Positions 1 to 44,398 of a stretch of 44,398 nucleotides of DNA are shown in pieces. The stretch covers positions 1 to 44,398 of IMG/VR virus record IMGVR_UViG_3300001844_000102; one strand, written 5' to 3'. Made by a program: the position numbers and the translations under genes. Position 1 is the stretch's first letter. Each line of letters opens with the position of its first letter. Origin of the DNA: a virus. The notes beneath the pieces were generated by a model. It had not been told where the DNA came from. It saw nothing but the letters and a program-made list of their open reading frames with translations, and made no database searches.

Positions 1-1
1 T

Positions 2-1381
2 GCGGCAAATATTCCTGCGGCATTTCCAGAAGTGACCACGTCTACGTTCAAGGCTCCTTCATTGGACACGAGCTTTGCTCCTGATTTCACTCTGTCTGCT
101 GGCATGAAACCGGACATTGGCTTGCAGGTTCCCCAGTTCACTCCTACTGACTACAGTTTGGCTCCCAATGGTGTGGACTACAGTTTGGCTCCCAAGGGTG
201 TGGACTACAGTTTGGCTCCCAAGGGTGTGAGTGGCGGTCCTGGTCTACAGTTGTCAAGCGCCCCCAACCTCACAAGCATGGGCGGTGGCCAAGGCTTGAC
301 TGCTGACATGACTGGTTTGCCTCCTTACATGGAGAACGGCGTTCCGACTACGTTCACAGGCGAGAACGGCCAGATCTATGGAAATGCAACGCCTGACGTG
401 ACAATCAGTCCTAGCGGAGCTACTCCTACGCCCACCACAATTACGTACGGCAATGAAAATATAGGAACTCCTAGTTTCTGGGACAGCTTGAAGGCCGGCA
501 ACCTTACAGATGCTGCAAAAGCTGCAGGCACAGGGGTGGCTGACTGGTACAAGGGCGCCAGCCCATGGGAAATTGGGGCTGTTGGTCTTGGAGGGGCAGC
601 ATTGCTCGGCGGTTCTAAAGCTCCTCCTAGTGCCACACCTCCGCCAAAAGGTTCTACGCAAGACAAGAACTTCACTAAGTCCTTGGACCTGTACGAGTAC
701 ATGAGGGACCGTACCAACTACGGTGGCGACCTCAGCAAGTACGGTCAGGTTGGGCAAGGTGGCGAGCATCAGTTCTTCAAAAACACTCGTTTTGTGCCTG
801 TACCAATCCCAGGTCAGAATCCAACGCCCTCTAAGATGGGCGGACTGATTCAGATGAAGCACTATGCGCAGGGTGGAGCCGCTCAAGCAATGCAGGCAGA
901 TCCTCGTCGTGCCCAGATGATGGCAGCTATGGCCCAACAGCATCCGGCAGGCCAGGGCATGCCCCAGGGCCGTCCTGGAATGCCTCAGGGACCAATGCCT
1001 CAAGGAGGTATGATGCCTGGTCGTCCTCGGCCGGCCCCTCAGCGTCCTCGTGATCCCCGCATGGCCTACTACCAATACTACCAATACGGCAACCCACCTC
1101 CCCAAGCCAAGGCAATGGGCGGTTTGAGCCAGGTGAACAGCATGCGAATCGGTGGTGGCGCAGATGGTCGCTCTGATGATGTGCCTGCAGTCTTGTCTGA
1201 TGGCGAGTATGTGATGGATGCCGAGACCGTGGCAATGCTTGGCAATGGATCCTCTAGGGCCGGAGCCAAAAAGCTTGACGACATGCGTGCCAAACTTCGC
1301 CAACACAAAGGCAAGGCCCTGGTTGGTGGCAAGATCAGCCCGAATGCCAAAAGCCCACTGGGCTACCTGAAGGGAGCGTAA
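2..1381 (+). CDS. Virion-associated protein, 5' end cut by window
   Basis: The frame is open from base 2, so the gene very probably begins upstream; a GTG at 32 is only an internal candidate start. The N-terminal part is Ser/Pro/Gly-rich and carries three tandem 9-residue units DYSLAP(N/K)GV. The middle has a hydrophobic Gly/Ala stretch (WEIGAVGLGGAALLGG). A Met/Gln/Pro-rich linker follows, and the C-terminus has the motif SDDVPAVLSDGEYVMDAETV. From family knowledge, SDG-E-(Y/F)-V endings of this kind recur in virion proteins of environmental podoviruses. The product contains the GGLIQ...YAQGG motif that reappears in the protein at 6316. It is followed after one base by the next virion gene, so it belongs to the late operon. 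Exact role is unknown; internal or tail-associated virion protein is inferred. Confidence 0.7.
   Translation, partial: AANIPAAFPEVTTSTFKAPSLDTSFAPDFTLSAGMKPDIGLQVPQFTPTDYSLAPNGVDYSLAPKGVDYSLAPKGVSGGPGLQLSSAPNLTSMGGGQGLTADMTGLPPYMENGVPTTFTGENGQIYGNATPDVTISPSGATPTPTTITYGNENIGTPSFWDSLKAGNLTDAAKAAGTGVADWYKGASPWEIGAVGLGGAALLGGSKAPPSATPPPKGSTQDKNFTKSLDLYEYMRDRTNYGGDLSKYGQVGQGGEHQFFKNTRFVPVPIPGQNPTPSKMGGLIQMKHYAQGGAAQAMQADPRRAQMMAAMAQQHPAGQGMPQGRPGMPQGPMPQGGMMPGRPRPAPQRPRDPRMAYYQYYQYGNPPPQAKAMGGLSQVNSMRIGGGADGRSDDVPAVLSDGEYVMDAETVAMLGNGSSRAGAKKLDDMRAKLRQHKGKALVGGKISPNAKSPLGYLKGA
149..229 (+). repeat. 27-bp tandem repeat x3 within virion gene
   Basis: Three in-frame 27-bp units at 149-175, 176-202 and 203-229 encode DYSLAPNGV, DYSLAPKGV and DYSLAPKGV. 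Units two and three are identical and unit one differs at a single base, indicating recent expansion by slippage or unequal exchange. Copy number may vary between related phages. Confidence 0.95.
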
Positions 1382-1382
1382 C

Positions 1383-2957
1383 ATGGGTGTTTTGGACTTC
1401 CTGTTCCAAGGTAGTCCACCTGCGTCGGTGACGACGTATGGTGAGACTACATCTAATGTCCCCACCTGGTATTCTGACTATACGCAGGGCCTGATCAGCA
1501 AGGCAAACGCCATTGCCGCAGAGCCCTATCAGCCGTACGGCCAAGCGCGAATTGCTCCGCGGGATTACGCGCAGAATCAGGCGTACACAAATACCCTGAA
1601 CCTGTCTGGGACCTATCAGCCAATGCTTGATCAGTCGCAGAATGCGATCTACAACGCAGGGGCCGGCAGTGCCTTGAGCACGGCTCAACCATACATCAAT
1701 CAGGCACTTCAATACAACCCGTATAACGCAGCGACCCCGATGCTTGGGGAAGCTGGCAACTACCTGCGCCAACAAGTCGGTGACACCAGCGCCCTGGCCC
1801 AACCGTACTTCAATCAGGCCAATCAGCTCACGAGCCAAGCGACTCAATCAGCTGCTGGCCTTGCTCAGCCGTACCTGAATCAAGCGGCGTTTGGAACTGC
1901 ACAAGCAGGCTCCGCAGACACTGCTGCCCTGGCCCAACCGTACATGCGGCAAGCAGCGCAGCTTTCTGGTCAAGGGGCTCAGACTGGTTTGGGTGGCATT
2001 GAAGACTACATGAACCCGTACACGGAGCAGGTGGTCAACCGTATTGGAGCTCTTGGAGCCCGTAACCTTCGCGAAAATCTGCTTCCGAGCATTCAAGACC
2101 AGGCAATCCGCTCTGGTACGTTTGGCGGCAGCCGTAGCGGCGAGGCTATCGGCCGTGCTTTGCGCGACACCCAAGAATCGACTCTGGCCCAACAATCAGC
2201 CGCCTTGCAGTCTGGCTACACGCAAGCTGGTCAGCAACTGCAGACCGATCGCGCACGTCAGCTGCAAGCCGCTCAACAGCAAGCAGGCTTTGGCCAACAA
2301 ATGGCCGGCCTTTCTGCCGCCGATCAAGCTCGTCTGCTCCAGGCTTCTGGTCAGATGGCCAACATCGGTCAAACAACTGCAGGCCTCACTGCTGCGGACT
2401 ACCAGCGCATGCTGGCAGGTGCTCAACAGCAAGCCGCCATGGGTCAATCAGCTGCTGGTTTGGAAGGTGCAGACCTTGCACGGTACGGTCAGGCTGGTGC
2501 CCAACTGGGTGCCCTTGGTCAGATGTACGGTCAATTGGCTGGTCAAGCAGGCACTCAAAACCTGCAGGCCGCCCAGCAAGCCGGCACTTTGTCTGGCCAA
2601 GACTTTGCTCGTATGCTCCAAGCCGGTCAGGCAATGGGCGCCCTCGGTCAACAAACCCAGCAGATGGGTCTGCAGAACATTGCAGCCTTGGAAGCTGCAG
2701 GAGCCGGCCAGCAACAACAGACACAACGCTCACTGGATCAAGCTTATCAGGACTTCCTGAACCAGCGCGAATACGAGCGCAACAACATTGCGTTCCTGAA
2801 TGCCGCAGTCCGTGGCCTGACGGTTCCGACCTCAACAACCACGACTGCTACTGGACCCGCAAGCGTGTACCAGCCATCTCCACTGTCGCAATTTGGCTCT
2901 GCTTTGGCTACAGGCTACGGTCTCAGCAAAATGTTTGGTGGAAAAACAGCACCATAA
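1383..2957 (+). CDS. Ala/Gln-rich virion protein, possible ejection or tail protein
   Basis: A 524-residue protein whose ATG lies one base after the previous stop, with GGGAG upstream. The N-terminal third has four AQPY(I/F/L/M)xQA units. The centre has MNPYTEQVV followed by a GTFGGSRSGEA segment, and then a long Ala/Gln-rich, probably helical region rich in GQQQ and AAQQ. The C-terminus (SQFGSALATGYGLSKMFGG) is Gly-rich. From family knowledge, the MNPY...VV plus (A/T)FGGSR signature belongs to a common environmental phage virion family often annotated vaguely as a tail-fibre-domain protein. Position inside a run of large internal-type proteins suggests a part in DNA ejection, but this is inference; no enzymatic motif is visible. 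Confidence 0.65.
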   Translation: MGVLDFLFQGSPPASVTTYGETTSNVPTWYSDYTQGLISKANAIAAEPYQPYGQARIAPRDYAQNQAYTNTLNLSGTYQPMLDQSQNAIYNAGAGSALSTAQPYINQALQYNPYNAATPMLGEAGNYLRQQVGDTSALAQPYFNQANQLTSQATQSAAGLAQPYLNQAAFGTAQAGSADTAALAQPYMRQAAQLSGQGAQTGLGGIEDYMNPYTEQVVNRIGALGARNLRENLLPSIQDQAIRSGTFGGSRSGEAIGRALRDTQESTLAQQSAALQSGYTQAGQQLQTDRARQLQAAQQQAGFGQQMAGLSAADQARLLQASGQMANIGQTTAGLTAADYQRMLAGAQQQAAMGQSAAGLEGADLARYGQAGAQLGALGQMYGQLAGQAGTQNLQAAQQAGTLSGQDFARMLQAGQAMGALGQQTQQMGLQNIAALEAAGAGQQQQTQRSLDQAYQDFLNQREYERNNIAFLNAAVRGLTVPTSTTTTATGPASVYQPSPLSQFGSALATGYGLSKMFGGKTAP

Positions 2958-2966
2958 GGACACAAC

Positions 2967-5900
2967 ATGCCACTAGACGAAAACGAAGACACGCTGGACT
3001 TTGGCCCAAGCGGACAAGCTAGTGCGGATCAAGTCGGCTACACCTCATCCAGGGGCGCAGCCAATCCTTATACCGGGCAACTTCAAACCTTGCTCACTAA
3101 ATATCTGGAACAAAGTGAAAAAGCATCTACTGAAAAACAGGCCCTGTTGGATAAGGCGCGTGAGCGGATCATGGCTAGGTCCGCTGGTCCGGATCAGGCA
3201 GAGCTTGCGTTTAGGTTGGCGGGCGCTCTCGGCAAGCCTACTCGCACTGGTAGCTTTGGTGAGACTCTTGGTAATGTTGCCGAGACGACTGGTGAGGCTC
3301 TTGCTCAGCGCCGTAAGGCAACCCAAGAACTAGAAGACCTGAACCTCAAATATCAGCTAGCTGCAGCAGATACCAAGGGTGAAGCTCAGAAAGCACAGAT
3401 CACTGCTCTTTCTGCTTTGGCTAGGGCGACTCCTAAGGACCGCCTGACCGAAATTGAAAAGCTGCAAGAAGTCATCGAGGATCCCAATGCGTCTGAAGGT
3501 GCAAAGAAAAATGCGCAAGCGCGCATCAGTTACTTGACCACGCGTCCAGCGGATGCCAAGACCGATGAGATCGATCGACTCATCGCGAAGAGCAACGACC
3601 CGAATGTGCCGGCGGCTGACAAGGCAATCTACAGACAACGGCTCAACAAGCTCCTTCACATTCCCTCAGAAGCCAAGGCTGAACGCGACAAAGACAAGCC
3701 CATGTCTCCTGCCGGTAAACTGGCTATGGACGAAGGCCTGACTCCAGGGACCCCTGAGTACCAGAAGCGCGTCAAAGCTTTGGCAGGCGAAGGCAAGGGC
3801 GTCAACCTCAGCGCAACCGAGCAAAAGGAGCTGTTTGAGGCTGAAGACGTCGTCAACGCCAGCAAGGGCGTGATCTTGACCCTGACCAAGGCCAAAGAGA
3901 TCAGTCCCAAAGCGTACGAGGGCTTTGGGGCTGGTGCCCGCCGTACAGTGGCTCGCAACATCCCTGGCGTCGGCAACTCAGAAGGCGTGACAGCAACCAC
4001 GGACCTCGAATCCCTGGTCGCCCAAAACGCTCTTGACCAGTTGAAGACAATCTTCGGTAGTAACCCAACTGAGGGCGAACGCAAGATCTTGCTAGACCTT
4101 CAGGGGTCCCTCAGCATGTCTGACGCCGAGCGCCAGAAGATCTTCGACCGCGCCATTGCGGCAGCGGCTCGTCGTCTGAAATTGAACCAGACCAAGATGG
4201 AGAACATCCGCAAGGGTGCCTACAGTCGTCAATCTGCCCCTGAAGCCGACGCTGCTGGCGGTCCTGTTGGCCATTACGCCTATGGCGGTGCAGTCCACAT
4301 GGCTGACGGCGGTGAGACGTCTTGGGCCAATATGGGCCGCGCTGTTGGTCAGGGCTTAGGCCTTGGCTTTGGTGACGAGGCGATTGCCCGTGTTCGCGCC
4401 AAGATGGAAGGTCGTCCTTACGACGAAGTCATCAAGGAAGAGCGCGAGGCTTATCAGCGCTTCCAAGAAAAGCATCCGTTTGTTGCACTTGGCACGGAAC
4501 TGGTCTCTGGCGCGATCCCCACAATTGGCATGGCCATGATCCCTGGTGCTGGTACCCCGGCAGCAGTCACCGGAGCAGGTCGCATGGGCATGGCTGCCCA
4601 GAAACTGATGCAGTATGTTCCCAAGTTTATGACTGGGACGACTGGCAAGGCTGCAGTTGCTGGAGGCACGACAGGTGCAATCTCAGGTGCGGGTTCTGCA
4701 GTTGAGGGTGAGCGTGGTTCTGGTGCCGTCTCTGGCGGAGCTACTGGCGCAGTCCTTGGTCCTACCGTAGCCAAAGGCCTCCAAGTGGCTGGTCAAGGTG
4801 TCAAGGCCGTCAAGAATGCCATTCGACCTTCTCCAAACGCAGTTGAGCAGCGGGCAACCAACAAGGTCCTTGAAGCCATGGGCCGTGATGAGATGGATCT
4901 TCAGGGCCTGAAGGACCGGATGCTGGCAGACCAGAAGCTCGGCGTTAAGTCCACCATCATGGATGCAACTCCGTCCCTGTCTACACTGGGTGAAGCCGTC
5001 GTGACCCGTCCAGGTCCTGGCCGCAAGATCCTTGGTCAAGGCCTGAATGAACGCCTGGAAGGTGGCCGTGAGGCTGCTGGTGCCCGTGCCCTGAAAGACG
5101 TAGGCAAGGGCGTGGACTACACGGCACAAGAAGATACCCTGATGGGCAAGCTTCGTGCCAACGCCAACGACCTCTACGACCAGGCCTATGCCCATGGTTC
5201 AGTGGACGATACCCGCATCCTGAAGGTCTTGGAGGACGACACCTTCAAGAAGGCGTTCAAGGAAGCCCAGGCCATCGCCAACAAGGAAGCAAGGGCAGCA
5301 GAGCTCAAGGGCGAAGATGCTAGCCGCTTCAAGCTGCAAGACATCTACGATGTCGACAAAGACGGCAACATGATCAGCGTGGGCAAGATTCCTGATGTCC
5401 GCACCCTTGACTACATCAAGCGCGGCATCGATGCAATCATTGACAAGGGCTACAAAGGCGAAGGCATGTCTAAGGCAGAAGCCAACGCCCTCAAAGACCT
5501 CAAGAAGGCATTCGTTAGCGTCATTGACGAGAACGTACCTGACTACGCTGCAGCCAGGGCCAGATACGCAGGCGATATGGAAGTGCTGGATGCTCTTCGC
5601 TTAGGTAGAACTGACTACCTTAGCCCCAAGATGCTGCCAGCCCAAGCAGAAAAGCTCGTCAAAAGCATGTCCGATGCCGAACGTGACGCCCTGCGTGCAG
5701 GTGTTGCTCAGTCGCTCCTGTCCAAGGTCATGGATGCTCCTCAGCAAGTCAACGCGGCGCAGCGAATCATCGGGGCTCCAGCCACTCGCAAGCGCCTGGA
5801 AGCCCTGTTTGAGGACCCGAACGAGTACAAGATTTTTGAAGCCGCCCTGCAACGTGAGTCTGAGCTGTTCCGCAATGCCCAGGACATCGTCCGCGGCAGC

Positions 5901-6323
5901 CGAACTGCTAACAAACAAGAAGCACTGAAAGACTTGAAGTCAGGCAGCGGCATCTTCGACATCGCAGGCGAAGCCATTGACGTTGCTGCAGGGTCTCCTG
6001 GCTCTGTGGTCGGTCGCGTGCTCAAGTACTTGCAAGCCCGTACGACGCTGGATGAAAAGACCGCCGGCGAAGTGGCCAAGATGCTCAAGTCAGGCAGCAT
6101 GCAGGAAGTCGACGACACCCTGAAACGACTGGAATCCAGCAGCGCCAAGTTCATTGAAGACAAGAACAACTCTGCTCGACGCTTGAAGACGGTGTCGGGA
6201 TCCGTTGGAGCTGCTGCCCCCACAACCCGTAAAGCGGCTCCTGAATCCGAAGTTCCGGCTGATGAGGAAGAGGACGACGAAGCCAAAGTCAAACGCATCA
6301 TCCGGAGCCTCGACAATGAGTGA
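2967..6323 (+). CDS. Large internal virion protein (1118 aa)
   Basis: ATG at 2967 follows AAGGA. The N-terminal 420 residues are charged and coiled-coil-like (many Lys/Glu/Ala/Gln). The Gly-rich boundary HYAYGGAVHMADGG follows, then a segment around residue 450 with GRPYDEVIKEEREAYQ and a hydrophobic Ala/Gly/Pro region (GAIPTIGMAMIPGAG) that could insert into membrane. A long Ala/Lys-rich helical region makes up the remainder, and the C-terminus is very acidic (PADEEEDDEAK). From family knowledge, very long proteins with this YDEVIxEER...HPFVALGTELVSG architecture occur in podovirus internal-core positions. I infer an ejected or internal core protein analogous in place to T7 gp15/gp16, not a proven homologue. 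No transglycosylase motif was recognised. The stop overlaps the next gene. Confidence 0.65.
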   Translation: MPLDENEDTLDFGPSGQASADQVGYTSSRGAANPYTGQLQTLLTKYLEQSEKASTEKQALLDKARERIMARSAGPDQAELAFRLAGALGKPTRTGSFGETLGNVAETTGEALAQRRKATQELEDLNLKYQLAAADTKGEAQKAQITALSALARATPKDRLTEIEKLQEVIEDPNASEGAKKNAQARISYLTTRPADAKTDEIDRLIAKSNDPNVPAADKAIYRQRLNKLLHIPSEAKAERDKDKPMSPAGKLAMDEGLTPGTPEYQKRVKALAGEGKGVNLSATEQKELFEAEDVVNASKGVILTLTKAKEISPKAYEGFGAGARRTVARNIPGVGNSEGVTATTDLESLVAQNALDQLKTIFGSNPTEGERKILLDLQGSLSMSDAERQKIFDRAIAAAARRLKLNQTKMENIRKGAYSRQSAPEADAAGGPVGHYAYGGAVHMADGGETSWANMGRAVGQGLGLGFGDEAIARVRAKMEGRPYDEVIKEEREAYQRFQEKHPFVALGTELVSGAIPTIGMAMIPGAGTPAAVTGAGRMGMAAQKLMQYVPKFMTGTTGKAAVAGGTTGAISGAGSAVEGERGSGAVSGGATGAVLGPTVAKGLQVAGQGVKAVKNAIRPSPNAVEQRATNKVLEAMGRDEMDLQGLKDRMLADQKLGVKSTIMDATPSLSTLGEAVVTRPGPGRKILGQGLNERLEGGREAAGARALKDVGKGVDYTAQEDTLMGKLRANANDLYDQAYAHGSVDDTRILKVLEDDTFKKAFKEAQAIANKEARAAELKGEDASRFKLQDIYDVDKDGNMISVGKIPDVRTLDYIKRGIDAIIDKGYKGEGMSKAEANALKDLKKAFVSVIDENVPDYAAARARYAGDMEVLDALRLGRTDYLSPKMLPAQAEKLVKSMSDAERDALRAGVAQSLLSKVMDAPQQVNAAQRIIGAPATRKRLEALFEDPNEYKIFEAALQRESELFRNAQDIVRGSRTANKQEALKDLKSGSGIFDIAGEAIDVAAGSPGSVVGRVLKYLQARTTLDEKTAGEVAKMLKSGSMQEVDDTLKRLESSSAKFIEDKNNSARRLKTVSGSVGAAAPTTRKAAPESEVPADEEEDDEAKVKRIIRSLDNE

Positions 6324-9300
6324 CCTCGAAAAGAAGTACGAAAAACCCAGTAGAGTCAAAGAGATGCGCCAGCTCACAAAAGAGCTGGAAGGCTCTGACA
6401 AGGCTGCATTTGGTATCTACCCATCTGCAGGCAAACGAGTCAAGCGTGAAGGTTCTGATTCAGCCCAGAAGGCTATCAGCCAAGCGATTGCTGGTTTCAG
6501 AAGCCAGTGGTCTGGTCTCGATGACGAAGGCAAGGTTGGTATTGGTAAGGGAACGCCTGGCATCTACTACAACACGGTCGCCATCCCTGCAATCGCAGGC
6601 GTGATTGATGAAAAGTACGCTCCAGACTTTGCCGTTGCTGCGGACAAAAAGGCCGGCCAGATCAAGGAAGCCATTCGCAAGGACATGGGCATCGATGAGC
6701 CCAAAGGTGCCCTTGAGCATTTTGCTTATGCAGGTGGTGAGATGCTTGGTCAGTTGCCGGTTCCAGGTGCCTTGATGAACAAGCTGCTCAGTGGGGCCAA
6801 GAAGATGGGCATGGCCGGCAAGGTTGCCGCTGCTCCCATCGAATACTTGTCACCTACGATTGATCCCAAGGCCATCAACTACGGCATCGGCACCGTGTTT
6901 GGTGGAACTTTGGGCACTGTCCTTGAACCTGACCACAAGGCCCTTGGTGGCCTGATCCAGAAGTACGAGTATGGCGGCAAGGTTGGCCGCTTTAGGTCCG
7001 CTGTTGACAAGGCCATTGAGACCTTAAAGCAGAAAAAAGGCACGGGCGAGCAGATCCTGAAGCAACTTGAGTCCACTCCTGGCGTGAAGCAAGAAGAGCT
7101 GGAGACTCGTGGCATCAAGCAAAAACTGCAAGCTTCTCCTAAGATCACGCAAGAAGAGCTGCTGAAGACCGCAAAACGCAACAAGGCTCCAATCCCTGAG
7201 CGCACGGTGCTTGGTGCTGGGGTCCCTGAGGACTACACGCCAAAGATCCCTGAAGACTACCAAAAACTCTTGGACAAATATGGCATTGAGCCCGTGGTCA
7301 ATCCTGAAGATACCAGCATGCTTGGTTTCCATCATGTCGAGACTGGTGAGATTGCTTCTGGTGACGTGCTCAAGACCTTGTCCCCAGAAGAACTTGGCAT
7401 CCGTGTTGATCGCAATGGCATTTTATTGGGCCCACAGGAAGCCGAAGACTTTCGCAATCTGCACAGAGCAATTGATCTTGCTGAAAGGCAGCACCAAACA
7501 GACTTGGATAAGTACGCGACCAAATTTCAAAAATTCTCACAGCCAGGCGGTGAAAACTACCGTGAGGTCTTGCTGCACTTGCCTGAAGCCAATTTGCAAG
7601 CCAAGAACGTCAAGAAAAATGAGCTCCATGAGTTGCTGGGAAGGGACCTGTCTGGCATCACTGAGGAAGAAGCTGGCCGGATCAATTCACGCATCAACGA
7701 GCTGATCAACGAGCTGACTGACCAAGGCAAAGGCTTCAGGTCAGGCCACTACGACGTACCCAACACCCTGACTCACTTCCGCGTCAGTGACCGCAAAGGT
7801 CCTAACGGCGAGAAGGTCCTGTACGTTGACGAGATCCAATCTGACTGGCATCAACGGGCCCGTGATGCTCGCAAGGACTACATCAAGAAAAGGCTAGAAA
7901 AAGAAGGGCCCAGTATCCGTAACCAGGCAATTGAGCAGCTGAGAAGCGAAATTGGCACTGTGGTCTTGAATGACGACAACGTTTCACGCCTAAAAAAGAT
8001 TGAACTCAGATTGGCCAAGGAACGGAAGGCCGAACTTGAAAAAGAGATTCCCAAGAACTACGGCTATCGGACACAGGAAGATATATACCAGCTTATCAAG
8101 ATCAATGACCGTATTGAACAGATCAAGAGTAATGGACTGACCCTAGACGAGATTCGCGACTACTTCCAACCTGGGAAGATTGTCAAAAGCTACGGCGGCT
8201 TTGACAAAGTCATCTCTTTCAATGTGGGTGAAGACAGTCCTGCTTTCCAACAAGCCTACAACAAGGCCTTAGAACGCGCCATGAGTGTAGGTGTTGACAA
8301 AGACGCGGCAATGCAGTGGGCAACCAAGCGAGCCCAAGACGAAACCAAGTACGACTGGTCTGTGACTGTCATCGAGGTTGACCCTGAGACTGGCAATCCG
8401 GTAAGAGGGGCAAAAGAACGCACGCATTGGACCTCTCCTGCTACTGACATCGTCAAAGAGCTTTCCAAAGAAAGACATCAGCTAAGCGACAAGGTCCCCG
8501 ATGCCCCATTCAAGGATACGTGGCACGAACTGGCTGTTAAGGAGATCATGGACATGGCAGCCAAAGAGGGCTATGACCGTGTCGCGTTTTCTCCAGGGAT
8601 TGAACAGGTCAAGCGCTATGAGAAAATCATGCGCCAGGTCGTTGACTCAATCCAATATTCTCCCACCGAAGATGGCCGCCTGTTGGTTGAAGGCATCAAG
8701 AACGGTCGTCCTGTGTTTAGTGGCACGGTGCTGGACGGTATCTTCACCAATGGCCAAGCTGAAGGCAAGACCCTAAGCGAGGTCTTTGGCTCCAGTATTG
8801 CAAAGCAAATTGAAGAAGGTTCTTCTGCTCTTCAAGACTTGCCCGGTTCTTCTGCTCGTCCAATGCCTAAAATGAGCGCCGATGACCTGCTTGCTACCCA
8901 CGGCGATGAGATGACGGAAAATCAAAGATCATGGCTAGAACGGTTCATCAAGAACTGGGAAGACAACGTAGACAGCACTCCGGCTGGTAGGGGGATTGAA
9001 CATGAGATGTCGACGATCTATGAAACATGGCTCGACACCCAAAAGCTGGGCCGCGATCTTCCTTCGGTGCGTGGAGGGAGCATTAAAGGCGACGACCTGA
9101 CCATCGGCGGTGAAGGCATGAAGTCCTTCTACGACAAGCGCTTGCCTGACTACGTTCGCAAGTACGCCGGCAAGGAATTTGACGCCAAGACAGACTATCT
9201 GGACATCCAGATGACGGAGCCACAAACCAAAAAGCCGACCGAGCGCGACATACAGCGGAAAATGGACGAGATTGACGATGCGGATGATGACGAGCTGATG

Positions 9301-10638
9301 GAGCGGGTCATGGACGTGGCGCACACTCGGGCCACCCAAAGGCTTGAACAACAAGGGATCACCCCGAACCACCCGGACTGGGAACGTGAATTTGAAGAAT
9401 TGATGTATGGGCCTGAGGACATTTCAGCTCAAGCTCATGAAGAAGCGCTTCGTGGCCTCGCACTTGAACGTCTTAAGGCCGTGGAGCCAGGCAAGACGCT
9501 TCGCGCTTTTACGGTTGATGTGACCCCCAAGATGAAGGAGCGGATCACGACCGAAGGCCAGAAGCTGTTTGGGGCCGCCCCAGCAGTTGGCCTTGGAGCC
9601 ACCCAAGTGCAGCAACCGGTCCAAGAAGAGCCCAAGGAACAGGCCCCGGTCATACAGGATGAACCCCAGGGCTTCGAAAATGGTGGGCGAGTAGGGAAGG
9701 TCAAGGAAGCAGCCGAAGGCCTCCTACGGGTCCTCCACGGCAGTCCTACGCGTGTTCGCCTTGAGATGCTGAACAAGTTTGACATACCAGCCTCCAAGCT
9801 GCGGCGGTTTGAAGATACCTACAGCCCTGAAGACGTGGCCTTAATGCGCCAGTTCTTCAACAAATTTGGCCCTTTAGTCGACCTGAAGATGAATGGCGGA
9901 GGCAAAGTCGACCTTGCTCGTCGTGGCCTTTTGGGGCTCAGAAACAGGATACTGGCCCCGACAGAAAATCTTCCTGCGCGGATTCCAACGTCTCCACCAT
10001 CTCATATTGCTCCTGAAGTCAAGACACCGGATATTGCCTCTCCACTCATTCAAATGGCTCAAAAAGCTGCTGAGACACCAATATCTCGTAGAGATGTTTT
10101 GAAAAAAGCCGTGCAGGCTGCAGTTTCTCAAGCCACTAAAGGCGCAGTGCCCATGGCACTTAAGCAAGCTGTTCTTGAGGCCACTCCAATGAAAGTCTCT
10201 CCTGTAAAGGACGTTGAAAACGCAGTCAAGAATTTATACATAGACCAAATGTTTGAGAATTTTTATGATGATGCTGCACAACATGGTGAAAACTTGTTTG
10301 AGGCATACCAGGCGTTGTTGCCATTTATTTCTCGAAGTTTATCTACGTCCGAGAAAAAAGCAATTGAGAAAGCAGAGGATTTGTTTTATCAATATGGTGA
10401 AGGCGAGATGCCAGATAGAGTGTACGACAAGATCTCTAAAGGCGTAGATATTCTTCATAAAAAGATCTCCGAAGAAGGGGACAACATACCAATCAAAGAC
10501 ATTCTTTCTCCAGATATGTACAAGATGTCACTAGAAGACATGAAAGATTATGGCATCAACATTACGCCTAAAATGGTAGAACAACTCAAAAAGACTGAAT
10601 GGGCTCCTGATGTGTTCCATGATTTTGACAATAACTAA
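6316..10638 (+). CDS. Giant virion protein with polyvalent-type EIQSDWHQ domain (1440 aa)
   Basis: The start is the ATG at 6316, overlapping the preceding stop by 8 bases; the frame is open to 6205 but that part duplicates the previous gene. Visible modules: residues 1-250 of internal-virion type ending GGLIQKYEYGGKVGR; a region from about 400 to 1100 with NTLTHFRVSD, VDEIQSDWHQRARDARK (about 500) and WHELAVKEIMDMAAKEGYD (about 735), closing with VTPKMKERIT...GQKLF; a linker FENGGRVG with LHGSP; then a module (1184-1279) shared with the next gene, including SRRDVLKK at 1257-1264; then an AT-rich tail. From family knowledge, EIQSDWHQ domains occur in very large phage and plasmid polyvalent proteins, some thought to enter the host with the DNA. 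Their biochemical activity is not established to my knowledge. I infer an ejected multidomain protein. Confidence 0.7.
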   Translation: MSDLEKKYEKPSRVKEMRQLTKELEGSDKAAFGIYPSAGKRVKREGSDSAQKAISQAIAGFRSQWSGLDDEGKVGIGKGTPGIYYNTVAIPAIAGVIDEKYAPDFAVAADKKAGQIKEAIRKDMGIDEPKGALEHFAYAGGEMLGQLPVPGALMNKLLSGAKKMGMAGKVAAAPIEYLSPTIDPKAINYGIGTVFGGTLGTVLEPDHKALGGLIQKYEYGGKVGRFRSAVDKAIETLKQKKGTGEQILKQLESTPGVKQEELETRGIKQKLQASPKITQEELLKTAKRNKAPIPERTVLGAGVPEDYTPKIPEDYQKLLDKYGIEPVVNPEDTSMLGFHHVETGEIASGDVLKTLSPEELGIRVDRNGILLGPQEAEDFRNLHRAIDLAERQHQTDLDKYATKFQKFSQPGGENYREVLLHLPEANLQAKNVKKNELHELLGRDLSGITEEEAGRINSRINELINELTDQGKGFRSGHYDVPNTLTHFRVSDRKGPNGEKVLYVDEIQSDWHQRARDARKDYIKKRLEKEGPSIRNQAIEQLRSEIGTVVLNDDNVSRLKKIELRLAKERKAELEKEIPKNYGYRTQEDIYQLIKINDRIEQIKSNGLTLDEIRDYFQPGKIVKSYGGFDKVISFNVGEDSPAFQQAYNKALERAMSVGVDKDAAMQWATKRAQDETKYDWSVTVIEVDPETGNPVRGAKERTHWTSPATDIVKELSKERHQLSDKVPDAPFKDTWHELAVKEIMDMAAKEGYDRVAFSPGIEQVKRYEKIMRQVVDSIQYSPTEDGRLLVEGIKNGRPVFSGTVLDGIFTNGQAEGKTLSEVFGSSIAKQIEEGSSALQDLPGSSARPMPKMSADDLLATHGDEMTENQRSWLERFIKNWEDNVDSTPAGRGIEHEMSTIYETWLDTQKLGRDLPSVRGGSIKGDDLTIGGEGMKSFYDKRLPDYVRKYAGKEFDAKTDYLDIQMTEPQTKKPTERDIQRKMDEIDDADDDELMERVMDVAHTRATQRLEQQGITPNHPDWEREFEELMYGPEDISAQAHEEALRGLALERLKAVEPGKTLRAFTVDVTPKMKERITTEGQKLFGAAPAVGLGATQVQQPVQEEPKEQAPVIQDEPQGFENGGRVGKVKEAAEGLLRVLHGSPTRVRLEMLNKFDIPASKLRRFEDTYSPEDVALMRQFFNKFGPLVDLKMNGGGKVDLARRGLLGLRNRILAPTENLPARIPTSPPSHIAPEVKTPDIASPLIQMAQKAAETPISRRDVLKKAVQAAVSQATKGAVPMALKQAVLEATPMKVSPVKDVENAVKNLYIDQMFENFYDDAAQHGENLFEAYQALLPFISRSLSTSEKKAIEKAEDLFYQYGEGEMPDRVYDKISKGVDILHKKISEEGDNIPIKDILSPDMYKMSLEDMKDYGINITPKMVEQLKKTEWAPDVFHDFDNN
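9865..10152 (+). repeat. Duplicated module, copy 1
   Basis: Encodes FGPLVDLKMNGGGKVDLARR through SRRDVLKKAVQAAVSQATKG. It is homologous to 10687-10992 in the following gene. Over the first 70 bases the DNA is almost identical (the AAGATGAATG(G/A)CGGAGG block), so this is a recent nucleotide-level duplication rather than distant protein homology. It marks the boundary at which the two proteins become different. Confidence 0.9.
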
Positions 10639-10668
10639 CGCGGACGGTCTTGCCCAGATGAGGAGAGC

Positions 10669-11751
10669 ATGATGATGAGCACGAACTTCGGCCCCTTGGT
10701 CGGCCTGAAGATGAATGACGGAGGCAAAGTCGACCTTGCTCGTCGCGGTCTGTTAGGACTTAAAAACACAATATTAGGACTTAAAAACACAATAGTCTCT
10801 CAGACTGAAAATCTGCCGACCGTAGTGCCAACCTCCCCTCTTGCTCAGGTGGCTCCAAAACCAGCCCCTGATGTAGTTGCCCCTCTTGCCCAGTTTGTTC
10901 AGAAAGCGGCTGAGACCCCGATGTCTCGCCGCGAGTTTTTGAAGAAGGCTGGGAATGCGGCCCTGAGCCAGGCAGCCAAGGGAATTTTGCCGGCGGCTGC
11001 CAAAGAGGTGGTTGGTGAGGCCATCAAGTCCGCTGCTCCTGCAATCGACGAAGCCGCCGCTGCCAACAAGATCGCGGACTACGTAGCGAAGGTCTGGGGA
11101 AGTTCAAAAGCAGCTCAAAAAGCCTTCAAGCAAGCGCACGGAAAAGACTTTGCGGAGTACTACAACACGAGCGACCTGAGTGAAATTCCGCATTCTCAAC
11201 TCTGGGCTGATGTCGAAGCTGGCAATCCGGAAAACTTATTGAATGTCACGAAGGCCATTGGTCTTGATTTAGAGACAGTCGCCAAAAGAACGGGGCTGCC
11301 GCTCGAAGCCGTCAAGAAGATTGCGGGCAAAGACGGAAGTCTTTTAGACGAAATTACAGGAAACTCAAGCAAGAGGGCATGGCTTGAGCAGATCTTGGAA
11401 GACGGTCGCCCAAAAGAAGCCAGGAGAGAGACTTCGTACCTAGACCTGTTCGATGATGAGTTCATGGACGAAACAGCCAAAAATGCCTTGAAGGAACTCG
11501 GACACAATGCGGATGAAATGGACCTGGTGGACTATGCAGACCAGGCAATCCAAAAACGATGGAGAGAGATTGAGCGTGGAGAAAGGGACCCGGCGCAAGT
11601 AACCCCGCTGCAGCGCGGTATTGCAAACAAGATTGTCGACAACGATACGTTGGACAGCGTCTGGGAGCAGGCGACAGACATGGGGGGTGACAGCCACATC
11701 CAGGGCATCTTTGAGTACCTTGAGAAGCACGGATGGACCCCTCCGCGATGA
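10669..11751 (+). CDS. Paralogous virion-associated protein with internal SRREFLK motif
   Basis: 360 residues. Three consecutive ATG codons (10669, 10672, 10675) follow AGGAG at 10661, so the exact start is uncertain by two codons; 10672 or 10675 has better spacing. Residues 7-108 duplicate a module of the preceding protein (GGKVDLARRGLLGL, QKAAETPMSRREFLKKAG). Residues 86-92 give a perfect twin-arginine consensus SRREFLK followed by an Ala-rich stretch, but it is internal. The remaining 250 residues are acidic and helical, unlike the preceding protein's tail; they include a helical segment at about 190-225 (LNVTKAIGLDLETVAKRTGLP) that could be a helix-turn-helix-like fold. No family was recognised. 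It is the last gene of the late region before regulatory element A. I infer a virion or ejected protein sharing a constant module with its neighbour. Confidence 0.65.
   Translation: MMMSTNFGPLVGLKMNDGGKVDLARRGLLGLKNTILGLKNTIVSQTENLPTVVPTSPLAQVAPKPAPDVVAPLAQFVQKAAETPMSRREFLKKAGNAALSQAAKGILPAAAKEVVGEAIKSAAPAIDEAAAANKIADYVAKVWGSSKAAQKAFKQAHGKDFAEYYNTSDLSEIPHSQLWADVEAGNPENLLNVTKAIGLDLETVAKRTGLPLEAVKKIAGKDGSLLDEITGNSSKRAWLEQILEDGRPKEARRETSYLDLFDDEFMDETAKNALKELGHNADEMDLVDYADQAIQKRWREIERGERDPAQVTPLQRGIANKIVDNDTLDSVWEQATDMGGDSHIQGIFEYLEKHGWTPPR
10687..10992 (+). repeat. Duplicated module, copy 2
   Basis: Counterpart of 9865-10152. It encodes FGPLVGLKMNDGGKVDLARR through SRREFLKKAGNAALSQAAKG. It differs mainly by an extra 21-bp tandem duplication at 10753-10794. 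Confidence 0.9.
10753..10794 (+). repeat. Perfect 21-bp tandem duplication
   Basis: Two identical 21-bp units (10753-10773 and 10774-10794) encode LGLKNTI twice. Absent from the homologous position of copy 1, where the protein reads LGLRNRILAP, so the duplication arose after the module was copied. Confidence 0.95.
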
Positions 11752-11764
11752 ATAAGCAAAAACG

Positions 11765-11911
11765 CTATAGATCAGTTTTTAGACGAAAAAAGAGTGTATC
11801 AGTACAACCCATTTTGGTCTCGCGTGATCTAGAGAACGAGCGAACGATAGCTCCTACAGTTCTTTTTTGTACAAGTACACTCTTTTATGGCTCTAAAATC
11901 ACTCTATAGGG
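11765..11911 (+). promoter_or_regulatory. Composite regulatory element A (upstream of early operon)
   Basis: In a 310-base gap without genes, the order is CTATAGAT (11765-11772), a perfect dyad TGTA-N4-TACA (11795-11806), a central ATCTAGA with ACGAGCGAACGATA, a second dyad TGTA-N4-TACA (11868-11879), and CTATAGGG (11904-11911). The two dyads sit in extended inverted repeats of the form GAGTGTA-N4-TACAA. The same arrangement with gaps of 22, 60-61 and 24 bases occurs as element B at 27879-28024. The dyads look like operators. CTATAGGG with upstream GGCTCTAAAA resembles the core of T7-type RNA polymerase promoters. Function is inferred. Confidence 0.75.
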
Positions 11912-11967
11912 TTTTTGGGCCCCCAGGAGGCTGGTAAAAGTCCCTGCCTAAAATTATTTGCAAAAAA

Positions 11968-11998
11968 CTGCGCAGCTCGCGGTTTTACGCGCTAGAAT
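11968..11998 (+). promoter_or_regulatory. Sigma70-like promoter of early operon
   Basis: CTGCGC (11968-11973), 19-base spacer, TAGAAT (11993-11998), preceded by an A-rich ATTTGCAAAAAA stretch. The region from about 11935 to 12052, including the downstream CCATGCACAGCAAT leader and GAAAGAAGAAAGG ribosome-binding site, is matched by 25664-25770. That conservation supports a functional host-type promoter and leader. The predicted transcript would begin near the leader ATGCAC. Confidence 0.6.
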
Positions 11999-12061
11999 AG
12001 CATCCATGCACAGCAATCCCGCTGGCACAAACAAACAGAAAGAAGAAAGGTAATATATATC

Positions 12062-13048
12062 ATGGCTCATGAAGTTGAAACGATGGCTTATGCCAATGAG
12101 ACCCCTTGGCACGGCCTTGGTACCCCTGTCGCTGACAACTTGACGCCCGCACAGATGCTGAATGCAGCTGGACTTAACTGGCAAGTCAAGAAGAAAGCCT
12201 TGGTCGTAGACGAACTCGACCACGTGTTGAACAGCCACTACGCATTGGTGCGCGACACAGACAACAAGATTCTTGGCGTCTGCGGCAGCGACTACACGCC
12301 CACCCAAAACCACGACGTCTTTGAGTTCTTTAGCAAGTTCTGCAAAGCCGGCGACATGAAGATGGAGACTGCCGGTTCTCTTCACGGCGGCAAGCGCGTT
12401 TGGGGCCTTGCCAAGATCAATGGCGGCTTCATGTTGGGCGGCAAAGACGAAGTTCAGGGCTACATCTTGCTTGACAACCCGCACATCTGGGGCCGCAGCC
12501 TGCAGATCATGTTCACGCCAATCCGCGTGGTCTGCAATAACACGCTGACGGCCGCACTTCGCGATAATAAAAACAAAGAGAACACATTTCGCATGTCACA
12601 CGATCGCGCGTTCGACGACGAGATCAAGCAGACAGCAGCTGAAAAAGTTGGCCTTGCAATGAAGTCACTTGACATCTTCAAGAAGCAGGCAGAGTTCTTG
12701 TCTAAGAAGCGTGCCAAAGACCAGCAAGTCATGGAGTTCTTCGCAAAGCTTGTCAACCCAGAACAGTATGCTGCTGCCCTTGATGCTTCTGAAGATGGCA
12801 GCGTCAATCGTTCAGACCTTGGCCGCACGGTCAACCGCCTGATCGACATCGTGCACACCCAGCCAGGCGCTGATCTGAAGACTTCAGCCGGAACCTGGTG
12901 GGGCGCATTCAACGCCGTGACGTACTACTATGACCACGTCGCTGGAACTGACCAAGACAAGCGTCTGACAAGCGCGTGGTTTGGCTCGGCAGCCACCCGC
13001 AAACGCCAAGCACTTGACCTAGCCGTCAAGTTTGCTGAAGCCGCCTAA
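12062..13048 (+). CDS. DUF932-family protein (phage/plasmid-like)
   Basis: 328 residues, ATG at 12062 preceded by GAAAGAAGAAAGG and an AT-rich spacer. N-terminal signature ETPWHGLG followed by LTPAQMLNAAGLNW, a central beta-rich region with GGKRVWGLAKI, and the PIRVVCNNTLTAAL segment, are typical of DUF932 / phage-plasmid-like proteins (family knowledge; usual length 280-380). The molecular function of this family is not settled; members often lie near replication or recombination genes. Here it is the first gene of the long rightward early operon, directly behind element A and a sigma70-like promoter, so early high-level expression is likely. A stable UUCG hairpin follows the stop. Confidence 0.9.
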   Translation: MAHEVETMAYANETPWHGLGTPVADNLTPAQMLNAAGLNWQVKKKALVVDELDHVLNSHYALVRDTDNKILGVCGSDYTPTQNHDVFEFFSKFCKAGDMKMETAGSLHGGKRVWGLAKINGGFMLGGKDEVQGYILLDNPHIWGRSLQIMFTPIRVVCNNTLTAALRDNKNKENTFRMSHDRAFDDEIKQTAAEKVGLAMKSLDIFKKQAEFLSKKRAKDQQVMEFFAKLVNPEQYAAALDASEDGSVNRSDLGRTVNRLIDIVHTQPGADLKTSAGTWWGAFNAVTYYYDHVAGTDQDKRLTSAWFGSAATRKRQALDLAVKFAEAA

Positions 13049-13053
13049 ACCCT

Positions 13054-13069
13054 GGGGGCTTCGGCCCCC
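13054..13069 (+). terminator. UUCG-capped hairpin after first early gene
   Basis: GGGGGC-TTCG-GCCCCC forms a six-pair GC stem with a stable TTCG loop three bases after the DUF932 stop codon. No T-run follows, so it is more likely an RNA-stability or attenuating hairpin than a full intrinsic terminator. Confidence 0.6.
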
Positions 13070-13094
13070 TGCCTTCCCACTCTAGGAGAAAATT

Positions 13095-13949
13095 ATGGCC
13101 AACGCCAGAGGAAAAACCATTGACAATACCCACCTGAGCATCGACCAGGCTGAGGAACGCGGCTTCATTCACCGCGACTACATCGCCCACTGCCTTCGCT
13201 GGACCCACGTGGCCAAGTGGATGGGCCAACCCAAGAATCGCAAGGACTGCAATTTGCTGGACATCGGCTGCGGTCGTGACGTGCCACTGGCCAAGATGCT
13301 GATGACGAGCCGCATGGCTTCTGACGGCTTGACCTACATCGGCATTGACTATAACAAGCTCGAGATGCCCAAGGCCTTCGAGAATACCAAGTTCAAGCCC
13401 ACCCTGATTGGCAACGTCGCTTTCCCTGACTGCGAACTGCCCATCGAGAAGTTTGACGTCATCACCTGCTTTGAGGTCCTTGAGCACGTCGAGCCTCTGC
13501 ATGCCTACAAGATGCTGGAAGGCATCAAGGCGCGCCTGGCAGATGACGGCGTGGCGTTCCTCAGCACACCAGTCTATGACCCCAAGGTCGGAGCCGCTGA
13601 CAACCACGTCAACGAGATGACCTACGCCACCATGCAATTGATGCTGCACAAGGTCGGTTTGGAAGTAGAGGCGCACTATGGCACGTTTGCCAGCATCAAA
13701 GACTACAAGGAAATGATTGAAAAAGATGACCTCGATGCAGTGTTCAGCCGCCTGCGTGATTACTACGACAGCAACTACCTGGCAACTATCTTTGCCCCGC
13801 TCTATCCCCACCGCTCACGCAACGTGCTTTGGCGAGTCAAACTGCCGAAAACAACGGAGATGTTCACACCCCCTAAGTTTGCAGAACTTGCTCAACCACT
13901 CTCAAGCAGCGACGCCTGGCAGCCTCTGTTTGACTACCTTGGAGAGTGA
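13095..13949 (+). CDS. Class I SAM-dependent methyltransferase
   Basis: 284 residues, ATG at 13095 behind TAGGAG. Motif I is LLDIGCGRDVPLAKML (about 53-68), motif II acidic residue in YIGIDYNK, and the motif IV region is FDVITCFEVLEHVEP, followed by GVAFLSTPVYDP. This is the Rossmann methyltransferase layout that binds S-adenosylmethionine. No DPPY or PC motif typical of adenine or cytosine-5 DNA methyltransferases is present, so the substrate is unclear. The C-terminus (NVLWRVKLPK) looks domain-complete. It is translationally close to the pyrophosphohydrolase and precedes the nucleotide-metabolism cassette; it might act on a modified base or a metabolite, which is speculation. Confidence 0.85.
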   Translation: MANARGKTIDNTHLSIDQAEERGFIHRDYIAHCLRWTHVAKWMGQPKNRKDCNLLDIGCGRDVPLAKMLMTSRMASDGLTYIGIDYNKLEMPKAFENTKFKPTLIGNVAFPDCELPIEKFDVITCFEVLEHVEPLHAYKMLEGIKARLADDGVAFLSTPVYDPKVGAADNHVNEMTYATMQLMLHKVGLEVEAHYGTFASIKDYKEMIEKDDLDAVFSRLRDYYDSNYLATIFAPLYPHRSRNVLWRVKLPKTTEMFTPPKFAELAQPLSSSDAWQPLFDYLGE

Positions 13950-13951
13950 GC

Positions 13952-14341
13952 ATGGACTTGTTCAACATGGTGGCAGCGTTTCACGAGAAGTTTGGACTGG
14001 AGCCCACTGATCGACCAGACTTTCCGTTTGAGGAGATCTGGAAACTCAAGAACCGGCACCTGCAAGAAGAGCTGGACGAGATCAGGGCTGCTGCCATCAA
14101 CGGTGACCTTGAGGAGTATTTTGACGGCCTGATCGATCTGGTGTACGTAGCGCTTGGCGCTGCTTACCTGGCCGGCCTGCCGTTCAATGAAGGCTTCAGG
14201 CGAGTCCACGAAGCCAACATGAAAAAAATGCGCGCTTTGAGGACAGAAGATAGCAAACGCGGGTCCACCTATGATATAGTGAAACCTCCAGGATTCGTGG
14301 CTCCAACGCTCACGGACCTGATCAGAAAGGAGAAAGAATGA
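13952..14341 (+). CDS. MazG-like / all-alpha NTP pyrophosphohydrolase
   Basis: 129 residues. I prefer ATG 13952 because GGAG (13941-13944) lies 7 bases upstream; the GTG at 13946 is too close to it. EELDEI (ExxE) and DGLIDLVYVALG (DxxxD) are the paired metal-binding helices of the MazG/PRA-PH/dCTPase superfamily, which hydrolyses NTPs or dNTPs to the monophosphate plus pyrophosphate. The N-terminus (MVAAFHEKFGLEPTDRP) matches phage PRA-PH-like members. Its stop overlaps the kinase start. Next to a dNMP kinase and a probable dCMP hydroxymethylase, a dCTPase role like T4 gp56 is plausible but inferred; the family alone does not fix the substrate. Confidence 0.85.
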   Translation: MDLFNMVAAFHEKFGLEPTDRPDFPFEEIWKLKNRHLQEELDEIRAAAINGDLEEYFDGLIDLVYVALGAAYLAGLPFNEGFRRVHEANMKKMRALRTEDSKRGSTYDIVKPPGFVAPTLTDLIRKEKE

Positions 14342-15333
14342 AAGGCCTCATAGTCATTGATGGTTGTGATGGTACAGGCAAGACCACTCTTGCCGAGGCT
14401 CTTTGCAAGCGCTTCAATGGTATCTACATGCACAACACGTACCGCTGGCCCCAGAAGATGCCGCTGTATCACACGGCAGCTCTCCATCGTGCATTGAAGC
14501 TGTCGCGTGAAAGGCTTGTTGTCATCGATCGCTTGTGGATGAGTGAAGCCATCTACGCAGACGTCTATCGTGGTGGCAGCCCCTGGCCTCACATGGGCCG
14601 GATCATGGATCGCATCGTGCGCAGGTTCTGTGGCTTGTATATCATCACCCAATCGCCAAAGGGTCATCGTGAGCGCTTTGAGGAATTGAAGTCAGAGCGC
14701 AAGGAAATGTACGAAGACGTCGATCAAGTGCGGATTCGCTTTGACATGCTCTTTGAAGGCGGCTTTGCTGTTCATGATCGTGACTACGCCCAGCAGCTGT
14801 CTGTGCATGGCATGCGTCATCGCAATGATGTCTTGCCTTATCGCTACGACGTTGAAGGTCAAGACCTTGATATCTTCTGCAACATGGCTGCATCGGTGAT
14901 CGAGCATCGTCAGATGCGCCAGTTGCCTGAGGCTTTGCGCCTTGAGCATCAGAACTTTGCAGGCTACCTTGGCGAAGCAAATATCATCTTCGTTGGCGAC
15001 CAAACCAACAGCAAGTTTCGTGCACTCAACTGGCCATGGTATGACTTTGGCAACAGCAGCGAGTTCTTTGCAGATTGCCTCCATGAGATTTTGTTCGATG
15101 AGCAGCAGGCCGTGTACATCGATGCCAACAGTCCTAGTGGTGGCCTGCACATCAACGACTGCTTGCGCATGCTGCCATTCTCGAAGGTCATCGCGCTTGG
15201 CGAATCAGCAAGCAAGACCTTGAGCTACTACTGCCTTGTCAAGCACCAGACCATCATGCACCCGTCATTTGCAAAACGCTTCAACAAGCGCACTGAGTTC
15301 ATGCGTGAACTCAAGGAGATCATCAATGGTTAA
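14338..15333 (+). CDS. dNMP (thymidylate)-kinase-like protein fused to uracil-glycosylase-like domain
   Basis: 331 residues, ATG overlapping the previous stop (ATGA), with AAAGGAG upstream. Walker A is GCDGTGKTT (9-17); VVIDRLWMSEAIYADVYRGG supplies the DR(W/Y) motif of thymidylate-kinase-type enzymes, which phosphorylate (d)NMPs using ATP. The kinase-like part ends near residue 190. Residues about 210-331 (IIFVGDQTN, a WPWYDF segment, VYIDANSPSGG, FSKVIALGESASK, IMHPSF) resemble the uracil-DNA-glycosylase superfamily layout: an FVGexxN-type start, an LG-x-x-A strand and a closing HPS. That assignment is family-pattern inference. In this operon the kinase could serve hydroxymethyl-dCMP or dTMP. 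Phage dNMP kinases are often shorter, so the extension is noteworthy. Confidence 0.8.
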   Translation: MKGLIVIDGCDGTGKTTLAEALCKRFNGIYMHNTYRWPQKMPLYHTAALHRALKLSRERLVVIDRLWMSEAIYADVYRGGSPWPHMGRIMDRIVRRFCGLYIITQSPKGHRERFEELKSERKEMYEDVDQVRIRFDMLFEGGFAVHDRDYAQQLSVHGMRHRNDVLPYRYDVEGQDLDIFCNMAASVIEHRQMRQLPEALRLEHQNFAGYLGEANIIFVGDQTNSKFRALNWPWYDFGNSSEFFADCLHEILFDEQQAVYIDANSPSGGLHINDCLRMLPFSKVIALGESASKTLSYYCLVKHQTIMHPSFAKRFNKRTEFMRELKEIING

Positions 15334-16120
15334 CACCACCAATATGAATTGGATTGGCCTACTTGATGTCATCATGACCAGTGGTCACGACACGAGTCCG
15401 AGGGGCAAACGCACGAAGGAGCTGCTGGGCTACAAGTCGATGATCGATATGAACCAGCCTGTCATCACGATTAAGGAGCGCAAACTTGGCTACAAGTTTA
15501 TGGCTGCAGAAGCCGCATGGATCATGTCTGGCGATAACCGCGTCAGCACAATCGCCCCGTTTAGTAAAGCGATCAGCAACTTTTCTGATGACGGCATCCT
15601 TTTCTTTGGAGCGTATGGCCCAAGAGTACGCGACCAGCTGGGCCATGTACTCCAGTCCTTGTGCAGTGATCACGACACTCGTCAAGCGGTCATCACCATC
15701 TGGCGTCCTAACCCTCGTCAGTCGAAGGATATTCCCTGCACGATCAGTTGCCAATTCATGATCCGTGGCGACAAGCTGCATTGCTTCATGAACATGCGCT
15801 CGTCTGATGCTTGGTTAGGTGTTCCCTACGACTGGTTCAACTTCAGCATGCTGGCTGCCGGCGTTTGCTTGCTGCTGCGTGAGAAGGGAATCAAGATTGG
15901 TCTTGGCGCACTGCACTTCTATGCAGCCAGCCAACACTTGTACGAAGAGAACTGGGACAAGGCTGAGACCTGCCTGACAGGCGAGATCCTTGGCGACTAT
16001 GAGCCCATCGACCTCAATGAATTTAATGATTACGACCATTTGGTCAACCACTTGTGGACTCTGGCGCATGGCCATGTTCACAATGGATTCTTGAAGGAAA
16101 TCTCGTCATGGAAAGACTGA
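15326..16120 (+). CDS. Thymidylate-synthase-family enzyme, probable dCMP hydroxymethylase
   Basis: 264 residues. The start is ATG 15326 (AAGGAG 10 bases upstream), overlapping the kinase stop; the frame extends upstream but only as overlap. ThyA-family landmarks: E-x-x-W in AAEAAWIMSGD, FFGAYGPR, catalytic Cys138 in DIPCTIS, MRSSDAWLGVPYD, and HFY for the substrate-binding His/Tyr. In thymidylate synthase the last residue of LG(L)P(F)N is Asn (N177 in E. coli) and selects dUMP; here it is Asp169. From established work on T4 gp42, Asp at this site goes with dCMP and 5-hydroxymethylation. I therefore call a dCMP hydroxymethylase rather than ThyA. Flanking pyrophosphohydrolase, kinase and dCMP deaminase genes support this. 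Confidence 0.8.
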   Translation: MVNTTNMNWIGLLDVIMTSGHDTSPRGKRTKELLGYKSMIDMNQPVITIKERKLGYKFMAAEAAWIMSGDNRVSTIAPFSKAISNFSDDGILFFGAYGPRVRDQLGHVLQSLCSDHDTRQAVITIWRPNPRQSKDIPCTISCQFMIRGDKLHCFMNMRSSDAWLGVPYDWFNFSMLAAGVCLLLREKGIKIGLGALHFYAASQHLYEENWDKAETCLTGEILGDYEPIDLNEFNDYDHLVNHLWTLAHGHVHNGFLKEISSWKD

Positions 16121-16614
16121 GCAAAGATGACTACTTTGTTTCCATGGCTTCGCTCGTCAGTCGACGCAGTACTTGCCAGAGGCGGGCTGTGGGTTGCGTG
16201 CTTGTCAGTCCTTTGGGTCACGTACTTGCTACTGGCTATAACGGTGTGCCTCGTGGCTCTGCTCATTGCATTGACCATCCTTGTGCCGGTGCTCATCTGC
16301 CAAGTGGTACTGGATTGGACAAGTGCGAAGCTATCCATGCGGAACAGAACGCGCTCCTCCAATGCAAGGATGTAATGCTGATCGAGACCGCGTACGTCAC
16401 CACGATGCCCTGCATGACTTGTACAAAGCTGCTGCTGAACACAAGTTGCAAGACCATCATTTACAGCGAGCCATATCCGCATTCGGAGGCTGCAGAACTT
16501 TGGAGAAAAAATGGACGTCACATCATACAAGCCACCAAGCAATTTCCCGAACTTGCTGGTCGCCAAGCGAATCGCTATCGACTGCGAGACGAGAGATGCG
16601 AATTTAATGACTAA
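16108..16614 (+). CDS. Deoxycytidylate (dCMP) deaminase
   Basis: 168 residues from ATG 16108 (GAAGGAAA upstream), overlapping the previous stop. Zinc-dependent deaminase motifs are H77-A-E79 (AIHAEQNAL) and P-C102-M-T-C105, with RRAVGCVLV, GYNGVPRG and an additional Cys/His cluster (HCIDHPCAG) typical of phage and bacterial dCMP deaminases. It converts dCMP to dUMP and is normally activated by dCTP. The 3' end overlaps the DNA polymerase start by about 100 bases, an unusually long overlap for this operon; the polymerase N-terminus nevertheless matches its family well. Confidence 0.92.
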   Translation: MERLSKDDYFVSMASLVSRRSTCQRRAVGCVLVSPLGHVLATGYNGVPRGSAHCIDHPCAGAHLPSGTGLDKCEAIHAEQNALLQCKDVMLIETAYVTTMPCMTCTKLLLNTSCKTIIYSEPYPHSEAAELWRKNGRHIIQATKQFPELAGRQANRYRLRDERCEFND

Positions 16615-18373
16615 AGGGCCAGGAGGAGTTCGAGGTGATGGGTACATCGTGGGATTTTCTGTGGCGACAGATGACGGATTTGCTGAGTACTTTCCTGTCC
16701 GTCATGCAGCAGGTGGGAACCTCAACCCTGACAATGCTTTTGCATGGCTGCGGGATATGCTGAAGACAGACATCCCAAAGATCGGCGCAAACTTGCCGTA
16801 TGACTTGGAATGGCTCTTGACCGAGAACGTCAAGGTCAATGGTCCAAAGTACGACGTGCAGATCGCTGAGCCTTTGCTGGATGAAGACCGCATCACCTAC
16901 AAGCTTGACGCCCTTGCCGAATCTTACCTGGGCGAACACAAGGACGAGACAGAGCTGATTGCTGCAGCTGTACGTCGCGGCATCCACCCAAGCAAGGTCA
17001 AGGAAAACCTCTGGCAGTTTCATGCCGGCGAGGTGGCCCCCTATGGCCGCAAGGATGCAAACCTGCCGATCCGTATCTTTGCGCTGCAAGAGATTTTGTT
17101 GCGCGACGAGAATCTGTGGGACGTCTTCGACATCGAGACGCAGCTGGTCGACGTCATTGTCGCCATGCGCCAAAAGGGCGTGCCGATTAACTTGGACCGT
17201 GCCCACAAGATCAAGGCTCAATTACTTGATGAGCAAGGCCAGCTGATGGAGCAGCTGAAGAAGGTTGCAGAGCGGGACGTAGACATCTGGTCTGGTGATG
17301 ATATACAGGCAGCCAGTGACGCATTGAAGCTGGATTACCCAAAGACTGAGAAGGGGAATGCTAGTTTTCCCGCTGAGTACCTCGAAGCTAGTGAACATGA
17401 GTTTTTCTCCTTGATTTCGAAGGTCCGGAAGCTCGACCGGGCCGGTGGAGTATTTATCGACAGCAAGATCATTCAGATGGAAAAAGATGGCAAGATTTAC
17501 CCGACATTTAGACAAGTTCGTGACGACCGTGGAGGGACTAAGTCTGGCCGTTTTGCGTCGGCTAATCCAAACATGCAACAGGTACCAGCAAGAGATCCGG
17601 TGCTGGCGCCTCTTATCCGTAGCATCTTTGTACCAGAAGCAGGTTGCCAGTGGGGTGTCTTCGACTACTCGCAGCAAGAGCCTCGTGTCACGGTTCACTA
17701 CAGCTACCTCCGCGGCTTTCCTGGAGCTGAGACTGCGCGCAATCGCTACCTTGACGATCCTGATACTGACTACCATCAGCTCGTTGCAGACATGGCTGGA
17801 ATCAGTCGCAAGAACGCGAAGACGCTGAATCTGGGTCTGGCCTACGGTATGGGAGCTGCTAAGGCTGCCACCCAGCTGGGGCTGCCGCCAGCAGAGGCCA
17901 AGCGAGTCTATGAGCAGTATCACGCCAACGTGCCCTTCATCAAGGCGCTTGGTGAGGAATGCACTCGGATCGCAACCAACCGCGGCTACGTCAAGACATT
18001 CCTGGGCCGCCGCCGTCGCTTCCAGCTGTTTGGTCCACCTAAGTATAGCCCTGGCCTGATTCCCTTGAAGAAGGACTTGGCTGAGGAAAAGTACGGACTC
18101 CCATTGAAGCGTTACTTTGTCCACAAGGCAATGAACGCAGTCATCCAGGGGTCCTCAGCAGACATGATCAAGTTGGCAATGATCAACTTGTTCAAAAAAG
18201 GCGAAGTCCCTCATCTGACCATCCACGATGAATTGGACTTCAGTGTTCGTGACTTGGATCATGCCCGAATGATTCGTGAGGAGATGCTGACATGCGTGGA
18301 CTTGGTAGTGCCATTGCAAGTAGATTGCGAGCTTGGACCCAACTGGGGAGAAGCGGTGGAGGTGAAACTGTGA
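16511..18373 (+). CDS. polA: DNA polymerase I (family A) with 3'-5' exonuclease, Leu at the 762 site
   Basis: 620 residues. The exonuclease domain has ExoI D24-x-E26 (IAIDCETRD), ExoII N94xxxD98 (IGANLPYD) and ExoIII Y178xxxD182. The polymerase domain has motif A with D385 (FDYSQQEPR), motif B R433...K437...Y445-G446 (RKNAKTLNLGLAYG) and motif C H572-D573-E574 (HDELDF). There is no 5'-3' exonuclease domain, as usual in phages. The residue equivalent to E. coli Phe762 is Leu441, a variant reported as common in marine viral PolA sequences and proposed to associate with slower or temperate replication. It replicates the phage genome together with the downstream primase and helicases. Confidence 0.95.
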   Translation: MDVTSYKPPSNFPNLLVAKRIAIDCETRDANLMTKGPGGVRGDGYIVGFSVATDDGFAEYFPVRHAAGGNLNPDNAFAWLRDMLKTDIPKIGANLPYDLEWLLTENVKVNGPKYDVQIAEPLLDEDRITYKLDALAESYLGEHKDETELIAAAVRRGIHPSKVKENLWQFHAGEVAPYGRKDANLPIRIFALQEILLRDENLWDVFDIETQLVDVIVAMRQKGVPINLDRAHKIKAQLLDEQGQLMEQLKKVAERDVDIWSGDDIQAASDALKLDYPKTEKGNASFPAEYLEASEHEFFSLISKVRKLDRAGGVFIDSKIIQMEKDGKIYPTFRQVRDDRGGTKSGRFASANPNMQQVPARDPVLAPLIRSIFVPEAGCQWGVFDYSQQEPRVTVHYSYLRGFPGAETARNRYLDDPDTDYHQLVADMAGISRKNAKTLNLGLAYGMGAAKAATQLGLPPAEAKRVYEQYHANVPFIKALGEECTRIATNRGYVKTFLGRRRRFQLFGPPKYSPGLIPLKKDLAEEKYGLPLKRYFVHKAMNAVIQGSSADMIKLAMINLFKKGEVPHLTIHDELDFSVRDLDHARMIREEMLTCVDLVVPLQVDCELGPNWGEAVEVKL

Positions 18374-18777
18374 AAGAGAGCCAGTTTTGGGCACTCGTCA
18401 AGGGCAAGCTGCCGGGTCACGTGGAGCGTGTCGAAAACGCCCTGACCCGCGGAACCCCAGACGTCAACATGTGCGTGGAGGGCACCGAGTTCTGGTTGGA
18501 GCTCAAGGTCTTGGATACCAAGGGCCAATGTGAGTTGCGGCCAGAACAATACCTGTGGCACCGTAAGCGTCAAGAAGCCGGTGGACGTGTGTTTGTTGTG
18601 GCTCGCAACGAAAGTGTCCTAAAAGTCCTCCAGGTTCAACGAGACATGGCTCTCTATGAGATCTGGACCTGCAGCAAGCCATTTGATTGGGACAACATGA
18701 ACGGACTGCTCATGAATGTGCCCCCGTTTTGTACTGAATACGTCGTGCGTCACGCACAAGTTGGAGGAAAGCAATGA
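18370..18777 (+). CDS. VRR-NUC-type PD-(D/E)xK nuclease
   Basis: 135 residues. The start is GTG 18370, seven bases after GGAGG (18358-18362) and overlapping the polymerase stop; an upstream ATG at 18292 would lie wholly within the polymerase gene. The active-site pattern is E3, G-x-P30-D31 and E44-L-K46, followed by LRPEQ and GGRVFVVAR, as in VRR-NUC domains. These nucleases cut branched or flap DNA and are frequent beside phage replication genes. A role in recombination or in resolving replication intermediates is inferred from family and neighbours. Confidence 0.85.
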   Translation: MKESQFWALVKGKLPGHVERVENALTRGTPDVNMCVEGTEFWLELKVLDTKGQCELRPEQYLWHRKRQEAGGRVFVVARNESVLKVLQVQRDMALYEIWTCSKPFDWDNMNGLLMNVPPFCTEYVVRHAQVGGKQ

Positions 18778-19091
18778 CAGTCTATGTCGTACAAGAATCG
18801 CCGAAGTTCAATTTGTTGCCTGCAGCGGAATACGGCGAACTGCAAACGCTCTTGCCACCTGGGCAGGTGATGTTGGCCACTGCGCCGACGATCCGTGTCT
18901 TACGTGACAAGCTGCGCAACTTTTCGGACAGCGATTTTCTGCTGGCTATTGGCGACCCCATTGCCATCGGTATGTCCGTTGCAATTGCCGCTGGCTTCAA
19001 TAGTGGCAAGATCAAGATGCTCAAGTGGGATCGCCAAGAGCATCGTTACTACGCCATCGAGGCGGACCTTACAGGAGCTAGACATGCTTGA
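18774..19091 (+). CDS. Conserved phage hypothetical protein
   Basis: 105 residues, ATGA overlap with the nuclease stop and GGAGGAAAG upstream. The sequence (LAIGDPIAIGMSVAIAA, KIKMLKWDRQEHRYYAIEADL) resembles small proteins frequent in environmental phage replication modules, but I know no function. Soluble, mixed alpha/beta in appearance, no Cys cluster and no membrane segment. Placed between nuclease and a coiled-coil protein; an accessory replication role is guesswork. Confidence 0.8.
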   Translation: MTVYVVQESPKFNLLPAAEYGELQTLLPPGQVMLATAPTIRVLRDKLRNFSDSDFLLAIGDPIAIGMSVAIAAGFNSGKIKMLKWDRQEHRYYAIEADLTGARHA

Positions 19092-19635
19092 AGATGAAAT
19101 GCTGGCCGACAGTCAGATGCCAACTGACCAAGGCCTTGGCAAGATCAGTACGCTCGCCGAGCGCTACACAGATCTTGATGGAGAGATTAAGGATGCGGAA
19201 ACGCGTCTGAAATTCTTAAAGGAACAGGCCAGGGACATTGCTGAGAAGCAGTTGCCCGAAGCCATGGCAGAAGTTGGTGTGGCAAAGTTTACGCTCACAG
19301 ACGGCAGCGAAGTGACCGTCAAACCGTATTACAGCGCCAAGATCAGTGACGAGAAACGCGAAGAGTGCTTTACCTGGTTGCAAGACCATGGTCACGAAGC
19401 GCTGATCAAAGACGAAGTCGTCCTGACATTCAATCGCGGTGAGCACGAGAAAGCCGAAAAATTCAAAGCCCAGCTGGAAGAGCAGGGTCTGGAGTATTCT
19501 GGCAAGATGGGTGTTCATCCTCAGACTTTGACAGCCTTTGTCAAAGAGCAAGTGGAAAGTGGTGCCGAATTTCCTCTTGAACTTTTCAACGTGTACATCG
19601 GCCAAATTGCTAAAGTCAAAAGGAGCAAAGCATGA
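19084..19635 (+). CDS. Conserved phage protein, coiled-coil N-terminus
   Basis: 183 residues from ATG 19084 (AGGAG upstream, overlapping the previous stop by 8 bases). Residues 20-60 are a heptad-like charged helix (LAERYTDLDGEIKDAETRLKF). The rest is a compact domain: LPEAMAEVGVAKFTLTDGSEVTVK, then a helix and the HPQTLTAFVKEQ element, ending with basic KVKRSK. Such proteins are found next to the phage SSB-like gene, and the ATGA overlap with that gene points to coupled expression. Function not recognised; a DNA-binding or replication accessory role is inferred only from position and the basic C-terminus. Confidence 0.75.
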   Translation: MLEDEMLADSQMPTDQGLGKISTLAERYTDLDGEIKDAETRLKFLKEQARDIAEKQLPEAMAEVGVAKFTLTDGSEVTVKPYYSAKISDEKREECFTWLQDHGHEALIKDEVVLTFNRGEHEKAEKFKAQLEEQGLEYSGKMGVHPQTLTAFVKEQVESGAEFPLELFNVYIGQIAKVKRSKA

Positions 19636-20402
19636 GTAAGAAGAATGAGGTGGCTGTGAAGCAGTCTGACCTGCCCGTCGTTGCTTTTGCCGACGACATG
19701 CTGGCCGATGCCGGTATGGGCTTCGAGAATGTCACGGCAAACGACGTTGCAATCCCGTACCTGAGGATCTTGCAGGCATTGTCGCCAGAGCTGCGTGGGA
19801 CCACCAAGGTGCCAGGTGCTGAAGAGGGCCTGATCATCAACACGGTCACTGGCCAGTTGATGAAAGAAGTCCGCGTCATTCCCTGCGCGTTCAAGAAGAG
19901 CTACGTCGAGTGGACTCCTAGGGAAGCAGGCGGCGGTTTGGTCAAGGAACACATGGATGAAAAGATCCTGGAAAAGACCAAGAAGAACGAACGCAACCAA
20001 GACGTCTTGCCCAACGGCAACTTGATCGTCACGACCGCCTATCACTATGTGTTGGTCTTGTCTGATGACGGTTTCGAAAGAGCCTTGATCGCCATGTCGT
20101 CTACGCAGCTCAAGAAGAGTCGTCGTTGGTTGGGTCAGATGATGAGTCTGCAGATTAAGGTCGGCAACAAGTCGTTTACGCCTCCTCCGTTTAGCCACAG
20201 CTATCATGTGGGAACAGGCATGGAAACAAAGGATGCCAACAGCTGGTACGGATGGCTGATCAACGATCCGAAGATCGTACAAGACAAGTCTGTCTATGAA
20301 GCAGCTAAGAAGTTTGGAGTCGACGTTACTGCTGGTCTCGTCAAGGTTGCTGAGCCACCTGCAGATGCTCCTGCGGCTGGAGACGACGATGTCCCATATT
20401 AA
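19632..20402 (+). CDS. Probable single-stranded DNA-binding protein with acidic tail
   Basis: 256 residues, ATGA overlap, AAAGGAG upstream. The N-terminus has NDVAIPYLRILQALSPEL, the middle is a beta-rich core with KKSYVEW, and the C-terminus is a low-complexity linker ending GDDDVPY. Acidic tails ending DDD(I/V)P(F/Y) are the protein-docking tails of SSB proteins (established for E. coli SSB), and T7 gp2.5-like phage SSBs also end in acidic tails. Position between nuclease, primase and helicases fits. I did not recognise a canonical OB-fold signature, so the call rests on tail and context. Confidence 0.65.
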   Translation: MSKKNEVAVKQSDLPVVAFADDMLADAGMGFENVTANDVAIPYLRILQALSPELRGTTKVPGAEEGLIINTVTGQLMKEVRVIPCAFKKSYVEWTPREAGGGLVKEHMDEKILEKTKKNERNQDVLPNGNLIVTTAYHYVLVLSDDGFERALIAMSSTQLKKSRRWLGQMMSLQIKVGNKSFTPPPFSHSYHVGTGMETKDANSWYGWLINDPKIVQDKSVYEAAKKFGVDVTAGLVKVAEPPADAPAAGDDDVPY

Positions 20403-20508
20403 AGACATCTTTCCGATGCTTGGTGCGGACATGGGCAAGGTCAAAGTTGTTCAGCAAACCGACAATGTGACGAATACTCCGTTGAAGGCAGCTACACGCG
20501 GCGGATAA
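20389..20508 (+). CDS. Small protein (39 aa) overlapping SSB-like gene end
   Basis: ATG 20389 lies 14 bases inside the end of the SSB-like gene, with GGAG (20378-20381) seven bases upstream. The product (MSHIKDIFPMLGADMGKVKV...KAATRGG) has no recognisable family. Spacing, ribosome-binding site and the filled gap before a hairpin support a real gene; conservation in relatives would settle it. Confidence 0.5.
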   Translation: MSHIKDIFPMLGADMGKVKVVQQTDNVTNTPLKAATRGG

Positions 20509-20511
20509 GGC

Positions 20512-20538
20512 GGAGGCGGCTTCGGCCGCTTCCTTTAT
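20512..20538 (+). terminator. UUCG-capped hairpin, possible weak terminator
   Basis: A nine-pair stem GGAGGCGGC / GCCGCTTCC (one G-T pair) closes a TTCG loop at 20521-20524 and is followed by TTTAT. It lies between the SSB-like cluster and the primase. The short T-run suggests partial termination or an mRNA-stability element that sets the level of SSB relative to primase. Confidence 0.55.
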
Positions 20539-20562
20539 CAACTAGACAGAAGAAGAAGAGAT

Positions 20563-22086
20563 ATGCTTGCACAAAGATTCATGGCGTTATTTTCCGGGCA
20601 CACAGGCGCCTATGGAACCTATGACATCGATGGCAAGAATACCGGCCTCAAAGTTCAGGGGACAGCAGTCACAAAACGAGCAGCAGTAACAGAGCAGCTT
20701 TGGGACGCGCACCTAGCAGGAACAAAGGGCATCGGTATCGTGCCGATCAGGGAGGATAACACATGCCTCTTTGGTGCGATTGACATCGACGAATACAAGA
20801 ATTTTGATCTGAAAGACGCGGTTGATGCTTGCGCAAAGGCCAAGGCACCTGTCGTCGTCTGCCGCAGCAAATCTGGCGGCGCCCACATCTACATGTTTTT
20901 CTCGGAATCGATTCCGGCAGCAGACGTTAAGAGGAAACTCGCTGAGCTGGCCAGCGTGATCGGGCATCCAAGCTGCGAGATCTTTCCAAAGCAAGACCAA
21001 GTGCTCTCCGAACGTGGCGACGTTGGCAACTGGATCAACATGCCCTATTTCGAGGGCGATCAAACCTCCCGCTACGGGGTTGCTGAAAACGGCGGCCCGA
21101 TGCCGATAGAAGAATTCCTGACCTTTGCCGAAGGTCTCAAGATGACCCGGGCCAACTTCGTGCGCCTGCGGTTTGCAGAAGCCAAGAACAAGAAGCGAGC
21201 ATTCAAGGATGCGCCTCCATGCCTTGAAAAGCTGGCACAGACTGGCTTCCCTGAAGGGACACGCAACAACGGCCTGTTCAATCTATGCGTCTTGGCCCGC
21301 AAGATGCGGCCCGATGACTGGCAGCCACTGGTCAAGCTGTTGAACATCGAGGTCATGGATCCACCACTGCCTGAGTCTGAGGTCATGGGGGTCATCCAGT
21401 CGATGCAGAACAGCGACTACCAGTACACGTGCAGCAGGTCGCCACTGCGACCTAACTGCAATGCTGGCAGGTGCCGCATGCGCAAATTCGGAGTGGGCAT
21501 CCAGCAAGGAGCCCCACGGCTGTCTAGCCTTAGCAAGTATAACACAGATCCTCCGATCTGGTTTCTCGACATGGACAATGGCATGCGCCTGTCGCTGTCA
21601 ACGGAAGACCTGCAAAACCAGTCAGGCTTCCAGAAGCGCTGCATGGAGGCCATGAACTACATGCCGCCAAGGATGAACTTGACGCAGTGGAATCAAATGA
21701 TCCAGGCGCTGCTGCAAGATGTGGTCATCATCGAGGCACCTGAGGACGCAAGCCCCAAGGGCCAGTTCATCGACTTGCTGGAACGCTTCTGCACCGGCAA
21801 GGCGCAGGCAAAGCACTTGGATGAAATCTTGCTTGGCAAGCCATTCCATGATCGCGACGACAACCGCCACCTGTTCAGGCTGGCTGATTTCATCAACTTC
21901 CTTGACAAGCAGAGGTTCAAGGAGTTCAAGCTGAATCAGATCAGCTCGGCCATCCGTGACTACGGCGGCGAGACTCATACTTACAAGTTGCATGGCAAGC
22001 GGGCCACGGTCTGGTCTGTTCCTGCGTTCTCATTCCAAGACAAAGGCCATCAGACACCGGACTTCAGCAGTGGAAGCCTCATCTAA
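20563..22086 (+). CDS. AEP-superfamily DNA primase
   Basis: 507 residues, ATG 20563 with AGAAGAAGAAGAG upstream. The catalytic motifs of archaeo-eukaryotic primases are visible: D74-x-D76 (GAIDIDEY), the S-x-x-H-like motif with H108 (KSGGAHIYMFF) and the third motif CEIFPKQDQ (about 138-146). A Cys cluster follows at about 288-304 (YTCSRSPLRPNCNAGRCRMR), probably a zinc or metal site. The C-terminal 200 residues are helical with no helicase motifs, so unwinding must come from the adjacent helicase genes. The motif spacing resembles TOTE-type AEP primases in phages and mobile elements (family knowledge). It makes primers for the family-A polymerase. Confidence 0.85.
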   Translation: MLAQRFMALFSGHTGAYGTYDIDGKNTGLKVQGTAVTKRAAVTEQLWDAHLAGTKGIGIVPIREDNTCLFGAIDIDEYKNFDLKDAVDACAKAKAPVVVCRSKSGGAHIYMFFSESIPAADVKRKLAELASVIGHPSCEIFPKQDQVLSERGDVGNWINMPYFEGDQTSRYGVAENGGPMPIEEFLTFAEGLKMTRANFVRLRFAEAKNKKRAFKDAPPCLEKLAQTGFPEGTRNNGLFNLCVLARKMRPDDWQPLVKLLNIEVMDPPLPESEVMGVIQSMQNSDYQYTCSRSPLRPNCNAGRCRMRKFGVGIQQGAPRLSSLSKYNTDPPIWFLDMDNGMRLSLSTEDLQNQSGFQKRCMEAMNYMPPRMNLTQWNQMIQALLQDVVIIEAPEDASPKGQFIDLLERFCTGKAQAKHLDEILLGKPFHDRDDNRHLFRLADFINFLDKQRFKEFKLNQISSAIRDYGGETHTYKLHGKRATVWSVPAFSFQDKGHQTPDFSSGSLI

Positions 22087-23578
22087 GCCCAACATTATTC
22101 TGGGTCCTCCTGGAACAGGCAAGACGACGACGTTGATGCACATCATCGAGCGGCTGCTGGAGAAGGGCGTGAAACCAGAAGATATTGGCTTCATCAGCTT
22201 CACGAAGAAGGCCACGAGCGCGGCGCGTGATAAGGCGCGTGCGCGGTTTGGTTTTGATGCCGACCGTTTACCGTTCTTTAGAACAATTCACAGCCTGGCA
22301 TTTCGCCAGCTTGGACTTTCAAGGCAGCAGGTCATGCAGCACACTCACTACCAAGAACTTTGCGATGAGCTGGGTGTTGAGATCACAGGCCGCCAGACCG
22401 GTGAGGATGGCACCTTGGTTGGCATGGCTCAGGGCGACAAGCTGCGGTTTGTTGAAGGCATGGCCAGGATCCGCTGCGTACCCCTCAAGCAACAGTGGGA
22501 AGAGTTGAATGACGACGACCTGGGATGGTTTGAGCTTGAGCAGTTTGCAAAAGCCTTGAGGGAATACAAGGACAACTCTGGCTTGATCGATTACACCGAC
22601 ATGCTGGAGTTGATGCGGACCGAGGGCTTTGTGCCCAAGCTCAAGGCATTGCTAGTCGATGAGGCACAGGACCTGTCAAAGCTGCAGTGGCTGGTGGTTG
22701 AACGAATGATGGAGAAGGCAGATGAAACGTACGTCGCGGGAGACGATGATCAAGCAATTTTCAGATGGGCAGGGGCAGACGTTGATCATTTCATCGGACT
22801 CGAAGGGGACGTGCGCATTCTTGATCAGTCGTACCGAATCCCATCCGTGGTTCATGATCTCAGCTATGACGTCATCAGATCCGTTTCTCGTCGCCGTGAA
22901 AAAGCCTTCAAGCCCGCGTCGCACCAAGGCAGCATCACCTACCACAACGACATCGAACACGTCGACATGAGCCAAGGAACATGGCTCCTGCTTGCTAGGA
23001 ATGTCTACATGCTCAGGGAATTGGTTGAACTATGCCATCGTGAGGGCTACGCGTACGAGTGTCAAGGAACCAGCCCTCGTAAGTCTGAGGCACTATTGGC
23101 CATCAGGAGCTGGGAGAAGCTGCGCAAGGGTGAATACATTCAAGCCGATCAGTTGAAGCTGGTCTATGCCCACATGTCCAAGCGGATGGTAGACCACGGC
23201 CACCTGAACCTCAAGACGTTGACCGAAGACATGGTCAACATGGACCTGCTGAAGGAGAAGTATGGACTGCAGACAACTGCCATCTGGCACACGGCTCTGG
23301 ACCGCATCAGCGACGAGGAGAAGGAGTATTTCCTGGCTGCCTTGCGTCAAGGTGAATCCCTCAGCGGCGACCCCCGCATCACCATCAGCACGATCCATGG
23401 ATCTAAGGGTGGCGAGGCGGACAACGTGCTGCTCATCACTGACATGAGCCCAAAGACCTACAACGGGTATCAGGAAAACCAAGACGACGAGATTCGCGTG
23501 TTCTACGTGGCCATGACACGAACCAAGAAGAATCTCCACATCATCACGCCACGCACACAAAGGTACTTTGACCTATGA
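22070..23578 (+). CDS. SF1 (UvrD/Rep-like) DNA helicase
   Basis: About 502 residues from GTG 22070, which overlaps the primase end by 17 bases and places Walker A 12 residues from the start. The ribosome-binding site is weak and ATG 21992 is an alternative. Helicase motifs in order: GPPGTGKTT (I), FRTIHSLAFRQLG (Ia region), LLVDEAQD (II), YVAGDDDQAIFRWAG (III), SYRIP (IV), ISTIHGSKGGEADNVLL (V) and VFYVAMTRTKKNLHII (VI). This is the UvrD/Rep/PcrA 3'-5' superfamily, shorter than the usual 650-700 residues. Expected to unwind DNA for replication or recombination. Confidence 0.92.
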   Translation: MEASSKPNIILGPPGTGKTTTLMHIIERLLEKGVKPEDIGFISFTKKATSAARDKARARFGFDADRLPFFRTIHSLAFRQLGLSRQQVMQHTHYQELCDELGVEITGRQTGEDGTLVGMAQGDKLRFVEGMARIRCVPLKQQWEELNDDDLGWFELEQFAKALREYKDNSGLIDYTDMLELMRTEGFVPKLKALLVDEAQDLSKLQWLVVERMMEKADETYVAGDDDQAIFRWAGADVDHFIGLEGDVRILDQSYRIPSVVHDLSYDVIRSVSRRREKAFKPASHQGSITYHNDIEHVDMSQGTWLLLARNVYMLRELVELCHREGYAYECQGTSPRKSEALLAIRSWEKLRKGEYIQADQLKLVYAHMSKRMVDHGHLNLKTLTEDMVNMDLLKEKYGLQTTAIWHTALDRISDEEKEYFLAALRQGESLSGDPRITISTIHGSKGGEADNVLLITDMSPKTYNGYQENQDDEIRVFYVAMTRTKKNLHIITPRTQRYFDL

Positions 23579-23730
23579 ATGAAAATCAGAAACAAAAGTG
23601 CGAACATTGCCGCAAGTTCTTTGAGAAGTACTCATGCGGCATGAAGTGGATTGGGGAATGCGATTGCCCCAAGTGTCAAGGCTATTGCGAATGCGAGAAA
23701 GACGATGATCGACTACAAGTACAAGACTAA
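23575..23730 (+). CDS. Cys-rich mini-protein (51 aa), probable zinc ribbon
   Basis: ATG 23575 overlaps the helicase stop (ATGA) and the 52-codon frame ends at 23730, overlapping the next gene by 26 bases. The product starts MNENQKQKCEHCRKFF and has eight cysteines (9, 12, 21, 29, 31, 34, 38, 40) in CxxC, CDCPxC and CxC arrangements, strongly suggesting metal binding. Such mini-ribbons often act as protein or nucleic-acid adaptors. Its tight packing between two helicase genes supports it being real. The partner is unknown. Confidence 0.7.
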   Translation: MNENQKQKCEHCRKFFEKYSCGMKWIGECDCPKCQGYCECEKDDDRLQVQD

Positions 23731-25141
23731 GCCCTTCAGCCATCAGGATGAGGACTTCAAACGCAGCAGGGACATGGACGAATACGCCCTGTTCTGGGAG
23801 ATGGGCCTTGGCAAGACTAAGACCATGATTGACACTGCTGCATGGCTGTATGCGACAGGCAAGATCGATGCCGTGTTCATCCTTGGCAATAAGGGCTCAT
23901 ATCGCAACTGGGTGACTAAAGAACTGCCAGATCACATGCCTGACTACATCCAGTGGGTCGGCACATATTGGGACAGCGCAGCGAACACAGAGCTCAAGAA
24001 GAGCTACGATCTGCTGCTGACGCCGATGGAGCCTCTCAAGGTGTTTGTCATGAACGTCGAGGCACTGGCCTTTGACCGCAGCTACCAGGTGGCCGAGTCA
24101 TTTGTCAACTGCCACCGGACCCTGATGATCATCGACGAATCGACCACGATCAAGAACAGGGACGCCAAGCGCACGAAGGCTGCAGTCAAGATCGGTCGCA
24201 AGGCGAACTATCGTCGCATCCTGACGGGATCCCCAGTCACCAACAACCCCCTAGACCTGTTCAGTCAGGCCTGGTTCCTCAACCCCCATTTGCTGGGCTC
24301 CACCAGCTACTACACATTCAGGGCGAAATATGCAGAGATGGTCAAGATCACGGCGGGTAACCGCGCGTTTACTAAGGTCAAAGGCTTCAAGAACCTCGAG
24401 GAGCTGACGAAGTCGATCCAGCGCTGGTCATCACGCCGCACCAAAGACGAGTGCCTTGACTTGCCTGAAAAGATCTACCAGTTCTACGAGGTCGAACTGA
24501 CCGATGACCAGAAGAAGCACTACAAGAGCCTGAAGGAAAAGGCCATGGCTGAACTTGATGGCAAGCTGGTGTCGGCACCCATCATCTTGACCAAGCTGCT
24601 TCGACTCCACCAGCTGGTGTGCGGCCACCTCACAACTGACGATGGTACGGTTATTCCGGTAGACAACAACCGGATGAAGGCCCTCATGGAGGTGCTGGAG
24701 GAAGCGTCTGGCAAGGTCATCATCTGGGCGAACTACAGATCAGACATCCAGGCCATTGAAGATACCCTGGCAGCAGAGTACGGCAAGAAGGCCGTGGTCT
24801 CGTACTTTGGAGACACGTCCAACGAGGACCGGCAGGAGGCGGTGCGCCGCTTCCAGACAGACCCCGAGTGCACGTACTTCGTCGGCAACCCCCAGACCGG
24901 CGGCTTCGGCATCACGCTCACCGCAGCCACCAACGTGGTCTACTACAGCAACAGCTACAACCTGGAGCACCGGCTGCAGTCTGAGGACCGTGCTCACCGC
25001 ATTGGCCAACAGCACGCGGTCACGTACGTTGACCTCATTTGCCGGAAATCAGTGGATGAGAAGATCGTCCAGGCGCTGCTGTCGAAGAAGCAGCTCTCAG
25101 CCAAAGTGCTTGGCGACGAATGGAAGGACTGGTTGAGTTGA
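23705..25141 (+). CDS. SF2 SNF2-like DEAD/DEAH helicase or ATPase
   Basis: 478 residues from ATG 23705 (GAGAAAG upstream). Motif I is FWEMGLGKTKT (about 28-38), motif II is IIDESTTIKN, motif III is LTGSPVTNN, followed by RWSSRRTKDECLDLP, FGDTSNEDR (IV region), GGFGITLTAATNVVYYSN (V) and SEDRAHRIGQ (VI). The layout and HRIGQ motif are those of SNF2-type ATPases. Phages commonly carry short versions lacking accessory domains. Role in replication, recombination or displacement of DNA-bound proteins is inferred. It is the last strongly recognisable gene of the replication operon. Confidence 0.92.
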   Translation: MIDYKYKTKPFSHQDEDFKRSRDMDEYALFWEMGLGKTKTMIDTAAWLYATGKIDAVFILGNKGSYRNWVTKELPDHMPDYIQWVGTYWDSAANTELKKSYDLLLTPMEPLKVFVMNVEALAFDRSYQVAESFVNCHRTLMIIDESTTIKNRDAKRTKAAVKIGRKANYRRILTGSPVTNNPLDLFSQAWFLNPHLLGSTSYYTFRAKYAEMVKITAGNRAFTKVKGFKNLEELTKSIQRWSSRRTKDECLDLPEKIYQFYEVELTDDQKKHYKSLKEKAMAELDGKLVSAPIILTKLLRLHQLVCGHLTTDDGTVIPVDNNRMKALMEVLEEASGKVIIWANYRSDIQAIEDTLAAEYGKKAVVSYFGDTSNEDRQEAVRRFQTDPECTYFVGNPQTGGFGITLTAATNVVYYSNSYNLEHRLQSEDRAHRIGQQHAVTYVDLICRKSVDEKIVQALLSKKQLSAKVLGDEWKDWLS

Positions 25142-25244
25142 GAGGATGGGGACGGTGGCACTATTTGCTGGAGCTCAACGGAATTGGCGGCCGCACTACC
25201 GTTTATTGGTCCAATTACTCAGGCTTACCACCGCCCCCAAAACC
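25142..25244. other. Short non-coding gap, nothing recognised
   Basis: 103 bases between the SNF2-like gene and the leftward gene ending at 25245. I see no T-tailed hairpin and no convincing ORF. A short rightward reading (VALFAGA, and GIGG in another frame) faintly recalls the N-terminus of a cytosine methyltransferase but is too short and frame-broken to call. Confidence 0.4.
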
Positions 25245-25433
25245 TTACTCTTTGATGCGAAGAAAGAACGACATGAAGACATCGTTGTCCATGGTACGCA
25301 GTACGCTGCCAGGGAAAAACTGGTCAGGCCAACCTTGCTCCTTGTCCCGCAAGACGTAGAGACGCATGTTGTTGTTGTACTCCAGGCTCATGCCGTTCTC
25401 GGCCGCGATCTTTTTTGCTACAGCTACATGCAC
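25245..25433 (-). CDS. Small leftward hypothetical protein (62 aa)
   Basis: Transcribed against the surrounding operon. I choose GTG 25433 because AAAGGAG lies eight bases upstream; an in-frame ATG at 25460 falls inside the predicted -10 box. The product (HVAVAKKIAAENGMSLEYNNN...FFPGSVLRTMDNDVFMSFF) has an ordinary soluble composition and no recognised family. It faces the SNF2-like gene across a 100-base gap. A promoter on the same strand is visible at 25459-25489. A small host-takeover or regulatory protein is possible but unsupported by motifs. Confidence 0.55.
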   Translation of the reverse strand: MHVAVAKKIAAENGMSLEYNNNMRLYVLRDKEQGWPDQFFPGSVLRTMDNDVFMSFFLRIKE

Positions 25434-25458
25434 GATTGTGGGCTCCTTTCGATGGGGC

Positions 25459-25489
25459 ATTTTACCACGCACTGCTGCACTTCGTACAA
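25459..25489 (-). promoter_or_regulatory. Sigma70-like leftward promoter
   Basis: Read leftward: TTGTAC (25489-25484), 19-base spacer, TAAAAT (25464-25459), followed by the AAAGGAG ribosome-binding site of the 62-residue gene. Transcription would begin between the -10 box and that site, which supports the GTG start. Confidence 0.45.
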
Positions 25490-25695
25490 ATAAGTTTATG
25501 GCATGGGCTTTTAAGTATCAGGCAGGACCTGAAAAGGGCCCAAAGATGGCCCGGGGTCACTAGGTGAGCCCCAGGGATGTTGAAATGCCAAAAGAATAGG
25601 AAACCATGGACCATGCTCAGAAAACCCCTCTGGGGACCTCTAGGAGGACCGACTTTGGCTAGTATAAGTCCCTGCGCAAATAATTTGCAAAAAAG
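25490..25695. other. Non-coding interval upstream of second early promoter
   Basis: About 200 bases between the leftward promoter and the rightward promoter at 25696. Small GC-rich dyads (CCCCTCTGGGG and CCTCTAGGAGG, near 25625-25646) occupy the place held by CCAGGAGGCTGG upstream of the first early promoter. No ORF with a ribosome-binding site was found. Confidence 0.4.
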
Positions 25696-25726
25696 TTGCG
25701 CGCAGTGCGCGGTTGCGCAGTAGAAT
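25696..25726 (+). promoter_or_regulatory. Second copy of early promoter and leader
   Basis: TTGCGC (25696-25701), 19-base spacer, TAGAAT (25721-25726), preceded by ATTTGCAAAAAA. The surroundings from 25664 to 25770 (AGTCCCTGC, CATGCACGGCAAT leader, GAAAGAAGAAAGG ribosome-binding site) match the early promoter region at 11937-12052. It drives the accessory operon from 25779. Confidence 0.65.
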
Positions 25727-25778
25727 GCAACCATGCACGGCAATTCCGCCGGGCTAAGAAAGAAGAAAGGAAATCATC

Positions 25779-26531
25779 ATGAGAATCGTTTGGACAAAAG
25801 ATGAGAAGCGCGCGCTGCAAGATTGCATGATTGACATCTGCTATGTCACTCCGACCATGAGCAACAAAGGCTTGCTGCAGCATGCTCAAGAGGAGGTCAT
25901 ACCTTACGAGCGCCGTCAAAAGATCACCGACCAAAAGGTGTTCACGTACAAGAGCATGATCAACGAGGCGCGCGCCAAGGCTGAAGCGCATCGCAACAAG
26001 GTTGCAGCTGAGCCAGTCATCAAGCCGTTGCCCGTGCAGCCAGCTCCTAAGCCAGTCAAGAAGCTTGACACACTGGGCGAAGTCTTTGAGCTGCTCGTCG
26101 ATGCGGTGGCTGACCGGATTGTGGCCAAACTTGAGGCGCGTTCACAAGCAAAGCCAGCTGCCGTTGAAGAACCAGTTGAAGAGGAACCGCTGGCCTTCGG
26201 TCGCGGGGGGCTTGACGAGTTAGAGAAGCTATCGATCCGCAGCAAGGAAGCCAAGGTCCGTCGGCCCACGGCCCTCATCGTCGGCTTACTTGGCGTGCAG
26301 ATGGAGTGCATCAAGCAATCGAACCCTGGCGTGGACTTCACCTTCGTGACGGCTGAGCAAGCCCTAAGTCGCTATACATTCAACAAGGACCATACGATCC
26401 TCATGACCAAGTTCATCAACCACTCGGTGCAGGCAAAGTATCGCAAGCATCCGAACCTTCACTTCGTCAACGGCGGCGTCAGCGAACTCAAGACGCTGCT
26501 GCATGGAATTTTTAACAAGGAGACGGTATGA
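25779..26531 (+). CDS. Phage hypothetical protein with Rossmann-like C-terminal domain
   Basis: 250 residues, ATG 25779 behind GAAAGAAGAAAGG. Residues 1-65 are a charged helical domain (VWTKDEKRALQDCMI...YKSMINEARAKAEA) that may be a DNA-binding or regulatory fold. A Pro/Lys-rich linker and an acidic segment (EEPVEEEPLAFG) follow. Residues 165-250 form an alpha/beta domain: RRPTALIVGLLGVQMECIK, then DHTILMTKFINHSVQAKY and LHFVNGGVSELKTLL. The ...KFI-H...GG-S-L pattern recalls DUF2325-like domains, a tentative comparison. First gene of the accessory operon. Function unknown. Confidence 0.75.
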   Translation: MRIVWTKDEKRALQDCMIDICYVTPTMSNKGLLQHAQEEVIPYERRQKITDQKVFTYKSMINEARAKAEAHRNKVAAEPVIKPLPVQPAPKPVKKLDTLGEVFELLVDAVADRIVAKLEARSQAKPAAVEEPVEEEPLAFGRGGLDELEKLSIRSKEAKVRRPTALIVGLLGVQMECIKQSNPGVDFTFVTAEQALSRYTFNKDHTILMTKFINHSVQAKYRKHPNLHFVNGGVSELKTLLHGIFNKETV

Positions 26532-26701
26532 AATCCTTACTAAAACGCCTTGCCATGTTCGTGGTCCAAGGCCTGATTGGACTTGCCATGATGGCCTTCT
26601 TGGTTGTCATGTTCTTTGAATGGGCTGCTGGCTGCGGAGAATCCTACGTGGATGCCAAGGGCCAACGGCACATCAACGAATGCATCTTTCTGCAGCGATG
26701 A
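26528..26701 (+). CDS. Small single-pass membrane protein (57 aa)
   Basis: ATGA overlap with the preceding gene and AAGGAGAC upstream. The N-terminus is basic (MKSLLKR), then one hydrophobic helix at about residues 9-30 (AMFVVQGLIGLAMMAFLVVM), then a short polar tail with two cysteines. A small inner-membrane protein is the direct reading. It could be an anti-host or lysis-accessory protein, but nothing in the sequence identifies a holin or spanin. Confidence 0.65.
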   Translation: MKSLLKRLAMFVVQGLIGLAMMAFLVVMFFEWAAGCGESYVDAKGQRHINECIFLQR

Positions 26702-26763
26702 ACGTCTCAAACGCAGTGGCTGGCAGCAGCATGGAGCACCTGGAAATTTATAAAGGAACTTGA
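26698..26763 (+). CDS. Possible tiny coupled ORF (21 aa)
   Basis: ATG 26698 overlaps the previous stop (ATGA) and the frame MNVSNAVAGSSMEHLEIYKGT ends immediately before the next ATG at 26765. There is no ribosome-binding site of its own, so expression would need translational coupling. Listed because it exactly fills the gap between two genes; it may be chance. Confidence 0.25.
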   Translation: MNVSNAVAGSSMEHLEIYKGT

Positions 26764-26764
26764 C

Positions 26765-27028
26765 ATGACAAAACCTGATGGCGACAACGACCAATCAACT
26801 ACGGAATCATGCAAAATGCGGTTCCCTCGATACGCCAAGACCGAGGAGGAAATTTTAATGGATCAAGAGGCCAACGCGTTTGCTTATGGGTTCTTACTGC
26901 CAAGGCTAGAATTTATAGCAAGATTCCACGCTCGCGCAGGGAATATGACGTTGTTGGCCGAGGACTTTAAGATATCAAAAGACCATGCAAAAGCGCGGGC
27001 GCAACAACTAGGACTTTTGCAGGAATGA
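26765..27028 (+). CDS. Truncated ImmA/IrrE-like domain protein (87 aa)
   Basis: ATG 26765 follows AAAGGAACTTGAC. From residue 32 the sequence reads MDQEANAFAYGFLLPRLEF, then LAEDFKISKDHAKARAQQLGLL. This matches the C-terminal half of ImmA/IrrE proteins (E-x-x-AN-x-FA-x-x-LL(M/L)P, then LA-x-x-F-x-VS-x-x-x-x-x-RL-x-x-LGL), family knowledge. The catalytic HExxH helix should precede EAN but is absent, so a peptidase activity is not expected. A second strong ribosome-binding site (GAGGAGG, 26843-26849) lies eight bases before an in-frame ATG at 26858, so a 55-residue version may also be made. A regulator-binding decoy is one speculative role. Confidence 0.65.
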   Translation: MTKPDGDNDQSTTESCKMRFPRYAKTEEEILMDQEANAFAYGFLLPRLEFIARFHARAGNMTLLAEDFKISKDHAKARAQQLGLLQE

Positions 27029-27039
27029 CAGAAAAAGAG

Positions 27040-27067
27040 CTGCGCAAGTCCCAGGAAGGACTATAAT
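27040..27067 (+). promoter_or_regulatory. Candidate promoter for repeat-bearing transcript
   Basis: CTGCGC (27040-27045), 16-base spacer, consensus TATAAT (27062-27067). A transcript starting about 27074 would end at the terminator at 27177. AGGAAGGA (27053-27060) also forms a ribosome-binding site for the first MNHRE minigene at 27066 on longer transcripts, so the TATAAT could be fortuitous. Confidence 0.45.
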
Positions 27068-27124
27068 GAACCACCGGGAATAACAATGAATCACCGGGAA
27101 TAACAATGAATCACCGGGAATAAC
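27065..27124 (+). repeat. Three tandem 20-bp repeats, each an MNHRE minigene
   Basis: Units at 27065-27084, 27085-27104 and 27105-27124 (consensus AATGAATCACCGGGAATAAC; the first has AAC for AAT). Every unit contains ATG-AA(C/T)-CAC-CGG-GAA-TAA, a complete five-codon ORF MNHRE, and the only difference between units is synonymous. The 20-base period makes the minigenes occupy different frames. Stop and next start are separated by two bases, so reinitiation is possible. A strong ribosome-binding site precedes only the first. Confidence 0.95.
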
Positions 27125-27177
27125 AGTTGCCGGTATTGCCAATAGACTTTACGGGGCCTCATCAGCCCCGTTTTTTA
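27074..27177 (+). ncRNA. Candidate small RNA with repeated segment
   Basis: If the TATAAT at 27062 is used, a roughly 100-nucleotide RNA would carry the repeats (two complete and part of the first) and end in a strong intrinsic terminator. The repeated CACCGGGAATAAC could act as a multi-copy pairing site. This is inference from promoter, repeat and terminator spacing. Confidence 0.35.
27152..27177 (+). terminator. Strong intrinsic terminator
   Basis: CGGGGC - loop CTCATCA - GCCCCG followed by TTTTTTATT. It ends the rightward early/accessory transcription and coincides with the stop codon (27175-27177) of the leftward gene, so it insulates converging transcription units. Confidence 0.9.
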
Positions 27178-27615
27178 TTCCTCGTGGTCACGAACCTTGC
27201 AGCCAAGGTCGGTCGGGTCCATCTTGAGGTAACCGAAGACGGCCTTACGACGCTGCTCGGACTTAGCCGGGCCGCAATTGGGGCAACCGTGTCCGCACAC
27301 CGAGCAAAAAGCCGGAGGACTCTCGAAGGCACGGATGACGCGCTTCTTGTGCTCTTCACGGCAATGCTCAAGCCACTTGGCCCTCCAGCCACGGATGGCG
27401 ATCAACTCATCGATCTTATCAATCACGTGCTGCGTGATGGGACGACCCTTGACCGCGTTGAAGAACGTGCCGCGGCTAAGATCCAGGCCGTCTGCTGCCT
27501 CCATGTCGTACAAGCGACTGATGTTCGGCTGCCCTGTGCCATACTCGCTGGCCCAGACGATGATCTTGACTGTGTCGAGGTCAAGGGGAGATGTTGCTTC
27601 AATGGGACGGCTCAT
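27175..27615 (-). CDS. Probable DNA-binding regulator with Cys4 motif (146 aa)
   Basis: Leftward, ATG 27615 with AAGGAG eight bases upstream and ATGA overlap with the gene before it. Residues about 30-75 (NISRLYDMEAADGLDLSRGTFFNAVKGRPITQHVIDKID) look like a Cro/XRE-type helix-turn-helix: LSRGTFFNAVKG fits the recognition-helix and N(L/V)xxG pattern. Near residue 105 a CxxC-x3-CxxC cluster (FCSVCGHGCPNCG) should bind zinc. Encoded on the opposite strand between early and late operons and next to element B, it is the best candidate for the protein that reads the TGTA-N4-TACA dyads. Family not identified; the HTH call is by eye. Confidence 0.65.
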   Translation of the reverse strand: MSRPIEATSPLDLDTVKIIVWASEYGTGQPNISRLYDMEAADGLDLSRGTFFNAVKGRPITQHVIDKIDELIAIRGWRAKWLEHCREEHKKRVIRAFESPPAFCSVCGHGCPNCGPAKSEQRRKAVFGYLKMDPTDLGCKVRDHEE

Positions 27616-27788
27616 GATGTTTTCTCCTTAATTTCCTGCTCCACGACCCGCGAAAGACGGGCCAAGTTGCTCATGTAGGCGATTGCTTGCTTGTTCTCAT
27701 TCAACCCTGACTCAACGAGGCTAGCTGCCTGCATGAATCGAAGGCCACTGATGAGGCTCTTGATCTGGTTCAAGTCTTCTAAAGTCAT
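27612..27788 (-). CDS. Small helical protein (58 aa), first gene of leftward operon
   Basis: Leftward ATG 27788 with a GAAAGAAGAAAG ribosome-binding site identical in style to the early genes; the stop overlaps the next start (ATGA, 27612-27615). The product (MTLEDLNQIKSLISGLRFMQ...RLSRVVEQEIKEKTS) is short, helical and charged, with no known family. Tight coupling to the putative regulator suggests a partner or co-regulator. Codon pattern and ribosome-binding site make it a convincing gene despite its length. Confidence 0.7.
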   Translation of the reverse strand: MTLEDLNQIKSLISGLRFMQAASLVESGLNENKQAIAYMSNLARLSRVVEQEIKEKTS

Positions 27789-27820
27789 GTGCTTTCTTCT
27801 TTCTGAGTGGTTGGAGTTAG

Positions 27821-27826
27821 ATTATA
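27821..27826 (-). promoter_or_regulatory. -10 box of leftward regulator operon
   Basis: Read leftward, a consensus TATAAT lies 33 bases before the ATG at 27788. No good -35 hexamer is at 16-18 bases (best TAGCAT at 18), so an activator or an upstream element may be needed. Element B begins about 50 bases further upstream. Confidence 0.5.
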
Positions 27827-27878
27827 CAGCAATTTGTGCAAGTTATGCTATGTCCGGGGAGCCAGGGGATCAAAAAAG

Positions 27879-28024
27879 CTATAGATGAGTTTTTTAGCCA
27901 AAACAGAGTGTATTGATACAACCTTTTTTCAGACGCGCAATCTAGAAGACGAGCGAGCGATATTAGAAATAGTTTTTAATTGTATTGATACACTCTGTTT
28001 TGGTCTAGAAAACATACTATAGGG
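27879..28024 (+). promoter_or_regulatory. Composite regulatory element B (upstream of late operon)
   Basis: Second copy of element A: CTATAGAT (27879-27886), TGTA-N4-TACA (27909-27920), central ATCTAGA with ACGAGCGAGCGATA, TGTA-N4-TACA (27981-27992), CTATAGGG (28017-28024). Here the inverted repeat is even longer: CAAAACAGAGTGTAT followed by ATACAA after two bases, repeated in reverse. It lies between the leftward regulator operon and the terminase gene, so it may control both directions. Confidence 0.75.
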
Positions 28025-28100
28025 AATTTGGGCTCGCCAGTGTACGTGATTGCGCAGTCCGCTCTAAAATAGAGGGAACTTAGAATCAAGGAGCACTGCA
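28025..28100 (+). promoter_or_regulatory. Late-operon leader with possible sigma70 boxes
   Basis: Contains TTGCGC (28050-28055), TAAAAT (28065-28070), TAGAAT (28081-28086) and the AAGGAG ribosome-binding site (28088-28093). The boxes are not at ideal spacing, so a host promoter here is uncertain; CTATAGGG of element B may instead mark the late transcription start. Confidence 0.35.
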
Positions 28101-28427
28101 ATGGCTTTTCAGAAAGGCGTCAAGCCTGCTGGATCCGGTCGCAAAGCTGGAACCCCCAACAAGCGCAACGTACAGCGCCAAGAGATCTTCGACAAGATCG
28201 TCGAGAAGCATGGAGATCCCCTCGAAGCATTGGCAGAGATGGCTTTCGATCCCAACCATGACCTTCTGGTTCGCAAAGACTGCTTGAAGGAACTGGTTCA
28301 GTATGGCCACGCCAAGAAGAAGTCGGTCGAGATCACTGGACCTGATGGCGGACCCATCGAAGCACGACTCGAGCTGGTTGGTCAGATCACCGACCTGATC
28401 AGCAAGCTGAATGCTGGCGGCAAATGA
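28101..28427 (+). CDS. Terminase small subunit (putative)
   Basis: 108 residues, ATG 28101 with AAGGAG upstream. The N-terminus FQKGVKPAGSGRKAGTPNKR is the basic GRKxGTPNK motif common in phage small-terminase-like proteins. The rest is helical (QEIFDKIVEKHGDPLEALAEM, LVRKDCLKELVQYGHAKKK). It would recognise the packaging site and regulate the large subunit. It directly precedes the large subunit with an ATGA overlap, the usual order. First gene of the late operon. Confidence 0.8.
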   Translation: MAFQKGVKPAGSGRKAGTPNKRNVQRQEIFDKIVEKHGDPLEALAEMAFDPNHDLLVRKDCLKELVQYGHAKKKSVEITGPDGGPIEARLELVGQITDLISKLNAGGK

Positions 28428-29902
28428 TCCTGTCAAAAGCCGAGCTGACGACCATCCAGTCAAACCTTTCGGTCCTGGAACTGGAGGACCTCGCTCACAT
28501 CGCCTGGAAACTCAAGTGGAAGGCCACGGCCCGTGAACAGCAGATCACGCCTGAAGGCGACTGGGGCATCTGGCTAATCCTCGCAGGACGCGGTTTTGGC
28601 AAGACAAGGACCGGAGCCGAGGACATCGGCCAATATGCTGCCAGCAATCCAGCCGTCCGGTGCGGCGTCATAGCACCAACCAGCTCTGACATCCGAGGGG
28701 TGTGCGTTGAGGGTGAATCAGGACTCCTGAACGTCATACCGCACCACCTGATCTCCAACTACAACAGCTCGATTGCCCAGATTGAACTGACCAACGGCTC
28801 CTTGATCCGTGGCTTTTCGGCTGAAGAGCCGTCCCGTCTCCGTGGTCCACAGTTCCACCGCGTCTGGTGCGATGAGCTGGCTGCTTGGCAGTATGTTGAC
28901 GAGACCTGGGACATGATGCGGTTCGGCCTTCGCTTGGGCGACGATCCACGGGTCATCATCACGACGACTCCGAAGCCCATCGAGCTGGTCCGGAAGCTGC
29001 TCAAGGATGCCGAGAAAAAGGACAGCAGGATCCACGTCACGCGCGGTTCAACCTACGACAACGCAGCGAACCTGGCCAAGTCATTCCTAAACGAGATTAC
29101 ACAGTACGAGGGCACCACGCTGGGCCGCCAAGAGATCCACGCCGAGGTCATCAATCCAGAAGAGACCGGCGTCATCAAGCGCAGCTGGTTCAAACTTTGG
29201 CCAGCCAACAAGCCGCTGCCATCATTCGAGTACATCGTGATGAGCCTAGACACTGCCTTTAGCGAGAAGACCACGGATCGCAAGAGCCATGATCCTGACT
29301 ACACGGCTTGCTCGGTCTGGGGCGTGTTCCGGCACGACAAGAAGCCAGCCTTCTTGCTGCTAGACTGCTGGCAAGACCGGCTCGGCATGCCAGACCTCAT
29401 CGAACGGGTCAAGAAAGAGATGGTCGTGCGGTACGGAGATGACGACCTGAAGCCCGTCATCAAGCCGCTGGTGGGTCCGAAGCAGTCATACCTGGTCGGC
29501 AAGGCACCAGACCTGCTGGTCATCGAGGACAAGGGTTCAGGCATCAGCCTCCGCCAGATGCTGGCCCGTGAGGACATCCTCGCATATCCCTACAATCCGG
29601 GCCACGCAGATAAGTTGCAGCGACTCCACGCGGTTTCGCATTTATTTGCACACGGATTCGTCTGGGTTGTAGAATCTGATAAACGGCCTGGTAATCCACG
29701 TTCCTGGGCTGAACCACTTATTTCGCAGCTTTGCAGTTTCCACGGAGAAGGCTCAATCAAGCATGATGACTTTGTTGACAGCACGACTCAAGCACTCAGG
29801 TTACTTGCCGACCGCAACGCGTTATCGGTAACAAAGCCAGTGCCAAAAGGCTCTGTGGAGCGAGAGCACAAACCGCGGTTGGTGAACCCTTACGCTGCAT
29901 GA
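28424..29902 (+). CDS. Terminase large subunit
   Basis: 492 residues. The ATPase has Walker A LAGRGFGKTRTG (about 53-64), PTSSDIRG, Walker B FHRVWCDELAAW (about 144-155) and a TTTPKP coupling segment. The RNase-H-like nuclease has acidic residues in YIVMSLDTAF, LLVIEDKGSG and HDDFVDSTTQAL. Family knowledge: this is the genome-packaging motor and headful or cos nuclease. Length is normal for the family and both domains look intact. The end type cannot be deduced from the sequence alone. Confidence 0.95.
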   Translation: MILSKAELTTIQSNLSVLELEDLAHIAWKLKWKATAREQQITPEGDWGIWLILAGRGFGKTRTGAEDIGQYAASNPAVRCGVIAPTSSDIRGVCVEGESGLLNVIPHHLISNYNSSIAQIELTNGSLIRGFSAEEPSRLRGPQFHRVWCDELAAWQYVDETWDMMRFGLRLGDDPRVIITTTPKPIELVRKLLKDAEKKDSRIHVTRGSTYDNAANLAKSFLNEITQYEGTTLGRQEIHAEVINPEETGVIKRSWFKLWPANKPLPSFEYIVMSLDTAFSEKTTDRKSHDPDYTACSVWGVFRHDKKPAFLLLDCWQDRLGMPDLIERVKKEMVVRYGDDDLKPVIKPLVGPKQSYLVGKAPDLLVIEDKGSGISLRQMLAREDILAYPYNPGHADKLQRLHAVSHLFAHGFVWVVESDKRPGNPRSWAEPLISQLCSFHGEGSIKHDDFVDSTTQALRLLADRNALSVTKPVPKGSVEREHKPRLVNPYAA

Positions 29903-29914
29903 CCGGAGCATTGA

Positions 29915-32446
29915 ATGGCTGAAAACGAGCAAAAGTATGGCGAGATGTACGAAGTTTCGGATGATTCAACGGTCCGTGACACTGACGACGGTGGTGCTGT
30001 CATCACGCTCGACGACTCGCCAACTCCAAGCGAATCAGAGTTCTATGCAAACCTAGCTGAGACGATGCCGAGTTGGGAGCTAGCAAACCTTGGATCAACG
30101 CTGTGCGACACCTTGGAAAAAGACAAGGAGGCTCGCAAGAAGCGCGATGAACAATACGAAGAAGGCCTGCGTCGTACAGGCCTTGGTGATGATGCCCCAG
30201 GCGGTGCATCGTTCACTGGAGCCAGCAAGGTCGTGCACCCGATGTTGACTCAAGGATGCGTGGACTTCTCAGCACGCGTCATGAAAGAGCTCTTCCCTGC
30301 TGATGGTCCTGCCAAAGACAAGATCATTGGCGAGCCCACACTCGAGAAACAAGAAAAAGCGCAGCGCATCGTCAAGTTCTTGAACTGGCAGATGACTGAG
30401 CAGATGCCCGAGTTCAGATCCGAGCTCGAGCAGCTCTCAACCCAACTGCCTTTGGGTGGTGGCCAGTATCTCAAGATGACTTGGGATCTGAACAAGAAGC
30501 GTCCAATGCCGATGTTCGTCGCGATTGATGACATCTATCTCCCATTTGCCGCGACCAACTTCTACTCAGCGGAACGCAAGACTCATGTGCAGTACATCAC
30601 GCGCATTGAGTATCAGAAGCGTGTTGAAGCCGGCATGTACATGGATGTTGACTTGATGGCTGATCCCTTGCCGCCTGAAGAGTCCAAGGCCGAGACTGCC
30701 AACAACAAGATCGAAGGCCGTCAACAAGATAGCTATAACATCGATGGTCTGCGCACAATTTTCGAATGCTACATCATCCATGACTTTGGCGACGATCATG
30801 GATTGGCCCCTTATGTGATCAGCGTGGACAAGGCAACGCAACGCGTGTTGGCCATCTATCGCAACTGGGCTGAAGATGACGAGACCAAGGAAGAACTGCA
30901 GTGGCTCGTTGAGTTCCCGTTCGTGCCTTGGCGTGGTGCTTACCCGATCGGCCTGATTCACATGATTGGCAGCTTGTCAGCTGCTGCCACTGGTGCCTTG
31001 CGTGCGTTGCTTGACGCTGCGCACATCAACAACTTCCCTGGCTTGCTGAAGCTGAAGTCAGGAGCTGGCGGTCAGACAGACCGTGTGGATCCGACTGAGG
31101 TCAAGGAGATCGAGGGTTCATTCGGCCAAGACGACATCCGCAAGGTGTTGATGCCGATGCCTTATAACCCGCCCAGCGCAGTGCTGTTCCAGTTGCTTGG
31201 CTTCCTTGTCGATGCCAGCCAAAACGTCGTTCGCACCACGTTTGAAGAACTAGCTGACAGCAACGCCAACACACCAGTCGGCACGACCTTGGCTCGTCTT
31301 GAGCAGGGCATGGTTGTATTCTCAGCAATCCATGCGCGTCTACATGACTCCATGGGCCGTGTGCTGAAGCTACTGTTCCGCCTGGACAAGACCTATTTGA
31401 CCGAGGAAGAAGTCTACGACGAGACTGGCGAGTTGTTGGTCAAGCGCAGCGACTTTGAAGGCCCGATGAATGTCGTGCCTGTCAGCGACCCAAATATCTT
31501 CAGCGAAACCCAGCGGTTTGCCCAAGTACAAGCCGTGATGCAGCGTGCCAAGGAGATGCCGCAGCTGTACGACCTTCGCAAGGTCGAGATCATGTTTCTT
31601 GAGCGCCTGAAAGTGCCTCAAGGCAAGGATCTTTTGCTGCCGGCTCCTAAGCCGCTTGAGCTGAATGCTGTGAACGAGAACATTGCAGTCACGATGCGCC
31701 GCCCGATCGTCGCGTTCCCTGAGCAAGATCACCTGGCTCACTTGCAAGTCCACTTGGACTTCATGACGAACCCGATGTTCGGCGCCAATAAGGCCATTGG
31801 CCCAGCATTCATCCCCATGATGCTTGACCACATCAAAGAACACATGGTGCTGTGGTACGCGACTCAGATCTATGAAGAAGCCTCGGCTGCTGCCCAAGTT
31901 GACATTGGCGAGATCCAAAAAGACGCGACCACCGAAGAGAAGCAATCGCTTGATAAGCTGCTGGCATCAACCAGCCAGATCGTCACCAAGCAAAGCCAGG
32001 AAGCATTCCAGCAGATTCCTCAGATCATCGAGCAGACGATCCAGATGCTGCAACAGATGCAACCGCCTCCACCCATGGATCCGTCAGTCCAGATCGCCCA
32101 GCAACAGCTGCAAAACCAACAGGCCAAGGATCAGGCAACGGCGCAGACTCAGCAGGCCAAACTGGCTCAGGACGCACAGCTCAAGCAAGCCGACATCCAG
32201 GCACGTGGCCAAGAGAAGCAGATGGAGATTCAGGCTCGCATCCAAGAACTGCAGGCCGAGTTGCAACGCGAAGTCATTCGCCAACAAGCCGAGGACCAAC
32301 GTTCTCAGGCGCAGATCCAGTCGCGCCTCGAGATGAACGAGTCCGACAACCAAACTGCCAAGCAACTTGCTGCCCTTGAGGTGGCAAGCGGCAACCGAAT
32401 CGGTGTCAGCAATGGCACCGGTATCAACCCCAACCCCCGTCCTTAA
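29915..32446 (+). CDS. Portal protein with Gln-rich coiled-coil tail
   Basis: 843 residues, ATG 29915 following CCGGAGC. The N-terminal part (LAETMPSWELANLGSTLCDTL, GASFTGASKVVHPMLTQGCVDFSARVMKELFP) and a core with EFPFVPWRGAYPIGLIHMIG match the long portal proteins of environmental podoviruses (family knowledge). The C-terminal 150 residues are Gln/Ala-rich coiled coil (QQQLQNQQAKDQATAQTQQA), a likely barrel extension. The dodecameric portal would sit at the capsid vertex as DNA gateway. It is longer than T7 gp8 (about 530) or P22 gp1 (725). Located directly after the terminase as expected. Confidence 0.88.
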   Translation: MAENEQKYGEMYEVSDDSTVRDTDDGGAVITLDDSPTPSESEFYANLAETMPSWELANLGSTLCDTLEKDKEARKKRDEQYEEGLRRTGLGDDAPGGASFTGASKVVHPMLTQGCVDFSARVMKELFPADGPAKDKIIGEPTLEKQEKAQRIVKFLNWQMTEQMPEFRSELEQLSTQLPLGGGQYLKMTWDLNKKRPMPMFVAIDDIYLPFAATNFYSAERKTHVQYITRIEYQKRVEAGMYMDVDLMADPLPPEESKAETANNKIEGRQQDSYNIDGLRTIFECYIIHDFGDDHGLAPYVISVDKATQRVLAIYRNWAEDDETKEELQWLVEFPFVPWRGAYPIGLIHMIGSLSAAATGALRALLDAAHINNFPGLLKLKSGAGGQTDRVDPTEVKEIEGSFGQDDIRKVLMPMPYNPPSAVLFQLLGFLVDASQNVVRTTFEELADSNANTPVGTTLARLEQGMVVFSAIHARLHDSMGRVLKLLFRLDKTYLTEEEVYDETGELLVKRSDFEGPMNVVPVSDPNIFSETQRFAQVQAVMQRAKEMPQLYDLRKVEIMFLERLKVPQGKDLLLPAPKPLELNAVNENIAVTMRRPIVAFPEQDHLAHLQVHLDFMTNPMFGANKAIGPAFIPMMLDHIKEHMVLWYATQIYEEASAAAQVDIGEIQKDATTEEKQSLDKLLASTSQIVTKQSQEAFQQIPQIIEQTIQMLQQMQPPPPMDPSVQIAQQQLQNQQAKDQATAQTQQAKLAQDAQLKQADIQARGQEKQMEIQARIQELQAELQREVIRQQAEDQRSQAQIQSRLEMNESDNQTAKQLAALEVASGNRIGVSNGTGINPNPRP

Positions 32447-32455
32447 GGAGGAATC

Positions 32456-32620
32456 ATGGAAGCAATCAGTTTGCACAAACAACTGGCCATGGGCAAGGCT
32501 TACCCCAAGTCCGTTGAAGGCGGCGGTAAAGATCCCGCACCGACCCCTGGTCTGCCCAAAGCCGACTACAAGACCATGCCTAAGATGCAGGTCCAGAAGA
32601 CCAACGGCGACAAGAAGTAA
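32456..32620 (+). CDS. Small hypothetical protein (54 aa)
   Basis: ATG 32456 behind an excellent AAGGAGGAA ribosome-binding site. The product (MEAISLHKQLAMGKAYPKSV...MPKMQVQKTNGDKK) is Lys/Gly/Pro-rich and probably unstructured. The stop overlaps the next start (TAATG). No family recognised; its place between portal and GroES-like gene suggests a minor head or assembly protein. Confidence 0.65.
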   Translation: MEAISLHKQLAMGKAYPKSVEGGGKDPAPTPGLPKADYKTMPKMQVQKTNGDKK

Positions 32621-32820
32621 TGCTTGCCAAAATTGTCGCGGTGATCAACGCCGAGAAGAATCGACTGGCTCATGATGCCTTCAAGATTCGTCCTGGCGAA
32701 GGCAAAGACATCAGCTTTGAATATGGTCATCGTCATGGCGTCTACGCAGGCCTTGAACAAGCCATCCAGCTGATTGAACGCATCTACCGCGACATTGACA
32801 ATGACACCCGAGATCTTTAA
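32620..32820 (+). CDS. Small hypothetical protein (66 aa)
   Basis: TAATG overlap with the previous gene. Sequence MLAKIVAVINAEKNRLAHDA, EYGHRHGVYAGLEQAIQLIER is a two-helix-like soluble protein without recognised family. Coupled expression with neighbours; role in head assembly is only inferred from position. Confidence 0.65.
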   Translation: MLAKIVAVINAEKNRLAHDAFKIRPGEGKDISFEYGHRHGVYAGLEQAIQLIERIYRDIDNDTRDL

Positions 32821-32841
32821 CCCCAGCATACGGAGAAGCGA

Positions 32842-33261
32842 ATGCTATTAGAAAAACCCATGTCTTTCACCTATGACTCCCTTGAGGAGGCATTTCCCCC
32901 AGTCGATTGTGGCCATTTGCCGCTCGGCTCGCGCGTGATCGTTCAGATCCGTAAGGCCAAAAGCCAGACTGCTGGCGGCATCTACATCCCGGAAGAGGCT
33001 CGAAAGACCGAGGCCAGCAATACCCAGGTCGCCAAAGTGGTGGCCGTTGGCGCATTGGCCTACAAGAATCGGAACACCATGGAGCCTTGGCCCGAAGGCG
33101 CGTGGTGTGAAGTTGGCACCTATGCCCGTGTGCCTAAGTACGGAGGTGACCGCTGGGCCGTGAAGTCCGGCGACGAGGAGATAGAATTCGTGATGTTCAA
33201 CGACCTGGACATGCTTGCCAAGGTCACCGGAAATCCGACTGCGATTCGGGCTTTTATCTAA
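32842..33261 (+). CDS. GroES-like co-chaperonin
   Basis: 139 residues, ATG 32842 (GGAGAAG upstream); an alternative in-frame ATG at 32860. LGSRVIVQIRKAKSQTAGGIYIPEEARK contains the Cpn10 beta-strand and mobile loop with GG-hydrophobic tripeptide (GGIYI), followed by VAKVVAVG. The C-terminal strand VMFNDLDMLAKV matches the family. Bacterial GroES is about 95 residues, so this has extra N-terminal and internal segments. By analogy with T4 gp31, it may replace host GroES to fold the capsid protein. Located between portal and scaffold, consistent with that. Confidence 0.88.
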   Translation: MLLEKPMSFTYDSLEEAFPPVDCGHLPLGSRVIVQIRKAKSQTAGGIYIPEEARKTEASNTQVAKVVAVGALAYKNRNTMEPWPEGAWCEVGTYARVPKYGGDRWAVKSGDEEIEFVMFNDLDMLAKVTGNPTAIRAFI

Positions 33262-33280
33262 CTGCTGAAAGGAGCGGGCA

Positions 33281-34255
33281 ATGGCAGGAGAAAACCTACT
33301 CATCGAAGATGATGAAGATCAGAAAGGCGGCAAGCCTCAGGAAGTCGAGTTTGTCCCGGTCGAATCCAAACAGGACCATGACGAAGATGACCACGAGGAC
33401 GCGCGGCTTTCAGAAGACAATGAGGATCGTGAAGAACTGCGTCGCAAACGTCGTGAGGAAAAGGCAGAGCGCGCAGCGCGTAGAAAACAGGCAATTGAGC
33501 GAGACAAGACCGAGCTTAACTTTTTGAGGCAGCGGAACGAGGATCTCGAGAAGCGCATATTCAACATTGAGAAAACGACAGTGGCCAATACGATCTCGGG
33601 CATCGACGCTCGTATTGCTGACACTGTGGCCGAAGTCAAGGCGGCCGAAAGAATCATGGCCCAGGCCATCGAGGCAGGCAACGGGGAAGACGCGGCGAAA
33701 GCCATGCGTATCCGCGATGCGGCCATGCAGCGCGTGCAGCAGCTCCAGGTCCATAAGCACCATCAAAATCAGGCGGCCCAACAACTGCATCAGCAAGCCC
33801 AAGTGCCGGCTCCTGCACCAGGTCCAGACCCTGAAATCGCGAGCTTTGCCCAAGACTGGGTGTCCAGGAATACCTGGTACGACCCCGACGGCAAAGACGA
33901 GGCATCGAAGATTGTGCTGGCAATAGATCAAACTCTTGTAGAATCTGGCTATAATCCAAAGACAGAGGCATATTGGCGCGAGCTAGACAAGCGAGTGGCC
34001 AAGCGATTGCCAGACATCAAAGGAGGCGGTAACTATGACGACAGTCAAGACGACGATCGCCGCGGACAGCGTAGAGGTCCGCTCATTGGTTCCAGCAGGG
34101 ACAATGCTCCGTCGTCTTCCCGCCGCGAAGTCTACATCTCCCCAGAACGAAAGCAAGCCATGATCGATGCTGGTGTCTGGGAAGATGCCGTTCTACGTCA
34201 GCGTTACTTGAAGCAGTACGCGAAGTGGGACCGTGAAAACAATGCATCTCGCTGA
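33281..34255 (+). CDS. Putative scaffolding protein
   Basis: 324 residues, ATG 33281 behind AAAGGAG. Very acidic N-terminus (DDEDQKGG, DHDEDDHEDARLSEDNEDREE) followed by a basic coiled coil (LRRKRREEKAERAARRKQAI), an Ala-rich helix and a Gln/Pro linker; the C-terminus is basic. Highly charged helical proteins of this size between portal and major capsid protein are typical scaffolds, which guide procapsid assembly and are then removed. The region SFAQDWVSRNTWYDPDGKDEAS is shared by many podovirus scaffold-position proteins (family impression). No protease motif. Confidence 0.75.
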   Translation: MAGENLLIEDDEDQKGGKPQEVEFVPVESKQDHDEDDHEDARLSEDNEDREELRRKRREEKAERAARRKQAIERDKTELNFLRQRNEDLEKRIFNIEKTTVANTISGIDARIADTVAEVKAAERIMAQAIEAGNGEDAAKAMRIRDAAMQRVQQLQVHKHHQNQAAQQLHQQAQVPAPAPGPDPEIASFAQDWVSRNTWYDPDGKDEASKIVLAIDQTLVESGYNPKTEAYWRELDKRVAKRLPDIKGGGNYDDSQDDDRRGQRRGPLIGSSRDNAPSSSRREVYISPERKQAMIDAGVWEDAVLRQRYLKQYAKWDRENNASR

Positions 34256-34267
34256 AAGGAGTGAGTC

Positions 34268-34801
34268 ATGAACGATGAACGTTTGAAAAAATCCCCTGAT
34301 CTCGTCCGCCAATCACGTGGAGCCACCGAACGCAAGGTGACTGAAGACCGTGCTATTAGCGACGATGATCGCGTTGAGATGTTTAGATCTCAATTCTTCC
34401 AAGACGCATTGCCCGATCTGCCAAAGATCCCGGGTTATCACACATGCTGGTTGACCACCACTAACCCCCGAGACTCCATTCAGCAACGGATTCGGTTGGG
34501 TTATGAACCTATTACGCCCGAAGACGTGCCTGGCTGGGAATACGTTACCGTCAAGACAGGCGAGTGGCAAGGGTTTATTGGTGTCAATGAGATGCTCGCT
34601 TTCAAGCTGCCCATGGTTCTTTATTTACGATTCATGCAAGAAGCTCACCATGACGCTCCTGCACGTGAAGATGAAAAGCTTACAGCAGTCCTGGACAGCA
34701 TCAAAGAGAGTGCAGCAGCCGCAGGCGGCCGTGTGGTTGAAGGCGATGGTATCGCAGCATTGCGTGAAAATCCTGGTCGAGCTTCTTTCGAGGAAATTTG
34801 A
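34268..34801 (+). CDS. Conserved head-region protein
   Basis: 177 residues, ATG 34268 with AAAGGAG upstream. Contains FQDALPDLPKIPGYHTCWLT, RIRLGYEPITPEDVPGWEY and GFIGVNEMLAFKLPMVLYL. Such proteins often lie between scaffold and major capsid protein in environmental podoviruses; no biochemical function is known to me. Possibly a minor capsid or assembly component. Confidence 0.75.
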   Translation: MNDERLKKSPDLVRQSRGATERKVTEDRAISDDDRVEMFRSQFFQDALPDLPKIPGYHTCWLTTTNPRDSIQQRIRLGYEPITPEDVPGWEYVTVKTGEWQGFIGVNEMLAFKLPMVLYLRFMQEAHHDAPAREDEKLTAVLDSIKESAAAAGGRVVEGDGIAALRENPGRASFEEI

Positions 34802-34831
34802 CCGGTCCACAACTTTCTCTGAGGAATAAAC

Positions 34832-35398
34832 ATGTCAACTTCTAGCGCACCGTTTGGTCTGCAGCCGGTCTACCACGCAAGTGGTTTTGTCCGTCCCGCA
34901 GCCTTTACGCTGGCGAACAACGCCGCTGTGACACTGTTGCAATACCAACCTGTGGCGATTAATACGTCCACTGGTGTTGTGACTCCTGCCACGGTCGGCG
35001 GCGCCCTCGTCGGCACTTTCATGGGTGTTGAATACACCGACAGCGATGGTCGCCGTCGTGTTTCCAACAAGTTCATTGCGAACACTCCCGCAACGGACGT
35101 CACCGCGTACATCACGCGCGACCCTGCGATCGTTTACCAGATCCAAGCCAATGGCTCTGTGAACATCAGCAACATCGGCAACCAATTCGACTTCGGTTCG
35201 ATCACGGCAGGTAACACTACCGTCGGTTTGAGCCAAGCTGTGTTGGACACCGCCTCTGTTGTGGCTTCAGGCGGCACCGCCCAAATGCGTGTTATCGGTA
35301 TCACTCCTGGTCCCGACAACAACTGGGGCGATGCTTATACGATTGTCCAAGTTCAGATCTCTGAGCATCAGGACGTCGCAACCATCAACGCTTATTAA
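34832..35398 (+). CDS. Capsid decoration or head-stabilising protein (putative)
   Basis: 188 residues, ATG 34832 with GAGGAA upstream. All-beta, Ala/Thr/Val-rich composition; begins APFGLQPVYHASGFVRPAA and ends EHQDVATINAY. It is placed directly before the major capsid protein. The APFGL(R/Q)PVYH start is common among phage structural proteins of this position. Decoration role is inferred. Confidence 0.7.
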   Translation: MSTSSAPFGLQPVYHASGFVRPAAFTLANNAAVTLLQYQPVAINTSTGVVTPATVGGALVGTFMGVEYTDSDGRRRVSNKFIANTPATDVTAYITRDPAIVYQIQANGSVNISNIGNQFDFGSITAGNTTVGLSQAVLDTASVVASGGTAQMRVIGITPGPDNNWGDAYTIVQVQISEHQDVATINAY

Positions 35399-35410
35399 GG
35401 AGGCTAAAAA

Positions 35411-36325
35411 ATGGCTGTCCCAATGCGCAGTACGGACTTTCGCAGCATCGTAGAGCCCATCCTGAACGAAGAGTTTGATGGCTTGTATGATCAGCGTGCA
35501 GACGAGTGGAAACAGGTGTTCAAAGAGCGCCAAGGTATCCCTCGCAACTACCATGAGGAACCCGTCCTCTATGGTTTCGGCGCTGCCCCTGAGTTGCCTG
35601 ACGGCATGCCAGTCACCTACCAATCGGGTGGTGTGCTGTTCAATGCTCGGTACGTCTATAAGGTCTACGGTCTGGCTTTTGCCTTGACCAAGGTCCTCGT
35701 GGAAGACGGCGACCACATCTCGATCGGCCAGACTTACGCCAAGCACTTGGCTCAGTCTTTGATCGAAACCAAAGAAACCTTGTGTGCCAACATCCTGAAC
35801 CGCGCCTTCAACGGCTCGTATGCAGGTGGTGACGGCGTTCAGTTGGTTGCTAGCAACCACCCGATCGCTGCAGGTACTGCAAGCAACCTGTTGACCACTG
35901 CGGGCAACCTTTCGCAAACCACGCTTGAGCAGATGCTCATTCAGATCCGCAACGCCATTGACAACAATGGCAAGCGTATCCGCTTGACTCCTGAAAAGCT
36001 TGTGTTGAGCCCTTCCAACGTCTTCCAAGGTGAAGTGCTGTTGAAGTCCGTCCTGCGTGCAGGCACTGGCAACAACGACATCAACCCGATCAAGTCGATG
36101 GGTATGCTCGGCGGCGGCCAAGCTAACTTGTCTCGTCTGACTTCTACCACTGCTTGGTGGGTTCAGACTGATGCCAAGGTTGGTCTGCAGTTGATGATGC
36201 GTCGCAAGCTCGAGAAGAGCATGGAAGGTGATTTTGAAACCGACTCCATGCGCTACAAAGCCACCGAGCGCTACATCCCTGGTTGGACTGACTGGCGTAC
36301 TGTTTACGGTACTCCTGGTCTGTAA
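35411..36325 (+). CDS. Major capsid protein
   Basis: 304 residues, ATG 35411 after AAGGAGG. MAVPMRSTDFRSIVEPILNEEFDGLYDQ and the downstream LCANILNRAFNGSY, VASNHPIAAGTASN, WWVQTDAKVGLQLMMRR regions are typical of the capsid protein of this environmental phage group (related in style to Mu gpT-like heads). Length and strong ribosome-binding site fit an abundant HK97-fold capsid protein without a large delta domain. The transcript ends at a dedicated terminator immediately downstream, which would set high stoichiometry. Confidence 0.82.
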   Translation: MAVPMRSTDFRSIVEPILNEEFDGLYDQRADEWKQVFKERQGIPRNYHEEPVLYGFGAAPELPDGMPVTYQSGGVLFNARYVYKVYGLAFALTKVLVEDGDHISIGQTYAKHLAQSLIETKETLCANILNRAFNGSYAGGDGVQLVASNHPIAAGTASNLLTTAGNLSQTTLEQMLIQIRNAIDNNGKRIRLTPEKLVLSPSNVFQGEVLLKSVLRAGTGNNDINPIKSMGMLGGGQANLSRLTSTTAWWVQTDAKVGLQLMMRRKLEKSMEGDFETDSMRYKATERYIPGWTDWRTVYGTPGL

Positions 36326-36329
36326 AAAA

Positions 36330-36366
36330 GGAAGGGGGCCTCGGTCCCCTTCCTCTCACTTTTTTA
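36330..36366 (+). terminator. Intrinsic terminator after capsid gene
   Basis: GGAAGGGG...CCCCTTCC stem (36330-36353) followed by TCTCACTTTTTTAA. It directly follows the capsid stop and should reduce readthrough into the following structural genes. Confidence 0.85.
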
Positions 36367-36396
36367 ACTTGTCAAGCTTTTCAAGGAGAAGACAAA

Positions 36397-37134
36397 ATGC
36401 CTCAATTTTCTGATGACCTGTTCCTGGGTTCTGCCGTCACTGACATGGGCATGAACCTTGATGACCCCTCGCCAATGTCTCAAGGCGTGGGCCCTCTTGG
36501 CCGTATCTATGTGTGGGACACCGTGCCCCTCACCAAAGGTGCTGCCAACATCGCTGCTGCCTCCGTGTGGACAAGCACCGTGACCCTTACAGCCGGTACA
36601 GGCGTCACCTCAACCACCAATGCAGCAGGTACTACCGTCCTCCAATTGGACGTGCCTCGTGTGGTGACCGTGACTACTGGTGCAGGTACCCCTACAAACC
36701 GCAACGTGACCGTGTCAGGCTTTGACATTTACGGTCAAGCCATGAGCGAAGTGATCGCCACCGGCACCGCCGCATCAACTACGACTGCCGGCAAGAAGGC
36801 CTTCTACCAGGTCTCCAGTGCAACGATCAGTGGTTCGCCCGTCGTGACTGTGTCGATTGGTACGGGCGACGTGTTTGGCTGCCCCGTTCGTTTCATCAAT
36901 CGTGGCTACTTGGGCCGAGTGGGTTGGAACAACGTGTTGGCTGAAGATGCAGCCACCGTAACCGTCGCCGATACTGCAACTGCCACCACTACGACAGGTG
37001 ACGTACGTGGCACCGTGGCTCCTAGCTCGGCAGCTGATGGCGCAAAGCGCTTGGTCGTTGGCGTGCTGTTGCCTGCCCTGGCAGTTGGCCCGAATGCCAC
37101 ACGTGCCGGCGCACTTGGCGTGACCCAGGCCTAA
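36397..37134 (+). CDS. Beta-rich virion structural protein
   Basis: 245 residues, ATG 36397 with AAGGAGAAG upstream. Thr/Val/Ala-rich, with VTLTAGTGVTSTTNAAG, VVTVTTGAGTP, VTVSGFDIYGQ and C-terminal GALGVTQA; repeated beta-strand patterns. The GFDxYGQ motif appears in phage head or decoration proteins. Likely a head fibre, decoration or minor head protein; exact role unknown. Confidence 0.7.
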   Translation: MPQFSDDLFLGSAVTDMGMNLDDPSPMSQGVGPLGRIYVWDTVPLTKGAANIAAASVWTSTVTLTAGTGVTSTTNAAGTTVLQLDVPRVVTVTTGAGTPTNRNVTVSGFDIYGQAMSEVIATGTAASTTTAGKKAFYQVSSATISGSPVVTVSIGTGDVFGCPVRFINRGYLGRVGWNNVLAEDAATVTVADTATATTTTGDVRGTVAPSSAADGAKRLVVGVLLPALAVGPNATRAGALGVTQA

Positions 37135-37147
37135 CTAGGAGAACACC

Positions 37148-37570
37148 ATGGCAGATGCAGTAGCAACTCAAACCATCTTTGATGGTGATCGCATGGCGAT
37201 TCAGAAGTTCACGAACATCTCCGATGGTACTGGTGAAAATAAGGCCCTCAAGGTCGATGTGTCGGCCTTGCTTCCAAACAACTATGGGATTGCGTGCAAT
37301 GCGGTGACCATCACTAAAATTCACGCAAGCACCCATGGCATGGAAGTTTTGATGTACTGGGATGCGACGACAGATGTGCTCATTCAAACCATCCCGCAGA
37401 ATAGTCAATACACCTTTGACTTTGAGAAGTTTGGTGGCTTGACTAACAATGCGGGAACCGGTAAGACGGGCGACATCTTGTTCAGCACAGCAGACGCATC
37501 CGCCGGAGACGCATACACCATTACTCTCGAGATGGTCAAGCACTATCCCAACCCTTATGACAGCATCTGA
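37148..37570 (+). CDS. Small virion structural protein (140 aa)
   Basis: ATG 37148 with TAGGAGAA upstream. Beta-rich with IFDGDRMAIQKFTNISDGTGENKAL near the N-terminus and an alternating beta pattern after it. No enzymatic motif. Common in this syntenic position in environmental podoviruses; head or neck protein inferred. Confidence 0.7.
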   Translation: MADAVATQTIFDGDRMAIQKFTNISDGTGENKALKVDVSALLPNNYGIACNAVTITKIHASTHGMEVLMYWDATTDVLIQTIPQNSQYTFDFEKFGGLTNNAGTGKTGDILFSTADASAGDAYTITLEMVKHYPNPYDSI

Positions 37571-37572
37571 TC

Positions 37573-38133
37573 ATGGCAAACGTCAAGATCACTGACCTGG
37601 CATCAGGCACATCGCTGGTTGGCACCGAGCTGTTTGAGTCTGTTCAATCGGCCTCGTCAGTGAAGCTCACTTCTGATCAGATCAAGACGTTCACCAACAA
37701 GAACTCCGTCCTTGCCACCTCGACCTCGGCCACCAACACGCCAGCCACTGCTGCAACATTGAGCCATGAGACCTCGGGTGTCCCATCTGCTGGGATTGGT
37801 GTTCGCCTTGATTTTCAGTGTGAGACGTCAGTCAGCAACACAAACATTGGGGCTCGAATCTCCGCAGTCTCCACCAACGTTGGCTCAGGCACGGAGGCTT
37901 TTGACCTTCAAGTCCTGCTTCAAGCTGGTGGAGCCTTGCCCACTATGGTGGCCAAGTTTCTTAGCACAGGTGACTTCATCATTGTCGGTGACACGATCAA
38001 TGTTGGCGCCTCCAAGACTCCTGCTTCGGCTGGAGCCCCTGGAACCGCTGGCGACATCTGCTGGGACTCGAGCTATATATACGTCTGCGTGGCGACCGAT
38101 ACCTGGAAACGGGTGGCGATTGCAACATGGTAA
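37573..38133 (+). CDS. Structural protein, tail/neck-like
   Basis: 186 residues, ATG 37573, two bases after the previous stop, without an obvious ribosome-binding site, so coupled translation is likely. It begins NVKITDLASGTSLVGTELFESVQ (the I(S/T)DL...GT-LFE-VQ element of tail-fibre N-termini) and ends YIYVCVATDTWKRVAIATW, a C-terminal pattern common in virion fibre proteins. A short fibre or neck protein is inferred. Confidence 0.65.
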   Translation: MANVKITDLASGTSLVGTELFESVQSASSVKLTSDQIKTFTNKNSVLATSTSATNTPATAATLSHETSGVPSAGIGVRLDFQCETSVSNTNIGARISAVSTNVGSGTEAFDLQVLLQAGGALPTMVAKFLSTGDFIIVGDTINVGASKTPASAGAPGTAGDICWDSSYIYVCVATDTWKRVAIATW

Positions 38134-38438
38134 ACGATCACAAGTTTGGTAAGAATGGCGGCACGCTCTTTGTAGCGAAGGGCGGAGCTGTCTGGGCCCG
38201 CAAGGAAGGACAAAATCCCAAAGGCGGCTTGAATCAAAAGGGTCGTGATGCCTACAACCGTCAAACCGGTGGCAATCTCAAACCCCCAGTATCTGCCAAA
38301 CAGGCAGCAAAAAGCCCCAAGGCTGCAGGCCGACGCAAAAGTTTCTGCGCGCGTATGTCAGGCATGCCGGGTCCGATGAAAGATGGCAAGGGCCAACCGA
38401 CCAGAAAAGCCCTTGCCTTGAAAAAATGGAGTTGTTGA
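38127..38438 (+). CDS. DUF6321-like conserved phage protein
   Basis: 103 residues, overlapping the previous gene by 7 bases. GGLNQKGRDAYNRQTGGNLKPP and RRKSFCARMSGMPGPMKD, PTRKALALKKW are strongly conserved phrases in environmental phages (DUF6321-type). Very basic; it also has a YxxGG-like motif (FVAKGGAVW). Function unknown; likely DNA- or head-associated. Confidence 0.75.
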   Translation: MVNDHKFGKNGGTLFVAKGGAVWARKEGQNPKGGLNQKGRDAYNRQTGGNLKPPVSAKQAAKSPKAAGRRKSFCARMSGMPGPMKDGKGQPTRKALALKKWSC

Positions 38439-38439
38439 C

Positions 38440-38637
38440 ATGATCGGACAAAAAATGGCCTTCAAGCGTGGGGGCGCAGTAAAAGCACCTTGGGATAAGC
38501 CAAGGCCAAAGGACCTGCCAAAGCCTAAAAAACTGTCGTCTGCTGCAAAAGCAAGCGCAAAGGCAGCGGCTAAAGCCGCCGGACGCCCCTATCCCAATCT
38601 CGTTGACAATATGCGGCCAGCCGCAAAAAGGAAATGA
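38440..38637 (+). CDS. Small basic Ala/Lys-rich protein (65 aa)
   Basis: ATG 38440 lies two bases after the previous stop. Sequence MAFKRGGAVKAPWDKPRPKD then KASAKAAAKAAGRPY is Lys/Ala/Pro-rich and likely disordered. The FKRGGAVKAPW motif is found in many phage proteins of this region. Function unknown; DNA-binding or virion-packaged peptide is possible. Confidence 0.65.
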   Translation: MIGQKMAFKRGGAVKAPWDKPRPKDLPKPKKLSSAAKASAKAAAKAAGRPYPNLVDNMRPAAKRK

Positions 38638-38638
38638 T

Positions 38639-39685
38639 ATGGGAAAAAACTTGAAATACGGCGAATTTGAGTTCGCCCCATCACCAGCCCGTCCAACGGC
38701 TCGTCCAGTCTCGACCGCAAGGTCTACAAAAGGCATCCCAAAGGCCATGTACGGTGCACCGCATGCCATGAAAAAGGGCGGAATGTACAAAGGCTACGCT
38801 GAGGGCGGCATGAAAAAGTCTGATGACAAGAGTGCCGTTGAAAAAGCCTTGAATTGGCTGGGGTCGCAGGGTTATTCCCCATCTGACCTGGCGGCGGCCG
38901 TAGGACGCCGTTTATTGCCTGTTGGTGCAGCCTTGTACTCAGATGAACTGAACTCCAACGAAGCCGAAGAACTTCGCAAGCTTCGCTCAATGCCTGCGGC
39001 AGCTGGCAAAAAAGCCGACGGCGGTTTAGTTGGTTATGCTGCAGGCGGCCCAAAAATGCCAGCCAAGCGTGAACCTGAAGCCATGGTCCGCAAGGAAGTG
39101 GCCTTGCTGCGCAAAGCCGGCTCACCGAAGGCTCTGATTCAGCACGAAATGCGTGAAATTAGGGGCAAACGTGACACCCCGGTAACCAAAAAGGCTGAAG
39201 TATCCATGCTGCGCAAGGCAAAAGCCCCTCTGACCATGATCAGAGAGGAAATGGCTGAGCCGGTCGGACTGAAAACGGGCGGAATGACCAAGATGGAGCG
39301 CAAAGTCGGCAAGGTCATGGGCGAATTTAAGGCCGGAGATCTCCGTTCCGGATCAAAATCTGGTCCTGTGGTCAAAAACCGCAAGCAAGCCATCGCAATC
39401 GGTCTTTCTGAGGGCCGCAAAGCCCAAGGATATGCCAAAGGCGGCCAATATGCCGCAGAAGCACCCAAAAAGATGGCTTCTGAAGGCAAGGCCTTGAGCA
39501 AACTGGCCAAAAAGTACGGTGTTGAAACCCAGAAGTACGCTAAGGGAGGTTCCGTTGAAGCCAAGCTGGAAAAGCATGCAAATATGCCCGCCAGTAAGGC
39601 CCACGGTCCCGGTGCAGCTGCAAAGCTTGCTAAAGGTGGTGTGCCGACGTTCTCAAGAGTACCAAAATTTGGACAGATGAAGTAA
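38639..39685 (+). CDS. Lys/Gly-rich virion protein with repeated YAxGG motifs
   Basis: 348 residues; ATG 38639 with AAAAGGAAA upstream is preferred over the in-frame ATG at 38603, which lies in the preceding gene. Basic, low complexity, with short motifs MKKGGMYKGYAEGGMKK, GYAAGGPKM, LKTGGMTKM, GYAKGGQYAAE, KYAKGGSVEAKL, LAKGGVPTF. The segments VRKEVALLRKAGSPKALIQHE and KKAEVSMLRKAKAPLTMIREE are an internal helical duplication. No enzyme motif. Packed basic virion protein or ejected protein inferred. Confidence 0.7.
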   Translation: MGKNLKYGEFEFAPSPARPTARPVSTARSTKGIPKAMYGAPHAMKKGGMYKGYAEGGMKKSDDKSAVEKALNWLGSQGYSPSDLAAAVGRRLLPVGAALYSDELNSNEAEELRKLRSMPAAAGKKADGGLVGYAAGGPKMPAKREPEAMVRKEVALLRKAGSPKALIQHEMREIRGKRDTPVTKKAEVSMLRKAKAPLTMIREEMAEPVGLKTGGMTKMERKVGKVMGEFKAGDLRSGSKSGPVVKNRKQAIAIGLSEGRKAQGYAKGGQYAAEAPKKMASEGKALSKLAKKYGVETQKYAKGGSVEAKLEKHANMPASKAHGPGAAAKLAKGGVPTFSRVPKFGQMK

Positions 39686-39753
39686 AATAAAAACAACACC
39701 CCCGGGTCTGCCACTTTCGGCAAGCCGCAACTTAACAAATAGGAGCAGATCCG

Positions 39754-40749
39754 GTGGCAGTTTCAGGCACAGTCAGCACGACGGTTTTCAACACGCGTAA
39801 GGTCATTGACCACGCGTACTGGCGTTGCCGCGTTCCCCCTGAAGGTATCACGTCAGAGCAGATTGCTTTTGCTCTTGACGCACTCTACTTGATCCTCAGC
39901 ATGCTAGCCAATCGTGGCTTGCAGCTCTGGTGTATTGAGCGCTACTTGATGCCCATCTATCAAGCGCAAGGGCTGATCACCATGCCCAACGGCATTGTGG
40001 ACATCCTCAACACCAACTTGCGCACCGTTGAAGTTGTGAACACTGGCGGAGCCGTAAACACATCTACTTCAACAACTTACCAAACTCTTTTCCCCACTGC
40101 AACTCAAGTCACGACCATCGGCATTAAATGGTCAGGGGCTTCTACAAGCTATGAGCTGCAAACGTCTCCAGATGGTGCCGGCTGGACCACGGTTGGTACC
40201 GAGGATGATCCAGGAGCCGTGGCGAATGACGTAACATGGGTTGACGTTCAAGGGTCCATAGCGAACCTCTATTTCAGAGTGAGAGCTACTGTCGGGACGC
40301 TGAACCAGACTCAAGTGCTGCTGGCCAACACGCCAAACGAGATCCCTATGGCTCGCTTGAACCGTGATGACTACGTCAACCTGCCCAACAAAGCATTTGA
40401 GGGCCGTCCGCTTCAATTCTGGGTTGATCGTTTGCTGAACAACCCTGTCTTGTATCTATGGCCTGTACCATCTGCCCAGTTTGTCTCTGCGCAAGTCGTT
40501 GTGTGGGTCAAGCGCTACATCATGGATGTAGGCAAGATGACGCAGGAAATTGAGGTCCCGCAGCGCTGGTATGATGCCATCGTCTATGTGTTGGCCTCAC
40601 GCGTGGCTGAAAAGACTCCAACCGTGGATCCTCAGATGATCGCCATCTTGGACCAGAAAGCGCAACGTGCCTTGCTGGAAGCCGAGAACGAAGAACGCGA
40701 CGACAGTCCGATCTATCTGACTCCCAACATTGCGGTGTACACGCGATGA
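39754..40749 (+). CDS. Head-tail connector (tail-tubular/gp4-like) with inserted beta domain
   Basis: 331 residues from GTG 39754 (AGGAG about eight bases upstream). The N-terminal helix bundle (FNTRKVIDHAYWRCRVPPE, ALDALYLILSMLANRG) and the C-terminal WVDRLLNNPVLYLWPVP, PQRWYDAIVYVLASRVAE match phage connector/tail-tubular-A-type proteins. Between about residues 90 and 190 lies a beta-rich insertion (IKWSGASTSYELQTSPDGAG, WVDVQGSIANLYFRVRA) resembling a discoidin (F5/8 type C) domain. The connector closes the head and attaches the tail; the insertion may project and bind a glycan (inference). Confidence 0.75.
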   Translation: MAVSGTVSTTVFNTRKVIDHAYWRCRVPPEGITSEQIAFALDALYLILSMLANRGLQLWCIERYLMPIYQAQGLITMPNGIVDILNTNLRTVEVVNTGGAVNTSTSTTYQTLFPTATQVTTIGIKWSGASTSYELQTSPDGAGWTTVGTEDDPGAVANDVTWVDVQGSIANLYFRVRATVGTLNQTQVLLANTPNEIPMARLNRDDYVNLPNKAFEGRPLQFWVDRLLNNPVLYLWPVPSAQFVSAQVVVWVKRYIMDVGKMTQEIEVPQRWYDAIVYVLASRVAEKTPTVDPQMIAILDQKAQRALLEAENEERDDSPIYLTPNIAVYTR

Positions 40750-41045
40750 GTATCTGGCTTGACACCCGTGGACGCAGCGTGCTGGGCATCGGCCTCTGCG
40801 CGCGTTGCAGCCGTAAGATGAGCCTTGACGAACTGTTCTCCGACCCTAATTCGCCCGGACTGCGGGTGTGCCGTGAAGACCTGGATCAGCTTGATCCTTA
40901 CCGCTTGCCGCCACGCCAGCCCGACAATATCACCTTGCCCTTCGTGAGGCCTGACACTCCCCTGAATACCGACCCATCTGGATTGGTGACCGAGGACGAC
41001 AACAGCTTCTTGATCGGTTCTAACGATCAGTATCTAGTGCCATGA
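40746..41045 (+). CDS. Conserved phage protein with CxxC motif (99 aa)
   Basis: ATGA overlap with the connector gene. MSIWLDTRGRSVLGIGLCARCSRKM, PGLRVC and DPYRLPPRQPD are very conserved in environmental phages; C18xxC21 plus the later Cys in LRVC suggest a small metal site. Function unknown. Tight coupling to connector and fibre genes implies a tail-assembly role. Confidence 0.8.
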   Translation: MSIWLDTRGRSVLGIGLCARCSRKMSLDELFSDPNSPGLRVCREDLDQLDPYRLPPRQPDNITLPFVRPDTPLNTDPSGLVTEDDNSFLIGSNDQYLVP

Positions 41046-43495
41046 CAGTACCATCGAACCTCGTACCGACGTCGATCACTCAGCTGCCGGTGGCCCCGAA
41101 CCCGACGTCGTCGGCGACCATGGTCTGCGTTATTGGCGGCATCACTTATCAGGTCCCCTTCATCGACCTGCAATCGACCGTCTCCGTCCCGGCTTCTCGT
41201 GAAATCAATACGGGCGGCGGCCTTCAAGGCGGTGGAGACTTATCCCAAAACCGTACCCTGAGCATCGCGACAGGTGGCGTGACCAGCGACAAGCTGGCCG
41301 TCAGCGGCGTCACTGCCAATACGTATGGTTCAGGGACCATGATTCCTGTTTTGACTATCAGCAATAAGGGCCTGGTCACGAACGCGACTGAGGTCGCCCT
41401 GGTCATTTCTGGATATGTTCCTGATACCCGCCAGATCATTGCTGGAACCGGTTTGACCGGAGGCGGCAACCTGCAAGCCAATCGGACGCTAACGGTTGGC
41501 TTTTCAGCTTTAACGCCTTCAGCCCTTGGATCTGCTTCGGCTGGCAGCTCAGATACGTCTGCCCGCGGTGACCACGTTCACCCGGCCCTAAACTTTGCAA
41601 ACCTGACTGAATATACCGGCCTGCTACCATTGACGCGTGGCGGAACAGGCAAGCAGATCAACACCCTCACGGGTGGGGCAGTGTGGTATTCTGACGGAAG
41701 CAACGGTTTTTTGCAGACGGCTCAAGGCTCTGTCGGTCAAGTTTTGGTCTCGAATGGATCTTCCGCGCCGTCCTGGGGCTCTGCGCTGATCGTCTCAAAC
41801 CAGCCAGCTAACTACGTCTACGCTGGCCCAACTTCTGGAGCAGCTGCCCCCACCGCCTTCCGCCTACTCGTCAACGACGACATTCCGTCGACCTTGACTG
41901 GCAAGACCATGAGCGGGGCTTTAAACACGTTCAGCGGCATCGCAAACGCGTCCCTGGTCAATTCTTCTGTGACTTTCAACGGTGTCACGGTGGCTTTGGG
42001 GGCTTCTGGAACGATTACCGCTGCTGCTACAAACGCCTTGACGATCGGGACCGGACTGTCTGGCACCAGCTATGATGGCTCGTCTCCGGTCACCATTGCC
42101 ATTGATTCGACTGTTGCCACCTTGACAGGAAGCCAGACGTTGACCAACAAGTCAATGTCTGGCGCAAGCAACACCTTCACAAACATCCCCAACTCAGCCC
42201 TGTCCAACTACACCATCTCTGGTGTGGCGTTGGGTGGAAACCTGTTTGGGTTGACGATTGGAACAGGGCTGACAGGTGGCAGTTATAACGGTTCGGGTGC
42301 GGTCACCGTGGCGATCGATTCCACGGTTGCCACCCTGACAGACACTCAAACCCTGACGAACAAGTCAATCAGCGGGTCAACCAACACGTTGAGCAATATT
42401 CCAAACTCGGCGCTGACTAACTCGTTGATTACACTGGGCACGACCAACATTGCGTTGGGCGGTACATCTTTGACGCCAGCAGGTCTGACATCGGTGACGG
42501 TTACGCAAGACCCTACATCAGCCTTACAACTGGCGACCAAGCAGTATGTGGACAACATTGCGTCTACTGGCTTGTATTACCATGCGCCAGTTCAAGCTGC
42601 GACTACGCAAAGCCTTGCCGCTCAGACGGGTGGCACGGTCACCTACAACAATGGCACGGCTGGTGTTGGTGCGACCATCACTCTATCTGTGGCTTTGACC
42701 ACATTGGATGGGTACAGCCTTGCTAACACAAACCGCATCTTGGTTAAAGACGAGGTCAACCAAGCCTACAATGGTGTTTATACATGGGCGACTGGCGGCA
42801 CTGTCCTGACCCGCTCAACTGACACCGATTCCTATGGCCCCGGCCCCGGCGACCTGAGCGAGAACGATTACTTCTTCGTGCAGAATGGCACGGTGAACAA
42901 GGGCAACTCGTACATCTGCGCAACGCAGGGCACGATCACCTTTGGCACAACGGCCATCACTTTCTCGCAGTTCAGCACCTCGCAGGTCTACTCTGCTGGT
43001 ACTGGACTGACGCTGACCAACACGACTTTCAGCATCACCAACACAGCGGTTACTGCTACAAGCTATGGCTCAGCAACCCAGGTAGGCACGTTTACAGTCA
43101 ATGCACAAGGTCAACTGACTGCCGCCGCAAACGTCACAGTCACCCCGGCTGTTGGCTCGATCACGGGCCTTGGCACTGGGGTTGCAACGGCTCTGGCCGT
43201 CAACACCGGATCTGCTGGGGCAGTCGTGCTGTTCAATGGAGCGCTTGGAACACCGTCGTCAGGCACCTTGACAAACGCGACAGGCTTGCCTTTGACTTCT
43301 GGCGTGACTGGCGTCTTGCCTGTTGCAAACGGCGGCACAAACGCCACAGCAACACCAACAGCGGGCGCCGTGGCGTATGGCGACGGTACAAAATACGCAT
43401 TCAGTGCAGCTGGCACATCTGGCCAATTTTTAATCTCAGGGGGTACCGGTTCACCCACCTGGACTGACACTATCCCTGGAGGAACCTACGCATGA
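41042..43495 (+). CDS. Tail fibre protein with internal repeats (817 aa)
   Basis: ATGA overlap with the previous gene. The Thr/Gly/Ser-rich beta-helical fibre sequence has GTGLTGGGNLQANRTLTV-type units, LPLTRGGTGK and LPVANGGTN boxes. Two clear long repeats (about 42043-42240 and 42256-42450) contain TVAIDSTVATLT...TLTNKS...NIPNSAL. LATKQYVDN and DEVNQAYNGVYTWATGG introduce a distinct domain around residue 500-640. The C-terminus (AFSAAGTSGQFLISGGTGSP) is a typical fibre end. It binds the host surface; no depolymerase motif recognised. Confidence 0.85.
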   Translation: MTVPSNLVPTSITQLPVAPNPTSSATMVCVIGGITYQVPFIDLQSTVSVPASREINTGGGLQGGGDLSQNRTLSIATGGVTSDKLAVSGVTANTYGSGTMIPVLTISNKGLVTNATEVALVISGYVPDTRQIIAGTGLTGGGNLQANRTLTVGFSALTPSALGSASAGSSDTSARGDHVHPALNFANLTEYTGLLPLTRGGTGKQINTLTGGAVWYSDGSNGFLQTAQGSVGQVLVSNGSSAPSWGSALIVSNQPANYVYAGPTSGAAAPTAFRLLVNDDIPSTLTGKTMSGALNTFSGIANASLVNSSVTFNGVTVALGASGTITAAATNALTIGTGLSGTSYDGSSPVTIAIDSTVATLTGSQTLTNKSMSGASNTFTNIPNSALSNYTISGVALGGNLFGLTIGTGLTGGSYNGSGAVTVAIDSTVATLTDTQTLTNKSISGSTNTLSNIPNSALTNSLITLGTTNIALGGTSLTPAGLTSVTVTQDPTSALQLATKQYVDNIASTGLYYHAPVQAATTQSLAAQTGGTVTYNNGTAGVGATITLSVALTTLDGYSLANTNRILVKDEVNQAYNGVYTWATGGTVLTRSTDTDSYGPGPGDLSENDYFFVQNGTVNKGNSYICATQGTITFGTTAITFSQFSTSQVYSAGTGLTLTNTTFSITNTAVTATSYGSATQVGTFTVNAQGQLTAAANVTVTPAVGSITGLGTGVATALAVNTGSAGAVVLFNGALGTPSSGTLTNATGLPLTSGVTGVLPVANGGTNATATPTAGAVAYGDGTKYAFSAAGTSGQFLISGGTGSPTWTDTIPGGTYA
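42043..42450 (+). repeat. Tandem protein-level duplication in tail fibre
   Basis: Two adjacent units of about 200 bases encode TGL(S/T)G(T/G)SY(D/N)GS...AIDSTVATLT...QTLTNKS(M/I)SG...N(I)PNSAL. The nucleotide sequences differ at many synonymous sites, so the duplication is older than the 20- to 27-bp repeats elsewhere in the window. Confidence 0.85.
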
Positions 43496-44398
43496 CCACG
43501 ATTCTGATCAAGAAAAAGGACACCGCTGGCGCTCCTGCTCCTGGTGACCTGACCAACTCGGCCGGTGGTACCGAGATTGCCGTTAACACAGCAACCAAGC
43601 GCATCTATACAAAAGACAGCGGCGGTAACGTTGTTGAACTCGCAACCAATGCCTCGTCGTCAACAATTGACCAGCTGACCGTTACCACGTCCGAGACTCT
43701 GTCTTATGGCACTGCCAACGGCGTAGCCTACCTGAACGGCTCCAAAGTCCTCACAACGGGGAGTGCGCTGCAATTCGACGGTAGCAACCTCGGCCTCGGG
43801 GTGACGCCGAGTGCGTGGAGTCAAGGTACTGCCTTTGAAATGTATCAAAAAGGTTATGGGCTTTGGAATGGCTCTGGAAGCCCGTCTAGCATTTACTTAA
43901 CCGCAAACACTTATTATAACGCAGGGTTTAAATACGCAAACACAGGCGGTTACGCAACAACGTACTACCAATACCAAGGTCAACACGTTTGGAATACAGC
44001 CCCCTCCGGCACAGCAGGCAATACCATCAGCTTCACGCAGGCGATGACGCTGGATGCGAGTGGGCGGCTTTTGGTGGGTGCCACTGCTACCGATTCAGGC
44101 GCACAGTTCCGTTTCCAATACACGGGCAGTAGTCAAAACGGTTTGCAATTATTTGATAACACAAATACATCTGGTAGTCTGTTTGCTATTTTTGGATACA
44201 ACACTGGGTCTGGAAATAACAACGCTGGCACGATTGCGCGTAACGGCACGGATAACGCCATTATTGTTAATGGCACTTCCTATCTTGCACTTGGCTCCAA
44301 CGGCTCCGAATGCGCCCGTATCGACTCCAGCGGCAACTTGCTGGTGGGGACGACGAGTGGGACTGGAAACGGAGAACGTATCTACTCCGTAACCTCAA
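43492..44398 (+). CDS. Tail fibre tip protein, 3' end cut by window
   Basis: ATG 43492 overlaps the previous stop (ATGA) with CTGGAGGAA upstream; the frame stays open to the last base (at least 302 codons). MTTILIKKKDTAGAPAPGDL, GGTEIAVNTATKRIYTKDSGG and the recurrent L(D)xSGxLLVG(A/T)T boxes (DASGRLLVGATA, DSSGNLLVGTTS) are typical of receptor-binding fibres that end in an intramolecular chaperone (Peptidase_S74). That end, if present, lies outside the window. Receptor binding inferred. Confidence 0.8.
   Translation, partial: MTTILIKKKDTAGAPAPGDLTNSAGGTEIAVNTATKRIYTKDSGGNVVELATNASSSTIDQLTVTTSETLSYGTANGVAYLNGSKVLTTGSALQFDGSNLGLGVTPSAWSQGTAFEMYQKGYGLWNGSGSPSSIYLTANTYYNAGFKYANTGGYATTYYQYQGQHVWNTAPSGTAGNTISFTQAMTLDASGRLLVGATATDSGAQFRFQYTGSSQNGLQLFDNTNTSGSLFAIFGYNTGSGNNNAGTIARNGTDNAIIVNGTSYLALGSNGSECARIDSSGNLLVGTTSGTGNGERIYSVTS

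Follow-up and report, generated by a model that had tools for sequence, protein, structure and literature searches.

The stretch of virus DNA analysed here (the window, 44,398 nucleotides of IMG/VR record IMGVR_UViG_3300001844_000102) carries two copies of one element, named A and B, at the starts of the early and the late transcription blocks. The question raised by this arrangement is what a sequence duplicated at both operon boundaries does for the phage. A preliminary description of the same DNA had placed a composite regulatory element at two positions, and both copies are present there. The reading favoured here, with moderate confidence, is that A and B form a paired operator/enhancer that is read by a small phage protein, p146, and that coordinates the early and late operons.

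Anatomy of the duplicated element

Each copy is an imperfect palindrome of about 160 bp in which two mirror-image arms of about 50 bp surround a core (Table 1). Read from the outer to the inner edge, an arm consists of CAAAAA(C/T)(G/C)CTATAG, a spacer, TTTTTAG, CCAWAACAGAGTGTAT and the partner half ATACA, an architecture that can be written as CAAAAA..CTATAG..TTTTTAG..AACAGAGTGTAT..ATACA. The CTATAG box faces outward at both ends of the element, and in all four arms of the window its distance from the dyad is exactly 30 bases. When the left arm is compared with the reverse complement of the right arm, 31-32 of 43 positions match, whereas Markov-resampled sequence yields 25 at most, and the 50-position arm profile that gives the scores in Table 1 reaches at most -9 in shuffled genomes. 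The core between the arms is non-palindromic and contains CGARCGAACGA, which is conserved in 64 elements. Copies A and B are 74% identical over about 170 bp (E 1.5e-9) and rank second among the dispersed repeats of the window in a self-BLAST comparison.

Table 1. Coordinates of the two elements and of the surrounding features in the window
Feature	Coordinates	Strand	Remarks
Element A, whole palindrome	11757..11917	.	Flanked by final late gene (10669-11751) and by DUF932 gene (12062-13048) of early operon
Element A, left arm, CAAAAACGCTATAG...GAGTGTATCAGTACA	11757..11806	+	Arm profile score 60.9
Element A, core box CGAGCGAACGATA	11837..11849	+	
Element A, right arm, inverted	11868..11917	-	Arm profile score 67.1
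-10-like TAGAAT of early promoter, downstream of A	11993..11998	+	-35 not clear; from alignment of A-downstream regions; missed by generic promoter scan
Intrinsic-terminator-like hairpin closing the early operon ahead of the convergent p146 gene	27151..27171	+	Total of such hairpins found no higher than in shuffles
p146, conserved 146-aa protein, proposed element binder	27175..27615	-	Predicted helical N-terminal domain (HTH-like) and C-x2-C-x3-C-x2-C zinc-type motif
58-aa ORF upstream of p146, same leftward unit	27612..27788	-	Variable or absent in relatives
-10-like TATAAT of leftward p146 unit	27821..27826	-	From alignment of B-upstream regions
Element B, whole palindrome	27871..28030	.	Between divergent p146 and late transcription
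Element B, left arm	27871..27920	+	Arm profile score 72.3
Element B, core box CGAGCGAGCGATA	27950..27962	+	
Element B, right arm, inverted	27981..28030	-	Arm profile score 59.8
Late-promoter-like TGTACG-N18-TAAAAT	28041..28070	+	From alignment of B-downstream regions

The duplication of a composite element, as first described, is borne out by these comparisons, but its extent is not: the sequence is a longer inverted repeat rather than a one-way string of boxes ending in CTATAGGG. Across the window TGTA-N4-TACA occurs five times against 0.16 expected, with four of the five inside A and B and the fifth (position 690) within an ORF and lacking a surrounding arm, and CTATAGGG occurs only at 11904 and 28017, that is, in the two elements. 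The statement that the N4 differs in every dyad was mistaken, as both dyads of B read TTGA (those of A read TCAG and CAAG). A DNA search with element B against isolated phages gave no match, and no description of the element was found in the literature.

Conservation in related phages

In relatives with enough sequence there are exactly two copies of the element, one per early/late operon boundary. Scored with the 50-position profile, the window and relatives G002-G005 and G008 have exactly four arms; all four are also present in G006, G007 and G009, where some lower scores are due to one-base length changes. The partial record G011 has only the two arms of B, and the outgroup G010 has none. 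Element B precedes the terminase small subunit, as in the window, in viral contigs related by the large terminase subunit gene (TerL), and element A likewise keeps its place in those related by DUF932 (at least 81% identity). The complete relative G007, which has a 123-bp terminal repeat, is in essence made up of an early and a late operon, each running in one direction and each with an element at its start. This terminal repeat and the 55-57 kb length of relatives imply that the window is a partial genome from which about 12 kb is missing.

The gene content of the window includes a phage-encoded Cpn10 (GroES-like) co-chaperonin in the head gene region (32842-33261) and a primase with a TOTE-type archaeo-eukaryotic primase domain (20563-22086) that adjoins UvrD-like and SNF2-like helicases. 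Repeated coding stretches occur within structural-gene ORFs (9862-9946 and 10684-10768; 42038-42156 and 42251-42369). The late operon of G007 encodes a beta-ketoacyl-synthase-like protein (L101:10934-12064), and the annotation of MW202545 also lists a 3-oxoacyl-ACP synthase.

Position, box order and approximate spacing are kept in all carriers examined, which supports the earlier proposal that DNA and protein assemble at two sites, one heading the early block and one the late block. Perfection of the dyads, part of the same proposal, is not kept: the inner site reads GAGAGGATCAATAC and similar in relatives, so that strict TGTA-N4-TACA symmetry is not the conserved property. Nor is the outer box conserved as the unit CTATAGGG, since relatives show CTATAGCG, CTATAGGG or CTATATAGGG and the constant part is CTATAG.

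The variation of the outer box bears on the suggestion that a phage-specific RNA polymerase uses the arms as promoters that point outward, with a T7-like CTATAGGG start. The window copies do resemble T7-family promoters in this string, and CTATAG stands at a fixed distance from the inner site. However, the GGG varies among relatives, the box is symmetrical and faces outward at both ends, including ends that have no following gene (the left arm of A is conserved though no leftward gene is seen there), and the elements lack the conserved directional sequence of about 23 bp starting with GG or GGG that characterizes T7-like promoters. In agreement with the preliminary description, Pfam and PHROG scans of most window proteins and of the main additional G007 proteins found no RNA polymerase, and a search for PF00940 in 12 related records, among them nearly complete relatives, gave no match, as did its control set. 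Separate conserved sigma70-like -10 sequences also count against promoters of this kind. A T7-like promoter was rejected on the symmetry of the box, the variable GGG and the polymerase not found in the scans, and promoters of a phage-specific polymerase are regarded as exceedingly improbable.

The sigma70-like -10 sequences are conserved downstream of A, downstream of B and upstream of p146, about 45-85 bp beyond the arms on those sides where genes follow. In relatives, the early-operon sequence reads TAGAAT or TATAAT, and the promoter-like consensus of the late operon is TTTACG-N(17-18)-TAnAAT. A generic promoter scan did not single these sequences out, and their support therefore lies in their conservation. 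Since the promoter-like sequences lie outside the arms, the element is more likely to be upstream control DNA than a start site, and at a distance of 45-85 bp from the -10 sequences any effect of the element would act at a distance.

Other repeated or symmetrical sequences were noted around these operons. A second duplicated non-coding stretch (11929-12022 and 25657-25749; 78% identity) is found just past A and before the ORF at 25779-26531, and looks like a duplicated early promoter region. A dyad of the form CTRGTA-N-TGTACYAG, possibly the site of another regulator, is located at about 11932-11953 (CTGGTAAAAGTCC..) and is conserved to the right of A in relatives, and to the right of B in L025 and L023. 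Immediately ahead of the early-operon terminator is a tandem repeat of about 20 bp (AATGAATCACCGGGAATAAC; 27065-27125).

The orientation of the core is a variable feature of the element. Relative to the arms, the core of B is inverted in at least 10 elements (L006, L025, L033, L036, L039, L041, L058, L060, L062 and G007), with at least two changes of orientation on the p146 tree, and in G007 and L036 the cores of A and B are opposite; all copies of A have the core in a single orientation. Core orientation is thus not fixed and is apparently dispensable for function, which fits a protein complex assembled on double-stranded DNA. Ordinary recombination or template switching between the arms could be the source of the inversions. 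They could alternatively be the product of a site-specific recombination or hairpin-resolution site, with which the long inverted repeats would also agree, but the inversions are few and explainable without such a site, every copy of A shares one orientation, and tyrosine recombinases are absent from 11 records in a search that detected 14 of 14 controls, a result that led to rejection of a recombinase site. Likewise, no recombinase was found among the Pfam-scanned proteins, serine recombinases and transposases having been sought in selected proteins. A role in recombination therefore has very little probability.

Core orientation is also relevant to a function at the RNA level, whereby a transcribed long hairpin would be a terminator, an RNase III site or an antitermination signal between operons. 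Such a function would agree with arms that are able to pair and that co-vary, with the position of the element directly after the last late gene and with a U-run-like TTTTTG at the right end. Against it, arm mismatches show no excess of G-U (94, compared with 112 A-C), the two core orientations would yield unrelated RNA loops, B sits between divergent units, and no Rfam match was found. The lack of a G-U preference, together with the inverted core in several relatives, argues for double-stranded DNA over RNA structure. An RNA hairpin, terminator or riboswitch was rejected on the Rfam, G-U and core-orientation results, and an RNA-level role is considered very unlikely.

p146 and the co-variation of the arms

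The candidate partner of the elements is p146. In every relative whose sequence extends far enough, it lies to the left of B and is transcribed leftward, and in many it comes directly after the leftward promoter-like sequence. It was found at every element-B locus with enough sequence, down to 34-35% identity (L060/L062), and p146 and the element are both absent from L064 and L065. The C-x2-C-x3-C-x2-C motif is invariant across p146 relatives, and the N-terminal helical domain, predicted alone, has a pLDDT of 92. Foldseek searches with the full-length protein and with the N-terminal domain placed weak XRE-type helix-turn-helix (HTH) matches on top, the best PDB match being VanUg (probability 0.25, E 1.2). 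These fold matches are not significant, and the HTH assignment is accordingly a suggestion. The protein has no Pfam or PHROG match, and no relatives of it were found among 84,980 bacterial and archaeal genomes, 50,697 phages and 72,556 plasmids; in a p146 profile search of other contigs, the control gave no match.

A single protein reading all four arms would be expected to make them change in concert, and this is what is observed. Arm likeness is 0.715 within an element and 0.664 between elements (0/5000), and the likeness of A to B is 0.744 within a genome compared with 0.692 in shuffled pairs (1/20000). An exception is G009/L117, in which A and B differ at one arm position.

The p146 gene is 16-18 kb from element A, and A was for this reason used for a sharper test of co-variation. 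In 10 genomes the similarity of A arms correlates with that of p146 (r 0.72, p 2e-4; Mantel permutations, in which shared ancestry is not fully corrected). The partial correlation given the A-adjacent DUF932 protein is 0.64 (p 0.001), and that of DUF932 given p146 is not significant. With an eleventh genome added, the p146 correlation holds in leave-one-out tests (p at most 0.016); with both G007 and L036 dropped, which are recombinant genomes carrying the other p146 type, the partial r is 0.41 and significance is lost (p 0.08). Of 67 ORF queries that each have matches in at least 8 genomes, p146 scores highest (0.69), followed by its own antisense frame (0.64) and the remainder at 0.57 or less, including DUF932 (0.44) and TerL (0.28). 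A case in point is G007, which shares 91% identity with the window in DUF932 and 71% in p146, and in which the arms of A and B have both switched to ACAGAGAG. Judged by these comparisons of sequence, the element evolves in step with p146. Because the A-arm sequence tracks the divergence of p146 better than that of any other tested protein, the neighbour of A included, p146 is the leading candidate for a factor that acts on A and B alike.

Proposed function and comparison with known systems

A sister lineage, represented by G010 (L232/L233; TerL 72% identical), has neither p146 nor the element, and carries a duplicated element of its own that is unrelated in sequence (111 bp, 79% identity; contig positions 15783-15893 and 35725-35835). 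Its two copies occupy the same boundaries as A and B, one ahead of the terminase and the other where the late genes give way to the early ones, and comprise [AT][GA]CTAATA repeats at 10-bp spacing and outer ACACGTG and CACGTGT boxes that face each other; one copy also has a perfect DnaA box. The twin-element design thus persists while the sequence differs. In Caulobacter phage RW and MW202545 (TerL 58% and 48%), no duplicated boundary element was found.

The G010 element enters into the main rival explanation, in which the elements are replication origins, or origins and operators together. The arms and the repeat core would bind an initiator (p146 or another protein), the DNA would open, and replication would start at one or both copies. 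Points in its favour are the long palindrome beside AT-rich tracts, the folding of element B as single-stranded DNA (hairpin energy z = -7.3), a core built of CGAA repeats, the 10-bp-phased repeats, AT-rich run and DnaA box of the outgroup element, and a cumulative GC skew that turns near B in several relatives. Yet the turn near B is a maximum rather than a minimum and there is no consistent turn at A, and GC skew was set aside as an origin locator because its result is ambiguous. The perfect DnaA box TTATCCACA occurs nowhere in the p146-lineage genomes examined, the arms are inverted, the features of an iteron/DnaA-type origin appear only in the unrelated element of the outgroup, and no copy is found away from a promoter-bearing start of an operon. 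An origin function, alone or combined with that of an operator, is possible but doubtful.

The paired operator/enhancer remains the preferred reading. The elements have dyad-symmetric sites repeated near promoter-like sequences, and p146, the putative regulator, is encoded beside one of them, with its transcription directed away. Both mirror-image arms of each copy would be bound by a dimeric phage protein, most likely p146, and this protein would control, by activation or repression, the three promoter-like sequences outside the arms, namely those of the leftward p146 unit (autoregulation), the rightward late operon at B and the rightward early operon at A. The outcome would be coordination of the only two large transcription blocks of the phage, and A and B may be bridged across the early region. 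That the early and late blocks share an operator is not enough on its own to account for a temporal switch. A more elaborate and rather unlikely version is a two-site nucleoprotein switch, in which p146 would bridge the palindromes and loop the early (~16-21 kb) and late (~36-39 kb) blocks separately, the elements would act as insulator, operator and possibly origin, and sister lineages would have exchanged the two elements, together with the protein that binds them, for an unrelated set.

The closest parallels are found in two known systems. In phage lambda, the OL and OR operators are bound by CI and Cro, and CI mediates looping between OL and OR. Shared with lambda are two multi-site operator copies with dyad sites at separate promoters of one phage, possible bridging, and the location of one copy beside the divergent gene of a proposed HTH-type regulator. 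Unlike lambda, one copy precedes the late operon, each copy is a single long palindrome with a non-palindromic core, the sites are 45-85 bp outside the -10 sequences, p146 has a zinc-type motif and no Pfam match to the CI/Cro family, and there is neither an integrase nor evidence of lysogeny. Baculovirus hrs are arrays of ~30-bp palindromes whose half-sites are bound by IE1, and they serve as both enhancer and origin. They resemble the present elements in that a few long imperfect palindromes per viral genome are acted on, here by proposal, by one viral protein at half-sites, but virus and protein are unrelated and the phage has two copies only of a single ~160-bp palindrome with a core in place of arrays.

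For an uncultivated phage group seen only in metagenomes, the elements and p146 would make up a compact and testable control circuit of one small protein, two DNA elements and two main operons. With matched changes in p146 and in an element far from its gene, this is a natural system in which protein-DNA co-evolution can be read. The unrelated duplicate of G010 suggests that what is selected is the twin arrangement itself, with one element at each operon boundary.
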